From a virus: a DNA stretch of 60,818 nt. The stretch's first letter is position 1; each line of letters opens with the position of its first letter. The position numbers and the translations under genes are program-made. Location of the stretch: the IMG/VR virus record IMGVR_UViG_3300033153_010441, positions 1-60,818 of that record; one strand, 5' to 3'. Below, in pieces: positions 1 through 60,818 of this stretch. Under the pieces are notes generated by a model. The model did not search any database and had not been told where the DNA came from. It was given only the letters and a program-made list of their open reading frames with translations.

Positions 1-31
1 CCAGGCGGTCAAGGGTGCCTTGAAAGCCTAA
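1..31 (+). CDS. C-terminal end of a host gene (partial)
   Basis: Only the last nine codons are in the window, ending in ALKA and TAA at 29-31. A hairpin and T-run follow directly, as expected for the end of a transcription unit. The product cannot be identified from nine residues. The reading frame is inferred from the stop codon and the terminator. Confidence 0.45.
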   Translation, partial: QAVKGALKA

Positions 32-34
32 GCC

Positions 35-82
35 CCGCCGGTCCGCGACACAACCGGCAACCAAGGGCCTGGCGGATTTTTT
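35..82 (+). terminator. Rho-independent terminator after the upstream host gene
   Basis: Arms 35-44 and 65-75 pair over about ten base pairs, with a one-base bulge and one G-T wobble, and are followed by six T at 77-82. It lies four bases after the TAA of the upstream gene and isolates it from the regulator that starts at 299. Confidence 0.6.
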
Positions 83-202
83 CGCGACTGAACAAGACGC
101 CCGGGCCCGCTTTTTTCCTGCCAGAATTACCGTCTGTTTCTTGCAGCCTTCGCTGCTTCTTCCTTGCTGTCAGTATTGGTAGCTTTAAGTAATTTTTGGG
201 AA

Positions 203-242
203 AAAGTTTGACAATTCCTGGGGGTAAGGTTAGTCAAACTTT
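203..242 (+). promoter_or_regulatory. Operator-like inverted repeat over the host regulator promoter
   Basis: AAAGTTTGAC (203-212) and GTCAAACTTT (233-242) form a perfect 10-bp inverted repeat with a 20-bp gap. A -35-like TTGACA (208-213) overlaps the left arm, and a weak -10 (TAGTCA, 231-236) lies 17 bp on and overlaps the right arm. The repeat is 57 bp upstream of the ATG at 299. Its placement suggests a repressor site, perhaps autoregulatory, but the binding protein is unknown. Confidence 0.4.
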
Positions 243-262
243 CTCATATTGCCGTTTTTCAA

Positions 263-739
263 CTACCTCGTGCGGCTTATTGGGAGGCCCCCGCCACCAT
301 GAAACGACTCTTGTCCACCAAAGAAAACAAAAAAAGGCAACCCACCAGAATCGTGGTGGATTGCCTTCATTGAGAGGTTATCAGATAAGTTATATTTAAA
401 TACAGTTGGCATAGGTCTGATTAAACTGAGCCAGATGCAAAAACCTGTGATGCCAGTGAAAGCAATACGGAAAAGATTTTTATTCGACTGTTCCAATTTT
501 TCCACCCTCTCATCCAATGTCTGGAGTTGATTGGTGTTACGAACACATCGGGGAAAACCTTCGCCCTGGCTAAAATTATTTAGCATCCTTTTTAAATCTT
601 CAATCCTACGATCAGTATTTCCTGTTCGCTCGTCAATCCTGACGAGCATATCTTGCATTTGTTCAGGTGTCAACTGAATATTTCCTCCGCCCACCCCTGG
701 TGGGCCTTGCACCAATCTGTCGCCTGTACGAGTGGCCAC
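263..739 (-). CDS. XhlA-like coiled-coil/membrane protein, last late gene, chimeric at attL
   Basis: The 158-residue frame starts at a GTG (737-739), since a TGA lies just upstream in frame. Residues about 25-88 are heptad-like and charged, and a hydrophobic span follows at about 89-106. This resembles XhlA-type holin-associated proteins (coiled coil then one membrane span), so a lysis role is possible but weakly supported. It is the last gene of the late operon, about 100 bp after the giant virion gene. The C-terminus crosses the att core: the last ~20 residues here are host-encoded, whereas with the circular phage arm the frame would end FFGGEVP and stop. The gene therefore has two 3' ends, one in the lysogen and one in free phage. 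Confidence 0.5.
   Translation of the reverse strand: MATRTGDRLVQGPPGVGGGNIQLTPEQMQDMLVRIDERTGNTDRRIEDLKRMLNNFSQGEGFPRCVRNTNQLQTLDERVEKLEQSNKNLFRIAFTGITGFCIWLSLIRPMPTVFKYNLSDNLSMKAIHHDSGGLPFFVFFGGQESFHGGGGLPISRTR
299..325 (+). pseudogene. 5' fragment of the phage-interrupted host HTH/PBP-like regulator
   Basis: The ATG at 299-301 has a GGGAGG ribosome binding site about 10 bases upstream and encodes MKRLLSTKE before host homology stops at the att core. The right flank resumes in the same frame with STKEAAQFLGV, so the intact gene would begin MKRLLSTKEAAQFLGV, a typical excisionase-type HTH start. The prophage thus separates start codon and ribosome binding site from the body at 60353-60818. 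Translation from this ATG now runs into phage DNA. Confidence 0.75.
314..324. other. attL core (11 bp)
   Basis: TCCACCAAAGA is shared with 60353-60363 and also with 60325-60335. Host sequence lies to the left and phage sequence to the right. The core covers codons 6-9 of the host regulator and also falls inside the 3' end of the phage gene that reads leftward across the junction. Confidence 0.75.
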
Positions 740-838
740 CGGCCCTCGTCGGCGGCGGTGAGTACCGGTGGGTCATGGCGGCACTCACCACTACCGTCCC
801 CCATGTCGGAAAACCACATACACGAGGCGCAGCATGGT

Positions 839-3800
839 TTAATTATCAAGTTTATCCTTTACCCTTTTCAAAAGTTTCGTGATAATCATGTTGCGTCGTT
901 CATTCAGCGCCCGGATTTTTTCCAGTTTTTCTTCCGGGGTTAATCGACGATTCTGCCGAATCAACTTCTTTCGTGTATTAATTTCCCGCAACATCTGTCG
1001 ATGCGAGGATAGCTGCTGCCGGACTTGGAGTTTCCGTTTGTTGGCATCCCGGTATGCTTTTGCTTCGGCTTTGCGGCCCGGCTTGTTGAGGCTATTGAAT
1101 GTGTTGTAGATTTGATCCAACTCCTTCATCAGATCATAATATTCCCCAACCACTCGCGGGGTCTGCACCTTACGTTCAGCCAGTAGCCGTGACGGCAGCC
1201 AGAATTTCTGATTGACCGTGGTAGCAGGATCTTCGGGAAAATCCTCAATATACGGGATAACAATCTGATCAATAGCCAGCAGGGAAATTTGTCCTGCAAA
1301 GGCACCACCCTGCTTAATTAGATGGTCAATCTGCTTGGGACTAAGTTTCATTCCTTCGAAGGGTGCATTTTTTAAGGCTTTGCTCAGTACCCTTGCGGTC
1401 TTACTGGTTCGCTCATCCCATCGCTCGAATGGTTCTTTTTCCCGGTCCCATGGTGTTTCAATATCCTGGCCGGTGAAGCTGTTACGATTCGTCCACCACA
1501 CATCCACAATAGTGTCCAAGCTACCCGCCGGGTTAATCTCCAGGGTTTGACCAAGAGAATGAAGCACGAATCTTTTCATATCTTCGCCAGTGGCGTGTTG
1601 CTGAACAAATGTTTCGTAGATCATGGCAGGTGCTGCAAAGAACATCATACCCACCTCAAAAGGCATGGGGATTTTCAGCCGGTTACCGTCCTGGGTTTTG
1701 ATTGGTGTGTAAATATAGCTCCAGCGCTGGTACCAAGGGAGCTTATTATACTCATCCCGGTCGTCATCCAACTCGCTGTTATAGGCGTGGAGGAGGATTG
1801 ATGCAGCGGTCATCAGCGCCGCGCCGCCCCAAAATCGCACAGCAGCGGCTTTATCCTTTTGAAAAGGATTGGCGGCCCGACCCATTTTATAAATGCCCTG
1901 AAGCCGGGCATTCAAGAATGGAACGTAGGCCACCATGAATCGGGTGATGGCACCTTTCCCAGTAAGACTAAAGTCCATTAGATCCTTAGCATGAAATGCT
2001 GCTTCGGCGCGGGATGTGCCCTTGGCCCGGAGATTCTGATAGATGGCCAGACGGTTGGCTGATTCTGCGGCACGACCAAGGCGTTGATACTCATGCCACC
2101 AACGGCGAGGATCAATAAAATTCTTCTCGCTCCATTCACCCTTACGGGTACGGTTGATGGTTTTACTGATGTTGGTCTTACTCATCTTGTCATAGCCACC
2201 AGCAAACAACCCACCAGCGGCAAGTGCTTCGTTGACCAACTCCGGGTGCCGATAAAAAGCGTACAGCCCTTTAACTGAGTCAATGATAGGGGTAATTCCC
2301 TTACCCATCAAGGGAGCAGCCAATGTATCACGTATGAAGTTGGCCACCTGAAAGGCTGGCGCTATGGTGACACTCCAGGTTCGCAGATGCTTCAGGCTCC
2401 GAAGTACCTTCATTACGACATGATTGGCAAACGGATTATCCAGATCAATAAGAGACTCCATAAGGAACTTATCCTTGACCCGGAAGTATTTCCGTTTACC
2501 ACTTACCCTGAAAGCAACCACATCTTTAGGAATACCCTTGGCTGGGTCGAACTTGGGATTTGCTTCAACAAGATCCGTTCCACGGAAAAATCCGTAGAAC
2601 TTAGTATAACTGATGTTCTTCAGGCTTTGCTCAATGATATAGCTGTAGTTGGCCATTAACGACTCCATCGGGTCAGCAATATTACTTTTGCCTCCCTTTA
2701 GTCGTTTGATGCTACCTACTATATTTTCCCCAGGATCTGTGGGAAACATCTCTTTTAGAATACCCTCATTATGATCCTCGAAAACACGATTCAGTGGCGC
2801 ATAGATGGAACGTGACCACAATTCGTAGTCACCGACAAACCCGGCCTGCTTGGCAAACTCCAGGACTGCCTTGTTGTACCTTTCCAGGTGATTTATGAAT
2901 TGGTCAAACTGATTCTTGTTGTTGGCGTACCATTGGTCCGTGGCGGCAAGAATTTCTGCCGTCTTAGTTCGAGGATCGATCCAGTCGCCATTTTCGTCCT
3001 GGCCATACAACTTACTGGCAATGCGTTGCGCTTCCTTACCATCCTTGCGCTTCGCCACCATGGTGGCCAGTTCCTTCTTCAGACGACTCTTTTCTTTACG
3101 GTCCTTAGTGTTGTTAATAGCTTTTTCCAGACGGCGTTTTTCCTGCTGGAAAAATTTCTCGTCCATCACCTTGGCATCTGCTCGCTCCAACAGTTCTTTA
3201 ACTGATAGGGCCAGCAACCGGCCCTTCGCTATCTTGTAGTCGGCCCCATTCTTAAACATCTTGGCTGCGGCCAACAGGCCACCCTTCATTGGTTCAAGGG
3301 TAACCCAATGACTTTGCTGATCATACTTTGGTAAGCCATGATGAAAAATGGTACCGATCATATCGCTGGCGGTGGACATAAGCCGGAACGAGGTGTACGC
3401 GGACAACTCTGGGGGAACGTCCGTTTGATCCTCGTAAAGCTTCATGGCCGCCCGGCGGTCGAATATGTTGGATTGGAGATTGCGTGGCCTGAACACATTT
3501 AGGAGCGAATCACCGATGCGCTTGCCTGTAGTCTTAAATTGATCCATGATCGATTGATCATCAGACAAGTGGATGTTAGAAAATGCTTCTTCAGTAACAG
3601 CGTCCAAGGCAGTTTTTTTATAGCGTACAGGCTGCGCCGCCGAGGCCATATATCGAATGGCACGGCGGGTTTGTTTGTTAGTACGTCGTAGGTGCGCGTC
3701 CTTAACGCGCTCCAAAAGCAGATCAATATCCTCCTTAGTAAAACTATCCCGGATGCCAAGTTTCTTTAAGAGCCAATTCATTAGGGCTTTAAATCGATTA

Positions 3801-6800
3801 ATTACAAGATTACGTTTACCTAATGAAAGATTCTCTGCACGGCCAGCCACAATCTCTTCAGCAATGTAGCGCTGACGCTGCTGTTCTGTTTCCAGCGCCG
3901 CCAACTCAGAAGCATAGTTTTTCCGTAGGGGGGCAATCACGCTTTGATCATCCTTAAACAAGTTCCACACCTTATCCAGGAATGAATCGAAGGCAGCTTG
4001 CCCATCCGGGTGAACAGCGTCAAACCAATCCCGCAGCTTGCCGTGACCCACCGCTTCATGCAGCCAGAAGCGGATTAAGTCCTTGGGCTTACTAAGCCGG
4101 TCGGTGTTAATCCAAATATCATTACCATCAATAATGGCATCAGACGCAGGATTAAGATGCGCCGGAGGGGGGTTGTCCTTATCAAACAAATGCACCCGGC
4201 GGTCACTAATTTTATTCAACTCGCGCACAGCATCATCCGCAAAATTTTTCATACGGAGGTTTGCTGGCGCAGTAGTGCTGGATTTACGGTTGCGAACCTC
4301 TTCCTTAAACCCATAGGTGTTGGTCTTGGCTTCAGCGTCACTAATCAATTCCGGTGCGCCAAGGCGCTTCCAACCCTTATACGCCACTGGCTTTTGAATT
4401 TCACCACCGGGCAGATAAAAGGTTCCTTCCTTAATGGCCAATTTCTGGATGGACTTCAACCGTTCAATCTCAGATTTAACCGTTGATAGCACATCCTTCC
4501 GAGGCATATAAAATACACGATCTGTGGATTGCAGATCCGCCACCTGTAGGTTTTTGCCTTTGGCTTTTTGCTTCTTGATGTATGCATCCTGATCAACCAG
4601 ATAAATTACATCATTTGGCCACCGAATATCCTTAATAGCAATTCGGTCAGATTTGCCTTCTTTAAAATATCTCTGGTATGTATTAATCAAGGATATGCTT
4701 TTGCCAACAACATCATACAGAACCTTCGAAAGAGATTCAGCGACAGGGTCAACTTGCTTCTTACGCTTAACATTATTAAAGAAAGCCAGCATCGGCCCTG
4801 CTGTCTTTGGCATACCGTCGTCGCCGAGTTTCCAGATATTGCCTTGATCATCAACGGCTTTATCGGCAAAAGCAGTAAAGCAACCACCATAATGCAAAGC
4901 ACATTGGCGACAAGACCCAAGATAACTCCGTTCGTCGGCGTCACAAGGACAGGATCTACGCCGGGCTTCAACCGGCAACCCATCATGCAAATCTTTGCCT
5001 GTGGACAAAATTAATCCTAAAGCATCCTCTTCAATGAGTTGCTCAATAAAAGGCAGATCTGACACATCACGATACAAAAAAGCATTATTAATGCCGTAAT
5101 CACGCAGGTTCTTTTTAAGATAATCAATTCCGTAATACTTTACTAAGTCAGAATCAAGTGACCCCATTTTAATAAAAGGGGCTTGTTTGGTGCCCTTAAG
5201 TTTCCGTAGGTTATCATGATGCCGGGAAAAGATATGAATGGGCCGGTCTGCATGTTGAGCCAAAACGTTAAAAGCTCGCACTACTTCGTCACTGGTCAGG
5301 TCACCAGAACCAAGCAACCGAATGAAAGGAAGCTGAGTCTTTTTGTAGGTCTTTGCTTCAGCGGCAACTCGTTTGCCAAAATGATCCGGGTCTACAATAA
5401 TATGAATGGAATTACGCAGAGCCTTTCTTACGGTGGACATTCGCGCCATACTGGCCGCTGCGTAACACTCTTGACATGGCACAGTAGGCTGGCAAAAGCC
5501 CAGGATTAGATCAACCAAAGCGGTTGCTTTACCATTATCGGATAAGATCCTTTTACCCTTTGCATCCACATCAAGAAACAATGGACCAGAGCGAAGATCC
5601 TTCACCTCATCCAGGAATTTCTTTCGCTCGGTGCCGGTTAAACCACGCTCATCAGCCAGCGTTTCCGGGTTAATCTTCGGGTCAACCAATCGCTGCAAGC
5701 GCCCATCATCCCGCGCTGCAAACAATGCCTCACCCAAATCCCTGGCCCTGATAGAACGGGCCGGGGGACGCTTACCTGTTTTAGGATCTATTTTGCCTGG
5801 AAGTTCCTCGGCCTTTTCCAGCGGACCGAGAAGTCTTTCAATTATTTCCAGTTCTTTACCCAAACGGTTATTAATTGTTCCAAAAATATCCAGCTGCTGA
5901 GGAACAGCTTCCCACTTCTGCGCGTCTAATTGATATTGAATATCATTATCAACCTGACCAATAACTAAATCACCAAGTGGGGTTTGGTTCCTTTTACGGA
6001 CTGCCTCTCGATTCCAGACCCGGCCAGATTTAATTTCTCGTATGGTCGATTCAGCCGTGGGCCGAATGATATGCATGATGCGCCGGAAAAAATCCCGGAT
6101 CTTCTCAAAGTAACCACCCGGTTCATGGCCATCCCAATTAGCATACGCCTCGGCACGCTGTTCAGCGTTGCCGTAGCGCTTCTCCATGGCTGCAATCTCA
6201 CGATCCGTGAGTACCATCGCTTCGGCAGCGTGATATGTTTCGTGGCGAAGAGTTTTGACACCAGCGCCCTTGGCCAGGGAAATAACGCCGTCCAGGTCAA
6301 ATGCACCAGCAGCCGTCTCCTCGTCGCCTACCTCGCGCCCGTAGGCGCGGCTCGCCACTTCGGGGTCCACCTGGATATTTGCGTCACGAGTAATGGTGAT
6401 CTTAGCACCGGCGGGGGTGGTTACTTCAAAACCCGTGTCCGTTTCGGTTACATTGGTATTAGGCAGTTCACGCTTCACCGTGTCTATGGTAACTGGTGTA
6501 TCAGTAGTCTCTTTGTTGAGAGAATATTTAGTGCCCGTTTTCCTTTTAGGTGCGATGGCCCATTCTCCAGTGGTCAGTTCCACCGGACGAAACTTTTCCG
6601 GGCTACCAAACTTCCGAATGGCCCGTTTGGCACTTTCCTTGTTCGAGTAGCGCCGGTCCTTAAGAGGTATAGGACGTCGAGCGGCATGGGTTTGGCCATG
6701 CGTAGACACGTCGCCTTCCGTTTCGCCTGGGGTAGCGTCGCGAAAATTTCGCCACTCCCGTGGTGACTGCTGCTCCAATTCTTCTGGCAACTCGTCCAGG

Positions 6801-9370
6801 GCGGCGCGTACATCATTACGACGCGCCCGACGCACCTCGTCTGTTACCTGACGATCCGCTTGGCGTTTCAACTCCAATGCCGCCTTACGGCGCTTATTCA
6901 TCTCATAGCGCTTGCGAATATCCGCTTCCTGGGCTGCTGTTACTGGAGTGTTGGGCAGCACTCCTGCCTTACCACCACGCTCCAGATCCTCCAACAGGGC
7001 CGCATCCATCGCCTCGCGGCCCACGGTGCGCTTCTTGCCCTGTAAGGGAATATCACGAGTATCAGGAGCGACGATCTTACCACCTGTTGCCTTGGTGTAA
7101 TCTTCCGGCGACAACATTGTAAGGGGTTGCGAAGGACGATAGTTTTTAGCCTTCTCTGATGCCGTCTGCGGGTCGATCACCTTCCCGCCAAGGGTAAGAC
7201 CCCTGTCAGATTTTTCAGGCGCTGGAAGTGACGCTATATCGCCCTTCTGGGCCATACGCTGCTCAAACGCAGACAATTTCTTGCCCAACTTTTTTTCTGT
7301 ATCCCGCCGGGCAATCTCAGCGGTAACCCGCTTCTGCTGTTCCATGTCCTGCTGGACACGTTGGGCTACCTGTTTTTTTCTATCCAATATTTCATTTAAA
7401 TTAAGAGACAGAATATGCACCATGGCAAGCGGGTTAAACTGAGCACCCGGCTGGACGCCATCTTGGCTCACCTCGCGTAACGACTCAAGACGATATAGCA
7501 CATCATTGATCTTTTCCGGCTTTACGCTGGAAGGATCTTTGCTGATCATGCTGATAGTCTTGTGTGCTTCACTGATAATGTTCGCTGCCTGTCTTAGGTT
7601 GGCATCCTTAGCCTTACCAAACTGCCAACCAAATTTATTAGCCATTGCCATGGTACCCGGCTCAGTACTGGTTACCTCAAGGAAATACTGAAACCGATCA
7701 CGGTTGGCTGCAGCATAGTCGGCAGGTGCCTGCCGAGGATCTTGTATTGGGGAAGATCGACGACTTTCATCAGCAGCCTGCGCCTCAATCTCAGCCTGCC
7801 GTGCTTGCGCCCGTAGTTGCTGTAACTCAGAATTAATTTTCTGTAATTCCGCGATAGCAATCTTTTCCATCTCGGAATTACCATTGGCACGAGCATCTTC
7901 AGCGGCCTTATTAAGTAATTCATAACGCTCCTGCAGTTTACCAAGGGCTGCATGAAGACGCTCTTCAGGACCAGGACCTGGAGGTTGCGTCGGGGGCAGT
8001 TGCGGACCCTCGGTAACTTGTTCAGGAGCCGGGCCTTCGGTAATTTGCTCTTCCTTGTCAGCAAAATCCTGGTCAACTCCAGTCACCGCCTGGATGTTGC
8101 CACCAGTATTAATAGGTTTATTGATTACTTCAACCTTAGTTGTATCTGTTTGACCAGTTCGATTCAGCACCCGCTTGGCGCTGCCATAAGTCTTGGACAA
8201 ACCTACGTGGCCAGCACTGGTTCCAGCAGACATAATACTTTCAAGCATGGCATCAGAAATATCTGCCTCACCAAAAGCAGCTAAGGAACCAAGTGCTTCT
8301 CCGGCACCCTCACCAACAGTTTCAAGACCAAAAGCAGCAGTATGCTGCAGACCCTGGGCCATTTTCCCAGGAGTCGCCTTTAAAGCTGCATCCTTTGCAG
8401 CAATAAACGCCTTCTTAGCCAAGTCCTTATTGGTTTTCAGGGCCGTATCAACAGCCTTGCGGCTGGTAATATCCACACCCTCATCTGCCAAAGTCTTGAA
8501 AAGAGCCTTTTCAGCAGCCTTACCGGGTGCGCCGAGCATCCACTTTGATAACCCCATAGTCAAAGCGTCCACACCAGTGATAACAGCACCCTTCTTAAGC
8601 CCAGCCTTTAGTGCTTCACCATGATCGTATTGACCAGACTGCGCTTGCTCCGTGGCAATAGCACCCGTTTCAAGGGCAGTATTACCCAAGAACAGACCAC
8701 CAACACTGCCCAAGAGCGTTGCGGCAGCACTACCCCCGGCAAGTATGGAGCCACCTGCTCCACCAGCCACCATGGCACCCATGACAGGCAGAGACATAGT
8801 AGCCGTACTGACCGCTTCATGGAATGCACCCTCCGGTTCGGATATAATAGCGGAAGTAATATCCTTAACCTTTTCCCACCAGGAGGTGTCCTCTGTATCA
8901 TCACTACGGCGTTGGGCCAGTTCGGCAGCAAACCTACGCTGGGCGCTGGTCTGCTCAATAGCAGCAGCTTCCTTGGCAAGCCGGGCAACGTCCTCGTCGT
9001 CACCTGTGGCTACATTCCAGGCAGTCTGCGCCATATTGGAGGCACGCTTTAAACCCTGCTTACCACTTTTCCAAATGCCACTAATAAAACCCTCATCCTC
9101 ATTTTCAAGAGCATCAGGAGTCGCCGGAGATACTTCAGACATAGATACATCATCTTGTATATCCCTGTATGCCTGCAAAAGAGGGTCATCAACCATTGCA
9201 CCAGTATTGGAACTGGTATTGTCCTTCCCAAAAATATCCTGGTAGGCTCTAAGCAACGGATCACCCGCTGCGTCAGCTTCAACAGCACCACTATCAGCGA
9301 CGGACAGGTCCTCAACGGGACGCTTACGCCTTTCTTCCAGTACCTCAGCCAACAAAGTATTGTAATCCAT
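839..9370 (-). CDS. Giant large-polyvalent internal virion (ejection) protein, 2843 aa
   Basis: Probably packaged in the head and ejected with the DNA, like other large polyvalent proteins of short-tailed phages. Visible parts, N to C: two copies of a DPLLxAYxDI-type motif (about 37-72); a Gly/Ala-rich hydrophobic stretch (about 185-235); long Glu/Gln/Arg-rich coiled coils (about 470-720); a first zincin motif HETYH (1043-1047); a Cys-rich barrel-like domain with CX5CX2CYA (C1293, C1299, C1302) and later cysteines C1474, C1476, C1487, C1490 and C1497; a second peptidase-like motif HEAVGH (1771-1776); an LPD38-like region (about 2300-2700) with hydrophobic helices; and a basic coiled C-terminus. 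The cysteine domain resembles GP88/DUF5131-type phage proteins thought to have a radical-SAM-like fold. Domain names come from motif recognition only. The gene follows three other probable internal virion genes and is unbroken over 8.5 kb. Confidence 0.85.
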   Translation of the reverse strand: MDYNTLLAEVLEERRKRPVEDLSVADSGAVEADAAGDPLLRAYQDIFGKDNTSSNTGAMVDDPLLQAYRDIQDDVSMSEVSPATPDALENEDEGFISGIWKSGKQGLKRASNMAQTAWNVATGDDEDVARLAKEAAAIEQTSAQRRFAAELAQRRSDDTEDTSWWEKVKDITSAIISEPEGAFHEAVSTATMSLPVMGAMVAGGAGGSILAGGSAAATLLGSVGGLFLGNTALETGAIATEQAQSGQYDHGEALKAGLKKGAVITGVDALTMGLSKWMLGAPGKAAEKALFKTLADEGVDITSRKAVDTALKTNKDLAKKAFIAAKDAALKATPGKMAQGLQHTAAFGLETVGEGAGEALGSLAAFGEADISDAMLESIMSAGTSAGHVGLSKTYGSAKRVLNRTGQTDTTKVEVINKPINTGGNIQAVTGVDQDFADKEEQITEGPAPEQVTEGPQLPPTQPPGPGPEERLHAALGKLQERYELLNKAAEDARANGNSEMEKIAIAELQKINSELQQLRAQARQAEIEAQAADESRRSSPIQDPRQAPADYAAANRDRFQYFLEVTSTEPGTMAMANKFGWQFGKAKDANLRQAANIISEAHKTISMISKDPSSVKPEKINDVLYRLESLREVSQDGVQPGAQFNPLAMVHILSLNLNEILDRKKQVAQRVQQDMEQQKRVTAEIARRDTEKKLGKKLSAFEQRMAQKGDIASLPAPEKSDRGLTLGGKVIDPQTASEKAKNYRPSQPLTMLSPEDYTKATGGKIVAPDTRDIPLQGKKRTVGREAMDAALLEDLERGGKAGVLPNTPVTAAQEADIRKRYEMNKRRKAALELKRQADRQVTDEVRRARRNDVRAALDELPEELEQQSPREWRNFRDATPGETEGDVSTHGQTHAARRPIPLKDRRYSNKESAKRAIRKFGSPEKFRPVELTTGEWAIAPKRKTGTKYSLNKETTDTPVTIDTVKRELPNTNVTETDTGFEVTTPAGAKITITRDANIQVDPEVASRAYGREVGDEETAAGAFDLDGVISLAKGAGVKTLRHETYHAAEAMVLTDREIAAMEKRYGNAEQRAEAYANWDGHEPGGYFEKIRDFFRRIMHIIRPTAESTIREIKSGRVWNREAVRKRNQTPLGDLVIGQVDNDIQYQLDAQKWEAVPQQLDIFGTINNRLGKELEIIERLLGPLEKAEELPGKIDPKTGKRPPARSIRARDLGEALFAARDDGRLQRLVDPKINPETLADERGLTGTERKKFLDEVKDLRSGPLFLDVDAKGKRILSDNGKATALVDLILGFCQPTVPCQECYAAASMARMSTVRKALRNSIHIIVDPDHFGKRVAAEAKTYKKTQLPFIRLLGSGDLTSDEVVRAFNVLAQHADRPIHIFSRHHDNLRKLKGTKQAPFIKMGSLDSDLVKYYGIDYLKKNLRDYGINNAFLYRDVSDLPFIEQLIEEDALGLILSTGKDLHDGLPVEARRRSCPCDADERSYLGSCRQCALHYGGCFTAFADKAVDDQGNIWKLGDDGMPKTAGPMLAFFNNVKRKKQVDPVAESLSKVLYDVVGKSISLINTYQRYFKEGKSDRIAIKDIRWPNDVIYLVDQDAYIKKQKAKGKNLQVADLQSTDRVFYMPRKDVLSTVKSEIERLKSIQKLAIKEGTFYLPGGEIQKPVAYKGWKRLGAPELISDAEAKTNTYGFKEEVRNRKSSTTAPANLRMKNFADDAVRELNKISDRRVHLFDKDNPPPAHLNPASDAIIDGNDIWINTDRLSKPKDLIRFWLHEAVGHGKLRDWFDAVHPDGQAAFDSFLDKVWNLFKDDQSVIAPLRKNYASELAALETEQQRQRYIAEEIVAGRAENLSLGKRNLVINRFKALMNWLLKKLGIRDSFTKEDIDLLLERVKDAHLRRTNKQTRRAIRYMASAAQPVRYKKTALDAVTEEAFSNIHLSDDQSIMDQFKTTGKRIGDSLLNVFRPRNLQSNIFDRRAAMKLYEDQTDVPPELSAYTSFRLMSTASDMIGTIFHHGLPKYDQQSHWVTLEPMKGGLLAAAKMFKNGADYKIAKGRLLALSVKELLERADAKVMDEKFFQQEKRRLEKAINNTKDRKEKSRLKKELATMVAKRKDGKEAQRIASKLYGQDENGDWIDPRTKTAEILAATDQWYANNKNQFDQFINHLERYNKAVLEFAKQAGFVGDYELWSRSIYAPLNRVFEDHNEGILKEMFPTDPGENIVGSIKRLKGGKSNIADPMESLMANYSYIIEQSLKNISYTKFYGFFRGTDLVEANPKFDPAKGIPKDVVAFRVSGKRKYFRVKDKFLMESLIDLDNPFANHVVMKVLRSLKHLRTWSVTIAPAFQVANFIRDTLAAPLMGKGITPIIDSVKGLYAFYRHPELVNEALAAGGLFAGGYDKMSKTNISKTINRTRKGEWSEKNFIDPRRWWHEYQRLGRAAESANRLAIYQNLRAKGTSRAEAAFHAKDLMDFSLTGKGAITRFMVAYVPFLNARLQGIYKMGRAANPFQKDKAAAVRFWGGAALMTAASILLHAYNSELDDDRDEYNKLPWYQRWSYIYTPIKTQDGNRLKIPMPFEVGMMFFAAPAMIYETFVQQHATGEDMKRFVLHSLGQTLEINPAGSLDTIVDVWWTNRNSFTGQDIETPWDREKEPFERWDERTSKTARVLSKALKNAPFEGMKLSPKQIDHLIKQGGAFAGQISLLAIDQIVIPYIEDFPEDPATTVNQKFWLPSRLLAERKVQTPRVVGEYYDLMKELDQIYNTFNSLNKPGRKAEAKAYRDANKRKLQVRQQLSSHRQMLREINTRKKLIRQNRRLTPEEKLEKIRALNERRNMIITKLLKRVKDKLDN

Positions 9371-9379
9371 TATTAATCC

Positions 9380-10387
9380 CTATTTAATTTTTTCGAAAAT
9401 TTTCATGAAAACGTGGGGTTTACTCATCAATGAAGCATACCCTGCTTTAATCAGGGCGTGCATTGCGTGTTTACGCTTTTCTGGATCAATATTTTTGTCC
9501 GTTGTAACCTTAATTAACCCAACAATCGCCTCTCGGCGTTCCGGGTCCGAGGCAACATCAGCTAATTTACGTGCTGTATCGGGTGATAGCTTTATATCGG
9601 CATACTCTTCATCAAGCATATCTTGGATATTTTTGCCAAGAGTTTCCAGATCTTTCCGGCGGCGCTTATCATTATCGTTTTTATCACCTACAGTAGCCCG
9701 TGTACGGGCTGCTTTTTCCGTTGCTGAGGCAGACCGTTCAGTACGCCAGTTAGCTTGCTGTTGCTTATACTTCTCCAGTTTTTCCTGTCTGGATAATTTC
9801 TCTGATTCAGGAACAGTTAGACCAAGTTCAGCTTCCCTCTGTTTAGCCTGAGTGTCTATCTCTTTTTCTTGCTTAAGTTTCTCAAGATTCTTGTTGAGCA
9901 TCCAATCATAAAGAAACTGCTTGCCAAATAAATCACCATCATTGGTGAGATTCGCCGCCCATTCCTTCATTGCTTCTTGACTACCAAAAGTTAATACCGG
10001 AGTATCGCTGGTAATCTTGTAAGATCCATCTTTATTATATTCTGCCGGGAAGAATTGAACTACTTTAGGATCAGTCTCCGTTCCGATAACTGGAGCAACA
10101 GCCTGCTTGTTGATATAATATTGATTGTGCGCTTCGGCGACGGATTGGGGTGAATAATTACCCGCCATTAAAGTCCGTTTTATATTATGTAATGTTGCTA
10201 CTGCCTTCTTAGCAGCAAGATCAAGATCTTGCATTTCCATTTCGTTTTTTTCTTTTTTGGCTTCCCATTCTCCCAGGGACATTCCAAGCGCTTTTTCTTT
10301 TTTACGTTTTTTCTCTTCTTCCTCGGAGCGTTCCCTCATATTGGAGCCAATCATATAGCCCCTATATATACTGTCACTGATACCCAT
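9380..10387 (-). CDS. Probable internal virion protein, coiled-coil, 335 aa
   Basis: I do not recognise a named family. The N-terminal ~60 residues are a run of Glu/Lys/Arg and the middle is predicted coiled coil, with long charged helices rich in Gln, Lys and Glu. There is no signal peptide or membrane span. It sits between a Gly-rich internal protein and the giant polyvalent protein, the place where podoviruses carry their ejection proteins. The start has a good GGAGG-type site just upstream (AGGAGG, spacing about 5). Confidence 0.6.
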   Translation of the reverse strand: MGISDSIYRGYMIGSNMRERSEEEEKKRKKEKALGMSLGEWEAKKEKNEMEMQDLDLAAKKAVATLHNIKRTLMAGNYSPQSVAEAHNQYYINKQAVAPVIGTETDPKVVQFFPAEYNKDGSYKITSDTPVLTFGSQEAMKEWAANLTNDGDLFGKQFLYDWMLNKNLEKLKQEKEIDTQAKQREAELGLTVPESEKLSRQEKLEKYKQQQANWRTERSASATEKAARTRATVGDKNDNDKRRRKDLETLGKNIQDMLDEEYADIKLSPDTARKLADVASDPERREAIVGLIKVTTDKNIDPEKRKHAMHALIKAGYASLMSKPHVFMKIFEKIK

Positions 10388-10398
10388 CGAGAACCTCC

Positions 10399-11229
10399 TT
10401 ACAGGTATTTACCAAGAATAATACCACCAGCAGTGCCAAACAAGTCGCCAAAAAGGCCACCACCACCACTGGTGGTGGTGTGGGTTGTCTGACTCATTGG
10501 TCTGCTTGCCAATATGCCATAGGTACTACCGGCTCCAGCCATACCAGCCATGGCCTTCCCGGACATATCCGGGGTGGCGAACTGCTGGGTGTTATTACCT
10601 TGTGTTGACGCAATACCCGGCAAACCTGTTGCTCGGCCACGCATGGTCATACCAGCCCCCAACCGTGAAAATTCAGTATCTTCGGCGCTTTTTTTGGCTT
10701 GCCATGCGGCGCTCGCAGCAGCCCTGGCCTTGTCAACACCACTTTGTTTCAACATCGCAGCAAGACGCGGATCATTAGTATCCATCCCCATTCGAGCCGC
10801 CTCGCGGAGTGAGGCGGCCTCCTGGTTCTCCATGTCACGCATCACACCGGCCCGTGCCTCGCGCATTAAGCCACCCTCGTCAATATCCTTGGTGACTTCC
10901 TGATAAAATTTTTCGGCCACCGGGGTGGACATTTCTAATTCTTTCAATTGCTGGGAACGAAGAGCGTCCTTGACCGCCCTGTTCATTTCCAGGTCACGAA
11001 CTTGCTCTTCAAGCGTCGCCCTGGATGCGTCAGTAATATAAGGCAATAACTCCTTATTGGCCGTAGCAGCGGCAATTTCGTAATCCTGAAAGTATTGTTT
11101 ATAAGTTTTCCAAAGATCCTCACTCATGCTCTGCTGCCGTTCGGCAATGGCAGCCATGCGTTTATTATAGGCAGGATCGTAATTGTAGGTTGTGGTCGAA
11201 CTACTACTTCCTCCTTTTCCACCGCCCAT
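10399..11229 (-). CDS. Probable internal virion/injection protein, Gly-rich ends, 276 aa
   Basis: The first ~20 residues are Gly/Ser/Thr-rich. Residues about 20-180 are helical and charged. The C-terminal ~90 residues are rich in Gly, Ala, Met and Thr with small hydrophobic runs. This make-up is common in proteins ejected from P22- and T7-like heads, and the gene lies in that cluster. The start overlaps the stop of the GNAT-like gene by one base, suggesting coupled translation. The exact role is not determined. Confidence 0.6.
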   Translation of the reverse strand: MGGGKGGSSSSTTTYNYDPAYNKRMAAIAERQQSMSEDLWKTYKQYFQDYEIAAATANKELLPYITDASRATLEEQVRDLEMNRAVKDALRSQQLKELEMSTPVAEKFYQEVTKDIDEGGLMREARAGVMRDMENQEAASLREAARMGMDTNDPRLAAMLKQSGVDKARAAASAAWQAKKSAEDTEFSRLGAGMTMRGRATGLPGIASTQGNNTQQFATPDMSGKAMAGMAGAGSTYGILASRPMSQTTHTTTSGGGGLFGDLFGTAGGIILGKYL

Positions 11230-11789
11230 TATTCTTTCCTTTCACAATATGTCACGACAGCATCCACTGAGTGACCCAGCTTAAAATTGAAACAAGCTTT
11301 GGGAATAGTACCAATAGCTGTCATTCCAATTTTTTGAATCCATCCAACCGCCGCCGGGTTTGTTGTTGGTGTCAACCCATAAATCACATCCAACAGTGGT
11401 CTACGATACTGATCCTTAATATTAAGCAAATACTTAAGGCAATCAGCACCCATAGGAACAAGGTATGGTTGTTTGTGGTGTTTCCTAAAAATAGAAAAAT
11501 TACCTTGCGCCCGGCGGTCAGCGTAATCAGTAAGCCACATATACCCCGCCGGTTCCCTATTCCAAAACAGAAGATACAGGAGAATATTAGGGTCTTTAAA
11601 CATCCTCACAAACGAGTCTGCCAAAAATACAGATGGATCTTGGTTATAAAAAACCTGCTCTAAAAAACCATCTTCTTTGGTCTGATGATATAATTGAGCA
11701 AGATTGGAGTCTGTAAACGTCGGAATACCATCATACGTTGTATATGGTACAATTAAAAGCGGGTTATTGTTCTGCTCTGTATTCATCAC
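11229..11789 (-). CDS. GNAT-like acyltransferase-fold phage protein, 186 aa
   Basis: The length and the pattern of short strands with a central FWNREPAGYMWLTDY segment fit the GNAT-like fold found in virion assembly genes such as P22 gp14-type proteins. The C-terminal half has a region typical of the acetyl-CoA fold (about 135-170). Whether it binds CoA is not shown. It lies between tail and internal virion genes and overlaps the upstream gene by 26 bases, so it belongs to the late operon. A structural chaperone role is as likely as catalysis. Confidence 0.5.
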   Translation of the reverse strand: MMNTEQNNNPLLIVPYTTYDGIPTFTDSNLAQLYHQTKEDGFLEQVFYNQDPSVFLADSFVRMFKDPNILLYLLFWNREPAGYMWLTDYADRRAQGNFSIFRKHHKQPYLVPMGADCLKYLLNIKDQYRRPLLDVIYGLTPTTNPAAVGWIQKIGMTAIGTIPKACFNFKLGHSVDAVVTYCERKE

Positions 11790-12093
11790 CTACCTCTATG
11801 GTTTTAGGAAAGAGTCTTTTCACGGCCATACAATCATCAAAATACTTTTGCAGTTGTGCCTGTCCCTCGGCTTTGATTGTCGGATCTGCTTGTGCAATCT
11901 TGACCTGTGCATCCAAATACTCGGTTGCCGGAGGATACATGGCTTGTCTCAAGAGCCTGTAGTTGCGGACAGCCCATTGGATCGGGTTATCAATCCGTTT
12001 AACAGTATTGAGATAATCTTGAATGGCGCTGCGAATATCACCTAACTTATTGGCTGATTGCGCCGCTTTTCTCACATCATTCAGTGTTACCAT
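11764..12093 (-). CDS. Hypothetical late protein, 109 aa
   Basis: A small, mostly helical protein with mixed charge and no recognised domain. It lies 14 bases downstream of the large tail-fibre gene and overlaps the GNAT-like gene. The location suggests a virion assembly or chaperone role, but nothing in the sequence proves it. Confidence 0.55.
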   Translation of the reverse strand: MVTLNDVRKAAQSANKLGDIRSAIQDYLNTVKRIDNPIQWAVRNYRLLRQAMYPPATEYLDAQVKIAQADPTIKAEGQAQLQKYFDDCMAVKRLFPKTIEVGDEYRAEQ

Positions 12094-12107
12094 TTGTTGT
12101 CGCCCCC

Positions 12108-15100
12108 CTATCCAATAGCCATATACGATACAGTCCCGCTCAATAGTATGCCTGCCTCAGTCAGAATTAAATCGTAGGTGGCGCCGCCAGCGCCCATTGC
12201 ATAATAATATTTATCAAACACATCATAATCTGGAAGCTGATCTATAAACCAGGATGGCCCCCAATCTTCAACCGTCTTTTGCAAATAATTGCCATCCATA
12301 TACATTGCCAATCGTATCGCCGTAATGTCTGCATCCTGGACAGGCGTGACACAACTGAATGTATAATGATAAGGCCCTGGTATTGGAAGGGTTGGCGTAA
12401 AACACTCAGAAGCCCCGTTGACCCAAGCGCCATTCACATATAATTGCAGATACATCCAAAATTTGTAAGCACGATGAAGATAATTGTTGTCATTGAACGA
12501 CGCCTCGTCATGCCAGTATTGGCACGCAAAAAACCCTCCATTGCGATAGCGTACCTGACGCACGCCGGAGAGGCCAATATTGAGCGTGGGACTATAAACG
12601 TACTGGTCAATCGGCATCGAGTGCAGCATGCCAGAAAAGTCAAACATTGGGGAGGCATCAATATTGGTTTGCTCACCCGCCCCAAGGCTGAGATACGCTC
12701 GCGGCGTGACCTTCCATTTATACGGCTGGGTCACTGGATCAACTTGTTCCACAATCGGCTCGCCCATAACAATATACTGGGTTTGAGTCGGATAGTTCGC
12801 ATCGTAGCTTGGCAGTTCGCTGGGCGATAAAATGACCTTTGGCTTCTGGCGAAAATATCCAGGTATTTCTGTAGTTACACCATTTTCAACCGTCCCTATT
12901 TGAACATTGGACAGCAGGGCATAGTCCTGGTGAGTTTGGAACTGAGCATCATAAATAACCTTCTTAATTTCACCAGAGTCCATGAGCACATAATCATTGC
13001 CCGCCATGCCCCCATCAGGCGCAACAATGATGCGACCACCTGTGTCCGTGTCGGTTGAGTCGAGAACAACGTTGTAATCACCAACAATGATCGCGCCGCC
13101 TTCCTCGATTCGAAGTAGCGATTTTGGGTTGATCATGGCACCGTCAATGGATGATTTGAAAGCACCACCAAATGGTGAAGGATCAGCTGCAACGCCAATA
13201 GTAGGCTCCAGCATAATTCCATCAATCCACATATCAACGCCGGAGCCACCATCATTATCAACGCGAATCAAGACCTTAGTTGATGAATCAGCAGAAAGGT
13301 CCAGCAGGCCGCTAACTCGCTGCCAAGTATTAGCACTTGGACTGGTCGTAAAATTCTTACCATAAAACGTGCCGCCATTCTTCTCTGTTTTCAAGTACAA
13401 CTGCCCAGGCTGGGAGGCCGCTGAACAACGCACATACAGAGACAAAATCCATTTTTCATTTGGCGGGATAGAAATATTGTATCCGGTTGACGAAGTGCCA
13501 AGATAACAATAACAATTATCATCTGTTGCAGACAGTTTCAGCGCATTGTCGTCAAAATACGCCACTGCAACGTCAAGCGTGGCGGTTCCCCTAACCACGG
13601 TGACATCTGGCAGGGTGTCGTAGGGCCACGTCGAATAGCGCACTGGGCAAAAATTAACACCAGTGCCGCCAACTTCAGTGGTGAAGTTGGCAATTTCCAC
13701 CCATTCGGTCCCATGCCACTGATACAACACAAGCGGAGTCGCATCAGTGTCTATCCACAAATCACCAGTTGTGTAGTTGCCACCGGTTGGCTCGTCCGCC
13801 TGACGGTAGATATTATTCTGTGTAGCATTATCTTCGGGCTTATTATCCCCTACAATATAATCCCAGATGGCTGTTTGACCAAGACCAGCACCATCTGAAA
13901 GCTGTGACGTATCCGTAAAATTATTTGAAATAACAGCCCAGTTGCTTCCCGTCCATCTCTTAACCAACTTTGTTGAATCGTTATACCAAAGATCGCCAAT
14001 TCCCTCAGCCGTTGGCGTACTTGTCCCAAAAAACGTCGTAACTTTACCATCCGCCGTGGCTTGTGCGGTAGAAGCAGCGACTAACGCCTCGGCAGCTTCT
14101 TGCTGGACATCAGTAATTGACTCATCTTGAATATCTATCCAAGATGTACCATCGTAACGATGTAGTTTATTACCATTATCTGTATCAATCCATAAATCGC
14201 CAACAGACATACCAGATGTTGGCGCAGACATTTGATAAAATGATTGAATTTTACCATCTGCTGTGTCTTGTGCATTGGCGGCAGCCGTAAGAGCAGCCTC
14301 TACGTCATCAGTTAATGTTTCTGCTAAAATACCATTTACAAACGTTCCAGGAGGCGCGCCAACCGTGGCGCCGTTCTCAATGCCAGCCAGCTTCGAGCCT
14401 TCGCTGCTGTTGATGCCACTCAAGCTTGTCGGCTTATCTATAATGTATGAATAGCCGAGCAGACCACCTCCAACACCCAGGTTGATTTGTCCCCCGGAAC
14501 CGATGTTAATTTGACCACCATAGCCAATATTTAGCTTGCCACCATTGGAGAGATTGATCGACGTGGTGGCATTGATCTTGTCGCCAGTAAGATCATTGGC
14601 TTTGATGTGCCGGGCGAGAATTGTTCCATCAACCACGAAGTTACCATCAACACCAACCGTGGCAACACCATCTACCTCCCCTTCGACCAGTATGCCAAGC
14701 TGTTCCCAATAAGTAGCATTACTGGGGTCAATGTTACTTTCTTCGAAATTACCACCAGGGGAATAGTTCTTGCGCCGATAACGACGTACTACATTATCAG
14801 CACCAGACCACCTGACAATATCTCCAGCTTCATAAGCTGTGTTACCATCATATAAGGGTGGGTTATCACCCATTAGTATTCCCATGACCCGGTCGATGGC
14901 AGCGCCCACCGTATCATTTCCCTCAATTAAAAAGCCACCGTGGATCACCGGATCAGGCACATAAGTTGAATAACTACCACCCCAAGTGATATTACGTATC
15001 CAATAATAATGATTTTGATAAAGTGTGTTAGGAGCATGGCGATACCGCTTGACGCCATATGCGACCGTTGCCACGAGTTGTGAGGTTGAAACATCATTAA

Positions 15101-15398
15101 TGTTATTATAAAAAACCTCAACACCAGACACACGATTAGATGAAATATTATCCCAAGTAAGAACATGCGACCAAGCATCTACTGTAATAGATAGATTAAA
15201 AGGTGGATCAATTGGATCTGTTGAGGTGTTACGATCTACATAACTCTTTACTGAAGATACCACAGGTGACAAGGTAGACACATGTGTAGATAAACTTGAT
15301 ATACGTGTTGACAAGGATAAAAGAGTATTTCTTATACCTTGTAAAAAATCTCGTAATGCTTGACTAATATCTGTCGGAACATTCGGTAGATTAGACAT
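12108..15398 (-). CDS. Large tail fibre / tip attachment protein, 1096 aa
   Basis: The N-terminal ~60 residues are a Ser/Thr/Leu-rich helical segment, followed by a fibronectin-like beta region (about 65-150). A central part (about 255-320) has repeated Gly-rich INLSNGG/INIGSGG strands like the central fibre of tail-tip J proteins. Three copies of a GDLWxD...YxWxGxxWV module follow at about 390-570, and the rest is beta-rich, probably receptor-binding. The start overlaps the stop of the nozzle gene by eight bases. Host recognition is the likely role; the receptor is unknown. Confidence 0.75.
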   Translation of the reverse strand: MSNLPNVPTDISQALRDFLQGIRNTLLSLSTRISSLSTHVSTLSPVVSSVKSYVDRNTSTDPIDPPFNLSITVDAWSHVLTWDNISSNRVSGVEVFYNNINDVSTSQLVATVAYGVKRYRHAPNTLYQNHYYWIRNITWGGSYSTYVPDPVIHGGFLIEGNDTVGAAIDRVMGILMGDNPPLYDGNTAYEAGDIVRWSGADNVVRRYRRKNYSPGGNFEESNIDPSNATYWEQLGILVEGEVDGVATVGVDGNFVVDGTILARHIKANDLTGDKINATTSINLSNGGKLNIGYGGQINIGSGGQINLGVGGGLLGYSYIIDKPTSLSGINSSEGSKLAGIENGATVGAPPGTFVNGILAETLTDDVEAALTAAANAQDTADGKIQSFYQMSAPTSGMSVGDLWIDTDNGNKLHRYDGTSWIDIQDESITDVQQEAAEALVAASTAQATADGKVTTFFGTSTPTAEGIGDLWYNDSTKLVKRWTGSNWAVISNNFTDTSQLSDGAGLGQTAIWDYIVGDNKPEDNATQNNIYRQADEPTGGNYTTGDLWIDTDATPLVLYQWHGTEWVEIANFTTEVGGTGVNFCPVRYSTWPYDTLPDVTVVRGTATLDVAVAYFDDNALKLSATDDNCYCYLGTSSTGYNISIPPNEKWILSLYVRCSAASQPGQLYLKTEKNGGTFYGKNFTTSPSANTWQRVSGLLDLSADSSTKVLIRVDNDGGSGVDMWIDGIMLEPTIGVAADPSPFGGAFKSSIDGAMINPKSLLRIEEGGAIIVGDYNVVLDSTDTDTGGRIIVAPDGGMAGNDYVLMDSGEIKKVIYDAQFQTHQDYALLSNVQIGTVENGVTTEIPGYFRQKPKVILSPSELPSYDANYPTQTQYIVMGEPIVEQVDPVTQPYKWKVTPRAYLSLGAGEQTNIDASPMFDFSGMLHSMPIDQYVYSPTLNIGLSGVRQVRYRNGGFFACQYWHDEASFNDNNYLHRAYKFWMYLQLYVNGAWVNGASECFTPTLPIPGPYHYTFSCVTPVQDADITAIRLAMYMDGNYLQKTVEDWGPSWFIDQLPDYDVFDKYYYAMGAGGATYDLILTEAGILLSGTVSYMAIG

Positions 15399-17112
15399 TT
15401 AGCAACTCTCGCATACTATCAGATAAGGCAAATCGATAAATAGTAGCATTGCCTGTTAACTTAATGGTCATATCATGAAGACGAACACCCGATGGCAATC
15501 GGAAAGATCCACTTGTATTTCTCGTAATTGACCAAACAACATCACCACTACTTGTTAACAATGACATGGTGACACTTTTAGCATCATTATCAAAGTCACC
15601 AATGATTTTAGCGGAACTGAAATTTTTCGCCCCAGGCGGACGAAAAACTTTTTCCCAATGGTATGCAGCACCAGTTTCTGTCGTTGCCCATTTATAGATG
15701 CTGTTATCATCGGCAAGCAAATACACGGCAGAGGTAGCGTGGTCTATTGTTTTACCAAGATAAGTAACACCAACACCAACGTCCTCTGTGATTAAACCTA
15801 TAGAGGGATTGGTAAGACAAACACGAACACCAATCCCATTGGTGGTATTAATGGCGACATAATCGCCATCCCAATAAAATGCCAGAAAATTCTCCGGGCC
15901 AAGATCACGCCATTGTTCCGGGGTAATAAGTTCATCAGTAATGAGTTTACCAACACTACCATCTATAAAATAAAGTCCCTCTTTGCAGGGATAGACTATT
16001 CCATTGGCAATCTCCACAACACCATCACTACTGATGCAGGCCCTGTTTTCTGACCAACGGGTCTTTGTCATTTGAGTGGGGTCGTTGCCGTAAAGGATAT
16101 ACGGGGTACCCTCAGTTAAAACTATAAGAGCAGACTTGTAGACACCAAGTGCAACAATATCATGATCCACGTCATACTGGTTAACAAGTGGAAAAGCATA
16201 CGGAATATTCAGCTCGGACAAATACACCCGGTTGCCAACAAATCCAGCAAGTACACCATTTTCAAGCTGAACCAAACCAGCCAGATCGTCAGGTGGCTGA
16301 AGATAACTACCGGTCGAAAGCATCGAACCAATATCTTCGCTAACCCCGGTGGGAGCGACCCCGTCATTAGCATCAAAAATATAAGGGGTACCTCCGGTAA
16401 TCTCGGTCACATCCACGTCCCACACAGGATTAGATGACAAATCTACTGAACGAACCTTAATGTGATAATACTCTGATTGACCATCATCACCAGTAACCAA
16501 ACGGTAGATACGATATGAAACAATACTGTTGCCACTTGTCCCTGGATCAGGAATACTAAAACCTGAAAGACGAACATACTGGCCATCTAAAAGAGTAACC
16601 AGGGGAGATGCCTCATTGGGGGCACTTTCAAACCCCTCTTCCGTAACTACCGTGTATACATAACTGGTGGTTTGATCAATTTCCGTGGTACCAGGATCTG
16701 CTGGTAGTTGCTCAATAGTCAGACCGGTGGTGGGTGGAACAACCCCCAAACGCCTGCCCACAGGGGTGTTGGCCGGAGCAGCTTCATTTACTCCACAGAA
16801 GCTTGGTCTGGTAAACTTGGGATAACCATCGCCTGTATAAAACACCATGGTATCAGTGCTGGCCACTTGCCCACGAATTGCTTTAACAGCAGTCTCCCAA
16901 GCAAACCATCGGTTGTCCAGTTTGTAAATAGATACCGGGTTAACTAATCCAGCATCAACTATATGGCTTTGTGCCGGGCGCAACGCAGGTGCCAAAACAC
17001 CACCATGCAACAAACAGTTCTCTGCATATGTTGCATATTGGGGTGACAAAAGATATGGAGACATCTTGGGAATTGTGCCAGCTAATCCTTGCAGACAACC
17101 TATTCCAGCCAT
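15391..17112 (-). CDS. Probable tail nozzle / stabilisation protein, 573 aa
   Basis: The protein is almost entirely beta strand with many Gly/Asp turns, consistent with a propeller-like tail protein such as P22 gp10-type hub or nozzle proteins. It follows two adaptor-like genes and precedes a tail-fibre gene, the usual podovirus order. There is no signal peptide or catalytic motif. The start overlaps the upstream adaptor gene by 13 bases. Family assignment rests on size, composition and gene order. Confidence 0.6.
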   Translation of the reverse strand: MAGIGCLQGLAGTIPKMSPYLLSPQYATYAENCLLHGGVLAPALRPAQSHIVDAGLVNPVSIYKLDNRWFAWETAVKAIRGQVASTDTMVFYTGDGYPKFTRPSFCGVNEAAPANTPVGRRLGVVPPTTGLTIEQLPADPGTTEIDQTTSYVYTVVTEEGFESAPNEASPLVTLLDGQYVRLSGFSIPDPGTSGNSIVSYRIYRLVTGDDGQSEYYHIKVRSVDLSSNPVWDVDVTEITGGTPYIFDANDGVAPTGVSEDIGSMLSTGSYLQPPDDLAGLVQLENGVLAGFVGNRVYLSELNIPYAFPLVNQYDVDHDIVALGVYKSALIVLTEGTPYILYGNDPTQMTKTRWSENRACISSDGVVEIANGIVYPCKEGLYFIDGSVGKLITDELITPEQWRDLGPENFLAFYWDGDYVAINTTNGIGVRVCLTNPSIGLITEDVGVGVTYLGKTIDHATSAVYLLADDNSIYKWATTETGAAYHWEKVFRPPGAKNFSSAKIIGDFDNDAKSVTMSLLTSSGDVVWSITRNTSGSFRLPSGVRLHDMTIKLTGNATIYRFALSDSMRELLNV

Positions 17113-17756
17113 TTAACATAACTCCTTGAGTTTACTGCAAGATCTTTAGAGGTTTTATCCTTTTGGCGTGCAATCCTGGCACGGGTAATACCACGTCGGT
17201 ATTGCTGACGATGCCAAGGAATCCTGGAAACATCAGACCATGGTTGCTGAGGCATAGCATAAAGTTGCTCTTTGGCCTTTTCCTGAATTACGTCAGACCA
17301 CACTGAGTAAAGTACATCATCTACCTCAGTTACTCCTTGAGCAAATGACACAGCAATTTTCAATTCCACTTCATTAGCAAATGACACTGGATAAAAAACT
17401 AACATAGAGTCTTGCTTATGATAGAAAATTTTCCCATATGAATTGATGTAATCTGAGACTTGTGTTGAATCACGTTCTTCAACATCATATGGAATACCAT
17501 TGATTCGTAAACTTTTAATACCTAAAAAAACATATGTGCTTTGAAGTAGACTATTAATTGATATGGTCAGGGAAGACATTTCGTCGGTATCAATATCTAT
17601 AGCAGGGTCTACTTCAACAACCAGCATTTTTTCTAAGAACCAGGAATCCTGACAAAATTGACGAATTGAATTAATCACTACTTGCTCCAGCAACGGATCT
17701 GGACAACCATAAAATTCAGTTCGGAGCAAATCTAAAAAATTTGAAATAGGTGTCAT
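17100..17756 (-). CDS. Probable head-tail adaptor protein 2, 218 aa
   Basis: Helical N-terminus, central beta region and a C-terminal helix rich in Arg/Lys/Gln, as in podoviral adaptor (gp4/gp11-like) proteins. It starts four bases before the end of the preceding adaptor-like gene, so the two are translationally coupled. Function is inferred from position between capsid and nozzle genes. Confidence 0.6.
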   Translation of the reverse strand: MTPISNFLDLLRTEFYGCPDPLLEQVVINSIRQFCQDSWFLEKMLVVEVDPAIDIDTDEMSSLTISINSLLQSTYVFLGIKSLRINGIPYDVEERDSTQVSDYINSYGKIFYHKQDSMLVFYPVSFANEVELKIAVSFAQGVTEVDDVLYSVWSDVIQEKAKEQLYAMPQQPWSDVSRIPWHRQQYRRGITRARIARQKDKTSKDLAVNSRSYVKWLE

Positions 17757-18481
17757 GTTAACGCATCCATACGTTGTTTACCGACAGTTGGAGTATTCTG
17801 ACGTTGCACCAAATCAAAGCGACCTATTGATTCAACAAACTTATTCCAGAAAGCAAGGCTTCGTTCAGCCCCATCAACTTCATCTGTGTCAAGCATGTAG
17901 GCGCGATATAAAAGGAAATATAGCAAAGCATCTGCATACTCGTCATCAAGTGAAATATAACTATCAGCAGCGTATACAGAACAGTTGGCTGGTAACAGGG
18001 AAAAGAACGCACTTACATAGCCTTGCGACGTTTCCGGCTGGGGCGGGTAAACAAAAAAACCACGCTTAATATCTGGACTGATCATGTAATGCAGCACGGT
18101 TGCATCCGCAGTAGCTGAAGGCCAGTCAGGATTAGTTGTATCAAAAACCGTCTTTTGTACTGGAGTTATAATACGACCTGGGGACTGCCCGTCGGTCCCC
18201 ATATTGCAATGCATTTGAATTAAAGATAAAGCACGAGGAATTACTTTATCCGTTAGTTTATCAATAAAAACATCAGAGCCATCAGGTAACTGCTGAAACG
18301 CCCCGGCAGTAAGCTGATAAACAACGCGCCGGGCATTCGCGCCGGGGACCAGCTTAACGAGGACAACCTGCCCCGCGTTAAGATCGCGGAGCAGGTCATC
18401 AGAAGGCCAGCGACGGGTTGAGCCTGTGTCGTTAAGAATTTTGGACGCATCGTCAATTATATCTTTAGTTGACACAGCCAT
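17753..18481 (-). CDS. Probable phage adaptor protein (DUF6682-like), 242 aa
   Basis: The N-terminal pattern (IIDDASKILND then WPSDDLLRDLN) is typical of phage adaptor proteins of the DUF6682 type that dock on the portal. A LDDEYADALLYFLLYRAY segment near residue 185 matches their conserved helix. It is followed immediately by a second adaptor-like gene with a 4-bp overlap. Recognised by motif pattern only. Confidence 0.65.
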   Translation of the reverse strand: MAVSTKDIIDDASKILNDTGSTRRWPSDDLLRDLNAGQVVLVKLVPGANARRVVYQLTAGAFQQLPDGSDVFIDKLTDKVIPRALSLIQMHCNMGTDGQSPGRIITPVQKTVFDTTNPDWPSATADATVLHYMISPDIKRGFFVYPPQPETSQGYVSAFFSLLPANCSVYAADSYISLDDEYADALLYFLLYRAYMLDTDEVDGAERSLAFWNKFVESIGRFDLVQRQNTPTVGKQRMDALT

Positions 18482-18487
18482 AATTAA

Positions 18488-18955
18488 TTAAAACCTTCCA
18501 CGAGAAACAATCTCGTAAGAATAAGTGGGAACAGGTACACGCTTCCAAAGAATACGCCCATCAGGCGCTGTTTCCATACGGGGTTTAAAGGTAACCGCAT
18601 CACGAATAACATTCATGTATTCAGCCGGAATACGAACCAATTGTTCACGAGGTGCATAGATAACATTTCCGTTCAATCCCAGCGTCACATAACGAGTTTG
18701 TCCTTCCTGGGCGTGAAATACAATATCCACATATTCCTTGCCTTTCAGATGAGAAGGAACTTTTGACTCCGGCTCTGCAGCTTTTTCAGCCGGGTCAATT
18801 AAACCATTATTTGCTTCTTGCATTGCAATAAGGTTTGCAATCGCTTCCTTACGGTTCATATTGTCAGGGTCATACTGGACATTATTAATGTCACACAAAT
18901 TCATCAGGTCAGCCGCATTCAGTTTCCATAGATCCGACTTGGTATAAGTAATCAA
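18488..18955 (-). CDS. Hypothetical late protein with SAP/HeH-like N-terminus, 155 aa
   Basis: Residues about 5-45 (DLWKLNAADLMNLCDINNV) resemble a small SAP/HeH helix-extension-helix domain as in phage proteins next to capsid genes. The rest is a compact beta-rich region ending in basic residues. It is the first gene after the capsid terminator and sits just before the adaptors, so a head-completion role is plausible. Confidence 0.55.
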   Translation of the reverse strand: MITYTKSDLWKLNAADLMNLCDINNVQYDPDNMNRKEAIANLIAMQEANNGLIDPAEKAAEPESKVPSHLKGKEYVDIVFHAQEGQTRYVTLGLNGNVIYAPREQLVRIPAEYMNVIRDAVTFKPRMETAPDGRILWKRVPVPTYSYEIVSRGRF

Positions 18956-18978
18956 ATTTACCTCTTAGTAAGATAAAA

Positions 18979-19008
18979 CGGGGGTAAGCCGAAAGCGGCT
19001 TACCCCCG
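18979..19008 (-). terminator. Strong terminator/attenuator after the capsid gene
   Basis: A perfect 13-bp stem (18979-18991 with 18996-19008) and a four-base loop lie seven bases after the capsid stop, followed in the leftward direction by TTTTATC. The short T-run suggests partial termination, which would set capsid mRNA above the downstream tail genes. Confidence 0.8.
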
Positions 19009-19015
19009 GCTTTGG

Positions 19016-20083
19016 TTAGGAGGACAGGTCAGACACAGCCACTTCAGCACGAACCATCCACGCCTGATTGAGGATCACACAGGCATGATAGGTTTTCCAG
19101 CTTACATGGCCGCGCTGGGCCATCGGGTCACTGTCGGAGGGTTTAGGGTTAACAACCATCGGAGTGAGGCTGTTCTTACCCTTGAGAGGCACCACCGCGT
19201 AGGCATTACGGGCAATATAGAGAATAGGGTACACATAGCACTTGCTACCATCATTCAACACGGGTTGATCCGTCCAAGCAGCGCCGACGGCACCAAAGGA
19301 CTGCATCACGGTGCTGGTGATGTAGCGCACATCCTCCACTTTACCAATCTCACCGGCCACCGGCTCGATAGTGGCGTACTTCTCAGCCGGGACAAACCCG
19401 CTCATCCCACGAATATCAGCCTCGCAATCGGGATGACACAAGGCGATATAGCTGGGTGCAATCGGCTCGGTGCCATAGTTAGGACTTGCCTTAACCTTGG
19501 TCGTCACCGGCTTGGCCAACTGGTTCTTCAGGGAGCGGGTGATCTTACGCTGGAGGTTGAGACTCAGGGGAGATTCAACGTTACCCCGAGCGGAACCATC
19601 AGCATAAAACACGTTAGACCCGCCCACAAGGGCGTCGTAGCGCACCCGCTCAACAAGGAACGGAGCCTGCTCGCTCAGCGCCTCAATTGCCTCCTGAAGC
19701 ACCGGGTCCTCGTGGGTGTCCATAATCACGTCGGTAATCACGGTACGATCACCGAGCTGGGTCAAGGTCACTTCAATGTCTTCACAATCCAGATCGGTAG
19801 CGTCAGGGGTAACGCCCTCGGTCAAGGTCTTGGCAGCAACATTGAAGAGCTGATCAGTGCCGGTCTGGCCCCAGTATTCAGCCGGGTTATAAATCCCACC
19901 AAACTCAGTGAAAGTATCACTCGCCAGAAAGTACCGACGAAACTTCATGGTTTTGGTGGACTTGGTAGGCAAGGGCTTGGTCTGCCCAAACATCTCAAAC
20001 ACCAGATAGGGGGTACCCCTCTCCAACATTTCCTTTACAACGTAAGCCGCAGAACGCGGCGAAATGTCACCGTAAGTAGTCAT
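19016..20083 (-). CDS. Major capsid protein, N4-gp56 family, 355 aa
   Basis: Forms the icosahedral head. The N-terminal TYGDISPRSAAYVVKEML and the following PLPTKSTKTMKFRRY strand are the signature of the N4-gp56 capsid family, and the length is typical. It follows the acidic scaffold gene by 22 bases and is followed by a strong terminator, as expected for the most highly expressed virion gene. Its GC content and synonymous codon choice look higher than in neighbouring genes, in line with high expression. Confidence 0.9.
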   Translation of the reverse strand: MTTYGDISPRSAAYVVKEMLERGTPYLVFEMFGQTKPLPTKSTKTMKFRRYFLASDTFTEFGGIYNPAEYWGQTGTDQLFNVAAKTLTEGVTPDATDLDCEDIEVTLTQLGDRTVITDVIMDTHEDPVLQEAIEALSEQAPFLVERVRYDALVGGSNVFYADGSARGNVESPLSLNLQRKITRSLKNQLAKPVTTKVKASPNYGTEPIAPSYIALCHPDCEADIRGMSGFVPAEKYATIEPVAGEIGKVEDVRYITSTVMQSFGAVGAAWTDQPVLNDGSKCYVYPILYIARNAYAVVPLKGKNSLTPMVVNPKPSDSDPMAQRGHVSWKTYHACVILNQAWMVRAEVAVSDLSS

Positions 20084-20105
20084 TGTTCAATTCCTTTCTT
20101 AAATA

Positions 20106-21029
20106 TTACGTGGAACCGGCAAAAACCTCCCACGCAGCATCAAAATCATCCTTGTTAACCTTCTTTTTATTAGGCGGCCCGGCGCCACGAGCCTTAACGG
20201 CTTGGTGTGGGTCATTTTTCTTAAAAACCGACTCTCTCTTGACGGAGTTGACCTGCTCCCCGAACGTCGTAATATTCCGGGCCTGCTTGTATGAAGTGAG
20301 CATTTCAATCACTTCGGTAGCGGTTCCCTTATCACGAATATTCTTCAAGGTAGCCTGGATATACGACGGTTGTTCTTCAATCCAACTGTTCAGGTCATCA
20401 GTATCCAAGTTTTTCCATCCCGGATGGGCTTGCTCAATTTGATTGACATGCTCCTCAATAGATTTTCTGTGCAACGTCTCACGCATCGCTGCAAGGTCCG
20501 GTTCGAATTTTTTGGTATACTCTCTGACCAACCTCTCAGCCTCAGCGGCAGCAAGCTTGCGAAGCGGTTTTTCAAACTCAGGATACTGCTCAATAAAATC
20601 GCGCACAGGGTCGTCATCATCACCCTCGCTGGAAACGTCTTTGTCGTGATCGTCATTCGCAGACGGCGACTTTAATGCTTCCAACTCAGCGCGAAGCTTC
20701 TCAAGTTCTGCCTTAGCTTTTTCTGCCTCTTCTCGTTCCTTTCGGATACGACCAGCCCAGGATGCATTGCGGTGTTTTTCTTTTTCGTAAAGGGTTTTCC
20801 AATCCGATGAATCGTCAGCGTTGTCATCATCAGCATCGTCATCATCATCATTAACATCCTGATGATCCTGGTCATTATCCTCTTCGTCATGATCATGGGT
20901 TTCGTTGTTCGTATCCGCATCAGTACCGCTATCGGTGTTATTGTTGTCGGGCGAATCATCGATAACCTGATCTTCCATGTCAGCAGTAAGCTCATCCCAA
21001 ACGTCATCATAATTCTTTTCTTCAGTCAT
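20106..21029 (-). CDS. Capsid scaffolding/assembly protein, 307 aa
   Basis: The first ~70 residues are extremely Asp/Asn/Glu-rich and the next ~60 form a Glu/Lys/Ala coiled coil. The C-terminal region is helical with basic residues. That composition and its place between portal and capsid genes fit an internal scaffold that is removed during head maturation. No protease is encoded nearby. Confidence 0.8.
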   Translation of the reverse strand: MTEEKNYDDVWDELTADMEDQVIDDSPDNNNTDSGTDADTNNETHDHDEEDNDQDHQDVNDDDDDADDDNADDSSDWKTLYEKEKHRNASWAGRIRKEREEAEKAKAELEKLRAELEALKSPSANDDHDKDVSSEGDDDDPVRDFIEQYPEFEKPLRKLAAAEAERLVREYTKKFEPDLAAMRETLHRKSIEEHVNQIEQAHPGWKNLDTDDLNSWIEEQPSYIQATLKNIRDKGTATEVIEMLTSYKQARNITTFGEQVNSVKRESVFKKNDPHQAVKARGAGPPNKKKVNKDDFDAAWEVFAGST

Positions 21030-21066
21030 AGTTCCTCATCGCGGGGCGCACCATGGCGTATCCCAA

Positions 21067-21246
21067 TTAAGTTACAAGTTGCCGCTTGAGGTAGCGCATT
21101 TCGGCGATACGGCCACGACAATTCGCCACCTCTTCCGGCGGACAAGTCTCAAGTTTATCTCTGAGACTTTCAATACGTTCATTCACATATTTGAGTAGAT
21201 CATTACGAGGTGTGCCTTCTAATTCCAGTTTGGCTTTAACAGTCAT
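21067..21246 (-). CDS. Small helical protein between portal and scaffold, 59 aa
   Basis: The ATG at 21244-21246 lies one base after the portal stop. The product starts MTVKAKLELEGT and is a charged helix with two cysteines (near residues 35 and 43). Podoviruses often have a short gene here; its job is unknown. It is supported by tight packing between neighbours and an open frame without alternative use. Confidence 0.6.
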   Translation of the reverse strand: MTVKAKLELEGTPRNDLLKYVNERIESLRDKLETCPPEEVANCRGRIAEMRYLKRQLVT

Positions 21247-21247
21247 T

Positions 21248-23332
21248 TTATGTTAGTGGTTGTCCATCAGGTCCAAAGACTTGCGGAATATCTCCCTGCT
21301 GAATCGCAGCAGGATTCACCTGTTCCAGGGTAGCCCTGGGTGAATTATTACCACCATCCTCACGGACGGTTCCGTCATCATCAACATGGCCAGAGGATTT
21401 AGCCTTAAGCAATTCCATTTGCTCAGAAAACTTCTGTTGGCGCTGCGCCTCTTCGGCCTGTTGTCTTTGTTCGAAGCTAACTTGTTGCGGGTTTTTAATA
21501 ATATTCAGATCATCAAGATCCATGGACCGGGCAAGCTCACGTAGAATTTCATCACGATTAACAAACTGCAAATCAACCGGGTTGTTGGTTAGCATGGCGA
21601 AATTCGAAAGTTGCTCGTTACGAATCTCCTTGGCAATCAAGCTGGTCGAACCGTAGGCACGAACCTCATAATCACCTTTAATTTTTTCATCAGGATTGTT
21701 TGCCATGTTCCAAAAATACATGGCTCTAATGAAAGGAATAGTCACACCATCATCAAAGTTTTTAGTTTGATCCTTTAGCGTGACATTCGTTGCACCCATC
21801 AGGAGACTCAGACCCGTTGCGGTCGCACCGGCGCCCTTGACATTATTTGTATCCCCGTACATATAACGGGGAATAACGCTTACCTCGTCGGCCATGTTCA
21901 TGAAAAACTCGGCCATCTTCATAAACTCAGCCGTGTAAGCACGAATTGAATACACATTAACTGCATTACTGGCCGCTTCGCTACCCTGCCCTTCCCGCAT
22001 AAATACACGGAAGGGGTAAATACTGGTTGGATCTTCACCAGGGGAAAGTAAATCTGTATTTACTTCAATGAGTGGTCCTGCGCTGATTGCAGCATTATCC
22101 AACATGGCCCGGATGCTGGAATTAACGAGACTTTGGCTGTGTCGCAAAACACGCGGAATACCTTCTCCAAAGATGCTCGTTTCGTCCTTGTTGTAGTAAT
22201 AAAAATAATATGGAAAAGATGATCCTATGGCCGGAGCCAGAGTGGCTTTGATAACTATGTTATCCAGCAGCCATACATTAGCAGCAACTTCAGGACCAAG
22301 CGCTTCCTCATCCAGATCAAACCCAAGATCATCAATCAGATCCTTGGTCTTCAGGTAGCCCCAAAACTCCAGCACCTGATATTGATTACGCCGGGCAATT
22401 GGACTGGGTGATAATTCATCACGACTCAAATCCTTCAGATTTGTCTCATGATTTTTGACCGAAGCATTTCCTTCGGGATGTGCTTCAATAAAATCCCGAA
22501 TTGGTTTTTCGTCAAAGTCGTTTCGTTTGGCTAATTCATAAAGTTGTTTGCGATTGAAGATATATCGCTGAAAAATGTAGTTCATGTCTTCCGGCTCAGT
22601 GACACTCATATCTGGGTAAATGTCCCATACCGGAATAAACTCACAATAAGGGGTTACATGCTTAATTACAATTTGGGTCCATCCGTTCGGACCCTTGATC
22701 CAACGATGTGCTTCCGTATGTTTATTGAGCGGCCCCTTGAGAATACCTGTGCCGTAGAGATTACCACTTTTAATTACCCGACGAATAATATCCCGGTACT
22801 TTAATTCAGCCAACTGATCCTCGATGACCTTATTCATCTTGTTGGATCTTTTCTTCGCCTCATCAATTACCAGGGCATGGATTTCTTCAGGTTGTGGGGC
22901 GCGTCCGGTGACCTGCATGATCTGCATCCCAATCTGCTCCATCACTGGCATGGAAAGCTCAGGGATAGGAGACGGGTTTACAGACCAGTTCTTTTCCCCA
23001 TTGGCCGGAAAAAGAAGATCAGCCATCCGGGCACTGATGGTATTGACTTTCGTTTTTGTAATTGACATGAAAGCCTTGGACCGATAAGGGCTAATCTTTG
23101 ACTCCACGTCTGGATCATACTCACCCTTATATTGGCGCAAGTCCTTTAGCCAGTCCTCTTCAATAAAATTGGCACGGTCGCGTTCTGCTTCACCAAACAT
23201 TTCAAATAATGTATTCCCCAAGTTGGTCACATGATCACCCAACAGGTTTTCATCAGGTGATGTGTCGGACTGGGAAATATGCTCATATGTTTGGTTAAAC
23301 TCTTGTTCTTCTTTTTCACGCTGTTCAATCAT
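21248..23332 (-). CDS. Portal (head-tail connector) protein, 694 aa
   Basis: Builds the dodecameric DNA gate at one head vertex. Size, the N-terminal helical segment, the SPYRSKAFMSITKTKVNTI region and the long C-terminal Gln-rich tail fit P22-like portals of about 700 residues. It lies directly after the large terminase and just before the scaffold, the canonical packaging-module order. Confidence 0.85.
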   Translation of the reverse strand: MIEQREKEEQEFNQTYEHISQSDTSPDENLLGDHVTNLGNTLFEMFGEAERDRANFIEEDWLKDLRQYKGEYDPDVESKISPYRSKAFMSITKTKVNTISARMADLLFPANGEKNWSVNPSPIPELSMPVMEQIGMQIMQVTGRAPQPEEIHALVIDEAKKRSNKMNKVIEDQLAELKYRDIIRRVIKSGNLYGTGILKGPLNKHTEAHRWIKGPNGWTQIVIKHVTPYCEFIPVWDIYPDMSVTEPEDMNYIFQRYIFNRKQLYELAKRNDFDEKPIRDFIEAHPEGNASVKNHETNLKDLSRDELSPSPIARRNQYQVLEFWGYLKTKDLIDDLGFDLDEEALGPEVAANVWLLDNIVIKATLAPAIGSSFPYYFYYYNKDETSIFGEGIPRVLRHSQSLVNSSIRAMLDNAAISAGPLIEVNTDLLSPGEDPTSIYPFRVFMREGQGSEAASNAVNVYSIRAYTAEFMKMAEFFMNMADEVSVIPRYMYGDTNNVKGAGATATGLSLLMGATNVTLKDQTKNFDDGVTIPFIRAMYFWNMANNPDEKIKGDYEVRAYGSTSLIAKEIRNEQLSNFAMLTNNPVDLQFVNRDEILRELARSMDLDDLNIIKNPQQVSFEQRQQAEEAQRQQKFSEQMELLKAKSSGHVDDDGTVREDGGNNSPRATLEQVNPAAIQQGDIPQVFGPDGQPLT

Positions 23333-23334
23333 TA

Positions 23335-25722
23335 TTAATAACCACCCATGGAATCAGCCGGACCGTGATAACGTTGTTTCGGCACACGACGGCTCATTTT
23401 TTTAAAAACACGCCCCTCGGACAATTCCAAGGCGGCATACTGCAACGCATCATGAACATGACTAAAAATATTTTTGTCGGGAGTTTCCTTAAAACGATCA
23501 CCAACACGAGCAGATGTTAGAATTTTTCCATACCTGTATTCGCTGATAAAACCTTTGCGAAGAATCGTACAGTTTGAAGATAGTAAAAACCCTGGCTCTT
23601 TGCCGTTTAACTTATGGAGAAAGTAATTAACTGCTTCGCGCCGGGCCAAACCATTATTAGTCTTAGCAGTGCGTATTGGAAAACCGGCACGCTTAAGAAT
23701 ATCAAATGCACTTTTTTTGTCATTCTCACTTCTGGTTGTAGATGCCGGATCTACAATCAGCATGAAACGAAAGTTGGCATAATTGGTTTTAATCTTCGGC
23801 CATAAATAATTATGTGCGAAAGAATCGATTGATGTGTCTTCTGTGACAATCTCATCAATCACAACCAATTGACCAGTCGGTGTAAGTTGACAAAATGCAG
23901 CAGCCGGGGTCAAACCACAGTCCACGCCAATGATCAATGGCAACGCTGGCATGGGTTTAATTAAGTGCGGACTACAATGCAGGGTATCATTATAAGATGG
24001 AAAAACTGGTTTGCCTTGACGGGCCATCCCATAATTATTAAGGATGAAAACATTTACCCAATCCGCGTCAGCACCAGACACCATGTCCTGGTAGTATTCT
24101 TCACTTAAGTTTTCAATGTTATCCGCGTCCGGGTTTAGTTTGTACCAGTTACCATCATTATCACACACAAACCCCTCACGCTCATGACAGATGAGCAGTG
24201 CCGGGGGCTGAGAATAAAAACTGTGATTTGCTGGTTTATTTTCTTCAGCCAGTTTATAAAGCCAGTGTTCTGTATCAACGGAGTTGTAGTCACAGATAAT
24301 AAACGGGCTGACCGGCTGAATGTTCTGCTTCTTTTTTAGAGGGAAGCGATTAATACGCGACTTGAGCATCTGATGAACCTGCTGCGGCATTTCTGCAGCT
24401 TCGTTCATGTGCGCGCCGGTCAACTGAAATGATTGCAGCTTGTTTACTTCCTCTTCACGATCAAGGGCAATAAAGAATAGTTCCATGTGCATTTCAGTCC
24501 CATCAGCTAAGGGGAGACGTATCTCACCACGGATTGGAACATCGTAAACAATCTTAATTAAATTCTGGAACCATTCTTTCCATGATTTAACTACCGTGGT
24601 CTTAATCGCTGGGTAAGTTGACCGAAGGATTGCATAACGACTCTGTCGTATGTTATCAACAATTATAGGCTGCCTCATTGCATTCATAAATAGATGCATA
24701 ATACAGCCGGAGGTTTTGCCGGAATTACCAGTCACAAAGATTTTATTATTGTGACGAGCCACAAAATAACTGGTCGGAACAGTGAAGCAGTATTGAAAAC
24801 CATCAGTAGATGATACTGTTTCGCAAGAGCAATTATGGAACGTCGTAGAGTCGCCTGTAAGAAGGGTGACGGATACTACGTATGAATGTTCAACATGCGA
24901 AATAGTAGCATGATGGCCCAGCGTATGCGCCACAAACTGGATAAAATCAGCATCCCGCTTATGCGGGGAGTGATACCTCAGATAATTATCACCCCAATAT
25001 TTTAACTCATCAAAAATAATTTGCGCCTGAGCCTGGGTGATGGTCCACCAAACAGGGCCGTACTGTTTGGATCGAAGCGGCGCTTGAAAAGTAATAACAT
25101 GCTCGCCATGCTGGTTTGTGTGCGCTTCCCAGGAACGCTCAGCCAAAGTCAATAAGTGTTTGACCCGCTCAAGCTTGTATGAATAACGAAAACGCATCAC
25201 ACAAGAATTAGTGCTTGCCTCTGTGAAAAGACCCTCAGCATGCACAGCTACCATCAGCCGCAGATCCGGCTCAGACAAATTTATTCCAGGCTGATTAATA
25301 GACAGCTTGATTGTAGTTGGAATACGATACTTCAGGCCCTCTGTCCCTTGCGCTATTTTGTCTGCAATATGTTGAGCGGAACACTCATGAAAAACACCAC
25401 GCCAATCGTAATATGGTACTCTATGGTCAGGTGACAAAACCATATCAACCGTATTGGCATTGTAAATATGAAAAAGAGGTTGCTCCGCTGGAACCTTGAT
25501 GTACGCCTGTGGTTTGACAAAATTGATGTGTTGAATTTCGGGGTGCCATTGCGCCACCAGATCACGCTTGGCGTCATACTCAGAAATTTTCTTCCAGCCG
25601 CCAGGAGTTAAAAACTCACTTTCAGGTGGCAGGCACCCAACCGGGCCTTTTACGAATATATAACGATTTGGATCACGATGTACTCTTGCAAATGTGCTAT
25701 TTGCTATGTAGTCAAGTTGCAC
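23335..25722 (-). CDS. terL: Terminase large subunit precursor with in-frame intein, 795 aa
   Basis: ATP-driven DNA packaging motor and nuclease. The first 29 residues end in VKGPVG, a 304-residue intein follows (30-333), and the sequence resumes SGKTSG, so splicing restores the Walker A loop GPVGSGKT. The mature protein would be 491 residues, normal for the family. Later motifs are a Walker B-like GAHMNEAAE and the RNase H-like nuclease residues in IIGVDCG (D601 of the precursor), MLIVDPAS and HVHDALQY. Portal follows two bases later. Without splicing the ATPase should be dead, which makes packaging depend on the intein. Confidence 0.92.
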   Translation of the reverse strand: MQLDYIANSTFARVHRDPNRYIFVKGPVGCLPPESEFLTPGGWKKISEYDAKRDLVAQWHPEIQHINFVKPQAYIKVPAEQPLFHIYNANTVDMVLSPDHRVPYYDWRGVFHECSAQHIADKIAQGTEGLKYRIPTTIKLSINQPGINLSEPDLRLMVAVHAEGLFTEASTNSCVMRFRYSYKLERVKHLLTLAERSWEAHTNQHGEHVITFQAPLRSKQYGPVWWTITQAQAQIIFDELKYWGDNYLRYHSPHKRDADFIQFVAHTLGHHATISHVEHSYVVSVTLLTGDSTTFHNCSCETVSSTDGFQYCFTVPTSYFVARHNNKIFVTGNSGKTSGCIMHLFMNAMRQPIIVDNIRQSRYAILRSTYPAIKTTVVKSWKEWFQNLIKIVYDVPIRGEIRLPLADGTEMHMELFFIALDREEEVNKLQSFQLTGAHMNEAAEMPQQVHQMLKSRINRFPLKKKQNIQPVSPFIICDYNSVDTEHWLYKLAEENKPANHSFYSQPPALLICHEREGFVCDNDGNWYKLNPDADNIENLSEEYYQDMVSGADADWVNVFILNNYGMARQGKPVFPSYNDTLHCSPHLIKPMPALPLIIGVDCGLTPAAAFCQLTPTGQLVVIDEIVTEDTSIDSFAHNYLWPKIKTNYANFRFMLIVDPASTTRSENDKKSAFDILKRAGFPIRTAKTNNGLARREAVNYFLHKLNGKEPGFLLSSNCTILRKGFISEYRYGKILTSARVGDRFKETPDKNIFSHVHDALQYAALELSEGRVFKKMSRRVPKQRYHGPADSMGGY
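24724..25635 (-). mobile_element. Intein (304 aa) inside the terminase P-loop
   Basis: It begins with Cys (residue 30, codon 25633-25635) and ends KIFVTGN before Ser+1. Block A is CLPPESEFLTPGGW. Block B is VLSPDHRV, with Ser in place of the usual Thr. Blocks F/G are CFTVPTSYFVARHNNKIFVTGN, split here as CFTVPTSYFV and ARHNNKIFVTGN; the penultimate residue is Gly where His is usual. The middle ~150 residues are long enough for a homing endonuclease and contain LMVAVHAEG, alignable with LAGLIDADG position by position. A clear second copy is not seen, so the nuclease may be decayed. Confidence 0.88.
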
Positions 25723-25725
25723 AAT

Positions 25726-26064
25726 TTATTCAACAACAACCTTATAGAAAAAGAATGAATGTTTACCACCTGAAGCAGTGGTAACCTCAAATACCAGTGA
25801 GTGGTTGCCTTTCAATAACTCACCTGGATATTGTAAACGAACCTTGACTGTGTTGTTTTCAACCTGAGAAGAATCAACAAGATTTGTTGTTGATTCAGTA
25901 AAGTCATTGATATGATCAGAGAATCTAACCTTACCAAAAAATGAACGAATATTACATGCCGTGATTGTCTCACCGTCTGGAATAGCGTCTGAAAAGTCAA
26001 AAACGAACGGACCCCATTGATCGCTATAATAACGGATGAGAATCGTACCGAGCGGAAAATCCAT
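25726..26064 (-). CDS. Hypothetical beta-rich virion protein, 112 aa
   Basis: All-beta composition with two halves that look like an immunoglobulin-like sandwich, including a C-terminal GNHSLVFEVTT strand. Phage proteins of this kind decorate tails or fibres. It starts one base after the preceding gene and ends three bases before the terminase, within the late operon. No enzyme motif. Confidence 0.55.
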   Translation of the reverse strand: MDFPLGTILIRYYSDQWGPFVFDFSDAIPDGETITACNIRSFFGKVRFSDHINDFTESTTNLVDSSQVENNTVKVRLQYPGELLKGNHSLVFEVTTASGGKHSFFFYKVVVE

Positions 26065-26065
26065 T

Positions 26066-26437
26066 TTAAGCAGGATCAGGAATACCTACAGTAAAGGCAG
26101 TCAACGTGAAAGTGTTTCCGTTTGAAACGCCTTGCGAAGCATCAAGCGGACCAGTAGCAATAATTTCCGAATTAGAATCTTTGGTAAGAGCATAATGGGT
26201 CGCGGTCCCATCTCCGGTTACATTACCATCATTGATGGCCGCCACCGTAACTTCACGACCACCACCAGAACGGTTGGCGGGGGCGCCAATACTCGGTGAA
26301 GCCTTGCTACCCAAAGCATATGCAGCAATATTTGACCAAGTTAAACCTGGGTCGTCAGAAAGAAGATAGAGCTTTTCTGTATTGTTTATAATATAATTTA
26401 AACCATTATCGAAAACATTATCCGATAGTGCAGACAT
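26066..26437 (-). CDS. Hypothetical virion protein, 123 aa
   Basis: Starts MSALSDNVFDNGLNYI, a start I have seen in small phage structural proteins encoded beside tail-fibre genes, followed by Gly/Thr/Asn-rich beta strands. It is probably exposed on the particle. No catalytic residues stand out. It has the same orientation and tight spacing as its neighbours. Confidence 0.5.
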   Translation of the reverse strand: MSALSDNVFDNGLNYIINNTEKLYLLSDDPGLTWSNIAAYALGSKASPSIGAPANRSGGGREVTVAAINDGNVTGDGTATHYALTKDSNSEIIATGPLDASQGVSNGNTFTLTAFTVGIPDPA

Positions 26438-26448
26438 TATTTATTCTC

Positions 26449-27024
26449 CTAAATTTTAAATAGGAATTTGTGATTAGGCTCAAATGCAATAAACGATTGC
26501 GCCAGATCATCAGATGAAAAATCAAACACGGATGGTGGCGCAATAAAGATACGTTTCACAGGAAGAGCATTGAATGCTTCAACTGTGGTGAAGAAAAAAA
26601 TCATTTCTGGAATTGTAAAAACGGGGGGCTGCGCGGTAATATTGTTAGCCACCAAGTGGTAGATAACATGAATCTGTGAGGGCTGAATAACCGGCGCAGG
26701 CGTCACAATGCCAGATGGTGCAAGATGATGATCCTGCCTAATGGTTGGCGCCGTGATAACCGGGGCGGCTGTTTCAACCGAAAGGGCAGATATATATACA
26801 ATGGCAGTTAATTCAGGCGCGCCTACAATTGGCACGTCCGCGACAATAGCTCCAGCGCCAAGATTATAAATATGACCAAGTACTGGCGCACCAAGCACAG
26901 CCGCCGAGGTGATAATGTCTGATGCAATTAAATTTACAGGGACTTTACCACCGAGCCATTCGTCATAAGCAGTATTAATAAAATGGCTTTGATTAGTACT
27001 TTCAAAAATAGACACTGTTGACAT
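26449..27024 (-). CDS. Hypothetical repeat-containing virion protein, 191 aa
   Basis: From about residue 35 to 140 there are degenerate units of roughly 16-20 residues with the pattern hydrophobic-A-x-I-V-x-P-x-I/L, rich in Pro, Val, Ile and Ala. These look like short beta-strand repeats as in fibre or spike proteins. No cysteines or catalytic motif. Likely part of, or bound to, the tail fibre encoded upstream. Confidence 0.5.
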   Translation of the reverse strand: MSTVSIFESTNQSHFINTAYDEWLGGKVPVNLIASDIITSAAVLGAPVLGHIYNLGAGAIVADVPIVGAPELTAIVYISALSVETAAPVITAPTIRQDHHLAPSGIVTPAPVIQPSQIHVIYHLVANNITAQPPVFTIPEMIFFFTTVEAFNALPVKRIFIAPPSVFDFSSDDLAQSFIAFEPNHKFLFKI

Positions 27025-27093
27025 CAGCAGTCCTTATTCGTAGTGGTAAAGTTTACATAGACCAAGAAACCGCAAGGCCCGTAAGCCCTGTCT

Positions 27094-27321
27094 TTACAGC
27101 CCTTCATCAACATAACTTGCCAGCGCATCCGCGATCACCGCCAGCTGGTCAGCCCGATCCTCGTAGTACTCCCACTGGTCGCCGCAATACTGGGCGTGGC
27201 GCAGAGCCTTGCGGTGCTTGTCTCTGAACCACTCCAGACGCTCGCTGACTGCTCGGTAATCTCTGATAAGAGCAGCATGTACTTCTGCTAAGGATTGATA
27301 TTTTCGCTCAATATCTTTCAT
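27094..27321 (-). CDS. Small conserved helical protein, paralogue of the 44031 gene, 75 aa
   Basis: Residues about 28-70 match residues about 52-93 of the plus-strand gene at 44031 at roughly 37 of 42 positions, sharing KALRHAQYCGDQWEYYE and ADQLAVIADALAS. Function is unknown; the charged helix with a YCGDQWEYYE turn may bind a partner. The two copies use clearly different synonymous codons, this one being GC-rich at third positions. Two bases separate it from the preceding 86-aa gene. Confidence 0.65.
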   Translation of the reverse strand: MKDIERKYQSLAEVHAALIRDYRAVSERLEWFRDKHRKALRHAQYCGDQWEYYEDRADQLAVIADALASYVDEGL

Positions 27322-27323
27322 CT

Positions 27324-27584
27324 TTACAGTCCCATCGAATCAAGCGCTGCTTCCTTAGCCTTCACTTCGTAGGCAACCTTGACCTTTCCGTCTTCCATCA
27401 CTTCCCACTTTTCAGGCGGCAGTTTAACGGCTTCCTGGTCCTGGGCCAGCATCGGTTTTTCGTCCACGATCTGAGCTGGCCGCGGATCAATGGTTTTAGG
27501 CGTCAAGCCTATCTCCGTGCGCCCATCGCGGTATTTGCGAACATAACGCTTGCCAACATCAAAAGAAGCGACTAGTCTTCCCAT
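27324..27584 (-). CDS. Hypothetical protein after tail fibre, 86 aa
   Basis: The basic N-terminus (DVGKRYVRKYRDGRTEIGLTP) is followed by an acidic, Lys-rich tail. The start lies inside the end of the tail-fibre gene (13-bp overlap). Small genes in this place often encode fibre assembly chaperones, but I recognise no such family here. Confidence 0.5.
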   Translation of the reverse strand: MGRLVASFDVGKRYVRKYRDGRTEIGLTPKTIDPRPAQIVDEKPMLAQDQEAVKLPPEKWEVMEDGKVKVAYEVKAKEAALDSMGL

Positions 27585-29947
27585 ATTTCCACCTTTACGA
27601 TCTTGTTTGGATCAAAGCCACTATCCACACTTGCCATGTTGCGGGTTGTGCCATTTTTAGTACTCATCAAGTGCAGACCAGTGACTGGAACATCGGTGAG
27701 TAGTTTTATAGATAAACCTGTAAAATCTGCAGAATTTCCTGCTCCTGACATGCTCAAATAAAATACTTCACTACTACTCCCCATAGTTGAATAAAAGGTT
27801 GTATCAAAAGTACCTGAAGGAATATCAACTCTACCTATATTGTTACTGGCATTTCTAACTCGAAGAGTTGCTGTAACACTCCCAGAAATTGAGAATTTCA
27901 AGATGCTACCAAGTTGTAGAACACTACCACGAGTAACACCACCATCAGAACCAATTACTTCAAAAGAATCACTATCGATAATACTTCCACCAGCTGCGGT
28001 GTTCCACCCACTGGTAAAATCAAGTGGTTGCGGGATCTTCTCGCTTCCTAGTGCTTCACCACCACCAGCCGCTCCACCGTAGGCAACGGCTTGCTTTCCA
28101 GCGTCATCAGTGAAGACAAACTTGTACGGCGTGCTCCCGGCATCGGTCCCGGCGTAACTTGAAAAGTCAATGCTATCATGGAAGAACATTACCTCGCCGT
28201 CACGAGTGGATATATGCAAATCACCAGAAGCAATAACGCTCTCATACTCAAGCATAGACAGCGTGCCTTGGGAGCCTGCGTTCACAATCCAGTTGTATGA
28301 TCCATCGCTGTCAGGGAAAGCGTAAAAATCAAAGTTGTCGCCAACGGCAGGCGTCTCAATCTCAATCCCTCCATCAGAACCAACCCAACTCCCATTGTAA
28401 TAAATCTTATCCCCTGAAGCAGGAGCTAAACGAAAAGCCCCTGCACCAGCCGCACCAATAACAATGTGACCATGCAGTCCGGCGGCAGCGGTGGGCAAAA
28501 CCTGGATATTGTCTGCTGTTTGCCCATACGTACTTAGCAGACAACCCTTACAATCACTAACAGATAAATTTCCAGACGTTGGAATAAAAACAACTTTAAG
28601 CCCCGCACTTACGGACCCGCTGAAATTGATCGCGGACAGTCCTTCCAAGTAACTCTTGATAGCGGCTTTGAGATTGCTCCATAGTAACTTCTTGGGATTA
28701 TTGTTATCCGCTGAATCAACCAACCCCAACAAGTCATTATCAACCGGAGTGGCCTTACTGGCGATATTAATGAGCATGGCACTGTGCCAAGCGGCACCGC
28801 CCTCGGCTTTTACATAGCCTTCTCCCATTTCCTCGTCGGCCCAGGTCCATCCATCCAGGGAGCCGGCCGGAGGGGAATATGCAGGAAAACTCAAGAAGCA
28901 AAGCCTGAGTCTCGTACAATACGCTGGATGATCAATATAAAGAACGATTTTGCCGTCTTCTACGCCAACGTAAAGATTGGTCAATTTATTTTGGGCAGAT
29001 ATAGAAAAATACCGGGGTTGATGAGGCGCACCCTGGTAGTAATACCACGACAACATCGCCAAGGTGCTGTTGGTATAGCTGTCCAGATCCCCTTCGATTC
29101 GGACAGCGCACATATAATCCCCAATGGGGATATTGGTGAATATCTTGTATCCATAAGTTGCCATTCCTGAATGGGAAATACGTAAAACTTCAACTTCATG
29201 GAAATTCTCAAGCTTTAGATAGTCGCTGTCATGATCGTGAGCATCTGAGGCTGCTCCAATATCGCTGGGCGTCAGCTCGTCAGATCCACCACTGGCGTGA
29301 GTGCTTTTGTGGGCCGTAGGGGTACGCGCATCACTAAGACGTGAGTCGTTCCCCTGGCAAACGGTGCCCGCTGTCGTCCCAAAATCTTTGTTAAAAGCCG
29401 TGTTCTTGGCGAAGACCGGCTCATATATCGCATCAAAATAGCTCTTGAGCGTCGCCTTGAGGTTCGTCCAGGTCAACTTCTTGAGGGCGCCCGACGCCCC
29501 AGAGTCGCTCAACGCAACCGTATCCGCATCGACTGGGGTGGTCTTGGCGGCAGCCCCATTAAGGGCTGCACCTACATTTTGGGCATCAGTTACATCAGCG
29601 CCCGCCTCGATGTCGGCCAATTTGGAAGCCTGGGCTGCCGTCATTAGTCCCTTTTGGCTGGCCGTTGCGTCCTGAATATCGTCAGTACCGTCAGTGTGGG
29701 TGCTGGCGTGAGCCTTGACGGGTGGAAGAACCAACTGCCACATTAACCCAGCTACTCCTGAATCAAGAAGATCAGGAGAAGATTCAGGATCGGTAGACGC
29801 TATTAGGTTATAGCACCGGGTGGCAATACCATCGTTGACGATGGCTACATCGCCTTCCGTTAAGAAAGTAGCTATGTTGTTGCTGATATTCTGAACCGAA
29901 TCAGGATCAGCCGCAAGAATGGATTTTGCTGGATAAAATTTAGCCAT
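27572..29947 (-). CDS. Tail fibre protein, 791 aa
   Basis: I chose the start MAKFYPAKSIL (29945-29947) because AGGAAG lies about ten bases before it; a longer frame begins 45 bases upstream. Residues about 80-230 carry the Ala/Thr/Asp-rich repeats typical of phage side-fibre shafts (ATASQKGLMTAAQASKL and ADTVALSDSG-like units, repeated near 390-430). The last ~200 residues are Gly/Ser-rich beta strands and probably form the receptor-binding tip. It likely fixes host range together with the 1096-aa fibre. Confidence 0.75.
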   Translation of the reverse strand: MAKFYPAKSILAADPDSVQNISNNIATFLTEGDVAIVNDGIATRCYNLIASTDPESSPDLLDSGVAGLMWQLVLPPVKAHASTHTDGTDDIQDATASQKGLMTAAQASKLADIEAGADVTDAQNVGAALNGAAAKTTPVDADTVALSDSGASGALKKLTWTNLKATLKSYFDAIYEPVFAKNTAFNKDFGTTAGTVCQGNDSRLSDARTPTAHKSTHASGGSDELTPSDIGAASDAHDHDSDYLKLENFHEVEVLRISHSGMATYGYKIFTNIPIGDYMCAVRIEGDLDSYTNSTLAMLSWYYYQGAPHQPRYFSISAQNKLTNLYVGVEDGKIVLYIDHPAYCTRLRLCFLSFPAYSPPAGSLDGWTWADEEMGEGYVKAEGGAAWHSAMLINIASKATPVDNDLLGLVDSADNNNPKKLLWSNLKAAIKSYLEGLSAINFSGSVSAGLKVVFIPTSGNLSVSDCKGCLLSTYGQTADNIQVLPTAAAGLHGHIVIGAAGAGAFRLAPASGDKIYYNGSWVGSDGGIEIETPAVGDNFDFYAFPDSDGSYNWIVNAGSQGTLSMLEYESVIASGDLHISTRDGEVMFFHDSIDFSSYAGTDAGSTPYKFVFTDDAGKQAVAYGGAAGGGEALGSEKIPQPLDFTSGWNTAAGGSIIDSDSFEVIGSDGGVTRGSVLQLGSILKFSISGSVTATLRVRNASNNIGRVDIPSGTFDTTFYSTMGSSSEVFYLSMSGAGNSADFTGLSIKLLTDVPVTGLHLMSTKNGTTRNMASVDSGFDPNKIVKVEIWED

Positions 29948-29948
29948 A

Positions 29949-30341
29949 TTATTGCATCTTCCTGTATTTGTTCCAAGGTACCCATCCACCAACGCGGACG
30001 GCTAAGTACATAATTTGTCGGCGGGCCGCGGAAACACCAACGTTCTTCATAGCCAGAAGAAATATTGTATCTGCGGTGCGGCGCGGAAAATCGCCAGAAG
30101 CATAGAGATAATCATGTAAGATGGCCGGTCGGTTGTAACGACCGAGCTTGGGAATAATCGGATGAGTAATTCTTGGGATACTGGCAAAATCAGTGACGAA
30201 CCCGGTTGGCACTGAATATAGCCGGGTAGATCCATCTGAGAATGTTAAAAGAGTATCAAGAGGTTGATGAAGAATAAATTTTTTACCATCGAGCGAATTA
30301 TAAAGAAGGGGATTATTTAATATTTCAGTGTTTGTAATCAT
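29949..30341 (-). CDS. DUF1353 family phage protein, 130 aa
   Basis: The start MITNTEIL overlaps the upstream stop as ATGA. Conserved DUF1353 parts are visible: VPTGFVTDFASIPR and PAILHDYLYASG. The family is common next to lysis or tail genes of tailed phages. Its biochemical role is unsettled; the conserved Asp/His set suggests metal binding. One base separates its stop from the tail-fibre start. Confidence 0.75.
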   Translation of the reverse strand: MITNTEILNNPLLYNSLDGKKFILHQPLDTLLTFSDGSTRLYSVPTGFVTDFASIPRITHPIIPKLGRYNRPAILHDYLYASGDFPRRTADTIFLLAMKNVGVSAARRQIMYLAVRVGGWVPWNKYRKMQ

Positions 30342-30910
30342 TCTTCGTCCAATTCCTCTTCCCACTCATCACCCATGGTTAAAGCAGCTCGTCGCTTTTG
30401 CTCTATTGCCATGGCTTCACGTTGTGCCTTAATTTGATCCACGCTATCGGACTGCTTGGGAACCTCAATATTAATAACGACGGGTTTTTCATCCGTGGTC
30501 TTCAATTCCATTGCCTTGAGGCGTGGGAAACAATAATCCAGTAAACCTGTTGCAATACGGGTTTGCAGCCGTAGGCGTTTATCCAGATCCTGGATACCCT
30601 CTGCTTTCTGGTATATCTCGATAATTTCCTTGACCACATTGAATTTATGTGTCTTTTCAAGCCGCTCAAGGAGTAGACCGGCTCGCTTCATTGTCACCAT
30701 GCCTTTCTTGTAAGGTTCGTGTTTTCGTGCTGTATTAGCACGGTCACGGGCGATCCAATCTTCCCGTTGCTGGATACGCTGGCCTAATTGTTTCACTTCG
30801 GCCTTTTGTCGACGGATAAACTTATTTCTGAGATTGACCTTCTTGATATGAGCGACGCGCTTCGCGTTGCGTTCCCGACGCCACCGTTCGCGTAATGTTA
30901 TTCCACCCAT
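30338..30910 (-). CDS. Possible terminase small subunit, 190 aa
   Basis: A very basic N-terminal half (about 1-70) and a central segment LLDYCFPRLKAMELKT, which resembles the conserved C-terminal helix of several small terminases (LxxYxYPKxKAxE pattern), followed by an acidic tail. It is expressed early in the late operon but is separated from the large terminase by tail genes, which is unusual. A different DNA-binding role cannot be excluded. Confidence 0.45.
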   Translation of the reverse strand: MGGITLRERWRRERNAKRVAHIKKVNLRNKFIRRQKAEVKQLGQRIQQREDWIARDRANTARKHEPYKKGMVTMKRAGLLLERLEKTHKFNVVKEIIEIYQKAEGIQDLDKRLRLQTRIATGLLDYCFPRLKAMELKTTDEKPVVINIEVPKQSDSVDQIKAQREAMAIEQKRRAALTMGDEWEEELDEE

Positions 30911-30931
30911 GAACCTTTCCAGCGGAGAGAG

Positions 30932-31336
30932 TTATCGCTTACTTTTTAACCTCCTGTATTTTTCCTGCTCGTGAAATGAGAGGGAAAGACTCCGGCCCGG
31001 AATGGCCGGGGCTGGAACGTAAAAGCAAGATTGTGTATCCAGATCCACCAACACGAAGTAATCGATGGTTCCGGGAGCGTAGTGACACCCCCCACCCATC
31101 GACACCTTCTTGTGGCGTGTGTCTATTACCAACCGCCCCGTGGAGGGGGTCCTGCTGGCGGTTTTAATTTGCAGTCGTTTGAAACAACCCGGACTTATTT
31201 CAACCAAAAGGTCGGCGATGCTGGCTGCGCTGAGGGGAAGATAAATATTGTACCCCTGATTCAGCAGATCAAAAATAACAAGCGATTCGGAAAGGTCACC
31301 GCATTGGTGAGAATTACTTGGTCGCCGCACCACCAC
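30932..31336 (-). CDS. PD-(D/E)XK endonuclease-like protein (PDDEXK_5 type), 134 aa
   Basis: Motifs in order: an N-terminal GDLSESLVIFDLLNQGYNIYLP helix (given here in part as GDLSESLVIFDLLNQGY), ADLLVEI, then LQIKTA, and later GTIDYFVLVDL. This is the order of the group I intron-associated PD-(D/E)XK family, with the active site near D63 and Q/K at about 77-79. It may be a resolvase-like nuclease helping packaging or recombination. It overlaps the upstream gene by 23 bases. Confidence 0.65.
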   Translation of the reverse strand: MVVRRPSNSHQCGDLSESLVIFDLLNQGYNIYLPLSAASIADLLVEISPGCFKRLQIKTASRTPSTGRLVIDTRHKKVSMGGGCHYAPGTIDYFVLVDLDTQSCFYVPAPAIPGRSLSLSFHEQEKYRRLKSKR

Positions 31337-31583
31337 TACGGCGGCGGGCTTGTCTCTTAACCTGCACGACGGTCAAGAGATAATCCAACGAATCATACGA
31401 CAGGGCGTACTTCTCCCGCAAGGTCCGGGGGTCGGTGATCCTCCCCGCGACTACATCCTGGTAGAAGCGGGGCCAAATTTTTGCAAAGCGACTAAACTCA
31501 AAATCATCAATTTCATCCCAGGGGGATGAAGTTACCTGTGACGAAGGCCACAGGTCAAAATCGTCGTAAATGTCTGTAATCAC
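31314..31583 (-). CDS. First late gene, hypothetical, 89 aa
   Basis: Start GTG at 31581-31583 with GGAGG about 11 bases upstream, roughly 30 bases after the predicted transcription start. The N-terminus is acidic (DIYDDFDLW), the middle helical, the C-terminus basic (KRQARRRSGG). It could bind DNA and act in packaging, but I do not recognise a family. Confidence 0.55.
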   Translation of the reverse strand: MITDIYDDFDLWPSSQVTSSPWDEIDDFEFSRFAKIWPRFYQDVVAGRITDPRTLREKYALSYDSLDYLLTVVQVKRQARRRSGGAATK

Positions 31584-31619
31584 TCAACTCGTTCCTCCAA
31601 CAACTCTAATTTTACCCCA

Positions 31620-31648
31620 ATTATACCACGGTTCTGGTATTGTGTCAA
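31620..31648 (-). promoter_or_regulatory. Consensus sigma70 promoter for the late operon (leftward)
   Basis: Reading leftward: TTGACA (31648-31643), 17-bp spacer, TATAAT (31625-31620). Both hexamers match the consensus exactly. A T7A7 palindrome (31652-31665) ends three bases upstream of the -35 and could act as an UP element. A promoter this strong ahead of virion genes must be silenced in the lysogen, by an operator I cannot identify. Confidence 0.85.
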
Positions 31649-31665
31649 GCATTTTTTTAAAAAAA

Positions 31666-31703
31666 CCCACCCAGCATAGGTCCAGGTATTGATGCTGGGT
31701 GGG
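31666..31703. terminator. Bidirectional terminator-like hairpin upstream of the late promoter
   Basis: Arms 31666-31677 and 31692-31703 pair over 12 bp. In the leftward direction the stem is followed by T7, in the rightward direction by GGATGTTTTTT. A second small stem (31745-31752 with 31759-31766) lies nearby. It would block read-through into the late promoter from the control region. Confidence 0.65.
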
Positions 31704-31811
31704 GGATGTTTTTTGTAAAATCATGATGCTGGGAAGGCAAGAGCCAGCACACACCCAGGTGTGCTGATCTTGCTGTTCGCAGTTAATTATTTTTATTTTA
31801 CTGATGATAAT

Positions 31812-32156
31812 ACCTACACCCCTTTAAGGGGTGTAGGTTATTTTAAAAATGCTGGATATAGATTAATACCAATACCCCCCAAGGGGTATTGGTTAATTAT
31901 TATATTATATTATTTATTATTAATACCAATATCCCTTTAGAGGGATATTGGTTAATTAATTTTATTATATTATTAATTATTAATACTGGACATAGATTAA
32001 TTAATTATTACTCCACCACTTTGGGGTGGTGGAGTAAATTAATTTAATTAATATTAGTATACTATAATATTATTAATACCAATACCCCCCCTTAAAGGGG
32101 TATTGGTTAATTATTATATTATATTAATAATTAACCAACCCCTTAAAGGGGTTGGT
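31812..32156. repeat. Array of six perfect inverted repeats with AT-only spacers
   Basis: Units lie at 31812-31838, 31868-31893, 31925-31952, 32010-32035, 32078-32107 and 32134-32156. Each has 10-13 bp arms of the type ACCAAT(A)CCCC/GGGG(T)ATTGGT and a 1-8 base loop. Arm sequences differ between units yet pair perfectly within each, which points to selection on the structure. Spacers are almost pure A/T; the 20-base TTAATTATTATATTATATTA follows units 2 and 5, and a 16-base repeat recurs at 31852-31867 and 31986-32001 with one difference. The array lies between the two divergent promoters and outside both transcripts, so a DNA-level role (origin, cruciform or insulator) is favoured. Confidence 0.85.
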
Positions 32157-32775
32157 ATTAAATGATACTATTAATAATCTAATTAATAAGTAAAATAATT
32201 ATTTTTAACATAAGAATTATTATTAATAATAATTATCCCCCCCCCCTCCGGGGGGTTTATTTAATCGAGCGGCGGTATTCCCGCCCCTCGCCGCCGCGAC
32301 GCGGCTTTTAAAAATACAAAGCGTAACGCTTTGGTTCCAGAATTAAATTTTGTGACCCATACCACCATATAGGGTAGGGGGAGTTATTTTAAAAACCAAA
32401 GCATTAGAGCTTGATTCTGGACATTAATGACGGTAGGAAGTTGTGTGTGCGGGGTACCCTATGTAGTTTTGGCTGGGTCCCTCCGCGATAAGGACCGTGG
32501 CACCCCGGCACCAAGCCCCCCCCAGGGGGTGGCGGTGCCTGAATACTTAAAGACACCCTGCCCTCCTCGCCAGCGAGCGAGGCTAAACGCCCACTTGATC
32601 CAGCAGGATACTTCAGTACAAAGATGCTACATTGTAGTATTATGTAGTGATACCAGAGTGTTAAGGATTAGATTAGTGTTGTGTTGGTTACAACAGGCTT
32701 ATCTATCCCACAAGTCTTGATCGTCACCTGGGCGTGAAGGTCCATCCAGCATCCTGTCTGCAACAAGATTAATGT
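32157..32775. other. Non-coding control region, GC-rich hairpins in AT-rich DNA
   Basis: No convincing gene. Visible structures: a C10/G6 stem at 32237-32256, a GCGGCG/CGCCGC pair near 32269-32296, a CAAAGCG-TAA-CGCTTTG hairpin near 32318-32334, a GGCACC/GGTGCC stem around a C8/G5 core near 32508-32540, and a CCTCGC/GCGAGG hairpin near 32565-32582. Sharp switches between AT-only and GC-only DNA suggest an origin or regulatory locus. A plus-strand frame at 32427-32720 looks like chance. Confidence 0.5.
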
Positions 32776-32843
32776 ATAGACAATGTTAATATAAAGTATC
32801 GATACTATCTATTCAATCTATAGATAATGTTGATATAAAGTAT
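32776..32843 (+). repeat. Two 24-bp iteron-like direct repeats
   Basis: Copies at 32776-32799 and 32820-32843 share ATAGA-YAATGTT-RATATAAAGTAT with two differences and a 44-bp period, about four helical turns. Between them is the palindrome AGTATCGATACT, and just after them GTATATAC occurs twice three bases apart. This resembles binding sites for an initiator or regulator. The protein is unknown. Confidence 0.55.
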
Positions 32844-33117
32844 ATACAATGTATATACATTGGAAACACCTACACCCCTCAAAATCAATCCCTACCTAAG
32901 TCTTTAGAATTATTTTAATTTCACATCAAATCTTCCCCAAGATATTTTGCTGATACAGTCTCACACAACATCCTTAATGATAATAATTACTTTTAACATT
33001 TTAGTGCATGCCACCTGCACTATGTGCTGGTACTGTGCTGGATAATTTTTTTCCTTTATTTTTTCGGAGACTTATTGATTTTTTTATGCTCAGGAGGGAT
33101 TTTTTTAAAAAAACCTC
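32844..33117. other. AT-rich non-coding stretch before the rightward promoter
   Basis: No gene with a credible start. It contains an AGTGCA/TGCACT stem near 33002-33020 and several T-runs (33040-33090). It ends in a T7A7 palindrome (33100-33113) identical to the one upstream of the late promoter. Confidence 0.45.
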
Positions 33118-33147
33118 TTGACATGGCTTAACCGGGCTTGCTATAAC
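33118..33147 (+). promoter_or_regulatory. Sigma70 promoter for the early region (rightward)
   Basis: TTGACA (33118-33123), 18-bp spacer, TATAAC (33142-33147). The T7A7 palindrome ends four bases upstream of the -35. Transcription would start near 33155 and run through the RadC-like gene into the small early genes. Confidence 0.75.
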
Positions 33148-33149
33148 AC

Positions 33150-33594
33150 GACCCAACGCTGGCGTTGTTCTTTGACAAACAGGTGGTAGTGCTGAACAGC
33201 CGACTGGAGCTGAACTGATCAAACCAGACACCCCAGACAAGCTGGGATGCTTGGGGCGACGATGGTCGGGGACATCTCATTGCGATTTGCTCCCTGGCGC
33301 AAGGGGAAGGTTGGCTCAGTAGGGACTACTATCTCATAGAAGAAAGGCGGGACGCCGCGCAAGCTTACGACCAGCAGATTACCTGGGACCGGACGGCGCG
33401 GCATCATCCTGCTCAAGTGTCATTGCTGCCATCAGCAATTGCTGGTGGTGCTGGTCGGTTTAAGCCTGGCGGTCAGTGCCGACGGAAAGCATGATGCGCC
33501 CTTTTGCTGTTGTTGCTTTGTCACAGGTCATCCCGATGAGGGTGACCTGGAGCAAACCAGCAACCTTTTAACCTCACTAAAAGGGGGTTATGAA
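33150..33594 (+). other. Long untranslated leader of the early transcript
   Basis: About 440 bases lie between the predicted start and the RadC-like ATG, without a convincing gene. Stems include CAACGC/GCGTTG near 33154-33167, an 8-bp stem closed by AATT near 33429-33452, and CAGGTCA/TGACCTG (33524-33530 with 33543-33549). It may hold a regulatory RNA or antitermination element. Confidence 0.4.
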
Positions 33595-34095
33595 ATGAGA
33601 AAAGACACACTCAAGAAAATGTTGGAAAGCGGTCAGCTCGCCTCAATGATAGCTGAGGCGGCAACAGGTGAACAGTTAGCTACTCCAGACGCGCTGTGGA
33701 ATTATCTCAAACCGTATTTCGCTGGTCAGGGTGATAATACGGTTGAACGGTTTGTTTGCGTTTTTCTTAACGCAAAAAATCGCGTTATTGCAATCGAAAC
33801 AGTGGCAACTGGTACAATTACGGGTGCCGCTGTATATCCTCGTGAGATTTTGAAACAGGCCTTTGCCATTGGCGCATCGGCTGTGATTTTTGCCCATAAT
33901 CACCCGTCAGGGGATACCAAACCTTCCATTGCTGACAGGGCACTTACGAAAAAACTTGTTTTTGCTTGCAAGTCTGTTGATATAACAGTTTTTGATCATA
34001 TGATCCTCGGCGGAAACAAGTATTTTTCTTTTGCAAACGATGGATTGATAGCACATTTTAACACCGCCTTTAATTCCTTCATGGAGGGGGACTAA
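33595..34095 (+). CDS. RadC-like JAB/MPN domain protein, 166 aa
   Basis: I use the ATG at 33595, preceded by a G5 tract, in place of a longer frame from 33439 whose N-terminus is implausible. The JAMM motif is complete: E68, then H101-x-H103-P-S-G and D114. RadC-like proteins are common in mobile elements and were once tied to repair; the true substrate is unknown. As the first early gene it may counter host defence, which is an inference. Confidence 0.8.
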   Translation: MRKDTLKKMLESGQLASMIAEAATGEQLATPDALWNYLKPYFAGQGDNTVERFVCVFLNAKNRVIAIETVATGTITGAAVYPREILKQAFAIGASAVIFAHNHPSGDTKPSIADRALTKKLVFACKSVDITVFDHMILGGNKYFSFANDGLIAHFNTAFNSFMEGD

Positions 34096-34271
34096 TGCGT
34101 TGGGAAGATAGAGTTTTTGAAAAAAGAGGAACGGATGTTCGAGTTTGCTTGGGTACTATTGGCGCTACCAGCGAAGGCACCTGGACGGTGTTGTGCTGTA
34201 AGAATGAAAAAGCAGCAGAAATGCTGCTTGAACAACTTAAGCAGGCTGTAACTGATATTTACACATTCTAA
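34095..34271 (+). CDS. Small early protein, 58 aa
   Basis: Start ATG at 34095 overlaps the RadC-like stop by one base (TAATG). The product begins MRWEDRVFEKRGTDV, has three cysteines (one near residue 18 and a CC pair) and a Leu/Glu-rich C-terminal helix. No family recognised. Coupling to the gene before it supports expression. Confidence 0.55.
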   Translation: MRWEDRVFEKRGTDVRVCLGTIGATSEGTWTVLCCKNEKAAEMLLEQLKQAVTDIYTF

Positions 34272-34282
34272 AACAAAAAAAA

Positions 34283-34294
34283 GGGGGGGGGGGG
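34283..34294 (+). repeat. G12 tract in the ribosome binding site of the 34296 gene
   Basis: Twelve G preceded by eight A directly before the ATG at 34296. Such tracts slip during replication. A change of length here would alter the start site context, not the reading frame. Confidence 0.75.
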
Positions 34295-34295
34295 A

Positions 34296-34694
34296 ATGAC
34301 TAAGAAGAGATTTATCATCATAAACGAGCAGCATTCGCTGCTCCCGGATCAGGAACGCGCCCTGGGCGAACATTGGTCCAGTGGGTATGAAACAGAAATA
34401 ATCAAGGTCCCGCCAGAAGGCTGGACTTATGAAAAAATGATTAAAATTGCCGGGAAAATATCATCCGGCGCAAACGACAAGAAAATCGACTCGCCGCCCT
34501 GGCCTGACGTGGTGGTGATTTTTGTCTCACCCGTACCAGCGCTCATGCTGCTGCTGGCCCGGCTACATAGGTATCTGTCCCTTGAGGCGTTGACATTCCA
34601 CAATGACAAAAGAGTCGCCAAAGAGGTGCCCGACGGTAAGGGTGGGGTAAAACTCATCCATACGGTTGCACCGGATGGATGGATGATAGTATAA
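34296..34694 (+). CDS. Hypothetical early protein, 132 aa
   Basis: An alpha/beta protein with a hydrophobic strand-helix core (DVVVIFVSPVPALMLLLARL, about 70-90) and a C-terminal FHNDKR segment. The ribosome binding site is a G12 tract, so translation could vary between clones. I cannot name a family. It lies just before a candidate structured RNA. Confidence 0.6.
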   Translation: MTKKRFIIINEQHSLLPDQERALGEHWSSGYETEIIKVPPEGWTYEKMIKIAGKISSGANDKKIDSPPWPDVVVIFVSPVPALMLLLARLHRYLSLEALTFHNDKRVAKEVPDGKGGVKLIHTVAPDGWMIV

Positions 34695-34699
34695 TCTGT

Positions 34700-35022
34700 T
34701 TTGGACGTCCGTTGCTACGGACGGGCGGCGTCCGCCTAAAACGTAGCACTTCCGGCAAAGGCAGGTTCAAATCTTGCCAGTGGTGGACCAGCGATCCCAT
34801 AGCCGATGATGGGACGATGGCAAGCCGGATAAAGCCTGCCCAGGCAATAAACGGGCTGACGCCGATAAATCGGCTACCGGCGGACAAAGGTCAACCCGCC
34901 GGGAAAACGAGTCCGCCGAATCGGAAAGGCGCCGGTTACAAACCGGAAAGCGGGAGTCGGAGCCCGCCGGATTCACAGCACAACACAACACGAAACCCAT
35001 CTGAAATAGTGGGTTTTGTGTG
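34700..35022 (+). ncRNA. Candidate structured RNA, about 320 nt
   Basis: No gene fits in this stretch, but local stems follow one another: 34706-34711/34718-34723, 34724-34728/34732-34736, 34795-34800/34809-34814, 34834-34837/34842-34845, 34861-34865/34870-34874, 34877-34883/34896-34902, 34932-34937/34941-34946, 34950-34954/34963-34967 and 34989-34999/35010-35020. Near 34761-34790 a GCAGG-TTCAAAT-CTTGC arm followed by GGACCA looks like a tRNA T-arm and 3' end, but no matching 5' acceptor strand is found. It could be a phage ornate RNA of the GOLLD/ROOL kind in the broad sense; identity unknown. Confidence 0.45.
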
Positions 35023-35051
35023 ATAATGTCAACAAACTAACAATAAAAAGA

Positions 35052-35060
35052 GGGGGGGGG
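35052..35060 (+). repeat. G9 tract in the ribosome binding site of the 35066 gene
   Basis: Nine G end five bases before the ATG at 35066, preceded by AAAAAGA. Same arrangement as at 34283 and 37141. Confidence 0.7.
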
Positions 35061-35065
35061 CAATT

Positions 35066-35383
35066 ATGAAATACACCTACCGTACCACCACTGTTGATTT
35101 GGTTGACACCGGCGATGGCTCGATCCTCGACGGTGCTTGGTTGGCTGGGGAATGCCGGGGTGTACGCCTTGGCATTTACATTAATGCTAATGATGGATTG
35201 TGGACTGGTTACCGACTGAGCGACCATATTGCCTGGACCATCGACGATGATCTAAAGGCTGCCGGGATTAAACCTGACAGTAAACGAGCAACTGAATTGC
35301 TCAAATCTTGGGTTGCTGCCACCAAGGCCCTTTGGCCGAAAATCGTCAGGGACCAATTGAAAGGGGAAAATCATATCAGATGA
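35066..35383 (+). CDS. Hypothetical early protein, 105 aa
   Basis: A compact alpha/beta protein with several Trp residues and a helical C-terminal half. Its stop overlaps an ATGA that could start a 27-codon frame, though that frame mainly encodes the following terminator. No family recognised. It is preceded by the structured region and a G9 ribosome binding site. Confidence 0.6.
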   Translation: MKYTYRTTTVDLVDTGDGSILDGAWLAGECRGVRLGIYINANDGLWTGYRLSDHIAWTIDDDLKAAGIKPDSKRATELLKSWVAATKALWPKIVRDQLKGENHIR

Positions 35384-35415
35384 GTCTTGTTGATGATGTG
35401 TGCGAAACACTCCTT

Positions 35416-35453
35416 GAGTGGCTACTATTGATTGATGTAGCCACTCTTTTTTT
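35416..35453 (+). terminator. Rho-independent terminator of the first early unit
   Basis: A perfect 10-bp stem (35416-35425 with 35437-35446) and an 11-base loop are followed by seven T. It lies about 30 bases after the stop at 35383 and closes the transcript from the promoter at 33118 unless an antiterminator acts. Confidence 0.85.
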
Positions 35454-35481
35454 CATCCAATAGCTGCCATCTGGCACACAT

Positions 35482-35497
35482 TTTGACTTATGTCAAA
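35482..35497. promoter_or_regulatory. Palindromic operator-like site
   Basis: TTTGAC-TTAT-GTCAAA is a perfect 16-bp palindrome between the terminator and the next gene. Its half-site is the same as in the host inverted repeat at 203-242, with a gap of 4 instead of 20. No good promoter is seen directly over it, though the next gene needs one. Confidence 0.45.
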
Positions 35498-35587
35498 GTG
35501 AGTTGAGGCTTTATCCAACCTATCAGTTTTACTGGTGGGTTGACGTAAATCTTCAACTAAAACTTCAACAATAAAATGGGGGTCGCT

Positions 35588-35803
35588 ATGAGATTAAAAC
35601 GTGGCATTTCCACCATTCCGGCTGGAGAAAATTTTGTCCATGTTTTAGCAACATTTCGCCTTGTTCAAGGCAAATATTCAATGACTGATACTATCCCATT
35701 AACAGTTTATTCAGATTTATCTGATTTGAATCAAGCAATAAATGCAAAGGTGGAAGTTTTACAAAAACGTTATGATGAAGTTTGTTTTTCCGGGTTACTC
35801 TAA
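35588..35803 (+). CDS. Hypothetical early protein, 71 aa
   Basis: I start at MRLKRGIST (35588), where TGGGGG lies about five bases upstream; a start four codons earlier has no site. Beta-rich N-terminal half, helical C-terminal half. No family recognised. It is followed by another small gene 17 bases on. Confidence 0.55.
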   Translation: MRLKRGISTIPAGENFVHVLATFRLVQGKYSMTDTIPLTVYSDLSDLNQAINAKVEVLQKRYDEVCFSGLL

Positions 35804-35820
35804 CAAAAAGGGGGAATACC

Positions 35821-36135
35821 ATGAGAGCAAAAAGGCAAATAGTTACTCCGGTAGTCCAAAACATGGTTTGTGAGCCATTTTCGGCCCTTGCCTATGATGA
35901 TTGGGCCTACCACCAGAATGTACTTGGTGAAAAAAGCCCCCGTGAGGGACGCTGGACAGTTACTCACATTCCCTCTGGTCGGGCTGTTCGACATTTTTCA
36001 AGCAAAGAAAAGGCCAAACAACTTGCCAAACAATTGGGATTACAGATGACAGAAAAATGGGACGGCAAAGGAATAGCCCCAGTTAAATTTATCAGCGATG
36101 CCCAGGATATTTGTCAATCCAGCGAGGAGATGTAA
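35821..36135 (+). CDS. Hypothetical early protein, 104 aa
   Basis: ATG at 35821 with GGGGG about six bases before it. The middle reads RWTVTHIPSGRAVRHFSSKEKAK, shown in part as RWTVTHIPSGRAVRHF, a pattern seen in small phage proteins that may bind nucleic acid. Basic overall. The stop overlaps the next ATG by one base. Confidence 0.6.
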   Translation: MRAKRQIVTPVVQNMVCEPFSALAYDDWAYHQNVLGEKSPREGRWTVTHIPSGRAVRHFSSKEKAKQLAKQLGLQMTEKWDGKGIAPVKFISDAQDICQSSEEM

Positions 36136-36296
36136 TGGTAACTTATTATAATAAGAAAATGGATTTTGATGTTACCAGAACCTCTTTTAAAACCAATTAC
36201 AGTTTTATTCGTCGGGTTGCAGTCCCAGGCCAACCTGGGAAGAAAAAGACAACCATAATTCAGGTTACAAGAAAAAGGAAATGTAACAATGAATAG
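36135..36296 (+). CDS. Small basic early protein, 53 aa
   Basis: Begins MVTYYNKKMDFDV at 36135, overlapping the preceding TAA by one base, with GAGGAG just upstream. It is Lys/Arg-rich, especially at the C-terminus (VTRKRKCNNE), and may bind nucleic acid. It overlaps the next gene by eight bases. Confidence 0.5.
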   Translation: MVTYYNKKMDFDVTRTSFKTNYSFIRRVAVPGQPGKKKTTIIQVTRKRKCNNE

Positions 36297-36582
36297 TGCA
36301 TTAAAATTTGTTGCATCCAAGGTCTACAATCTACCTGAGGATCAGGTAACAAATGAAATGCTTCGTAAGGTGGAAGAGGCAGCCCACTCGGCTGCCCGTA
36401 GCTTGGAGTTGCGTGATCAACTGGCAGCCCTTAAGCGCCAAATAAGTGCCCAAGAAAAGCGCGTTTTCAATGCACAAACACGTGAAGCACGGGCTTCAGC
36501 TCGGCACTACCTCCGGGCACTATGCGTCGAAGCTGCACGTCTTGAGCATGGAATAACGGCCCTGGATAATTTAAGGGAATAA
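36289..36582 (+). CDS. Hypothetical coiled-coil protein, 97 aa
   Basis: Almost wholly helical, Ala/Glu/Arg-rich, with heptad-like spacing from about 25 to 90. No known family. Coupled to the preceding gene by an 8-bp overlap. Confidence 0.6.
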   Translation: MNSALKFVASKVYNLPEDQVTNEMLRKVEEAAHSAARSLELRDQLAALKRQISAQEKRVFNAQTREARASARHYLRALCVEAARLEHGITALDNLRE

Positions 36583-36586
36583 AATT

Positions 36587-36673
36587 ATGATACAATTTTT
36601 GAAAGATATTTTACTTGTTTCTTGGAGTATTATCATAATTTATGCAATCACTATTTTAGCCTTTTTATTCTAA
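36587..36673 (+). CDS. Possible tiny membrane protein, 28 aa
   Basis: MIQFLKDILLVSW leads into a single hydrophobic span ending in FLF. It lies four bases after the preceding stop and is followed by AAAGGAGGT for the next gene. Very short, so support is limited to its position and its membrane-like composition. Confidence 0.35.
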   Translation: MIQFLKDILLVSWSIIIIYAITILAFLF

Positions 36674-36689
36674 TAAAGGAGGTAATACT

Positions 36690-37004
36690 TTGATTCAAGA
36701 GATATTGTGTAAGCCATTTTATACGCATGATTCTTGTGCTAATTGCCAATTTATGGGACATGCTTTTTATCAAAGTGAAACTAAATTTCCGGCTGATTTA
36801 TACTGGTGTATTGACACTATTATTATTCGTTTCGGAAATAATCCATGGGATTATGTTTCTGCACATTTAAGCACAGCCCTCAAATTAGCGCTCTCTGACG
36901 TCTTTATCGGTGTTAATATGTGGAGGTATGCAATAAGTAAATTAATAAAAAAGGGTGTGCTTACTCACGAAAAACTTGGTATTGCAATACAAGGATGCTT
37001 ATAA
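36690..37004 (+). CDS. Hypothetical early protein with TTG start, 104 aa
   Basis: TTG at 36690 follows an excellent AAAGGAGGT site (36676-36683), which decides the start. Cysteines at C7, C16, C19 and C40 (HDSCANC pattern) could bind metal. The rest is helical. No family recognised. Confidence 0.6.
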   Translation: MIQEILCKPFYTHDSCANCQFMGHAFYQSETKFPADLYWCIDTIIIRFGNNPWDYVSAHLSTALKLALSDVFIGVNMWRYAISKLIKKGVLTHEKLGIAIQGCL

Positions 37005-37006
37005 AA

Positions 37007-37126
37007 ATGGTTATAACTTTTCAACCAATTTGGTATTCTTGTAATGGAACCATTCCATTATTTGATCCATTTCATGATGAAAAATATTTCAGAATAGTCG
37101 AATATCTTTTTATACAATTCTTCTAA
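37007..37126 (+). CDS. Possible small protein, 39 aa
   Basis: Begins MVITFQPIWYSCNG two bases after the preceding stop and ends before the poly-A/poly-G tract at 37131-37150. Rich in Phe, Tyr and Ile. No clear ribosome binding site; it may be chance. Confidence 0.25.
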   Translation: MVITFQPIWYSCNGTIPLFDPFHDEKYFRIVEYLFIQFF

Positions 37127-37140
37127 GAATAAAAAAACAA

Positions 37141-37150
37141 GGGGGGGGGG
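37141..37150 (+). repeat. G10 tract upstream of the 37158 gene
   Basis: Ten G, preceded by A7-CAA, seven bases before the first possible codon of the DUF2786-like gene. Third G-tract of this type in the early region. Confidence 0.7.
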
Positions 37151-37157
37151 TGATAAC

Positions 37158-37622
37158 ATAATAAAGTTACCTCAACCAGTCCTTGAGCGGCTGGATAAAA
37201 TTTGGCGTCTTTATAAAAGAGGCGCAACGGAAGGTGAACGCGCCGCCGCCAAGGGGCGCATCAAGGCCATTCTTAATCAACATGAAATTACGTGGAATGA
37301 TTATCTGACCCACCGGCAACAAAAATCTTCCCAAAGCAGTACTGCGGTTGAATATCAGAAATTCCGTTTCCAGTACAGTAATAGGCACGAGAAAGACATT
37401 CTTGTCGATTTTCTCGGGTCTTATTTTGGCGGTCGGTTTATGGCCATGTCCAAAGGTCGCCATCGTTGGATGGATGTTTGGTTGCCACGGACAGACGGTA
37501 CAGCGCTATCCGACCGATGGGCCGCTCTGCGCCGTAGATATAAATTGCAAGTTGAGTCTGAAATAAAAGAAATTGCTCGCAATTTTCGAATCACGGCACG
37601 TCGGGAAGGTCAAAGCATCTAA
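37158..37622 (+). CDS. DUF2786-like protein without a canonical start codon, about 154 aa
   Basis: The N-terminal part (LERLDKIWRLYKRGATEGER, then AAAKGRIKAILNQHEITW) fits the DUF2786 pattern of a helical repeat found in phage and plasmid proteins. The frame is open from 37098 but has no ATG, GTG or TTG before the ATG at 37440. The tandem ATA codons at 37158 and 37161, eight bases after the G10 tract, are the best-placed start, which would be unusual. A sequence error or loss of the start are alternatives. The C-terminal 60 residues alone could be made from 37440. Confidence 0.5.
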   Translation: MIKLPQPVLERLDKIWRLYKRGATEGERAAAKGRIKAILNQHEITWNDYLTHRQQKSSQSSTAVEYQKFRFQYSNRHEKDILVDFLGSYFGGRFMAMSKGRHRWMDVWLPRTDGTALSDRWAALRRRYKLQVESEIKEIARNFRITARREGQSI

Positions 37623-37634
37623 AAGGAGAAAACA

Positions 37635-38585
37635 ATGATTGATCAATTCGAAGGCGAAAAAAACATTGGCTTTGTGGACATTCCTGATGAATTGCAGCGT
37701 GATCCGATTGCTGCAATGGAGTTTGCCAAGTGCCCCAAACAATATGACTTGGTCCCTTTGATGATGACTGGATCAGGTCGTGCTGTGCCTGATCAAATGG
37801 CTGTTGTTGATCACGATGGTCATTATTTGGGTGTCGTTGGCCGAGGCACAACGATCTTGCAGCCTGATGTCCTTGCAGGTATGGCCAAGGAATTGATCGA
37901 TCATTCTGCAGCCCGGCTGGAAAAAATTATTAAACTCCACGATGGAGCTACAATCGGGTTGACTTTCCATCTGCATACCATTGAGCCAATCCCAGGTGAT
38001 GCCACTCATATGAATTTTCTGTTGCTCAACAACGCAACAAACCGTCTCGCATTGCAGGGGCGGTCCATGGGCCATAGGGTTTTTTGTTCGAACCAGATTG
38101 CTACCAGCACTAAACTATTTAGTCTAAAGCACACAAAGTTTGTCTCAGATCGTGTTAAAACAGCTCTGCTGATGCTCAAGTATTACGACCGTGAAGTACA
38201 GACGTTTCAAACCAATTTGCGTAAATTGGTGGCGTTTCGTCATGGCACAGTCAAGAACCAGCTGGAGTGGTTTGAGCGGACACTATTACCGGAGCCTCGT
38301 GAAGATGATACTCCGCTGACCCTGGCCCGTCGAAATAATATCCTGACAATCTTCGTTGAGCTGTTGGAAAATGGTCAGGGGGTTGAGTATCTCGGATCTG
38401 CTCGTGGGACTGGTTGGCATACCCTCAATGCGCTGACTGAGTATGTTAATCATCATCGTACCACCAGGGTTACCCAGGGACGTTCCGAAGCGGACGTCCG
38501 GTGGCAATCAGTGACGCTGGGGACTGGTGATAAACTCATGCAGCGTGGCTTTAAGTCCCTGCTGCAGTTGGCCCAGGCGGCATAA
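37635..38585 (+). CDS. DUF932 phage/plasmid-like protein, 316 aa
   Basis: Length and blocks such as YLGVVGRGTTILQP near residue 65 and NQIATSTKLFSLKHT near 155 match DUF932 proteins, widespread in phages and conjugative plasmids. Their role is not established; they are usually in early regions with replication genes, as here. AAGGAG lies about eight bases before the ATG. Confidence 0.8.
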   Translation: MIDQFEGEKNIGFVDIPDELQRDPIAAMEFAKCPKQYDLVPLMMTGSGRAVPDQMAVVDHDGHYLGVVGRGTTILQPDVLAGMAKELIDHSAARLEKIIKLHDGATIGLTFHLHTIEPIPGDATHMNFLLLNNATNRLALQGRSMGHRVFCSNQIATSTKLFSLKHTKFVSDRVKTALLMLKYYDREVQTFQTNLRKLVAFRHGTVKNQLEWFERTLLPEPREDDTPLTLARRNNILTIFVELLENGQGVEYLGSARGTGWHTLNALTEYVNHHRTTRVTQGRSEADVRWQSVTLGTGDKLMQRGFKSLLQLAQAA

Positions 38586-38590
38586 TAATT

Positions 38591-38668
38591 TGCTGGTGGC
38601 TGGCCGAACGGCTGGGAAGGTGACGTGCTTACGTCTGGATAAGCAGCTTAACGAACTGCCCACCAGCA
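38591..38668 (+). ncRNA. Candidate cloverleaf RNA element, 78 nt
   Basis: A closing stem TGCTGGTGG/CCACCAGCA (38591-38599 with 38660-38668) encloses three hairpins: 38600-38605/38610-38615 (with wobble pairs), GACGT-GCTT-ACGTC (38622-38635) and TAAG-CAG-CTTA (38640-38650). The size and four-way junction recall a tRNA, but loop sizes and invariant tRNA bases do not fit. It starts six bases after the DUF932 stop. Possible processing signal, riboswitch or small RNA. Confidence 0.45.
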
Positions 38669-38689
38669 TTTCAGCTAAGGATAATCAAA

Positions 38690-39070
38690 ATGTGCTTATT
38701 TACTGTTCATAAAAAAACTCAAACGGCAAAATCAGGATGGAAGGTTTTTGATATTTTTAAGGGACATAAGGATTATGACTATGTTTGTCCTGAGTTTTTT
38801 CGCATAGACAAGAATCAACCCATTCCCACTGAACGATGGCTTGAAGATCCTTGTGAAATGTTTCTAAAAGCAAAATCAGGAGAACTTTATAGGACCGGAT
38901 TCCATGTTTTCAAAACCAAAACACAAGCAAAGCGTTGGAAGAGTTATGGTCAAGTAGTTTGCGAAGTTTTAATTGACAACATTGTGGCAAGTGGCTTGCA
39001 AGAGGTAAGTTATAATAATAGGGCGATTGTTTTTGTTGCAAAAAAGATTTTCATAAAAAAACCATATTAA
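38690..39070 (+). CDS. Hypothetical early protein, 126 aa
   Basis: Begins MCLFTVHKKTQTAK and contains a YRTGFHVFKTKTQAKRW stretch, a motif seen in small phage proteins of unknown function. Mixed alpha/beta, slightly basic. A CACCACC/GGTGGTG hairpin follows near 39081-39097. Confidence 0.6.
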   Translation: MCLFTVHKKTQTAKSGWKVFDIFKGHKDYDYVCPEFFRIDKNQPIPTERWLEDPCEMFLKAKSGELYRTGFHVFKTKTQAKRWKSYGQVVCEVLIDNIVASGLQEVSYNNRAIVFVAKKIFIKKPY

Positions 39071-39249
39071 TAAACAGAGTGTCCACCACCTCTGGTGGTG
39101 AGCGTATTAAGATCGAACTGAGAAGTAATGCTTCTCCCAAACCTCAATGAATTTTGCTAAGGTAATTACAGGTCTGTCACTTGTCCATTGTGAGATGGAT
39201 GTTAGAAATTTTAACGATTAACCCTCAATTAAAGTTGTTTGGAGGCCGC

Positions 39250-39459
39250 ATGCTGAAGGGATGTAACTGTGAATTTACACTTAAAAACCCAACCACCCTA
39301 CCCCGGCTTCGCGGCACGATTCGTAGTATTGATGTTCCACGCAATCGTGCATGGGTCACCACGTCGGGCAATGACACCTTTTGTGTTCCGCTCCGCTGCA
39401 TCCGGCCCTTCCGGGCCAAGCAGCCGATGCGTAAAACTGACACGCAATCACAGTTGTGA
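39250..39459 (+). CDS. Small basic early protein, 69 aa
   Basis: ATG at 39250 has GGAGG six bases upstream; a longer frame from 39181 lacks a site. Short beta-rich, Arg-rich protein (LRGTIRSIDVPRNRAWV) with three cysteines, perhaps an SH3-like fold. It ends just before the MarR-like promoter. Confidence 0.55.
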   Translation: MLKGCNCEFTLKNPTTLPRLRGTIRSIDVPRNRAWVTTSGNDTFCVPLRCIRPFRAKQPMRKTDTQSQL

Positions 39460-39483
39460 TGGGGGTCTAACACAAAATTCCAT

Positions 39484-39512
39484 TTGACATTAGATGGAAC
39501 AATGTGTACAAT
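39484..39512 (+). promoter_or_regulatory. Sigma70 promoter with overlapping inverted repeat (MarR-like gene)
   Basis: TTGACA (39484-39489), 17-bp spacer, TACAAT (39507-39512). TTCCAT and ATGGAA flank the -35 as an inverted repeat with a 10-bp gap (about 39479-39499), so a regulator could bind over it. It is 36 bp from the gene and probably also drives the replication genes downstream. Confidence 0.75.
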
Positions 39513-39547
39513 GCCCCTGGACATTATACTAAAAATAAGGGGGCTAC

Positions 39548-39913
39548 ATGAAGGAAGATGTAAAGAAACTGGCGTGGCTGGCCAGCTTCGTTGGGCTGGC
39601 TCGGCAGGAATTGGGTGACATCAGTCTCAGTCAGCTTGCAGTGCTGCTGAAAATCATGAGTAATGAAGGTATCACTCAACCTGAGCTAATGGATCAATTT
39701 AACATCCACCAAGGATCACTCAGCCGGATCGTCGGAAAACTGGGTTACTACATGGCCCGGCGGTCCGATGGTGGGTTTGACCGCCGGGGCCGGGGGTTGG
39801 TTGAAAACCGAATGGACACCCGTATTGACACCCGGCGCAATGCGGTCTTTCTGACCGAGAAGGGCAAGCAACTTAGGGATCTATTCTTTTCAACCTTTAA
39901 ACAATTAGAATAG
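39548..39913 (+). CDS. MarR-like winged-helix regulator, 121 aa
   Basis: The helix-turn-helix lies at about 38-65 (GITQPELMDQFNIHQGSLSR) and the wing at about 80-105 (RGRGLVENRMDTR), ending in a LTEKGKQL helix typical of MarR proteins. Slightly short for the family (usually ~140). As the only clear DNA-binding regulator in the phage, with its own operator-like promoter, it may control the lysis-lysogeny choice or early-to-middle switching. No CI/Cro-type repressor was found. Confidence 0.75.
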   Translation: MKEDVKKLAWLASFVGLARQELGDISLSQLAVLLKIMSNEGITQPELMDQFNIHQGSLSRIVGKLGYYMARRSDGGFDRRGRGLVENRMDTRIDTRRNAVFLTEKGKQLRDLFFSTFKQLE

Positions 39914-39923
39914 GGAGAATAGG

Positions 39924-40175
39924 ATGGAATGTATCTTGTGTCCAGGAGAACTTAATGAAATGCGACTCGCCCTTGATGGGGGAGTCTTTTTATCCTTTCT
40001 CGATATGGAAAAATGCTGTCCTGGCGCAAACTTATCTCCAGAGCAGCAAGACCAACTGCTCCAGTATAAATCATCTTTTGAAACACTTGTGAGAGAGGTG
40101 GTAAATTGGTGTGAACAACAAGAAATATTTCAGTCCGACCCTGGCTGTTGGGGCTTCCCAGCGCTGGGTGCATGA
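39924..40175 (+). CDS. Hypothetical protein, 83 aa
   Basis: GGAGAATAGG lies just before the ATG. It has a CILC motif at the N-terminus and two further cysteines near residues 32 and 63, a possible zinc site. Its end overlaps the primase start by 65 bases, so its translation is coupled to primase. Confidence 0.55.
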   Translation: MECILCPGELNEMRLALDGGVFLSFLDMEKCCPGANLSPEQQDQLLQYKSSFETLVREVVNWCEQQEIFQSDPGCWGFPALGA

Positions 40176-40905
40176 GGAATGTAGTGCTGGAAAAGACCCA
40201 GCCCTGGTAGTAACACGCTATCCAACAGGCTGGGCATTTTTATGTCATAGGTGCGGCTGGAAAGGTTGGCAGCCCATTAAAGGGCTGCCACCTGACCAGA
40301 CAATCAAATTACTGAAGCAGACTCAACAAAATAATACACAACAAAAAGGTAGTCTGAAGTTACCCGATGACGTAACGCCCATTCTTCCACCAGAGTGTTG
40401 GGCGTGGTTAATGCAATACGATATTACCGAGGACGAGGCGCGACGCTATCGCTTTTGTTACAGCCCGCGCCTCACATCATTAATCCTACCGATTTACCGG
40501 GAAAACAGGCTTATCTATTATCAAGCCCGGTCTTTTGGGCCGGGCAATAAACAAAAATACCTGAATGTAAAGGGACGCGCCAGGGGGCGCGTCTTTTTTG
40601 TGGCGGATAAAATCCGGGATGACGATCGCCGGGTGGTCCTGGTGGAAGATATTGTTAGTGCTATTAAAGTCAACCGGGTCACCAATGCCATGGCCTTGCT
40701 CTATTCGCATATCCCCATGGATCTGGTGATCAAGTTAATAAAACGTAATCGTGACGTCATTATTTGGCTGGATCATGATAAACAACATGTGGCACTACGT
40801 TGTGTGAGTAAAGCACGGTCGTGGGGTTACCCTGTGCGGATGATTGATACACCAGCAGATCCGAAGTGTTATGACCCGGAAGCTATCGAAAAAATTTTAT
40901 CCTAA
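40111..40905 (+). CDS. DNA primase, 264 aa
   Basis: Makes RNA primers for the phage fork. A zinc ribbon at H21, C24, C45 and C48 is followed by a TOPRIM domain with E179 (VVLVEDIVSA) and D221-x-D223 (IIWLDHD). The start is GTG at 40111 with GAGAGGTGG about nine bases upstream. It equals the primase half of T7 gp4; the helicase is a separate gene 635 bases on. Confidence 0.85.
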   Translation: MNNKKYFSPTLAVGASQRWVHEECSAGKDPALVVTRYPTGWAFLCHRCGWKGWQPIKGLPPDQTIKLLKQTQQNNTQQKGSLKLPDDVTPILPPECWAWLMQYDITEDEARRYRFCYSPRLTSLILPIYRENRLIYYQARSFGPGNKQKYLNVKGRARGRVFFVADKIRDDDRRVVLVEDIVSAIKVNRVTNAMALLYSHIPMDLVIKLIKRNRDVIIWLDHDKQHVALRCVSKARSWGYPVRMIDTPADPKCYDPEAIEKILS

Positions 40906-40931
40906 CCTATGCCGAAAGGGATTGTATTACT

Positions 40932-41249
40932 ATGACCACTTTTAATTTAAGGGATGATGATTCAGGTTATCAATTTCTCACTGCCCTGTTTCAGCTTCGC
41001 TGGGTAGAAAAACAGGAGGGTGAGATGACGTTTCATATTGGACAACGATTTTACCATGACCAGGATGTGTATATTCTGGCGCAGGTCATGCCACTGCGGG
41101 TTGCTCTAATCAATCTACAGACAGGTAATCGCTGGAGTGATCCAGTGGCAGTACAGAATGTTCAGGCAATAACTTCTGAGGAGTTAGAGTATATCATGGC
41201 TGGAAATATTACATCTTTTTCTCTCATCTTTAAAGGAGTCGAAGAATAA
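40932..41249 (+). CDS. Hypothetical protein, 105 aa
   Basis: Lies between primase and helicase with an AAAGGG site. Mixed alpha/beta, no conserved motif recognised. Its last base is the first of the next gene's ATG. A replisome accessory role is possible by position only. Confidence 0.55.
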   Translation: MTTFNLRDDDSGYQFLTALFQLRWVEKQEGEMTFHIGQRFYHDQDVYILAQVMPLRVALINLQTGNRWSDPVAVQNVQAITSEELEYIMAGNITSFSLIFKGVEE

Positions 41250-41548
41250 TGCAGGAATGTAATAAGTGTGCGAGTCAAACATGTAATTTTCACGCATCTG
41301 AAAATCGAACAGCTTATTATGGATTGGGTTGTGTTATCCATCGTGATGCACCCCCCAAAATGTTCGATGGCGTGGATATGTCAAGCCGTTGTAAAAATTA
41401 TGTTCCTCTGCCCCGTCTTAGGCGCAGCCTCCTTGAAGCTGCAATGTCGTCTTCATCTACCAGTAATGATGCTGTGGTTACACTACTCCGTCGTTTTTGT
41501 TTGATCAAAGCATTTCAAAAACAGTTGGTGAAGCTAAATCGTGAGTGA
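41249..41548 (+). CDS. Cys-rich hypothetical protein, 99 aa
   Basis: CNKCASQTCNFH at the N-terminus plus two further cysteines before residue 50 suggest zinc binding. The C-terminal half is helical. It overlaps the helicase start by eight bases. It could be a helicase loader-like factor, but this is speculation. Confidence 0.5.
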   Translation: MQECNKCASQTCNFHASENRTAYYGLGCVIHRDAPPKMFDGVDMSSRCKNYVPLPRLRRSLLEAAMSSSSTSNDAVVTLLRRFCLIKAFQKQLVKLNRE

Positions 41549-42788
41549 CCTGACGATCTTGCGTGGGCTTCTCAGCCGGGAGTATTTCGACAACTTCGCA
41601 GACCTTCTCCAGCGACTACCGACGCTTGAGTACGAAACACGTACAATCCTGAAAGCAATTAGTGATTACTACCAGGAGTATCCTGATGCTACTGGTTTGT
41701 CGCCGGATGAGTTGCGTGTTTGGTTTTGGGCGCGGAATAAAACAATCCGAGGGCGCGAAACGTACGAGGTACTCCTGGCTGAGATTAAGTCCCTTGAAAT
41801 AACTAATACAGACCTGCTTCGACAGGAGTTAGTTAAAACTGCTGAGAGGCATTTAGCCACCGAGTTTTCCCAGGAGCTACTCAAAGTTATTGAAGGCCAG
41901 CAATCTCTGCGAGAGGTGCTGGCTCAATTTAATGAGACATTTACCAAACGTATCGGTGAGGTTGAAGAAGCTTCAAACGATCCGCTGAAATGTTTGGTGC
42001 GTGCCCCTGACACGGTGGAAGAGCTGCTCGCAGCAACTAAAATCGAGGGGCCACTGTGGCCAATTAAATTTCTTAATGACACAATCGGCCCAATTGCCGG
42101 TGGCAGTTTGGGTCATATTTTTGCGCCTCCAGAGACAGGAAAGACAAGCTTTGCTGCAGCTGTTGCCGCATACTGTGCCTACCAGTATCGCAACGATCCT
42201 CACACTATTTTATATATGGGGAATGAAGAGAAGATTGAAACACAGAAGCTGCGTTGTACGATCAGCCTTATTGGTAAACCCCATGAATGGATATTGGCTA
42301 ATCCAAAAGAGGCAACTGAATTGTTCGTTGCTAAAGGTGGTAAAAACTTAATTTTCTATGGGGAACTACCCAGTGTTGATTTGGTTGAGGTGGCGGTTGA
42401 TAAGCACAATCCCACCCTTGTTCTGCTGGATCAGAGTGTGAAACTATCCTTGGGCCGCAGGGGCACCAGCGAGATGGCGAAGCATGAAAGATTAGCTGCC
42501 ATCTATAATAGATTACGGACCCTTGCAACGCACACAGGTACACGTATCCTTGGCGTCGGTCAAGCTGACAATAATGCTGCCAACAAGAAGTGGCTTAGTC
42601 TTCATAACATGGATGGTAGCAAAGTTGGTCTACCAGGGGAATTAGACTACGCAATTGGCATCGGTCGTGTTGATGATCCAGCACGAAAAACTCTACGATA
42701 TTTTAATATTTGCAAAAACAAACTCCGTGGCATCCAGGATCGGGCCACGGTCCAGTTTGATAACCAACTTGTGAGGTGGTCACAATAA
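41541..42788 (+). CDS. DnaB-like replicative helicase, 415 aa
   Basis: The RecA-type ATPase core has Walker A APPETGKT (G200-K201-T202) and Walker B LVLLD (D297). The first ~160 residues are a helical N-terminal domain as in DnaB/T7 helicases. GTG start at 41541. It drives fork unwinding with the separate primase and family A polymerase encoded on either side. Length is near that of other phage DnaB-like helicases (400-450). Confidence 0.85.
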   Translation: MSDLTILRGLLSREYFDNFADLLQRLPTLEYETRTILKAISDYYQEYPDATGLSPDELRVWFWARNKTIRGRETYEVLLAEIKSLEITNTDLLRQELVKTAERHLATEFSQELLKVIEGQQSLREVLAQFNETFTKRIGEVEEASNDPLKCLVRAPDTVEELLAATKIEGPLWPIKFLNDTIGPIAGGSLGHIFAPPETGKTSFAAAVAAYCAYQYRNDPHTILYMGNEEKIETQKLRCTISLIGKPHEWILANPKEATELFVAKGGKNLIFYGELPSVDLVEVAVDKHNPTLVLLDQSVKLSLGRRGTSEMAKHERLAAIYNRLRTLATHTGTRILGVGQADNNAANKKWLSLHNMDGSKVGLPGELDYAIGIGRVDDPARKTLRYFNICKNKLRGIQDRATVQFDNQLVRWSQ

Positions 42789-43006
42789 TGAAGGGAAAAA
42801 TAACGCAACTTGGCAAACTACAAATTGATTGTGCCGGGGAAATGAAGCCACAGTTTTGTCAGTATGACAAAACCAGATTGTGCGGGGATGATTGTGTGTT
42901 GTTTGGTGAGCCACGCTGGCTCGCTGTTAATGATGCAGCACTAAAGTTGTGCCAACGTGAGTATTACTTTACTAATTTTATAGATGAGCGGGGGAAACAT
43001 GAGTGA
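42788..43006 (+). CDS. Cys-containing hypothetical protein, 72 aa
   Basis: The start ATG at 42788 overlaps the helicase TAA by one base. Cysteines at about 14, 23, 31, 35 and 54 could bind zinc or an iron-sulfur cluster. Function unknown; coupled to helicase. Confidence 0.55.
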   Translation: MKGKITQLGKLQIDCAGEMKPQFCQYDKTRLCGDDCVLFGEPRWLAVNDAALKLCQREYYFTNFIDERGKHE

Positions 43007-43136
43007 ACTAAAGGTTGAGATTGTCAAAATAGAAAAAATCTTGCCGCATGATAATGCAGACAGGCTTGAAATTGCTGTTGTCAAAGGGTGGCAAGTTGTG
43101 GTTCCCATTAGAATGAAAAATGGTTATCAATCTTGA
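42999..43136 (+). pseudogene. Truncated RNA ligase-like N-terminus, 45 codons
   Basis: The sequence starting MSELKVEIVKIEKI and continuing LPHDNADRLEIAVVKGWQ matches the opening of DRB0094-type RNA ligases, then stops at TGA 43134-43136 and is replaced by an unrelated gene. The catalytic lysine region is absent. The start is coupled to the preceding gene. A remnant of a lost ligase is the simplest reading; a retained short domain is possible. Confidence 0.6.
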
Positions 43137-43323
43137 CGAAAAACGTCCCCACGTGGTCCTTCCGGGCCTATCAGCCGTTCATGTTGTCCCGCTACAACTG
43201 TTGCAGCGAATGGCAACCTGGGGAATAAAGGTCAGCGAAGTGGATGACTTTGACGACTTTATCCCGCTGATCATCAGGGAGTGGCTTGAAATAAAAAGGA
43301 AAGAGGATAGTCATTATGGATAA
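43120..43323 (+). CDS. Hypothetical protein, 67 aa
   Basis: Begins MVINLDEKRPHVVLPG and overlaps the truncated ligase-like frame by 17 bases. Leu/Val-rich, then acidic (SEVDDFDDF) and basic. No family recognised. Confidence 0.5.
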   Translation: MVINLDEKRPHVVLPGLSAVHVVPLQLLQRMATWGIKVSEVDDFDDFIPLIIREWLEIKRKEDSHYG

Positions 43324-43351
43324 ACAAACAGTTTATCACCAAGGAGGATAC

Positions 43352-43810
43352 ATGGGCTTTTACACTCGTATTAAAAACGATTTACTGGAAATTAAAAACC
43401 GGAGGGGGTTACGACGAAGGGTTTCTGTTGATGCCGTAGCGTTACGGGAACTACTTGACGACTATGAAAGACTTGACTCGGCGGCCAGGGCGCATCATGT
43501 AGTTGCTGGAAACTATGCGCCGTTGGAATTGATTCTTAGTGAGACACTACGAGCCTTGTACCATAAGAATCATGATAGCGAAAGGCTGATGCTGCTCGTC
43601 ATGGAAATTCTAAAGTCGATGATTGAGGAGCGGGTTAAGCGGTGCAGCGTTGCGGCCACCACAGCTTCGGAGATGGAGGCTGCCCCGAAAGACTGCGGTT
43701 TTGCCAACATGCCCACCAAACCCATCGACAAAAAGAAGCTTGACGAGGCGATACAATCCCTTAGCCGCCGGGGGCGTGAAAGCCCCCCGGCAGAAAGGAA
43801 AGGCCAATGA
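43352..43810 (+). CDS. Hypothetical helical protein, 152 aa
   Basis: ATG at 43352 has AAGGAGG six bases upstream and is preferred over an ATG at 43316. Helical, with a basic first 30 residues and a Pro/Arg/Lys-rich tail. No family recognised. The 220 bases after it contain a GCCCCG/CGGGGC pair about 100 bp apart but no convincing gene. Confidence 0.55.
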   Translation: MGFYTRIKNDLLEIKNRRGLRRRVSVDAVALRELLDDYERLDSAARAHHVVAGNYAPLELILSETLRALYHKNHDSERLMLLVMEILKSMIEERVKRCSVAATTASEMEAAPKDCGFANMPTKPIDKKKLDEAIQSLSRRGRESPPAERKGQ

Positions 43811-44030
43811 AACTCGCCCGAGCCCCGATGCCGGTCGTGGAGAATGAGCAATAAAGAAGGTCGATAATAACGCTTTGCTGGCGGCGGCGTGGAAAATCGC
43901 AGACACGCATAGCGCGGGGCGCTCTCGACGGACGGCATGGCAGACGTGCCTAAGCCACCGCTTTTGAATATCGAGCAAACCTATAGCCAGATTAGCGACT
44001 GGCCTGCCAGCAAGACTAAAAGGAATCACC

Positions 44031-44543
44031 ATGAAAAAGTTATCCGAACAAGAAATTGAAGATGCGTTAGAATTTTGGAATAGTGATATTGATTTTCATG
44101 CCTTGCGGGAACAGGCTCTGGAGTACCAACTCCTGGTTCAAGATCACGACACTCTAACTGAAGATTATGAAGAGTTATACAAAAAACTGGAGTGGTACAA
44201 GGACAAGCATCGTAAAGCACTTCGTCATGCCCAGTATTGTGGCGATCAGTGGGAATATTATGAAAATCATGCTGATCAACTTGCAGTAATAGCAGATGCA
44301 CTGGCTTCCGATGTTTTAGGGAGGTTTGATATGGAGAAAATATATAAGATTGAAGAAAGGGATAGTGAGTACAACGGTGTACATAAATACCGATTTTATA
44401 GCCTTTATAATGGCACGAGAGGGGCTTGGAGTTATCGGAAAGAAAATGCCATTAAAGAAGGTGAAATTCACCAAAAAATAATATTATCATTGCATACACA
44501 TAACCAGCCGTTTGAACCAACTAATACTGGCAGCTTGGCTTAG
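44031..44543 (+). CDS. Fused protein: conserved helical domain plus C-terminal domain, 170 aa
   Basis: Residues about 52-93 match the late 75-aa protein at 27094 (about 37 of 42). At residues 97-101 the DNA reads GGGAGGTTTGAT-ATG, a good ribosome binding site and start at 44331, inside the frame. The C-terminal 70 residues (from MEKIYKIEERD) may thus also be made alone, or two genes fused by loss of a stop. Functions unknown. Confidence 0.65.
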   Translation: MKKLSEQEIEDALEFWNSDIDFHALREQALEYQLLVQDHDTLTEDYEELYKKLEWYKDKHRKALRHAQYCGDQWEYYENHADQLAVIADALASDVLGRFDMEKIYKIEERDSEYNGVHKYRFYSLYNGTRGAWSYRKENAIKEGEIHQKIILSLHTHNQPFEPTNTGSLA

Positions 44544-44623
44544 ACGTTATTTTTTTTAAGAAGAAAAGTTATGGGACAATGAGGAACGTTGAGGATAAAA
44601 CCACTTCAAGAAAGGATAAAAAC

Positions 44624-45091
44624 ATGAATACAGAGCTTGAAGTTTTAACTGACATTTTGCGACATATTTCCGAGGTTGCAGAAAACCTTGCTACTATAAG
44701 ATTTGATCTTGAACAACGAGGTGTTAAGCATGACAGATCAAAGCTGGAAGAATTTGAATTTGATGCCTTTGTGAAAACAAGGCCAAAATTCAAAAAAGCC
44801 AATTACGGCAGCCCTGAATATCAAGAGTGCGTTGACGTAATCAAACCTGCTATTGACCATCATTATCAAAACAACAGACACCATACTACATTTCATGAAG
44901 GCGGGTTTGCTGACATGAATCTACTGGATATTCTGGAAATGCTGGCAGACTGGAAAGCGGCAAGTAGGCGAAGCCCAAACCTTTCCTTTGAAGATTCTTT
45001 GCCTAAGGCGTTCGAAAAATACCATATTCCTGAAAATATGCAAAAACATATTATCGCCACGCTTGATTATCTTGGGTGGCTTGATGAATAG
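44624..45091 (+). CDS. DUF5662 family protein, 155 aa
   Basis: I start at MNTELEVLTDIL (44624). The sequence HDRSKLEEFEF near residue 35, PAIDHHYQNNRHH near 80 and NLLDILEMLADWKAA near 105 give the His/Asp pattern of DUF5662, an HD-like fold seen in phages. It probably acts on nucleotides, though the substrate is unknown. Confidence 0.7.
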   Translation: MNTELEVLTDILRHISEVAENLATIRFDLEQRGVKHDRSKLEEFEFDAFVKTRPKFKKANYGSPEYQECVDVIKPAIDHHYQNNRHHTTFHEGGFADMNLLDILEMLADWKAASRRSPNLSFEDSLPKAFEKYHIPENMQKHIIATLDYLGWLDE

Positions 45092-45097
45092 GAAAGC

Positions 45098-45481
45098 ATG
45101 CTGACGGAGCGAATCATGACAGACGAAGAGGCGATTAAGGCCAGGATCAGGGAGCTTGAGGCCGAAAACGAAAAGCTGCGTGAAGAGGCCACCTCACTTC
45201 TCGACAAACGACATGCAGAGATTGATGCCATAGAGCAACGCGCCGAGCGAGCCGAAGCCAAGCTGCGAGAATTAGCTGAAGCTGCGGTATGGCGGGCTGA
45301 ATGTCTTGAAGCTGCAGACCATTGTTTTATGCAACGTAATACTTTTGTTTATTCAAAAAAGGATATTTGGAAAAGAAGCTTTTGGGAAAGGTGGAACAGA
45401 TCCTATCGGCACAGCACTAAACTATTTAAACAAGCCAACGCTGATTATCAGGCCGCGCTCAAGGCGGCGATAGGAGAATAA
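45098..45481 (+). CDS. Hypothetical coiled-coil protein, 127 aa
   Basis: The first ~70 residues are a Glu/Ala/Arg coiled coil. The second half has Trp/Arg-rich helices. A start at 45116 (GGAG seven bases upstream) is as good as 45098. No family recognised. Confidence 0.55.
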   Translation: MLTERIMTDEEAIKARIRELEAENEKLREEATSLLDKRHAEIDAIEQRAERAEAKLRELAEAAVWRAECLEAADHCFMQRNTFVYSKKDIWKRSFWERWNRSYRHSTKLFKQANADYQAALKAAIGE

Positions 45482-45482
45482 C

Positions 45483-45659
45483 ATGAACCCGAGTAGAAAA
45501 AAAGTAATTGGAACGAACAAAGTAGAAGAATACTATTGGGCAGGAGAAATGGTTGTGTATGTTAATAACTATTTAGTGGACGAAAGTTTCGAGGATGCTT
45601 GTAAAAGTTTGCTATCAAATGAAACAACGACGAGCGGAGAACAACATGAAAACCCCTGA
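45483..45659 (+). CDS. Small hypothetical protein, 58 aa
   Basis: ATG at 45483 lies one base after the preceding stop, with GGAG upstream. The product begins MNPSRKKVIGTNKVEEYYW, slightly acidic, no motif. It overlaps the next gene by 14 bases. Confidence 0.5.
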   Translation: MNPSRKKVIGTNKVEEYYWAGEMVVYVNNYLVDESFEDACKSLLSNETTTSGEQHENP

Positions 45660-46011
45660 AGCCACCATGCGCCAACGGGCGTTAGAGATTCTTGAAGAAG
45701 CATCTAAAAACTGTCCGTACTTTACAATCCTCCTAAGAGAGAAAATAGAGGTTTGTGACAAGGTTGTGGAAGCCCTTAAGAAAGGACACCGTGTTATACG
45801 TTTATGTCCATTTCCAGAGTATACTGTTTCAGGGTACGACGGATTTTGTAGTACTTGTAACTATTTCTGCCAAAACACCAGGGAGCCCATGTGTGGTTGT
45901 AGTCTAATAGAAAAGAAGAGAATCACTTTAAATCAGGCGATCAATGGTATTAGAATTTTTAAGAATGTTATGAAAAGATATTTGGAAAAAAACGGTGAAG
46001 ACTCCTGGTGA
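45646..46011 (+). CDS. Cys-rich hypothetical protein, 121 aa
   Basis: Start at 45646 (GGAG nearby) and not the frame from 45595. Cysteines cluster at about 55-85 (CSTCNYFC and MCGC), so a zinc or Fe-S site is likely. Helical ends. Encoded just before the polymerase. Confidence 0.55.
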   Translation: MKTPEATMRQRALEILEEASKNCPYFTILLREKIEVCDKVVEALKKGHRVIRLCPFPEYTVSGYDGFCSTCNYFCQNTREPMCGCSLIEKKRITLNQAINGIRIFKNVMKRYLEKNGEDSW

Positions 46012-46068
46012 GGGAGGCAACCAGACAAATACAACCATGTGTCAGCAAAACAAACGGAAATTAACCCA

Positions 46069-48075
46069 ATGAAAAGTTGTTTTCTGGATGTTGAAACAAG
46101 TGTTGCTCCTGCTCATCGCCCATGGTGCCGTGATTCTTTTCTCGTAAACATACATACCAGTGATGAAACAGGTAATAACAAGCGAACGTGGTGGTTTTAT
46201 CACCGTGAGTTATCTCCTGTGGATCAACACAAGCTGGTATTGGAGCTTCAAGAATACCTGAACCAATTTGACCGGCTGGTTGGTCATAACCTTAAGTTTG
46301 ATGTGCAGTGGCTATGGCATCTTGGTTTGAACACCAACCATCACCGATTGTTCTGCACCATGATTGCAGACTATCTGCTTCGTGGCCAAGAACAAGTATC
46401 ATATGCTCTTAATTCTTTATGTGAGCGTTATGGTGTGCCGTACAAGCTGGATCAGGTGAAGCAGTTTTGGGATGCTGGATACAACACTGACGAAATTCCC
46501 AAATCAATTCTTGATGCCTATGTTGGACAGGATGTTGACAGTACAAGGCAAATCTTTCTGAAGCAAGTGCCGTTAATCCAGCGTTATGGTTTGGCCAAGC
46601 TGGTCGGTTTACAGATGACCCTCCTGAATATCCTGGCCCGGATGGAGATGGACGGCACCCTGGTTGATCAGGATGCAATGCGTCGATACACAGAAGAAAC
46701 ACGACAGAGGTTGGTTGATCTTGAGGAACAGTTGTTTGATTTGTTCGGCCAGCGATTCAATTTGGGAAGCGGTGACGAGTTATCAGCACATCTTTATGGT
46801 GGTGTTGTTAAGGTTCCCGGTAAGGAACGATTTGTCACAACAAAAAAATGTAAATATCGTGAGCCATATATTTTTACTTATAAAGACGGTCGTAAGACCG
46901 TTAAATATCGTACTCGACAATTAGACCAACTGATTGTTAAAGAACGAAACACTATCCATCAGATCGAAGTTAATGGTGTTGGGTTTAAACCACCTGATCG
47001 TAGCGAATTAAAAAAAGAAGGTTATTTCGCTACCGACAAGGGGACTATTGCTCGTCTGCGTGGAAAAACCAAGAAGCAGCGTGCTATCTTAGAAAAGTTG
47101 GGTGAACGGAGTGCCCTGGCCAAGTTGCTGGAGACGTTCGAAGGTAAGTCACCCGGCACAGGGTTGATTAACATGATTCACCCGGATGGGTGCTTACATC
47201 CATCATTTAATCAGACAGTGACCCGGACCGGCAGACTCAGCAGTTCTAATCCCAATGGCCAAAATCTTCCTCGCGGAAGTACGTCACCCATCAAGAAAGT
47301 AATTATTCCACGGCACGACTGTATTGCCAATGCAGATTTAAGCCAGCTTGAATGGCGCGTAGCTGGGGCCATGTCTGGTGACCCAGTAATTCGGGACGAA
47401 GTAATTCATGACGTGGATTGTCATGCAGATAATGCTATTCGTTTGCTGGGGGCTAATCCAGATGCAGCCAATTTCAAAGAGCTTCGTACTATTGCAAAGA
47501 TTACAACATTCCGTTTGCTCTACGGTGGCAGCGCCTGGGGGTTTTATCTCGACCCAAAAATGCCAAATTATTCTTTGAAAAAATGGCAACAAATCGTTGA
47601 GCAGTTTTACGAAAAATATTACCACCTGGGTGAATGGCAAAATAAAAACATTAAACTTGTCCAGGAACGGGGCTTTCTTCGTACACCATCCGGGCGGATT
47701 CTCAAATTTAAGAAACTGGACAAAGACGCCGCAGCGCGTCGGGGCGAACTATATAACACAAGCCAGATAAAAAATTATCCAGTACAATCTTTTGCTACAG
47801 CAGACATTACACCTCTGGCAATGAAACATATTTGGTGGAGGATTCAAAAGGCGAATCTTCGATCCAAGATAATTCTCCAGGTTCATGACTCAATGGTATT
47901 TGATGCAGTGGAAAAAGAGTTACCCAAACTGCATGAGATTTGCATTGGAACCTTTCGTGACCTGCCCCGGCTGATAGAACGCGAATGGGGATACAAATTC
48001 ACCCTGCCCCTCGATGGTGATTTTGAGGTAGGCCCAACTTATGGAGACGTGGAACCATGGAAGATGGCGGCTTAA
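46069..48075 (+). CDS. Family A DNA polymerase with 3'-5' exonuclease, 668 aa
   Basis: Replicates phage DNA. Exonuclease motifs: D7-x-E9 (FLDVET), D78 (HNLKFD) and D155/D157 (GQDVDST). Polymerase motifs: A with D423 (ADLSQLEWR), B K477-Y485 (KITTFRLLYGG), and C H606-D607 (QVHDSM). I start at ATG 46069; a GTG at 46039 is possible. An 11-codon frame (46037-46072) overlaps this start as ATGA and might couple its translation. No 5' nuclease domain, as in T7-like polymerases. Confidence 0.92.
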   Translation: MKSCFLDVETSVAPAHRPWCRDSFLVNIHTSDETGNNKRTWWFYHRELSPVDQHKLVLELQEYLNQFDRLVGHNLKFDVQWLWHLGLNTNHHRLFCTMIADYLLRGQEQVSYALNSLCERYGVPYKLDQVKQFWDAGYNTDEIPKSILDAYVGQDVDSTRQIFLKQVPLIQRYGLAKLVGLQMTLLNILARMEMDGTLVDQDAMRRYTEETRQRLVDLEEQLFDLFGQRFNLGSGDELSAHLYGGVVKVPGKERFVTTKKCKYREPYIFTYKDGRKTVKYRTRQLDQLIVKERNTIHQIEVNGVGFKPPDRSELKKEGYFATDKGTIARLRGKTKKQRAILEKLGERSALAKLLETFEGKSPGTGLINMIHPDGCLHPSFNQTVTRTGRLSSSNPNGQNLPRGSTSPIKKVIIPRHDCIANADLSQLEWRVAGAMSGDPVIRDEVIHDVDCHADNAIRLLGANPDAANFKELRTIAKITTFRLLYGGSAWGFYLDPKMPNYSLKKWQQIVEQFYEKYYHLGEWQNKNIKLVQERGFLRTPSGRILKFKKLDKDAAARRGELYNTSQIKNYPVQSFATADITPLAMKHIWWRIQKANLRSKIILQVHDSMVFDAVEKELPKLHEICIGTFRDLPRLIEREWGYKFTLPLDGDFEVGPTYGDVEPWKMAA

Positions 48076-48326
48076 AGCAGGGTGATGTTGTTCGTATTGT
48101 AGATGTTGATCCATCAGATGGGTATTATTTCCTCGCAGATGTATTGATTGGAATGAAGGCAAAAATTACATTGCTGCCTGATGCATACCATCTTAAAGGT
48201 AAACCAGATTATCGTGTAATGCGATTAAAACTTCTTGAAACAAAAAGTTTTGATAAATGGAAACTTCCCTACAGGTTGTCTTTATTATTTGTGAGCGTTA
48301 AAGTGGAGAAAATTAATAATGAATAA
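48057..48326 (+). CDS. Hypothetical protein, 89 aa
   Basis: Starts 19 bases inside the end of the polymerase gene. Beta-rich N-terminus (GDVVRIVDVDP) like a small SH3-type domain, as in proteins that bind polymerase or DNA. No family named. Overlaps the next gene by eight bases. Confidence 0.5.
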   Translation: MEDGGLKQGDVVRIVDVDPSDGYYFLADVLIGMKAKITLLPDAYHLKGKPDYRVMRLKLLETKSFDKWKLPYRLSLLFVSVKVEKINNE

Positions 48327-49263
48327 GATGATAATTAAAATGATCTTTGGGTCCCACCTCTACGGTACAAATACACCAGATTCAGATTGGGATTATAAGG
48401 GAATTTTCATGCCTTCCAGGCGGGATATTTACTTGGGTCGTATTCCCAAGAGTATCAGGCGCGACACCAAAAAGGGTAACACCTCGCGCAATACCAGTAA
48501 TGATGTGGATGAGGAAATTTATTCGCTCCATTATTTCATCAAGCTGGCGTGCGAGGGACAGACGGTTGCAATTGACATGCTTCATGCACCACCGAGTATG
48601 ATATGGGAACATCATCCTCTATGGAAAGAATTAGTAACTAACCGTAGTAGATTTTATACACGCAACCTAAAGGCATTTGTAGGGTATGCTCGGAAGCAGG
48701 CAGCTAAGTATGGTATTCGTGGGAGTCGCCTTCACGCCATTGGACAAGTCATTTCCTTTTTAAAGAAATGCCCTGAAAATTGTCGGTTGGCAGATGTATG
48801 GGATGATCTTCCTACTGGTGAGCATATTCACTTTCTACCACCGGATTCAAAAACAGAACAGCCTCTATATCAAGTTTGCGGCAAGAAATTTATGGTTCGC
48901 ACGCATATTCGTAATGTGCTTGAATCTTTGCAGCGAAGCTATGATGCATATGGTCACCGTGCCCAACAGGCAAAAGAGAATAAAGGTATTGATTGGAAAG
49001 CAGTGAGCCATGCCATTCGTGCTGCTATTCAGATGCAAGAAATTTATACGAAGGGTAATATCTATTTCCCATTGGCACAGGCAGATCTTTTGCGTCGGAT
49101 TAAGGCTGGAAAGATGGATTATACAACATACGTAGCACCCCTGCTGGAAAACCTCATCGATAATGTTGAACAGTTGGCAAAACAAAGTAATTTGCCAGAC
49201 AAGGTTGACCGGAAATGGTGGGATGAATGGCTGATCAGTGCAATAGAAAGGTATGCGGAGTAA
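48319..49263 (+). CDS. Nucleotidyltransferase (RlaP/DUF-type, PolB-like), 314 aa
   Basis: The N-terminal GSHLYGTNTPDSDWDYKG holds the nucleotidyltransferase signature G-S plus D23-x-D25 for metal binding. The rest is helical, as in RlaP-type predicted nucleotidyltransferases common in phages. It may add nucleotides to RNA or modify a nucleotide or protein. The next gene, an HD protein, could act in the same pathway. Confidence 0.75.
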   Translation: MNKMIIKMIFGSHLYGTNTPDSDWDYKGIFMPSRRDIYLGRIPKSIRRDTKKGNTSRNTSNDVDEEIYSLHYFIKLACEGQTVAIDMLHAPPSMIWEHHPLWKELVTNRSRFYTRNLKAFVGYARKQAAKYGIRGSRLHAIGQVISFLKKCPENCRLADVWDDLPTGEHIHFLPPDSKTEQPLYQVCGKKFMVRTHIRNVLESLQRSYDAYGHRAQQAKENKGIDWKAVSHAIRAAIQMQEIYTKGNIYFPLAQADLLRRIKAGKMDYTTYVAPLLENLIDNVEQLAKQSNLPDKVDRKWWDEWLISAIERYAE

Positions 49264-49268
49264 TTCTA

Positions 49269-49742
49269 ATGGTAAGTAATGAAGATCTTGACACACTCAT
49301 GGGGATGGTTGAGGATTGTAAGGATGTAAAACAACGCCCGGACTATCATCCCGAAGTCAATGTGATGAATCACTTACTGCAAACATTTGATCACGCCTTG
49401 CGTGAGTCGTGGGATTTTGAATTAATTCTTGCTGCGTTGCTACATGACGTGGGTAAGGCAATCACTCCCTACGGTCATGACAGGATCGGTGCAGCGATGA
49501 TCAAACCCTATTGCACATACAAGACATGGTGGCTGGTGGAGCAGCACACGAGGTTCTGGTACTGGATCAATGGAGAGATGCGTAGGGTTAAGAAAGTCCA
49601 AGAATTGACCCATCACCGGTGGCTGTGTGATTTAGCTCAACTCGCACGATGGGATAGGATGGGCCGTAACCCCAACAAACAACCCTTTTACGAACGAAGC
49701 ATTATTCTTGACCAACTCAGAAAGGTACGTGATGAAAATTAA
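49269..49742 (+). CDS. HD-domain hydrolase, 157 aa
   Basis: The start MVSNEDLD is at 49269. H35, then H59-D60 (AALLHDVGKA) and a later YGHD form an HD phosphohydrolase site. It may dephosphorylate nucleotides or work with the adjacent nucleotidyltransferase. It overlaps the next gene by 11 bases. Confidence 0.75.
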   Translation: MVSNEDLDTLMGMVEDCKDVKQRPDYHPEVNVMNHLLQTFDHALRESWDFELILAALLHDVGKAITPYGHDRIGAAMIKPYCTYKTWWLVEQHTRFWYWINGEMRRVKKVQELTHHRWLCDLAQLARWDRMGRNPNKQPFYERSIILDQLRKVRDEN

Positions 49743-49956
49743 AATTCAGATTATTTTAAACAATGAGTCTTTCTATGCGACCCTTGAAGATGATGCTATT
49801 ACAAATATAGAACATGCTGTTAATATTTTTCAAAAGATGCTTAACGAATCATCTGTTCTTTCCATACCATTAGATAGTAATAGGAGTGAATTTATTGTTT
49901 TTGGGAGGGAGGCATTAAACAATGCGACTTTCATTTTCAGAGAAGCAGGTAGCTAA
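49732..49956 (+). CDS. Hypothetical protein, 74 aa
   Basis: The ATG at 49732 lies within the end of the HD gene. A small alpha/beta protein beginning MKIKIQIILNNESFY. No family recognised. It overlaps the next gene by 35 bases. Confidence 0.45.
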   Translation: MKIKIQIILNNESFYATLEDDAITNIEHAVNIFQKMLNESSVLSIPLDSNRSEFIVFGREALNNATFIFREAGS

Positions 49957-50062
49957 TTACCTATTTTGGGTTGCCAGTAAGGTTGAATCGAAAACTCAAG
50001 CAGCCATTCTTCGCCGCGCAGCGGCGATTATTTTATTGCAAGAAAAGGAGCAATCAAAATGA
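49922..50062 (+). CDS. Small helical protein, 46 aa
   Basis: Begins MRLSFSEKQVANYLFW, ends Glu/Lys-rich, and its stop overlaps the next start as ATGA. GGGAGG lies about 10 bases before its ATG. Probably real because of the tight overlaps on both sides. Confidence 0.5.
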   Translation: MRLSFSEKQVANYLFWVASKVESKTQAAILRRAAAIILLQEKEQSK

Positions 50063-50688
50063 ATTTAAAAGTATGTATTCTTGAAACAAGTTCGATTATC
50101 CCTGCTTTAATTGGCATAGGGCTGTCGTATGGACTAACCAATTTTGATACGTGTTACCTGACAAGTGACGAATATCAACGCCTCTTATCAATAGCTGGCC
50201 GGTTGGCCGGTCGTGATGGTGGTCATAACAAATTCCTGGAGTCCATTAACGTAACCATGCTGGTTCGTGCGCCGAGGTACTGGTGGCAGGAATTTGATAC
50301 ATACCGTGTTGGTGTAACCAAACAAAGCGAAAGTACTATGCACACAATTACACATCGGCTCCTGGATCACTCCGATTTTGCCGGTGGGTTTATTCAAAAA
50401 GATGTGCTGAGACATCTTAATGACTTAATTACCATGTACCGTGAAACGGCTGACACTGAGTTGAAAAAGGTATGCTTCAACAAGATCAAATTATATTTGC
50501 CGGAAGGTTTTCTTCAGACGCGGTGCGTAGCTCTTAACCTCAAAGCGCTGCGAAATATGTGGTTCCAGCGCCGTAACCATCGCCTATTGGAGTGGCGATT
50601 GTTTTTTGAGCAGGTGAATCATTCGCTTGCCCCAACGTATGTTAATTGGTATAGAAAGGAGAACAACACTACTGATGACGACGTTTAA
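50059..50688 (+). CDS. ThyX-like protein of uncertain activity, 209 aa
   Basis: Residues about 65-95 (RAPRYWWQEFDTYRVGVTKQ, then SEST) and the C-terminal LNLKALRNMWFQRRNHRLLE resemble the FAD-dependent thymidylate synthase fold, but the canonical RHRxxS motif is changed. It may be an inactive or altered ThyX relative as known in some phages. It sits among nucleotide-metabolism genes. AAGGAG precedes the ATG. Confidence 0.5.
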   Translation: MNLKVCILETSSIIPALIGIGLSYGLTNFDTCYLTSDEYQRLLSIAGRLAGRDGGHNKFLESINVTMLVRAPRYWWQEFDTYRVGVTKQSESTMHTITHRLLDHSDFAGGFIQKDVLRHLNDLITMYRETADTELKKVCFNKIKLYLPEGFLQTRCVALNLKALRNMWFQRRNHRLLEWRLFFEQVNHSLAPTYVNWYRKENNTTDDDV

Positions 50689-51247
50689 TTTGGTTTATCG
50701 CGGGAAGGAAGTTTTGAAGAAGGGTAAGTTTGATGGGTATAAACTGACGTTTGCTTTTAGTAATGGTAGTCTTATGTATAAGACTATTTTTAAGAACGAC
50801 AAGAAGTTTGGGAATGTCGTTGATCAGCTTGAGCCGGGTGATAAGGTAAGTGTAACTATTGATGATAACGATCAATACAAAAAAATGATCGGGTTGAAAC
50901 TTGTCAGCAAAGGCAACCCCGACGGCGGTCAAATCACCGGGCCGGGTACTGGTGTTCAAAACAAACTGAAGGCTGGTGCCGAGTTTCGTACCCCGATGGA
51001 AATTACCCGCACCGAGGCGGTGAGGTTGGCAATCGAAGCAGTTGGTAAGATGCTGACCAACCCTGAATCATTTAGTGTAGTGAAAAAGAGTTTGTCTTTT
51101 GATGACTTGGAAAAGATTGTCACCGAGATGGCGGATAATTTTGTGCCCTTTATTACCAGCACTACCCAAACTGAAGAGGCTCACCCTAAGTCTCAGGATG
51201 AACAGAATGAAGATGAACAATTGGATGATGACGACGTCCCGTTTTAA
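50675..51247 (+). CDS. Single-stranded DNA-binding (SSB-like) protein, 190 aa
   Basis: The N-terminal ~75 residues are beta-rich as in an OB fold. The last residues are DEQLDDDDVPF, very like the acidic tip by which SSBs recruit partner proteins. A helical domain lies between (about 105-165). I start at MTTFNLVY (50675). No homology to a named phage SSB could be checked, so the call rests on the tail and the context. Confidence 0.65.
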   Translation: MTTFNLVYRGKEVLKKGKFDGYKLTFAFSNGSLMYKTIFKNDKKFGNVVDQLEPGDKVSVTIDDNDQYKKMIGLKLVSKGNPDGGQITGPGTGVQNKLKAGAEFRTPMEITRTEAVRLAIEAVGKMLTNPESFSVVKKSLSFDDLEKIVTEMADNFVPFITSTTQTEEAHPKSQDEQNEDEQLDDDDVPF

Positions 51248-51249
51248 GG

Positions 51250-51537
51250 ATGGGATATAACCCTAAAATAACCATGGGTGACTGTCCTAAGCATCTTGCT
51301 GGGGCGGTTTGCACATGGCCTGCAGATCCTATTTCGATTTATATATATGAACCAGTCTATCTACAAACATCCAAAAAACTGGCTTTTAAGCATCATTGGT
51401 TTGGTCTGAACATGATAGACGCATTACACCTTCGCCGGGAATTGGATGAGGCAATCCGTCAGGCAAGGGGGCAAGAGCGGCAAGCTCTACGAATATTGAG
51501 AGGGGGTGCTGATGAAGCTGCCGCGCCCAGTGAGTGA
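51250..51537 (+). CDS. Hypothetical protein, 95 aa
   Basis: Starts two bases after the SSB-like stop. Two cysteines near the N-terminus, then a charged helix. It overlaps the nuclease gene by 26 bases. No family recognised. Confidence 0.5.
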   Translation: MGYNPKITMGDCPKHLAGAVCTWPADPISIYIYEPVYLQTSKKLAFKHHWFGLNMIDALHLRRELDEAIRQARGQERQALRILRGGADEAAAPSE

Positions 51538-52405
51538 TGCCATTCGGGTTTGGATGGGACACTACAGCAACATGGGGGCAGATTATAGCGTCACTGATCT
51601 GATTAACACCCCACGAATCGTTCAACTTCGTAAGCGTTACGTTGATGTTCTTCCACCTGAAGAGCCAGAGGATCTTGTCAAACCCTTTCTTGGAACAGCA
51701 ATTCATAACCTATTTGAAAAAACACTACGTCAGTATGAACAGCGCCACCCTGGGAGTTACTTGGTTGAGTATCGATGTTGGGACCGAATTTTAAATCGGA
51801 AGATTAGCGGACAATTTGACTTATATGATTTGCGAAGTAACACTCTTTACGACTTTAAAACCACGTCTGTATGGAAACTAATCTTTGGCTCCACCAAAGA
51901 GTGGGAACAACAACTCAATCTGTACGGCTGGTTCCTCCGCCAGATGGGACTGGATGTACGCCGGGTGCGTGTTATTTCAATCCTGCTGGATTGGGACCGG
52001 CAGCGGATGTTCCGTGAGAAGGATTACCCCAGGGACCAAATTCGTTTTGTCAACATCCCGCTATGGTCCTTGGACAAACAGGAAAAATTTTTGTTGGAAC
52101 GAATCACCTTAATGAAAACATGTGAAGAGTTGGATGACGACCATCTTCCTGAATGCACCGACGAAGAAATGTGGGCTTCACCCACTACCTGGGCGGTGGA
52201 ACCGGATGGTGGTGGTCGGGCCAAACGTGTGCTGAATACTTACGAAGAAGCAAAAGAATGGCTCACTAAGAAAAAATTCAAGAACCATAGTGTGGTCAAA
52301 CGACCTGGAACACGGACACGTTGTGAAAAATATTGTCCAGTACAAAGCGTATGTAGCCAATACATTACTTACCAAGCGAAATTATCCGAAGAAAGTGCCT
52401 GTTAA
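51512..52405 (+). CDS. Cas4/RecB-like PD-(D/E)XK exonuclease with cysteine cluster, 297 aa
   Basis: Motifs: H65-like GTAIHNLFEK helix, then GQFDLYD and YDFKTTS, which form the PD-(D/E)XK site, and a C-terminal CEKYCPVQSVC as in Fe-S-bound RecB/Cas4 nucleases; a partner N-terminal cysteine is not evident. ATG at 51512 has AGAGGGGG upstream. It probably resects DNA for recombination or degrades host DNA. Confidence 0.75.
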   Translation: MKLPRPVSDAIRVWMGHYSNMGADYSVTDLINTPRIVQLRKRYVDVLPPEEPEDLVKPFLGTAIHNLFEKTLRQYEQRHPGSYLVEYRCWDRILNRKISGQFDLYDLRSNTLYDFKTTSVWKLIFGSTKEWEQQLNLYGWFLRQMGLDVRRVRVISILLDWDRQRMFREKDYPRDQIRFVNIPLWSLDKQEKFLLERITLMKTCEELDDDHLPECTDEEMWASPTTWAVEPDGGGRAKRVLNTYEEAKEWLTKKKFKNHSVVKRPGTRTRCEKYCPVQSVCSQYITYQAKLSEESAC

Positions 52406-52928
52406 AAGAAAACACCCAAAGTGTTGGGTGTGTGGTAAAACATTTCGAAAACAAATTACTCAAGATCAGTTTGTTTGCAGCTACCAATGTCTCCTGGATT
52501 ATTGGAACCAGTTGCCGGGCAGACGAGGAAAAGCGAAGGCCCGGCAGCTTGCCAGCACCATGGGTTTACGATCATTAGGTGAAGTAAAGTTAGCTGCACG
52601 GCTGGCAGCGGCCAAGGTAAAGTTTCGGTACGAGTCAGCCAAACTGACATATACCCCACCACAGCGCAAATATATTGCTGACTTTGAGGTAAAAACCAAA
52701 TCAGGAAAAACAATCTATCTGGAATACAAAGGGATTTTTAAGGGAACTGATCGCACTAAAATGCTTCTTGTCCGTAAAGAAAATCCCGATGTGGATATTC
52801 GTTTTATTTTTGAAAAGCCCCAAAACAAATTGAGCCGTGTGTCAAAAACAACTTATGCACAATGGTGTGAAAAGCACGGTTTTCTTTGGGCTGAAAAGGA
52901 ACCACCAATAGCATGGTTGGAGGAATAA
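52395..52928 (+). CDS. Endonuclease I-like Holliday junction resolvase, about 177 aa
   Basis: The region GLRSLGEVKLAARLAAAKVK through IADFEVKTKSGKTIYLEYKG carries the endonuclease I active site pattern (E in SLGE, D in ADFE, E-x-K in LEYKG), followed by TKMLLVRKENPDVDIRFIF, seen here as two parts. It resolves branched DNA before packaging. The N-terminus has two CxxC-like pairs (CWVC and CSYQC), an addition relative to T7. Start GTG 52395 is uncertain; the frame is open from 52290. Confidence 0.75.
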   Translation: MPVKRKHPKCWVCGKTFRKQITQDQFVCSYQCLLDYWNQLPGRRGKAKARQLASTMGLRSLGEVKLAARLAAAKVKFRYESAKLTYTPPQRKYIADFEVKTKSGKTIYLEYKGIFKGTDRTKMLLVRKENPDVDIRFIFEKPQNKLSRVSKTTYAQWCEKHGFLWAEKEPPIAWLEE

Positions 52929-52930
52929 AA

Positions 52931-53362
52931 ATGAAAGTTTCATTTAAAAAGTTGCATCCGAATGCAGTCATTCCGAAGTATGCCACGCCCGGCAGCGCCG
53001 GGATGGATTTGGTTACAGTTGAGGGAAAGATTGTTCGCTATGGTGAGATGGCCCTGATCAGCACAGGTCTTGCTGTTGCCCTGCCGCCTGGGTACGAGAT
53101 GCAAATACGCCCCAGGTCTGGTTTGAGTAAATACTTTCCAGGCTACATTGCCAACAGCCCTGGCACTATTGATTCAGACTATCGTGGTGAAATAAAGATT
53201 ATGGTTATTAACAATATCCCTGGTGGCTATTTTCACGTTCGACCCGGTGAGCGAATTGCCCAGGCGGTGATTGCTCCTGTGGTGCAAGCGGAGTGTGAGG
53301 AAGTGGATGAGTTGCCTAAAACTGAACGGGGTGATGGTGGGTTTGGTTCTACCGGAATTTAA
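52931..53362 (+). CDS. dut: dUTPase, 143 aa
   Basis: Hydrolyses dUTP to dUMP, preventing uracil in phage DNA and feeding thymidylate. The five trimeric dUTPase motifs are visible: AGMDL, PRSGLS, GTIDSDYRGE, PGERIAQ and the C-terminal RGDGGFGSTG. ATG at 52931 has GGAGG upstream. Length typical. Confidence 0.93.
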   Translation: MKVSFKKLHPNAVIPKYATPGSAGMDLVTVEGKIVRYGEMALISTGLAVALPPGYEMQIRPRSGLSKYFPGYIANSPGTIDSDYRGEIKIMVINNIPGGYFHVRPGERIAQAVIAPVVQAECEEVDELPKTERGDGGFGSTGI

Positions 53363-53380
53363 GAAAGGAGAAAAATAACA

Positions 53381-53575
53381 ATGAAATTTTTTGGTGCACA
53401 GTCTTTTGAATCAATCATGCAGAGTTACTACAAGACAATGGATGCCTTGACTCAATTAATTAACCAACGCAACGCAGAGATTGATGATCTAAATGTTACC
53501 ATAGTTGAAAAAACTGGTGAACGGAACAAGGCAAGTCAGGTGCTGGAAAAGATGAAAAATGTCTATGGTTGCTGA
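53381..53575 (+). CDS. Small coiled-coil protein, 64 aa
   Basis: AAAGGAG lies about ten bases before the ATG. Helical with heptads (LTQLINQRNAEIDDLNVTIV). No family. Overlaps the next small gene by 11 bases. Confidence 0.55.
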   Translation: MKFFGAQSFESIMQSYYKTMDALTQLINQRNAEIDDLNVTIVEKTGERNKASQVLEKMKNVYGC

Positions 53576-53720
53576 TTTGGAAATGATTGCCAACGACCTT
53601 TGTGAGTTGGAAGAAACGCTTCGCTACGTCGAATCACTCAATCCTGTTGATGATCTGCTATCTGAGGCAGTAGCTAAACTTGCACGAATCAATCTTAATT
53701 TGAATAGGGTGCTTGGATAA
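53565..53720 (+). CDS. Small acidic helical protein, 51 aa
   Basis: Begins MVADLEMIANDLCELEETL and ends NLNRVLG. ATG lies inside the end of the preceding gene, and its stop is three bases before the reductase start. Unknown role; possibly a partner of the reductase by position. Confidence 0.5.
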   Translation: MVADLEMIANDLCELEETLRYVESLNPVDDLLSEAVAKLARINLNLNRVLG

Positions 53721-53723
53721 CGA

Positions 53724-55634
53724 ATGGATACTTATCAAAAATTTATTCACCAACGTACTTACGCCCGGTGGAATGAGGCCGCCGGGCGTCGTGAAAGTTG
53801 GGATGATAGCGTAGATCGTGTTGGAAGATTCTTTATTAAACTGGCAAACAAGCTTACAAATGATGACAAGTTCCATGGTACATTACATGATGCTATGGAA
53901 CTAATCCGCTCCCAGGAAATTGTCCCCAGTATGAGGGTATTCTGGACTGCTGGTCCCGCCCTGGAGCGGGAGCATCTTGCCGGTTACAACTGTGCTGCGG
54001 TAGCCATTAATTCATTGATGGTATTACCGGAAATTCTGTATATTTTAATGAATGGTACTGGGGTTGGGTTTAGTGTTGAATCACAATTCGTGCAGCAGAT
54101 TAAACCCTTGCCCAGTAAATTTTCCAAAAGTAAAAAAACAATTATTTTTGAAGACAGTAAACAAGGCTGGGCCGAAGGGTACAAGCAGATAATCCAAACC
54201 CTTTATGATGGATATATTCCGCAATACGATACCAGCCAGATTCGGCCTAAGGGGGCTATCCTGAAAACGTTTGGTGGCAGGGCCAGTGGCCCTGAGGCGT
54301 TGATCAACCTGATTGAAACGACCATTAAGGCCATCATTGATCAGAAGGGTGCGCCATTACGCCCTGTCCAGGTGCATGATTTGGCGTGTGCTGTACTGAG
54401 TGCCGTAGTTGTCGGCGGTGTCCGACGGGCGGCGGGTATTAGTCTCAGCGACCTGGGTGACCTGGAGATGGCCCAAGCTAAAACTGGCGAATTTTGGCAC
54501 AATTATCCACAACGAGTCATGACTAATAATAGTGCCGTATATAACACCCGCCCCGCTCCGGGGGTTTTCCTCCAGGAATGGATTAACCTGATCCGCAGTA
54601 AGAGCGGAGAACGTGGGATTTTCAACCGCGAGGCGGCGAACTTCACCGTGGCCCGGACCTTTCGGCGAAAGGTTGGTTACGATTGGTTGTGCAATCCCTG
54701 CGGGGAGGTTGTCCTGCGCCCTGATGGTGGTCTGTGTAATCTTACCGAGGTGGTTATTCACCCTGATGACACCCTGTCATACCTGTGTGATAAGATTACC
54801 CACGCCACCCTGCTGGGGGTGCTTCAATCCACGTTAACGAAATTTAATTTCGTGAATAAAAACTGGCGGCGAAACGCCGAGGAAGAACGGCTGCTGGGTG
54901 TCAGCTTGACCGGACTAATGGATCACCCGGTGCTGCAGCGTGTTAGTAGTGATGCGCGGCTGTGGCTCAAACATATGAAGCAGGCCGCCCTGGATGCAGC
55001 ATCAACCTTCAGTAAGACTGTTGGTATTTCTATGCCCATGGCGGTAACGTGCCTCAAACCCAGTGGCTCAGTTTCACAACTCTGTAATACTGCAAGCGGA
55101 TTGCATCCCAGGTATAGTGATTATTACATCCGTCGAGTGAGAGTTACAGCAACAGATCCGTTGGCGCATTATCTAATAGATAAGGGCGTGCCACATCATC
55201 CTGAAGTTGGTGAGGATCATTTACCTACACCACATACTTGGGTATTTGATTTTCCCCTTAAATCACCAGAGGGTGCTGTAACCAAGGATCAACTTAGTGC
55301 AAAAAAACAACTGGATTATTGGAAGATGATCCAGACGCACTGGTGTGAGCATAATGCATCCTGCACAATCTATGTCGGCGATGATGAGTGGCCGACGGTA
55401 GCTGCCTGGGTCTACAACAACTGGAATACAGTTGGAGGCTTATCATTCCTGCCACGTTCTGACTCAGTATATCAACTGGCACCTTATGAAGAAATTACAG
55501 CAGAACAATATATGGATCTTACTAAGTCTTTTCCTGATGACTTGGATTTTAATGACTTGGCAACCTATGAAGCAGAAGACTATACCACAGGTAGCCAAGA
55601 ACTTGCCTGCACAGGAGGTGCCTGCGAACTATGA
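53724..55634 (+). CDS. Adenosylcobalamin-dependent ribonucleotide reductase (class II), 636 aa
   Basis: Supplies deoxynucleotides. C90 (GYNC), C326 in NPCGE, and C336-like CNLTEV are the expected redox and thiyl cysteines, and the C-terminal C629-x4-C634 (CTGGAC) regenerates them. KPSGSVSQL binds the substrate phosphate. The pattern fits monomeric class II enzymes, which are usually ~700-740 residues, so this one is short. It needs coenzyme B12, in line with an anaerobic host. No small subunit gene is present, as expected. Confidence 0.88.
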   Translation: MDTYQKFIHQRTYARWNEAAGRRESWDDSVDRVGRFFIKLANKLTNDDKFHGTLHDAMELIRSQEIVPSMRVFWTAGPALEREHLAGYNCAAVAINSLMVLPEILYILMNGTGVGFSVESQFVQQIKPLPSKFSKSKKTIIFEDSKQGWAEGYKQIIQTLYDGYIPQYDTSQIRPKGAILKTFGGRASGPEALINLIETTIKAIIDQKGAPLRPVQVHDLACAVLSAVVVGGVRRAAGISLSDLGDLEMAQAKTGEFWHNYPQRVMTNNSAVYNTRPAPGVFLQEWINLIRSKSGERGIFNREAANFTVARTFRRKVGYDWLCNPCGEVVLRPDGGLCNLTEVVIHPDDTLSYLCDKITHATLLGVLQSTLTKFNFVNKNWRRNAEEERLLGVSLTGLMDHPVLQRVSSDARLWLKHMKQAALDAASTFSKTVGISMPMAVTCLKPSGSVSQLCNTASGLHPRYSDYYIRRVRVTATDPLAHYLIDKGVPHHPEVGEDHLPTPHTWVFDFPLKSPEGAVTKDQLSAKKQLDYWKMIQTHWCEHNASCTIYVGDDEWPTVAAWVYNNWNTVGGLSFLPRSDSVYQLAPYEEITAEQYMDLTKSFPDDLDFNDLATYEAEDYTTGSQELACTGGACEL

Positions 55635-55822
55635 TACTAAAAAATATTCTTGGGATACTTACCGTGGCGCTACTACTCATTCTACCAGCGCTCGGCGTTG
55701 GGTACGTCATTGCCGCCGTGTGGACAATTCTTCACATGATCAATTTAAAGTTGCTGTTGATCATCAGCGCTATGGTTTACACTTTTACCTGGATTATGAT
55801 CATTTTAGCATCGACCCGGTAA
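55631..55822 (+). CDS. Probable holin (two membrane spans), 63 aa
   Basis: ATG overlaps the reductase stop as ATGA. Two hydrophobic spans at about 7-33 and 38-60 with a basic C-terminal end. It ends two bases before a muramidase-like gene, the usual holin-endolysin order. The call depends on this context. Confidence 0.5.
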   Translation: MILKNILGILTVALLLILPALGVGYVIAAVWTILHMINLKLLLIISAMVYTFTWIMIILASTR

Positions 55823-55824
55823 CC

Positions 55825-56307
55825 ATGTCATTCAATCCAGAGCAGTTTCGGGAATTGATCGTTAATGTCCTAAAATATCTTGAGCCGGAAATACCATACA
55901 GTGATACGGCGGTCGAGCTTCTCATGCTCACCGCCGCTACTGAATCTAACCTGGGCCAATATCTCAGACAAGTACGTGGCCCTGCCCGAGGTGTATTTCA
56001 GATGGAACCTCGTACTGAACAAGATATTTGGAATAACTATCTTGTTTATAATGAAATGTTGAAAAACAAAATTGAGGGATTGTTATTCATATATAACCAT
56101 GCTGACAAAGGTTTTCCTGATATGATTGGTAACCTTCCATATCAGATTGCTATGGCACGAGTTTACTACTGGCGTGTTCCTCACCCGCTACCCAACAGCA
56201 ATCCAGTAGCGTTAGCTACCTATTGGAAGCAGCATTACAACACACATCTGGGCGCTGGAACAATTAATAAAGCAAAGGAAAAGTATAAAGAATATACGAG
56301 AGGTTAA
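55825..56307 (+). CDS. Lysozyme/transglycosylase-like endolysin, 160 aa
   Basis: I start at MSFNPEQF (55825), directly after the membrane-protein stop; an upstream open frame to 55432 is a shadow of the reductase. The segment LTAATESNLGQYL carries a catalytic-type Glu followed by GVFQME, as in goose-type/SLT muramidases. It would degrade peptidoglycan at the end of infection. No signal peptide is visible, so a holin would be needed. Confidence 0.6.
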   Translation: MSFNPEQFRELIVNVLKYLEPEIPYSDTAVELLMLTAATESNLGQYLRQVRGPARGVFQMEPRTEQDIWNNYLVYNEMLKNKIEGLLFIYNHADKGFPDMIGNLPYQIAMARVYYWRVPHPLPNSNPVALATYWKQHYNTHLGAGTINKAKEKYKEYTRG

Positions 56308-56309
56308 AC

Positions 56310-56567
56310 ATGAATAATAGTCAATTGGTGGACCATCCACCCCATTATACTTCTGGTAAAATCGAAACGTGGAATTGGATTGAATTGGGGATGACTGATG
56401 ATGAATTTCGTGGGTACTGCAAGGGGAACATTTACAAGTATCTCCAGCGCTACCATATGAAGGGCGGATTACAGGATCTTGATAAAGCCATGGCGTACAT
56501 CAAACGACTGCGGCAGTTTGAAATGGAGATAGACCAACTGAGGGAAGGCGACAATAGTGTGTCTTAG
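56310..56567 (+). CDS. DUF3310 (SaV-like) protein, 85 aa
   Basis: DHPPHYTSGKIE at the N-terminus, GYCKGNIYKYLQRYHMKGG in the middle and DLDKAMAYIKRL after it are the DUF3310 signature. Common in phage nucleotide-metabolism regions; possible nucleotide kinase-like role, not demonstrated here. Confidence 0.8.
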   Translation: MNNSQLVDHPPHYTSGKIETWNWIELGMTDDEFRGYCKGNIYKYLQRYHMKGGLQDLDKAMAYIKRLRQFEMEIDQLREGDNSVS

Positions 56568-57456
56568 GAGCAGTTACATTTCCCCAACGGGGAAGGTAAG
56601 TGAAACAATTTATTTTTCAAACAAATATGCTGACATAGATTTTTCCAAGGCGCGAAAAATCAGAGAAACGCCGGGCGTTGTTAGCCCGGCGTATTTATTT
56701 CCTGGGGGTCATGCTGTTGCAACAGAAGACCTATTAGTGCCATGGTTGTTGCGTGGTTCCCTTGGAGCCAGCATATTTTCAATATCCCTCCCCAGGCGCA
56801 TTAGAAAACTAAACCCCCGTATTTCATATTCATTGCCGGTCAATATATCAACAGAATTAAAAACAGTACATGATGCGCCCTGGCTTACCAAACAGGTTCG
56901 TAGAACATTACATAAATGTGTTCAAACATACTGGCCAGAGTATACAATTTACTTGTTACAGGATAAAACCAACCAACGTAGGTTGGCGATTAAACTGGAT
57001 AGCCCACAATGGGCCAATTTGATCTTTGATTACTTTGGTGATGATCCTATTTGCGCCCAAACGACAGCGGGGTTGGAATTTATTCGTGCAGTGCGATTTA
57101 TTGAAGCAGTAATGGATGCGTGTCGTGCTGCAATAATGCATAATATTATTATGCGCTACTGTCTGTATGGGCCTATTAACTGTCATGGTGTTCATCATCT
57201 TGGTACTTTAACACACACCCCCTACGGAGGGGGACTTGTTTTCCTTCATCTAAGTAATACCACTCGTGTTTATCAAGGTTCTATTCTTTTACTTCTCGAT
57301 GCTCCTAAAGGACCGATGATTGTTACAGGTGAAGATGGAGATAATTATTTCTGGCGTACAGCCCCACAGTCTGTGGGTCCTGCCGATAACCCAACCATCC
57401 AATTACATCAATACCTAAAAATTCAAGGGGTGATTCAACAATGTCGAAAATCGTAA
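56557..57456 (+). CDS. Hypothetical protein, 299 aa
   Basis: No recognised family. The N-terminal ~70 residues are mixed, the middle contains VRRTLHKCVQTYWPEYTIYL, and the C-terminal third is beta-rich. GTG start at 56557 overlaps the DUF3310 gene by 11 bases. It is a large orphan inside a known-function block. Confidence 0.6.
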   Translation: MCLRSSYISPTGKVSETIYFSNKYADIDFSKARKIRETPGVVSPAYLFPGGHAVATEDLLVPWLLRGSLGASIFSISLPRRIRKLNPRISYSLPVNISTELKTVHDAPWLTKQVRRTLHKCVQTYWPEYTIYLLQDKTNQRRLAIKLDSPQWANLIFDYFGDDPICAQTTAGLEFIRAVRFIEAVMDACRAAIMHNIIMRYCLYGPINCHGVHHLGTLTHTPYGGGLVFLHLSNTTRVYQGSILLLLDAPKGPMIVTGEDGDNYFWRTAPQSVGPADNPTIQLHQYLKIQGVIQQCRKS

Positions 57457-57986
57457 AGTTAGTTAGTTCAGAATTGAAAGTTTCCGTAGATATTGGAACA
57501 CAGCGTTTTTTGAACAATGTGCGTAAATCGCGTATTGCTAATCACATGAGTAAGGGTGATCCTGTTGAGTGCGAGATTACCAGCTACCGTGGTGAGCTGG
57601 CGGTAGCGAAGGCTCTTAATCTGTTTCCTGATCTAACAACCTTTAATCGGACTGGTGGGTACGACTTGGTGACCCAAGATGGTCTGCGAATTGATGTAAA
57701 AACTACCAGCTATAAAAATGGCAATTTGGTTATTAATTCCAAAAAAGACCCAACACAAAGTGATGTGTATGTGCTGGTCAGAGCATTGGCGCCCAACGCA
57801 TATGAAATTGTTGGCTGGGAATATACCAGCATTGTTCACTCAGATATTTATTGGACTGATAGCCTGAAGAGCAAAGGTGGTGGTTGGTTTGTTCCTGCAG
57901 ATCATCTTAAATCAATTAATAGTCTTTTGAAAAAGGAGGAGGATAATAATGGCGAAGAAAAAGAAGAAAGCAACGAAGGGCATTAA
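57441..57986 (+). CDS. PD-(D/E)XK endonuclease-like protein, 181 aa
   Basis: YRGELAVAKAL (Glu) followed by GGYDLVTQDGLRIDVKTTS, with the active Asp and D-x-K, is the fold of restriction-like phage nucleases. A strongly charged Glu/Lys C-terminus may bind partners. It overlaps its neighbours on both sides (16 and 38 bases), so it is a full member of the operon. Confidence 0.65.
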   Translation: MSKIVKLVSSELKVSVDIGTQRFLNNVRKSRIANHMSKGDPVECEITSYRGELAVAKALNLFPDLTTFNRTGGYDLVTQDGLRIDVKTTSYKNGNLVINSKKDPTQSDVYVLVRALAPNAYEIVGWEYTSIVHSDIYWTDSLKSKGGGWFVPADHLKSINSLLKKEEDNNGEEKEESNEGH

Positions 57987-58332
57987 TACAGAAGAATATC
58001 AGCGTTTGTTGGCCGAAGCAGCAAAAAATGATTACCGATGCAGTGTGTGCGGTTATAATGATCTTCCCATTGGGCTGATGCCGAAGGGTGGTCTTATTTG
58101 TGCTGCATGCCTATCTCAGATGGCCATGCCCAAGGAGCATTTCAAGGAATTTGATGCGGAAAAGGCTGATGACGAAAAGTGGCAGGAAGTACGAAACAAT
58201 GTAACATACTATGATCCTGATCTGGATTGGTACAGATACATTGTAAACGATAAGGTGGTTGACGCCACACGTCAATCTTTTGGTCGGTGGTTGAGAGAAT
58301 TATCTGAGGAGAGGGGGGCTGATAATGACTAA
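57949..58332 (+). CDS. Zinc-ribbon protein, 127 aa
   Basis: CSVC and CAAC (about 31-34 and 52-55) form a four-cysteine ribbon; a Lys-rich N-terminus (MAKKKKKATK) may contact nucleic acid. AAAGGAGGAGG lies before the ATG. Its role could be in transcription control; not known. Confidence 0.6.
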   Translation: MAKKKKKATKGINTEEYQRLLAEAAKNDYRCSVCGYNDLPIGLMPKGGLICAACLSQMAMPKEHFKEFDAEKADDEKWQEVRNNVTYYDPDLDWYRYIVNDKVVDATRQSFGRWLRELSEERGADND

Positions 58333-58531
58333 GGATAATTGGAAGCATAGGTCAACTGAAATGCGCTGTGGTACGTGCATGTACTTTGTTGAAAAGGTTA
58401 CTCCTGTTGTGCAGCAAGTTGATCGTCTGATTGGCCGTTGTCGCCGCCATGCCCCTACCATGAGCGGGTGGCCAGTAGTTTTCTCGGACGATTGGTGTGG
58501 TGATCACAAGCTGGATGAAACAAAACTATAA
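58325..58531 (+). CDS. Four-cysteine small protein, 68 aa
   Basis: CGTC at about 15-18, C39 (GRCRRHAP) and C58 (DDWCGDHK) are in the pattern of small phage proteins with a zinc or Fe-S site and a GWPVVFSDDWCGDH block. Function unknown. The operon terminator follows directly. Confidence 0.65.
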   Translation: MTKDNWKHRSTEMRCGTCMYFVEKVTPVVQQVDRLIGRCRRHAPTMSGWPVVFSDDWCGDHKLDETKL

Positions 58532-58547
58532 TTCACCAAATAAGACG

Positions 58548-58578
58548 CCCCCACCAGCCGAAGCTGGTGGGGGTTTTT
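58548..58578 (+). terminator. Terminator of the middle operon
   Basis: A perfect 11-bp stem (58548-58558 with 58563-58573), loop CGAA, then TTTTTC and more T. It lies 16 bases after the stop at 58531. Confidence 0.88.
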
Positions 58579-58645
58579 CTTTTTTCAAAGCCTAATGCTA
58601 AGGTTTTTGGATTATTTTGGTGTGACCTATAGGAAGATATGGACT

Positions 58646-58864
58646 ATGGAAATTACACGCCCGTTGAAAGCAATTAGACAATATTGTCTTGATTGCAGCG
58701 CTGGAAGCCCATCTGAGGTTAGAAAATGTGTCATTGAGAATTGTCCACTGTACCCGTTCCGTTTTGGTAAGAATCCGTTTCGTAAAGGCAGGGTCCTGAC
58801 TCCTGCAGAAAAGCAGCTTGCCCGCGAAAAAATGATGCGGCTGCGTGAGCAGGGAAAACTTTAG
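58646..58864 (+). CDS. Conserved Cys-containing phage protein, 72 aa
   Basis: I start at MEITRPLKAIR (58646). Blocks CLDCSAG, EVRKC and ENCPLYPFRFGKNP define a small four-cysteine family I know from prophages of anaerobes. It lies alone between two near-identical terminators, so it may be transcribed separately. It could regulate the neighbouring integrase, but that is a guess. Confidence 0.65.
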   Translation: MEITRPLKAIRQYCLDCSAGSPSEVRKCVIENCPLYPFRFGKNPFRKGRVLTPAEKQLAREKMMRLREQGKL

Positions 58865-58878
58865 CTCCCAAAAGGAAA

Positions 58879-58915
58879 GCCCCTCACCAGCCGAAGCTGG
58901 TGGGGGGCTTTTTTT
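58879..58915. terminator. Terminator between the last phage gene and the integrase
   Basis: A 13-bp stem with one T-G pair (58879-58891 with 58896-58908), loop CGAA and seven T. Its core repeats that of 58548-58578. It separates two convergent genes. Confidence 0.85.
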
Positions 58916-58924
58916 GTTTTTGGC

Positions 58925-60109
58925 TCACTTCGCCTTGCGGCGGGTGTTAAGATCAATTACTGGGGTTGGCTCCATGTGCTGGCTGAAGTACCGATCCACC
59001 CCAGTACGAAAATCAGCCTTGGCATTCAGGTCGAGATGCGTGTAACCCTCCGTTGTAATCAAGTTGGCGTGTGACATGAGCTGCTGGACCTGCCGTAAAT
59101 TCCCTCCTAACGCTCTTTCAGCGTGTGTGCTGAAAGTGTGTCGCAATGTGTGGAATACCACCCGATTTTTCGTGTCACGGGCCGCTACGCCGTTGTTCAG
59201 TCCCGTTATTTCAATAGCACGGGCGATGTGATAACGCTCAAACTTTTTGAAGATCCGCCCCTTTTCCTTCCGGCCCAGGGCCAGCAGCGGTTCCCGGACC
59301 ATGCTGGATATGGGCAGGGTATCCACCTTCCCGCCCTTACGAACGAAGGTCATGGTCCCCCGTTCCCAATTAATGTTCTCCCAGCAGAGGTTCTTCACCT
59401 CGAATTTCCGCATTCCCATGAACAAACCCAGGCACACCTGAACATACGCATCCTGGTTGATCTGCTTGGTCGCGTCCAGAAGGCGGCGAATCTCGTCGAT
59501 AGAGAGGTACCTTTCCCGGACCACCTTGGTCTTGCGGAGCTTAACCAGCTTGGCGGGGTTGCCGCCCTGGTACTTGCCAGTATTCTGTGCAAACTCAAAC
59601 AACTGACGCACCAGGGTCAGAGCATGCGCCACACTTCCTGGTGCCATCCCCTTTTTCTCTTTCATGTCCGCGACCATCTTCTGGACGTGGACCTGGGTGA
59701 TAGCAGCCAGTGAAAGCCCTCCAAGGACTGGTTCAATATGTTTCTTCCAGGTGCTGATCTTGGTGTCCACGGTGTGCTGCCGGTAGTCCTGGGCCTTCAA
59801 GTAACCCAGGTACTCCTTCCAAATGTCGCCCAGGGTGCGGGGGGTCAGCGCCTCTGCTGCATCAATCCCCCGCCGCTCCAGCATGATCCGCTCGTTGCGG
59901 ATGTCCCGCGCCTTCTCGGCGTTCATGCCTTCCTCATTCGTCCCGCAAGTAAAGACCACCAACCGCCCTGCGCGGTTGACGTACCGGATACGGTACACGA
60001 TCAGCTCGCGGGTCTTGCCGTTCTTAATCCAGCTTCCCTTCAGGCGACGGGCATACACGCCGGTGTACCCCTTCAGCTTTTTCTCTTCCCCCACTTTCAT
60101 GCTTGCCAT
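58925..60109 (-). CDS. int: Tyrosine recombinase (phage integrase), 394 aa
   Basis: Catalyses integration and excision at the 11-bp core. Catalytic set: R234 (GMRKFE), Lys near 257 (KGGK), H320-x2-R323 (FHTLRH), H347 (SHANL) and Y356 (TTEGYTHL). The N-terminal arm-binding and SAM-like domains fill the first ~190 residues. Start ATG 60109 has GGAGG six bases upstream. The gene is richer in G+C than most of the phage and closer to the host flank. No excisionase gene is seen next to it. Confidence 0.93.
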   Translation of the reverse strand: MASMKVGEEKKLKGYTGVYARRLKGSWIKNGKTRELIVYRIRYVNRAGRLVVFTCGTNEEGMNAEKARDIRNERIMLERRGIDAAEALTPRTLGDIWKEYLGYLKAQDYRQHTVDTKISTWKKHIEPVLGGLSLAAITQVHVQKMVADMKEKKGMAPGSVAHALTLVRQLFEFAQNTGKYQGGNPAKLVKLRKTKVVRERYLSIDEIRRLLDATKQINQDAYVQVCLGLFMGMRKFEVKNLCWENINWERGTMTFVRKGGKVDTLPISSMVREPLLALGRKEKGRIFKKFERYHIARAIEITGLNNGVAARDTKNRVVFHTLRHTFSTHAERALGGNLRQVQQLMSHANLITTEGYTHLDLNAKADFRTGVDRYFSQHMEPTPVIDLNTRRKAK

Positions 60110-60307
60110 AAGTGCCTCCTTTTACTATAAATTACTTATGATGTTTACAACAGAGCAATTTTCCCCATTTTCCGGTAATCTGTGGGTAAACCAAACCTCC
60201 ATTTCAAGGCACTATAACAGTTATGAAAAATGCTGTCAAGCATTTTTAAAAAGTGGGAACGGCTCTTGCTATTTGTGTGTTTTCCCAGTATTTCAGGTGA
60301 CATATGT

Positions 60308-60363
60308 TAAATCTAAGGAACCTCTCCACCAAAGATAAATCTAAGGAACCTCTCCACCAAAGA
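60308..60363. repeat. Perfect 28-bp tandem duplication at attR
   Basis: 60308-60335 and 60336-60363 are identical and each ends with the 11-bp att core. The second copy joins the host gene. As 28 is not a multiple of three, the copies read in different frames. Confidence 0.9.
60353..60363. other. attR core (11 bp)
   Basis: TCCACCAAAGA, the same as 314-324, followed in frame by the rest of the host regulator. An identical core 28 bp upstream (60325-60335) is an alternative exchange point. Confidence 0.75.
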
Positions 60364-60818
60364 GGCGGCCCAGTTCCTGGGCGTCAATGAGAAGATGGTC
60401 TACACCCTGGTGTCCGAAAAGGGGCTGCCGGCTACCAAGATCACCGGCAAGTGGCTCTTTCCCATTCACCTGCTCGAGCAGTGGGTGGAGACCCATACCA
60501 TCAACTATCCTGAGGCCCGGGGCAAGCTGCCGCCCTACGAGGGACTGCTGGTCATCGCCGGCAGCAACGACCTGCTGCTCGACAAGGCCATCCAGTTGTT
60601 CAACACCCGCTACCGGGAACACTTGGCCGTGTTCGGCAACCTCGGCAGCATGGGCGGTCTGCGGGCCCTGCGCCAGGGCCTCTGCCACGTGGCTTCCAGC
60701 CACCTGCTGCAGGAAAACGGTGAGGAGTACAACTTCGAGTTCGCCCACCAGGAGTTCGATCGGGTGCCGGTGGTGGTCAATTTCTGCCGCCGTGAGCAGG
60801 GGCTGATGCTCGCCAAGG
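60353..60818 (+). pseudogene. Body of the interrupted host HTH/PBP-like regulator (partial)
   Basis: From the core the frame reads STKEAAQFLGVNEKMVYTLV, an excisionase-type HTH, followed from about residue 65 by a PBP-like domain (LLVIAGSNDLLLDKAIQLFN and so on), as in regulators sensing oxyanions such as molybdate or tungstate. In the lysogen two in-frame stops lie upstream and no ATG occurs before 60395, inside the HTH. The gene runs off the window. The ligand is a guess from the architecture. Confidence 0.75.

Follow-up and report, generated by a model that had tools for sequence, protein, structure and literature searches.

The closest tested system to the locus described here is the replication origin of the lactococcal Ceduovirus phages (c2/bIL67/923-type), which occupies the non-coding gap that separates divergent early and late modules, is defined by the early-module promoters PE1/PE2 and was tested by cloning, with the cloned ori fragments replicating (PMC7150918). 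The origin gives rise to a non-coding transcript, and the sequence and/or structure of this RNA is considered important; between phage types the origin differs in sequence while its position and function stay (PMC7150918). The locus studied here, from an unrelated phage and host, shares with the Ceduovirus origin a non-coding gap between divergent modules that holds repeats and palindromes in AT-rich, easily unwound DNA, whereas an arm-variable hairpin array in AT-only DNA is not described in the sections of the source that we could consult (PMC7150918). Perfect palindromes associated with two divergent transcription units, with loops in both orientations, are also found in the LIMPs of Lobosphaera incisa mitochondria, for which cruciform origins have been speculated upon; LIMPs are, however, dispersed, with AACCA pentanucleotide-repeat arms and an invariant loop (PMC4524435), whereas arms and loops vary in the local array described here. 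Yeast mitochondrial GC clusters (PMC4478555), among which GC42 shows stronger constraint on its stem than on its loops (PMC4478555), and sponge repetitive hairpin-forming elements (PMC2800124) resemble the array as GC-containing or perfect hairpins in A+T-rich intergenic DNA, but they are dispersed and mobile, whereas the present units occur in the array only, at one locus.

The window, by which we mean the whole stretch of DNA analysed, is the 60,818-base virus contig IMGVR_UViG_3300033153_010441. Its first 324 positions (1 to 324) match a locus of the Desulfobacteraceae MAG HyVt-13 (DQXI01000109) at 99%, and positions 60352 to 60818 match the same locus at 100%; the locus is uninterrupted in HyVt-13 (an empty site), and the two matches overlap by 11 bases, TCCACCAAAGA, which form the attachment core. 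Matches of both ends to one uninterrupted locus, together with an integrase gene near the right prophage end (58925 to 60109), indicate an integrated, apparently whole prophage of ~60 kb, and the same matches give the identity of the host. The record is a podovirus-like prophage integrated in a member of the Desulfobacteraceae, a sulphate-reducing bacterium. The host gene split by the insertion at the right end resembles a helix-turn-helix regulator (named from its own sequence, with no family search), and a direct repeat of ~27 bases, AAATCTAAGGAACCTCTCCACCAAAGA, is present twice at the right attachment site (60304 to 60362).

A leftward block starting at 31583 carries the structural genes (TerL, portal and capsid), while a rightward block starting at ~33592 encodes RadC, primase, a DnaB-like helicase, DNA polymerase A, endonuclease I and ribonucleotide reductase. 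The portal is ~33% identical to that of Pseudomonas phage Rollin and 28 to 32% identical to those of HMO-2011-like phages, and TerL shows 30 to 36% identity to phages such as Y3 and BcepC6B. To our knowledge, the origins of HMO-2011-like and related podoviruses have not been mapped. As separate observations, TerL (23335 to 25722) contains an intein-like insertion of ~300 residues, which interrupts the Walker A motif (GPVG-C...N-SGKT), and the rightward module includes an RlaP-type nucleotidyltransferase, of an RNA repair family (48319 to 49263).

The array lies between the two blocks, within a non-coding, ORF-poor gap of ~1.5 kb with the following features (strand given where one applies):

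31620 to 31648, minus strand: predicted consensus sigma-70 promoter of the leftward structural module (TTGACA-17-TATAAT, 12/12 matches)
31657 to 31703, minus strand: intrinsic-terminator-like hairpin (12-bp stem, 14-nt loop, then U7; −22.4 kcal/mol, z −4.1)
31744 to 31766: extra 8-bp hairpin outside the family, CAGCACAC..GTGTGCTG
31812 to 31838: hairpin unit 1, ACCTACACCCCTT-T-AAGGGGTGTAGGT
31837 to 32236: 400-bp stretch with the lowest duplex stability in the record (5.2 SD)
31850 to 31867, plus strand: spacer motif copy 1, TGCTGGATATAGATTAAT
31868 to 31893: hairpin unit 2, ACCAATACCCC-CCAA-GGGGTATTGGT
31894 to 31924: AT-only spacer, 31 nt
31925 to 31952: hairpin unit 3, ACCAATATCCCT-TTAG-AGGGATATTGGT
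31984 to 32001, plus strand: spacer motif copy 2, TACTGGACATAGATTAAT
32008 to 32037: hairpin unit 4, deviant arms, TTACTCCACCAC-TTTGGG-GTGGTGGAGTAA (model E 0.0009)
32078 to 32107: hairpin unit 5, ACCAATACCCC-CCCTTAAA-GGGGTATTGGT
32108 to 32133: AT-only spacer, 26 nt
32134 to 32156: hairpin unit 6, in inverted orientation compared with the other units, ACCAACCCCTT-A-AAGGGGTTGGT (42.6 bits on the minus strand versus 24.7 on the plus strand)
32224 to 32264: weak unit 7, a C-run/G6 hairpin in AT-rich context (model E 0.008, modest)
32771 to 32858, plus strand: iteron-like direct repeats, two copies of 44 nt in tandem (77% alike), sharing the non-coding gap with the array
33118 to 33147, plus strand: promoter-like element of the rightward replication module (TTGACA-18-TATAAC, read from sequence)

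An earlier sequence-only reading had described six perfect inverted repeats at 31812 to 32156, and these are borne out: all 70 stem pairs are Watson-Crick, with no mismatch and no G-U pair, in stems of 13, 11, 12, 12, 11 and 11 bp (units 1 to 6) with loops of 1 to 8 nt. This is far beyond chance, since 1000 dinucleotide shuffles of the region yield a mean of 0.004 inverted repeats and a maximum of 1. Seven comparable palindromes occur in the remaining 60.4 kb of the record, and the array is the densest palindrome cluster per 400 bp among the 2.3 Mb of sequence compared. The fold z score of the region is −11 to −12 (about −12 on both strands). The array is known from one metagenomic sequence, in which an assembly error may be present.

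With respect to the design said to be common to the units, ACC..GGT ends are found in five of the six, unit 4 being the exception (TTACT..AGTAA), and units 2, 3, 5 and 6 read TTAAT-ACC...GGT-TAATTA in one orientation. A covariance model trained only on units 1, 2, 3 and 5 recovers units 4 and 6 as well as the weak seventh, with no further match in the record. The spacers, which had been called AT-only, are so in two of five internal cases; the others contain 2 to 5 G/C, giving a range of ~80 to 100% A+T, and two internal spacers have the motif TRCTGGAYATAGATTAAT in common. The placement of the array between divergent promoters holds in that candidates are found on both sides, separated by ~1.5 kb, the promoters being known by consensus match only; the first leftward gene (31583, minus strand) lies downstream of the predicted left promoter and has an RBS-like GGAGG.

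Nowhere in the record is the duplex weaker than where the array lies. Six of the record's eight AT-only runs of at least 18 nt fall within 31837 to 32236 and a seventh lies just to the left, so that 31783 to 32236 holds seven of the eight. Furthermore, all 36 GC pairs carry their C on the 5' arm, which makes the design identical on either strand. The lack of G-U pairs, this strand symmetry and the coincidence with the weakest duplex together favor a role as DNA, in agreement with the sequence-only reading. The GC skew also flips sign at the array, although this is not independent evidence of an origin because the coding strand switches at the same place, and no DnaA boxes were found in the region.

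Distant relatives carry palindromes at the same junction. In Rollin, the palindrome GGTAGnAAnTTnCTACC, given over 25 bp as AAAAGGTAGnAAnTTnCTACCTTTT, occurs five times, confined to the non-coding divergent junction (L053:1-500, L061:11767), with the record ends overlapping within one copy. All four copies of TGTGATCACA in the record of Roseobacter phage CRP-603 lie within 120 bp of its junction, likewise non-coding (L058:49105-49223). HMO-2011 has a short junction with weak repeats, where two of its three copies of CACTTAAGTG are located. Rollin and CRP-603 are thus like the present prophage in having several palindromes at the same genome position and nowhere else, but their arms are conserved in sequence, consistent with protein sites, and AT-only spacers are lacking. 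Since the palindrome sequence is kept in these phages and varied here, the position is shared while the device differs.

We therefore regard the array, in line with the earlier claim that a structural array occupies the control region where the modules diverge, as a structural part of the non-coding control region of the prophage, and we tentatively put a replication origin first among its possible functions, which is also the best-fitting of the roles proposed earlier. Several observations lead to this reading: the array separates the leftward structural block from the rightward primase/helicase/polymerase A block, hairpins far in excess of chance sit in the weakest duplex of the record, the junction palindromes of distant relatives occur only there, the Ceduovirus origin provides a precedent, and the missing G-U pairs and strand symmetry favor action as DNA. 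Negative supercoiling between divergent promoters could drive hairpin extrusion from an AT-rich tract. The AT-only tracts would act as a duplex-unwinding element, and the perfect GC-containing palindromes would fold once this element has opened or become negatively supercoiled between the divergent promoters. The folded hairpins could then keep the strands apart and/or flag them for the phage primase-helicase, perhaps with the help of a structured transcript spanning the array, as in the lactococcal Ceduovirus origins. Extrusion, origin activity and the recognition of structure rather than sequence are steps that we infer. Counting against the origin reading are the short junction of HMO-2011 with its weak repeats, the possibility that the perfection of the arms is mutational, and the fact that no initiator protein was recognized. 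The prophage also encodes a T7-like endonuclease I (52290 to 52928), known relatives of which cut four-way junctions; stable cruciforms would thus be risky in the lytic phase, which argues against permanent ones.

That the arms differ between units and still pair within each of them, as had been noted, is confirmed: among units 1, 2, 3 and 5, nine of nine pairwise differences are changed on both arms. Double changes affect 3 of 11 stem columns with 100% of the cells paired, a value reached in 9 of 500 shuffles. Unit 6 shows a clean loss of two base pairs, and the arms of unit 4, although entirely different, pair as well. Loops vary as well, with TTTAA and TTAAA showing that both orientations are present among the units. 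Because the units share flanks and spacers they are paralogous duplicates, and few independent events are therefore represented, namely at least three substitutions, one paired deletion and one replacement. Arm covariation was compared between these paralogous units only, since no homologous locus was found. The sequence-only reading took the compensatory changes as a mark of selection, a conclusion that lacks support: template switching creates and repairs perfect stems in one step by using one arm as the template for the other, and loops can be inverted by it as well (PMC8794818), so that arms can be perfected in its course without selection and covariation is no proof of a selected structure. 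The paired changes may reflect either selection on structure or template switching, both being compatible with the data, and the two are not separated because no orthologous locus was found.

This leads to the strongest competitor of the origin reading, in which one GC palindrome was duplicated locally and template switching during replication kept the arms perfect, leaving functionless or selfish repeats; we consider this possible, if on the unlikely side. The common flanks and spacers, the variable loops in both orientations and the one-event repair of stems (PMC8794818) are all as expected of such repeats, and elements of this kind are known from AT-rich intergenic DNA. The absence of copies from the other phages and hosts searched also favors it. 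IMG/VR searches with the portal, two genes to the left of the array, RadC and primase, in which exact eight-residue matches were required, returned no close relative; the upstream flank of one RadC match is without hairpins, and a TerL profile found at least 80 loci, none with a like array among the matches listed. Among viral contigs (IMG/VR), the exact pattern gave 0 matches and the design pattern 1, a single unrelated hairpin. Host-class genomes gave 1 hit in 389 by pattern, a different hairpin, and 0 in 192 by covariance model; host-class prophages with a 25 to 30% identical portal have no array, and the array DNA has no match in phage records, plasmid records or the three nearest host MAGs. 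A cluster in one TerL relative (L074:5485-5959), with seven GC-rich palindromes of differing arms of which at least two look like terminators, was considered as a relative of the array and rejected, as it is flanked by convergent genes and some of its hairpins are of the terminator type. Functionless repeats are, on the other hand, hard to reconcile with copies that are limited to one functional junction rather than dispersed in phage or host, with the recurrence of palindrome arrays at the same junction of distant relatives, and with six of six stems being perfect, where neutral repeats should leave more than a few decayed relics.

The region could alternatively act as a structured non-coding RNA, if a leftward or rightward phage transcript crossed the array and formed a string of hairpins with AU-rich linkers, serving perhaps as a protein sponge or as a replication primer. 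The earlier statement that the array is in no main transcript is unsafe in this respect, given the strong terminator-like hairpin with U7 that ends the region at 31657, leftward, between the array and the left promoter. Such a hairpin is expected if leftward RNA crosses the array and thus counts against an exclusive DNA role, and the fold z of −12 on both strands, as well as the use of such a transcript at the Ceduovirus origin (PMC7150918), points in the same direction. G-U pairs are nevertheless absent from all 70 pairs of a strand-symmetric design, no convincing driving promoter is seen (candidates for a transcript across the array have 9 to 10 of 12 matches, in AT-rich DNA), and Rfam matches are at chance level (best 31.5 bits versus a gathering cut-off of 90), making this explanation unlikely. 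Somewhat more doubtful still is the specific proposal that the array serves a double-stranded DNA phage as an origin or switch whose shape is what is read, with cruciforms driven out by supercoiling and recognized whatever the arm sequence.

We find it improbable that the units form a transcription insulator, in which successive hairpins with AU-rich tails would block stray transcription before it reached either module. A simple terminator scan does flag the units as terminator-like, with 16 sites in 31000 to 34000 versus 3.0 in shuffles, and the flanking hairpin (31657 to 31703) is a good intrinsic terminator candidate. The units themselves lack a U-run directly after the GC hairpin, except for TATTTT after unit 1, so that the earlier remark on missing U-tracts is correct for units 1 to 6 but not for the adjoining hairpin (31703 to 31657, minus strand), the one element here with the form of an intrinsic terminator. 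Moreover, the promoter of neither module fires through the array, and terminators do not need perfect, symmetric stems that vary in pairs.

That the units are operators or iterons bound by a dimeric protein, akin to the landing array suggested earlier, is very improbable. The ACC..CCCC/GGGG..GGT positions common to the palindromes, the conserved palindromes at the same junction of relatives and a MarR-like regulator encoded at 39548 to 39913 would suit it, but uncontacted positions should mutate uncompensated, while every difference here is paired and unit 4 has different arms. In place of a conserved, helically phased binding sequence, we observe unit centers 52 to 84 bp apart without helical phase (R = 0.13, P = 0.92), which, with the symmetric arm variation, makes a row of ordinary protein sites unlikely. 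A CRISPR reading was rejected by reasoning, since the repeats differ and the spacers are of low complexity.

Together with the same-position arrays of Rollin and CRP-603, the array points to the divergent junction as a candidate place for the origin in these phages. If the structure rather than the sequence is what is read, the locus would clearly exemplify the natural use of cruciforms by a double-stranded DNA phage. If the structure is not read, it would instead illustrate, in compact natural form, how template switching keeps palindromes perfect, and would warn against taking paired changes for selection.
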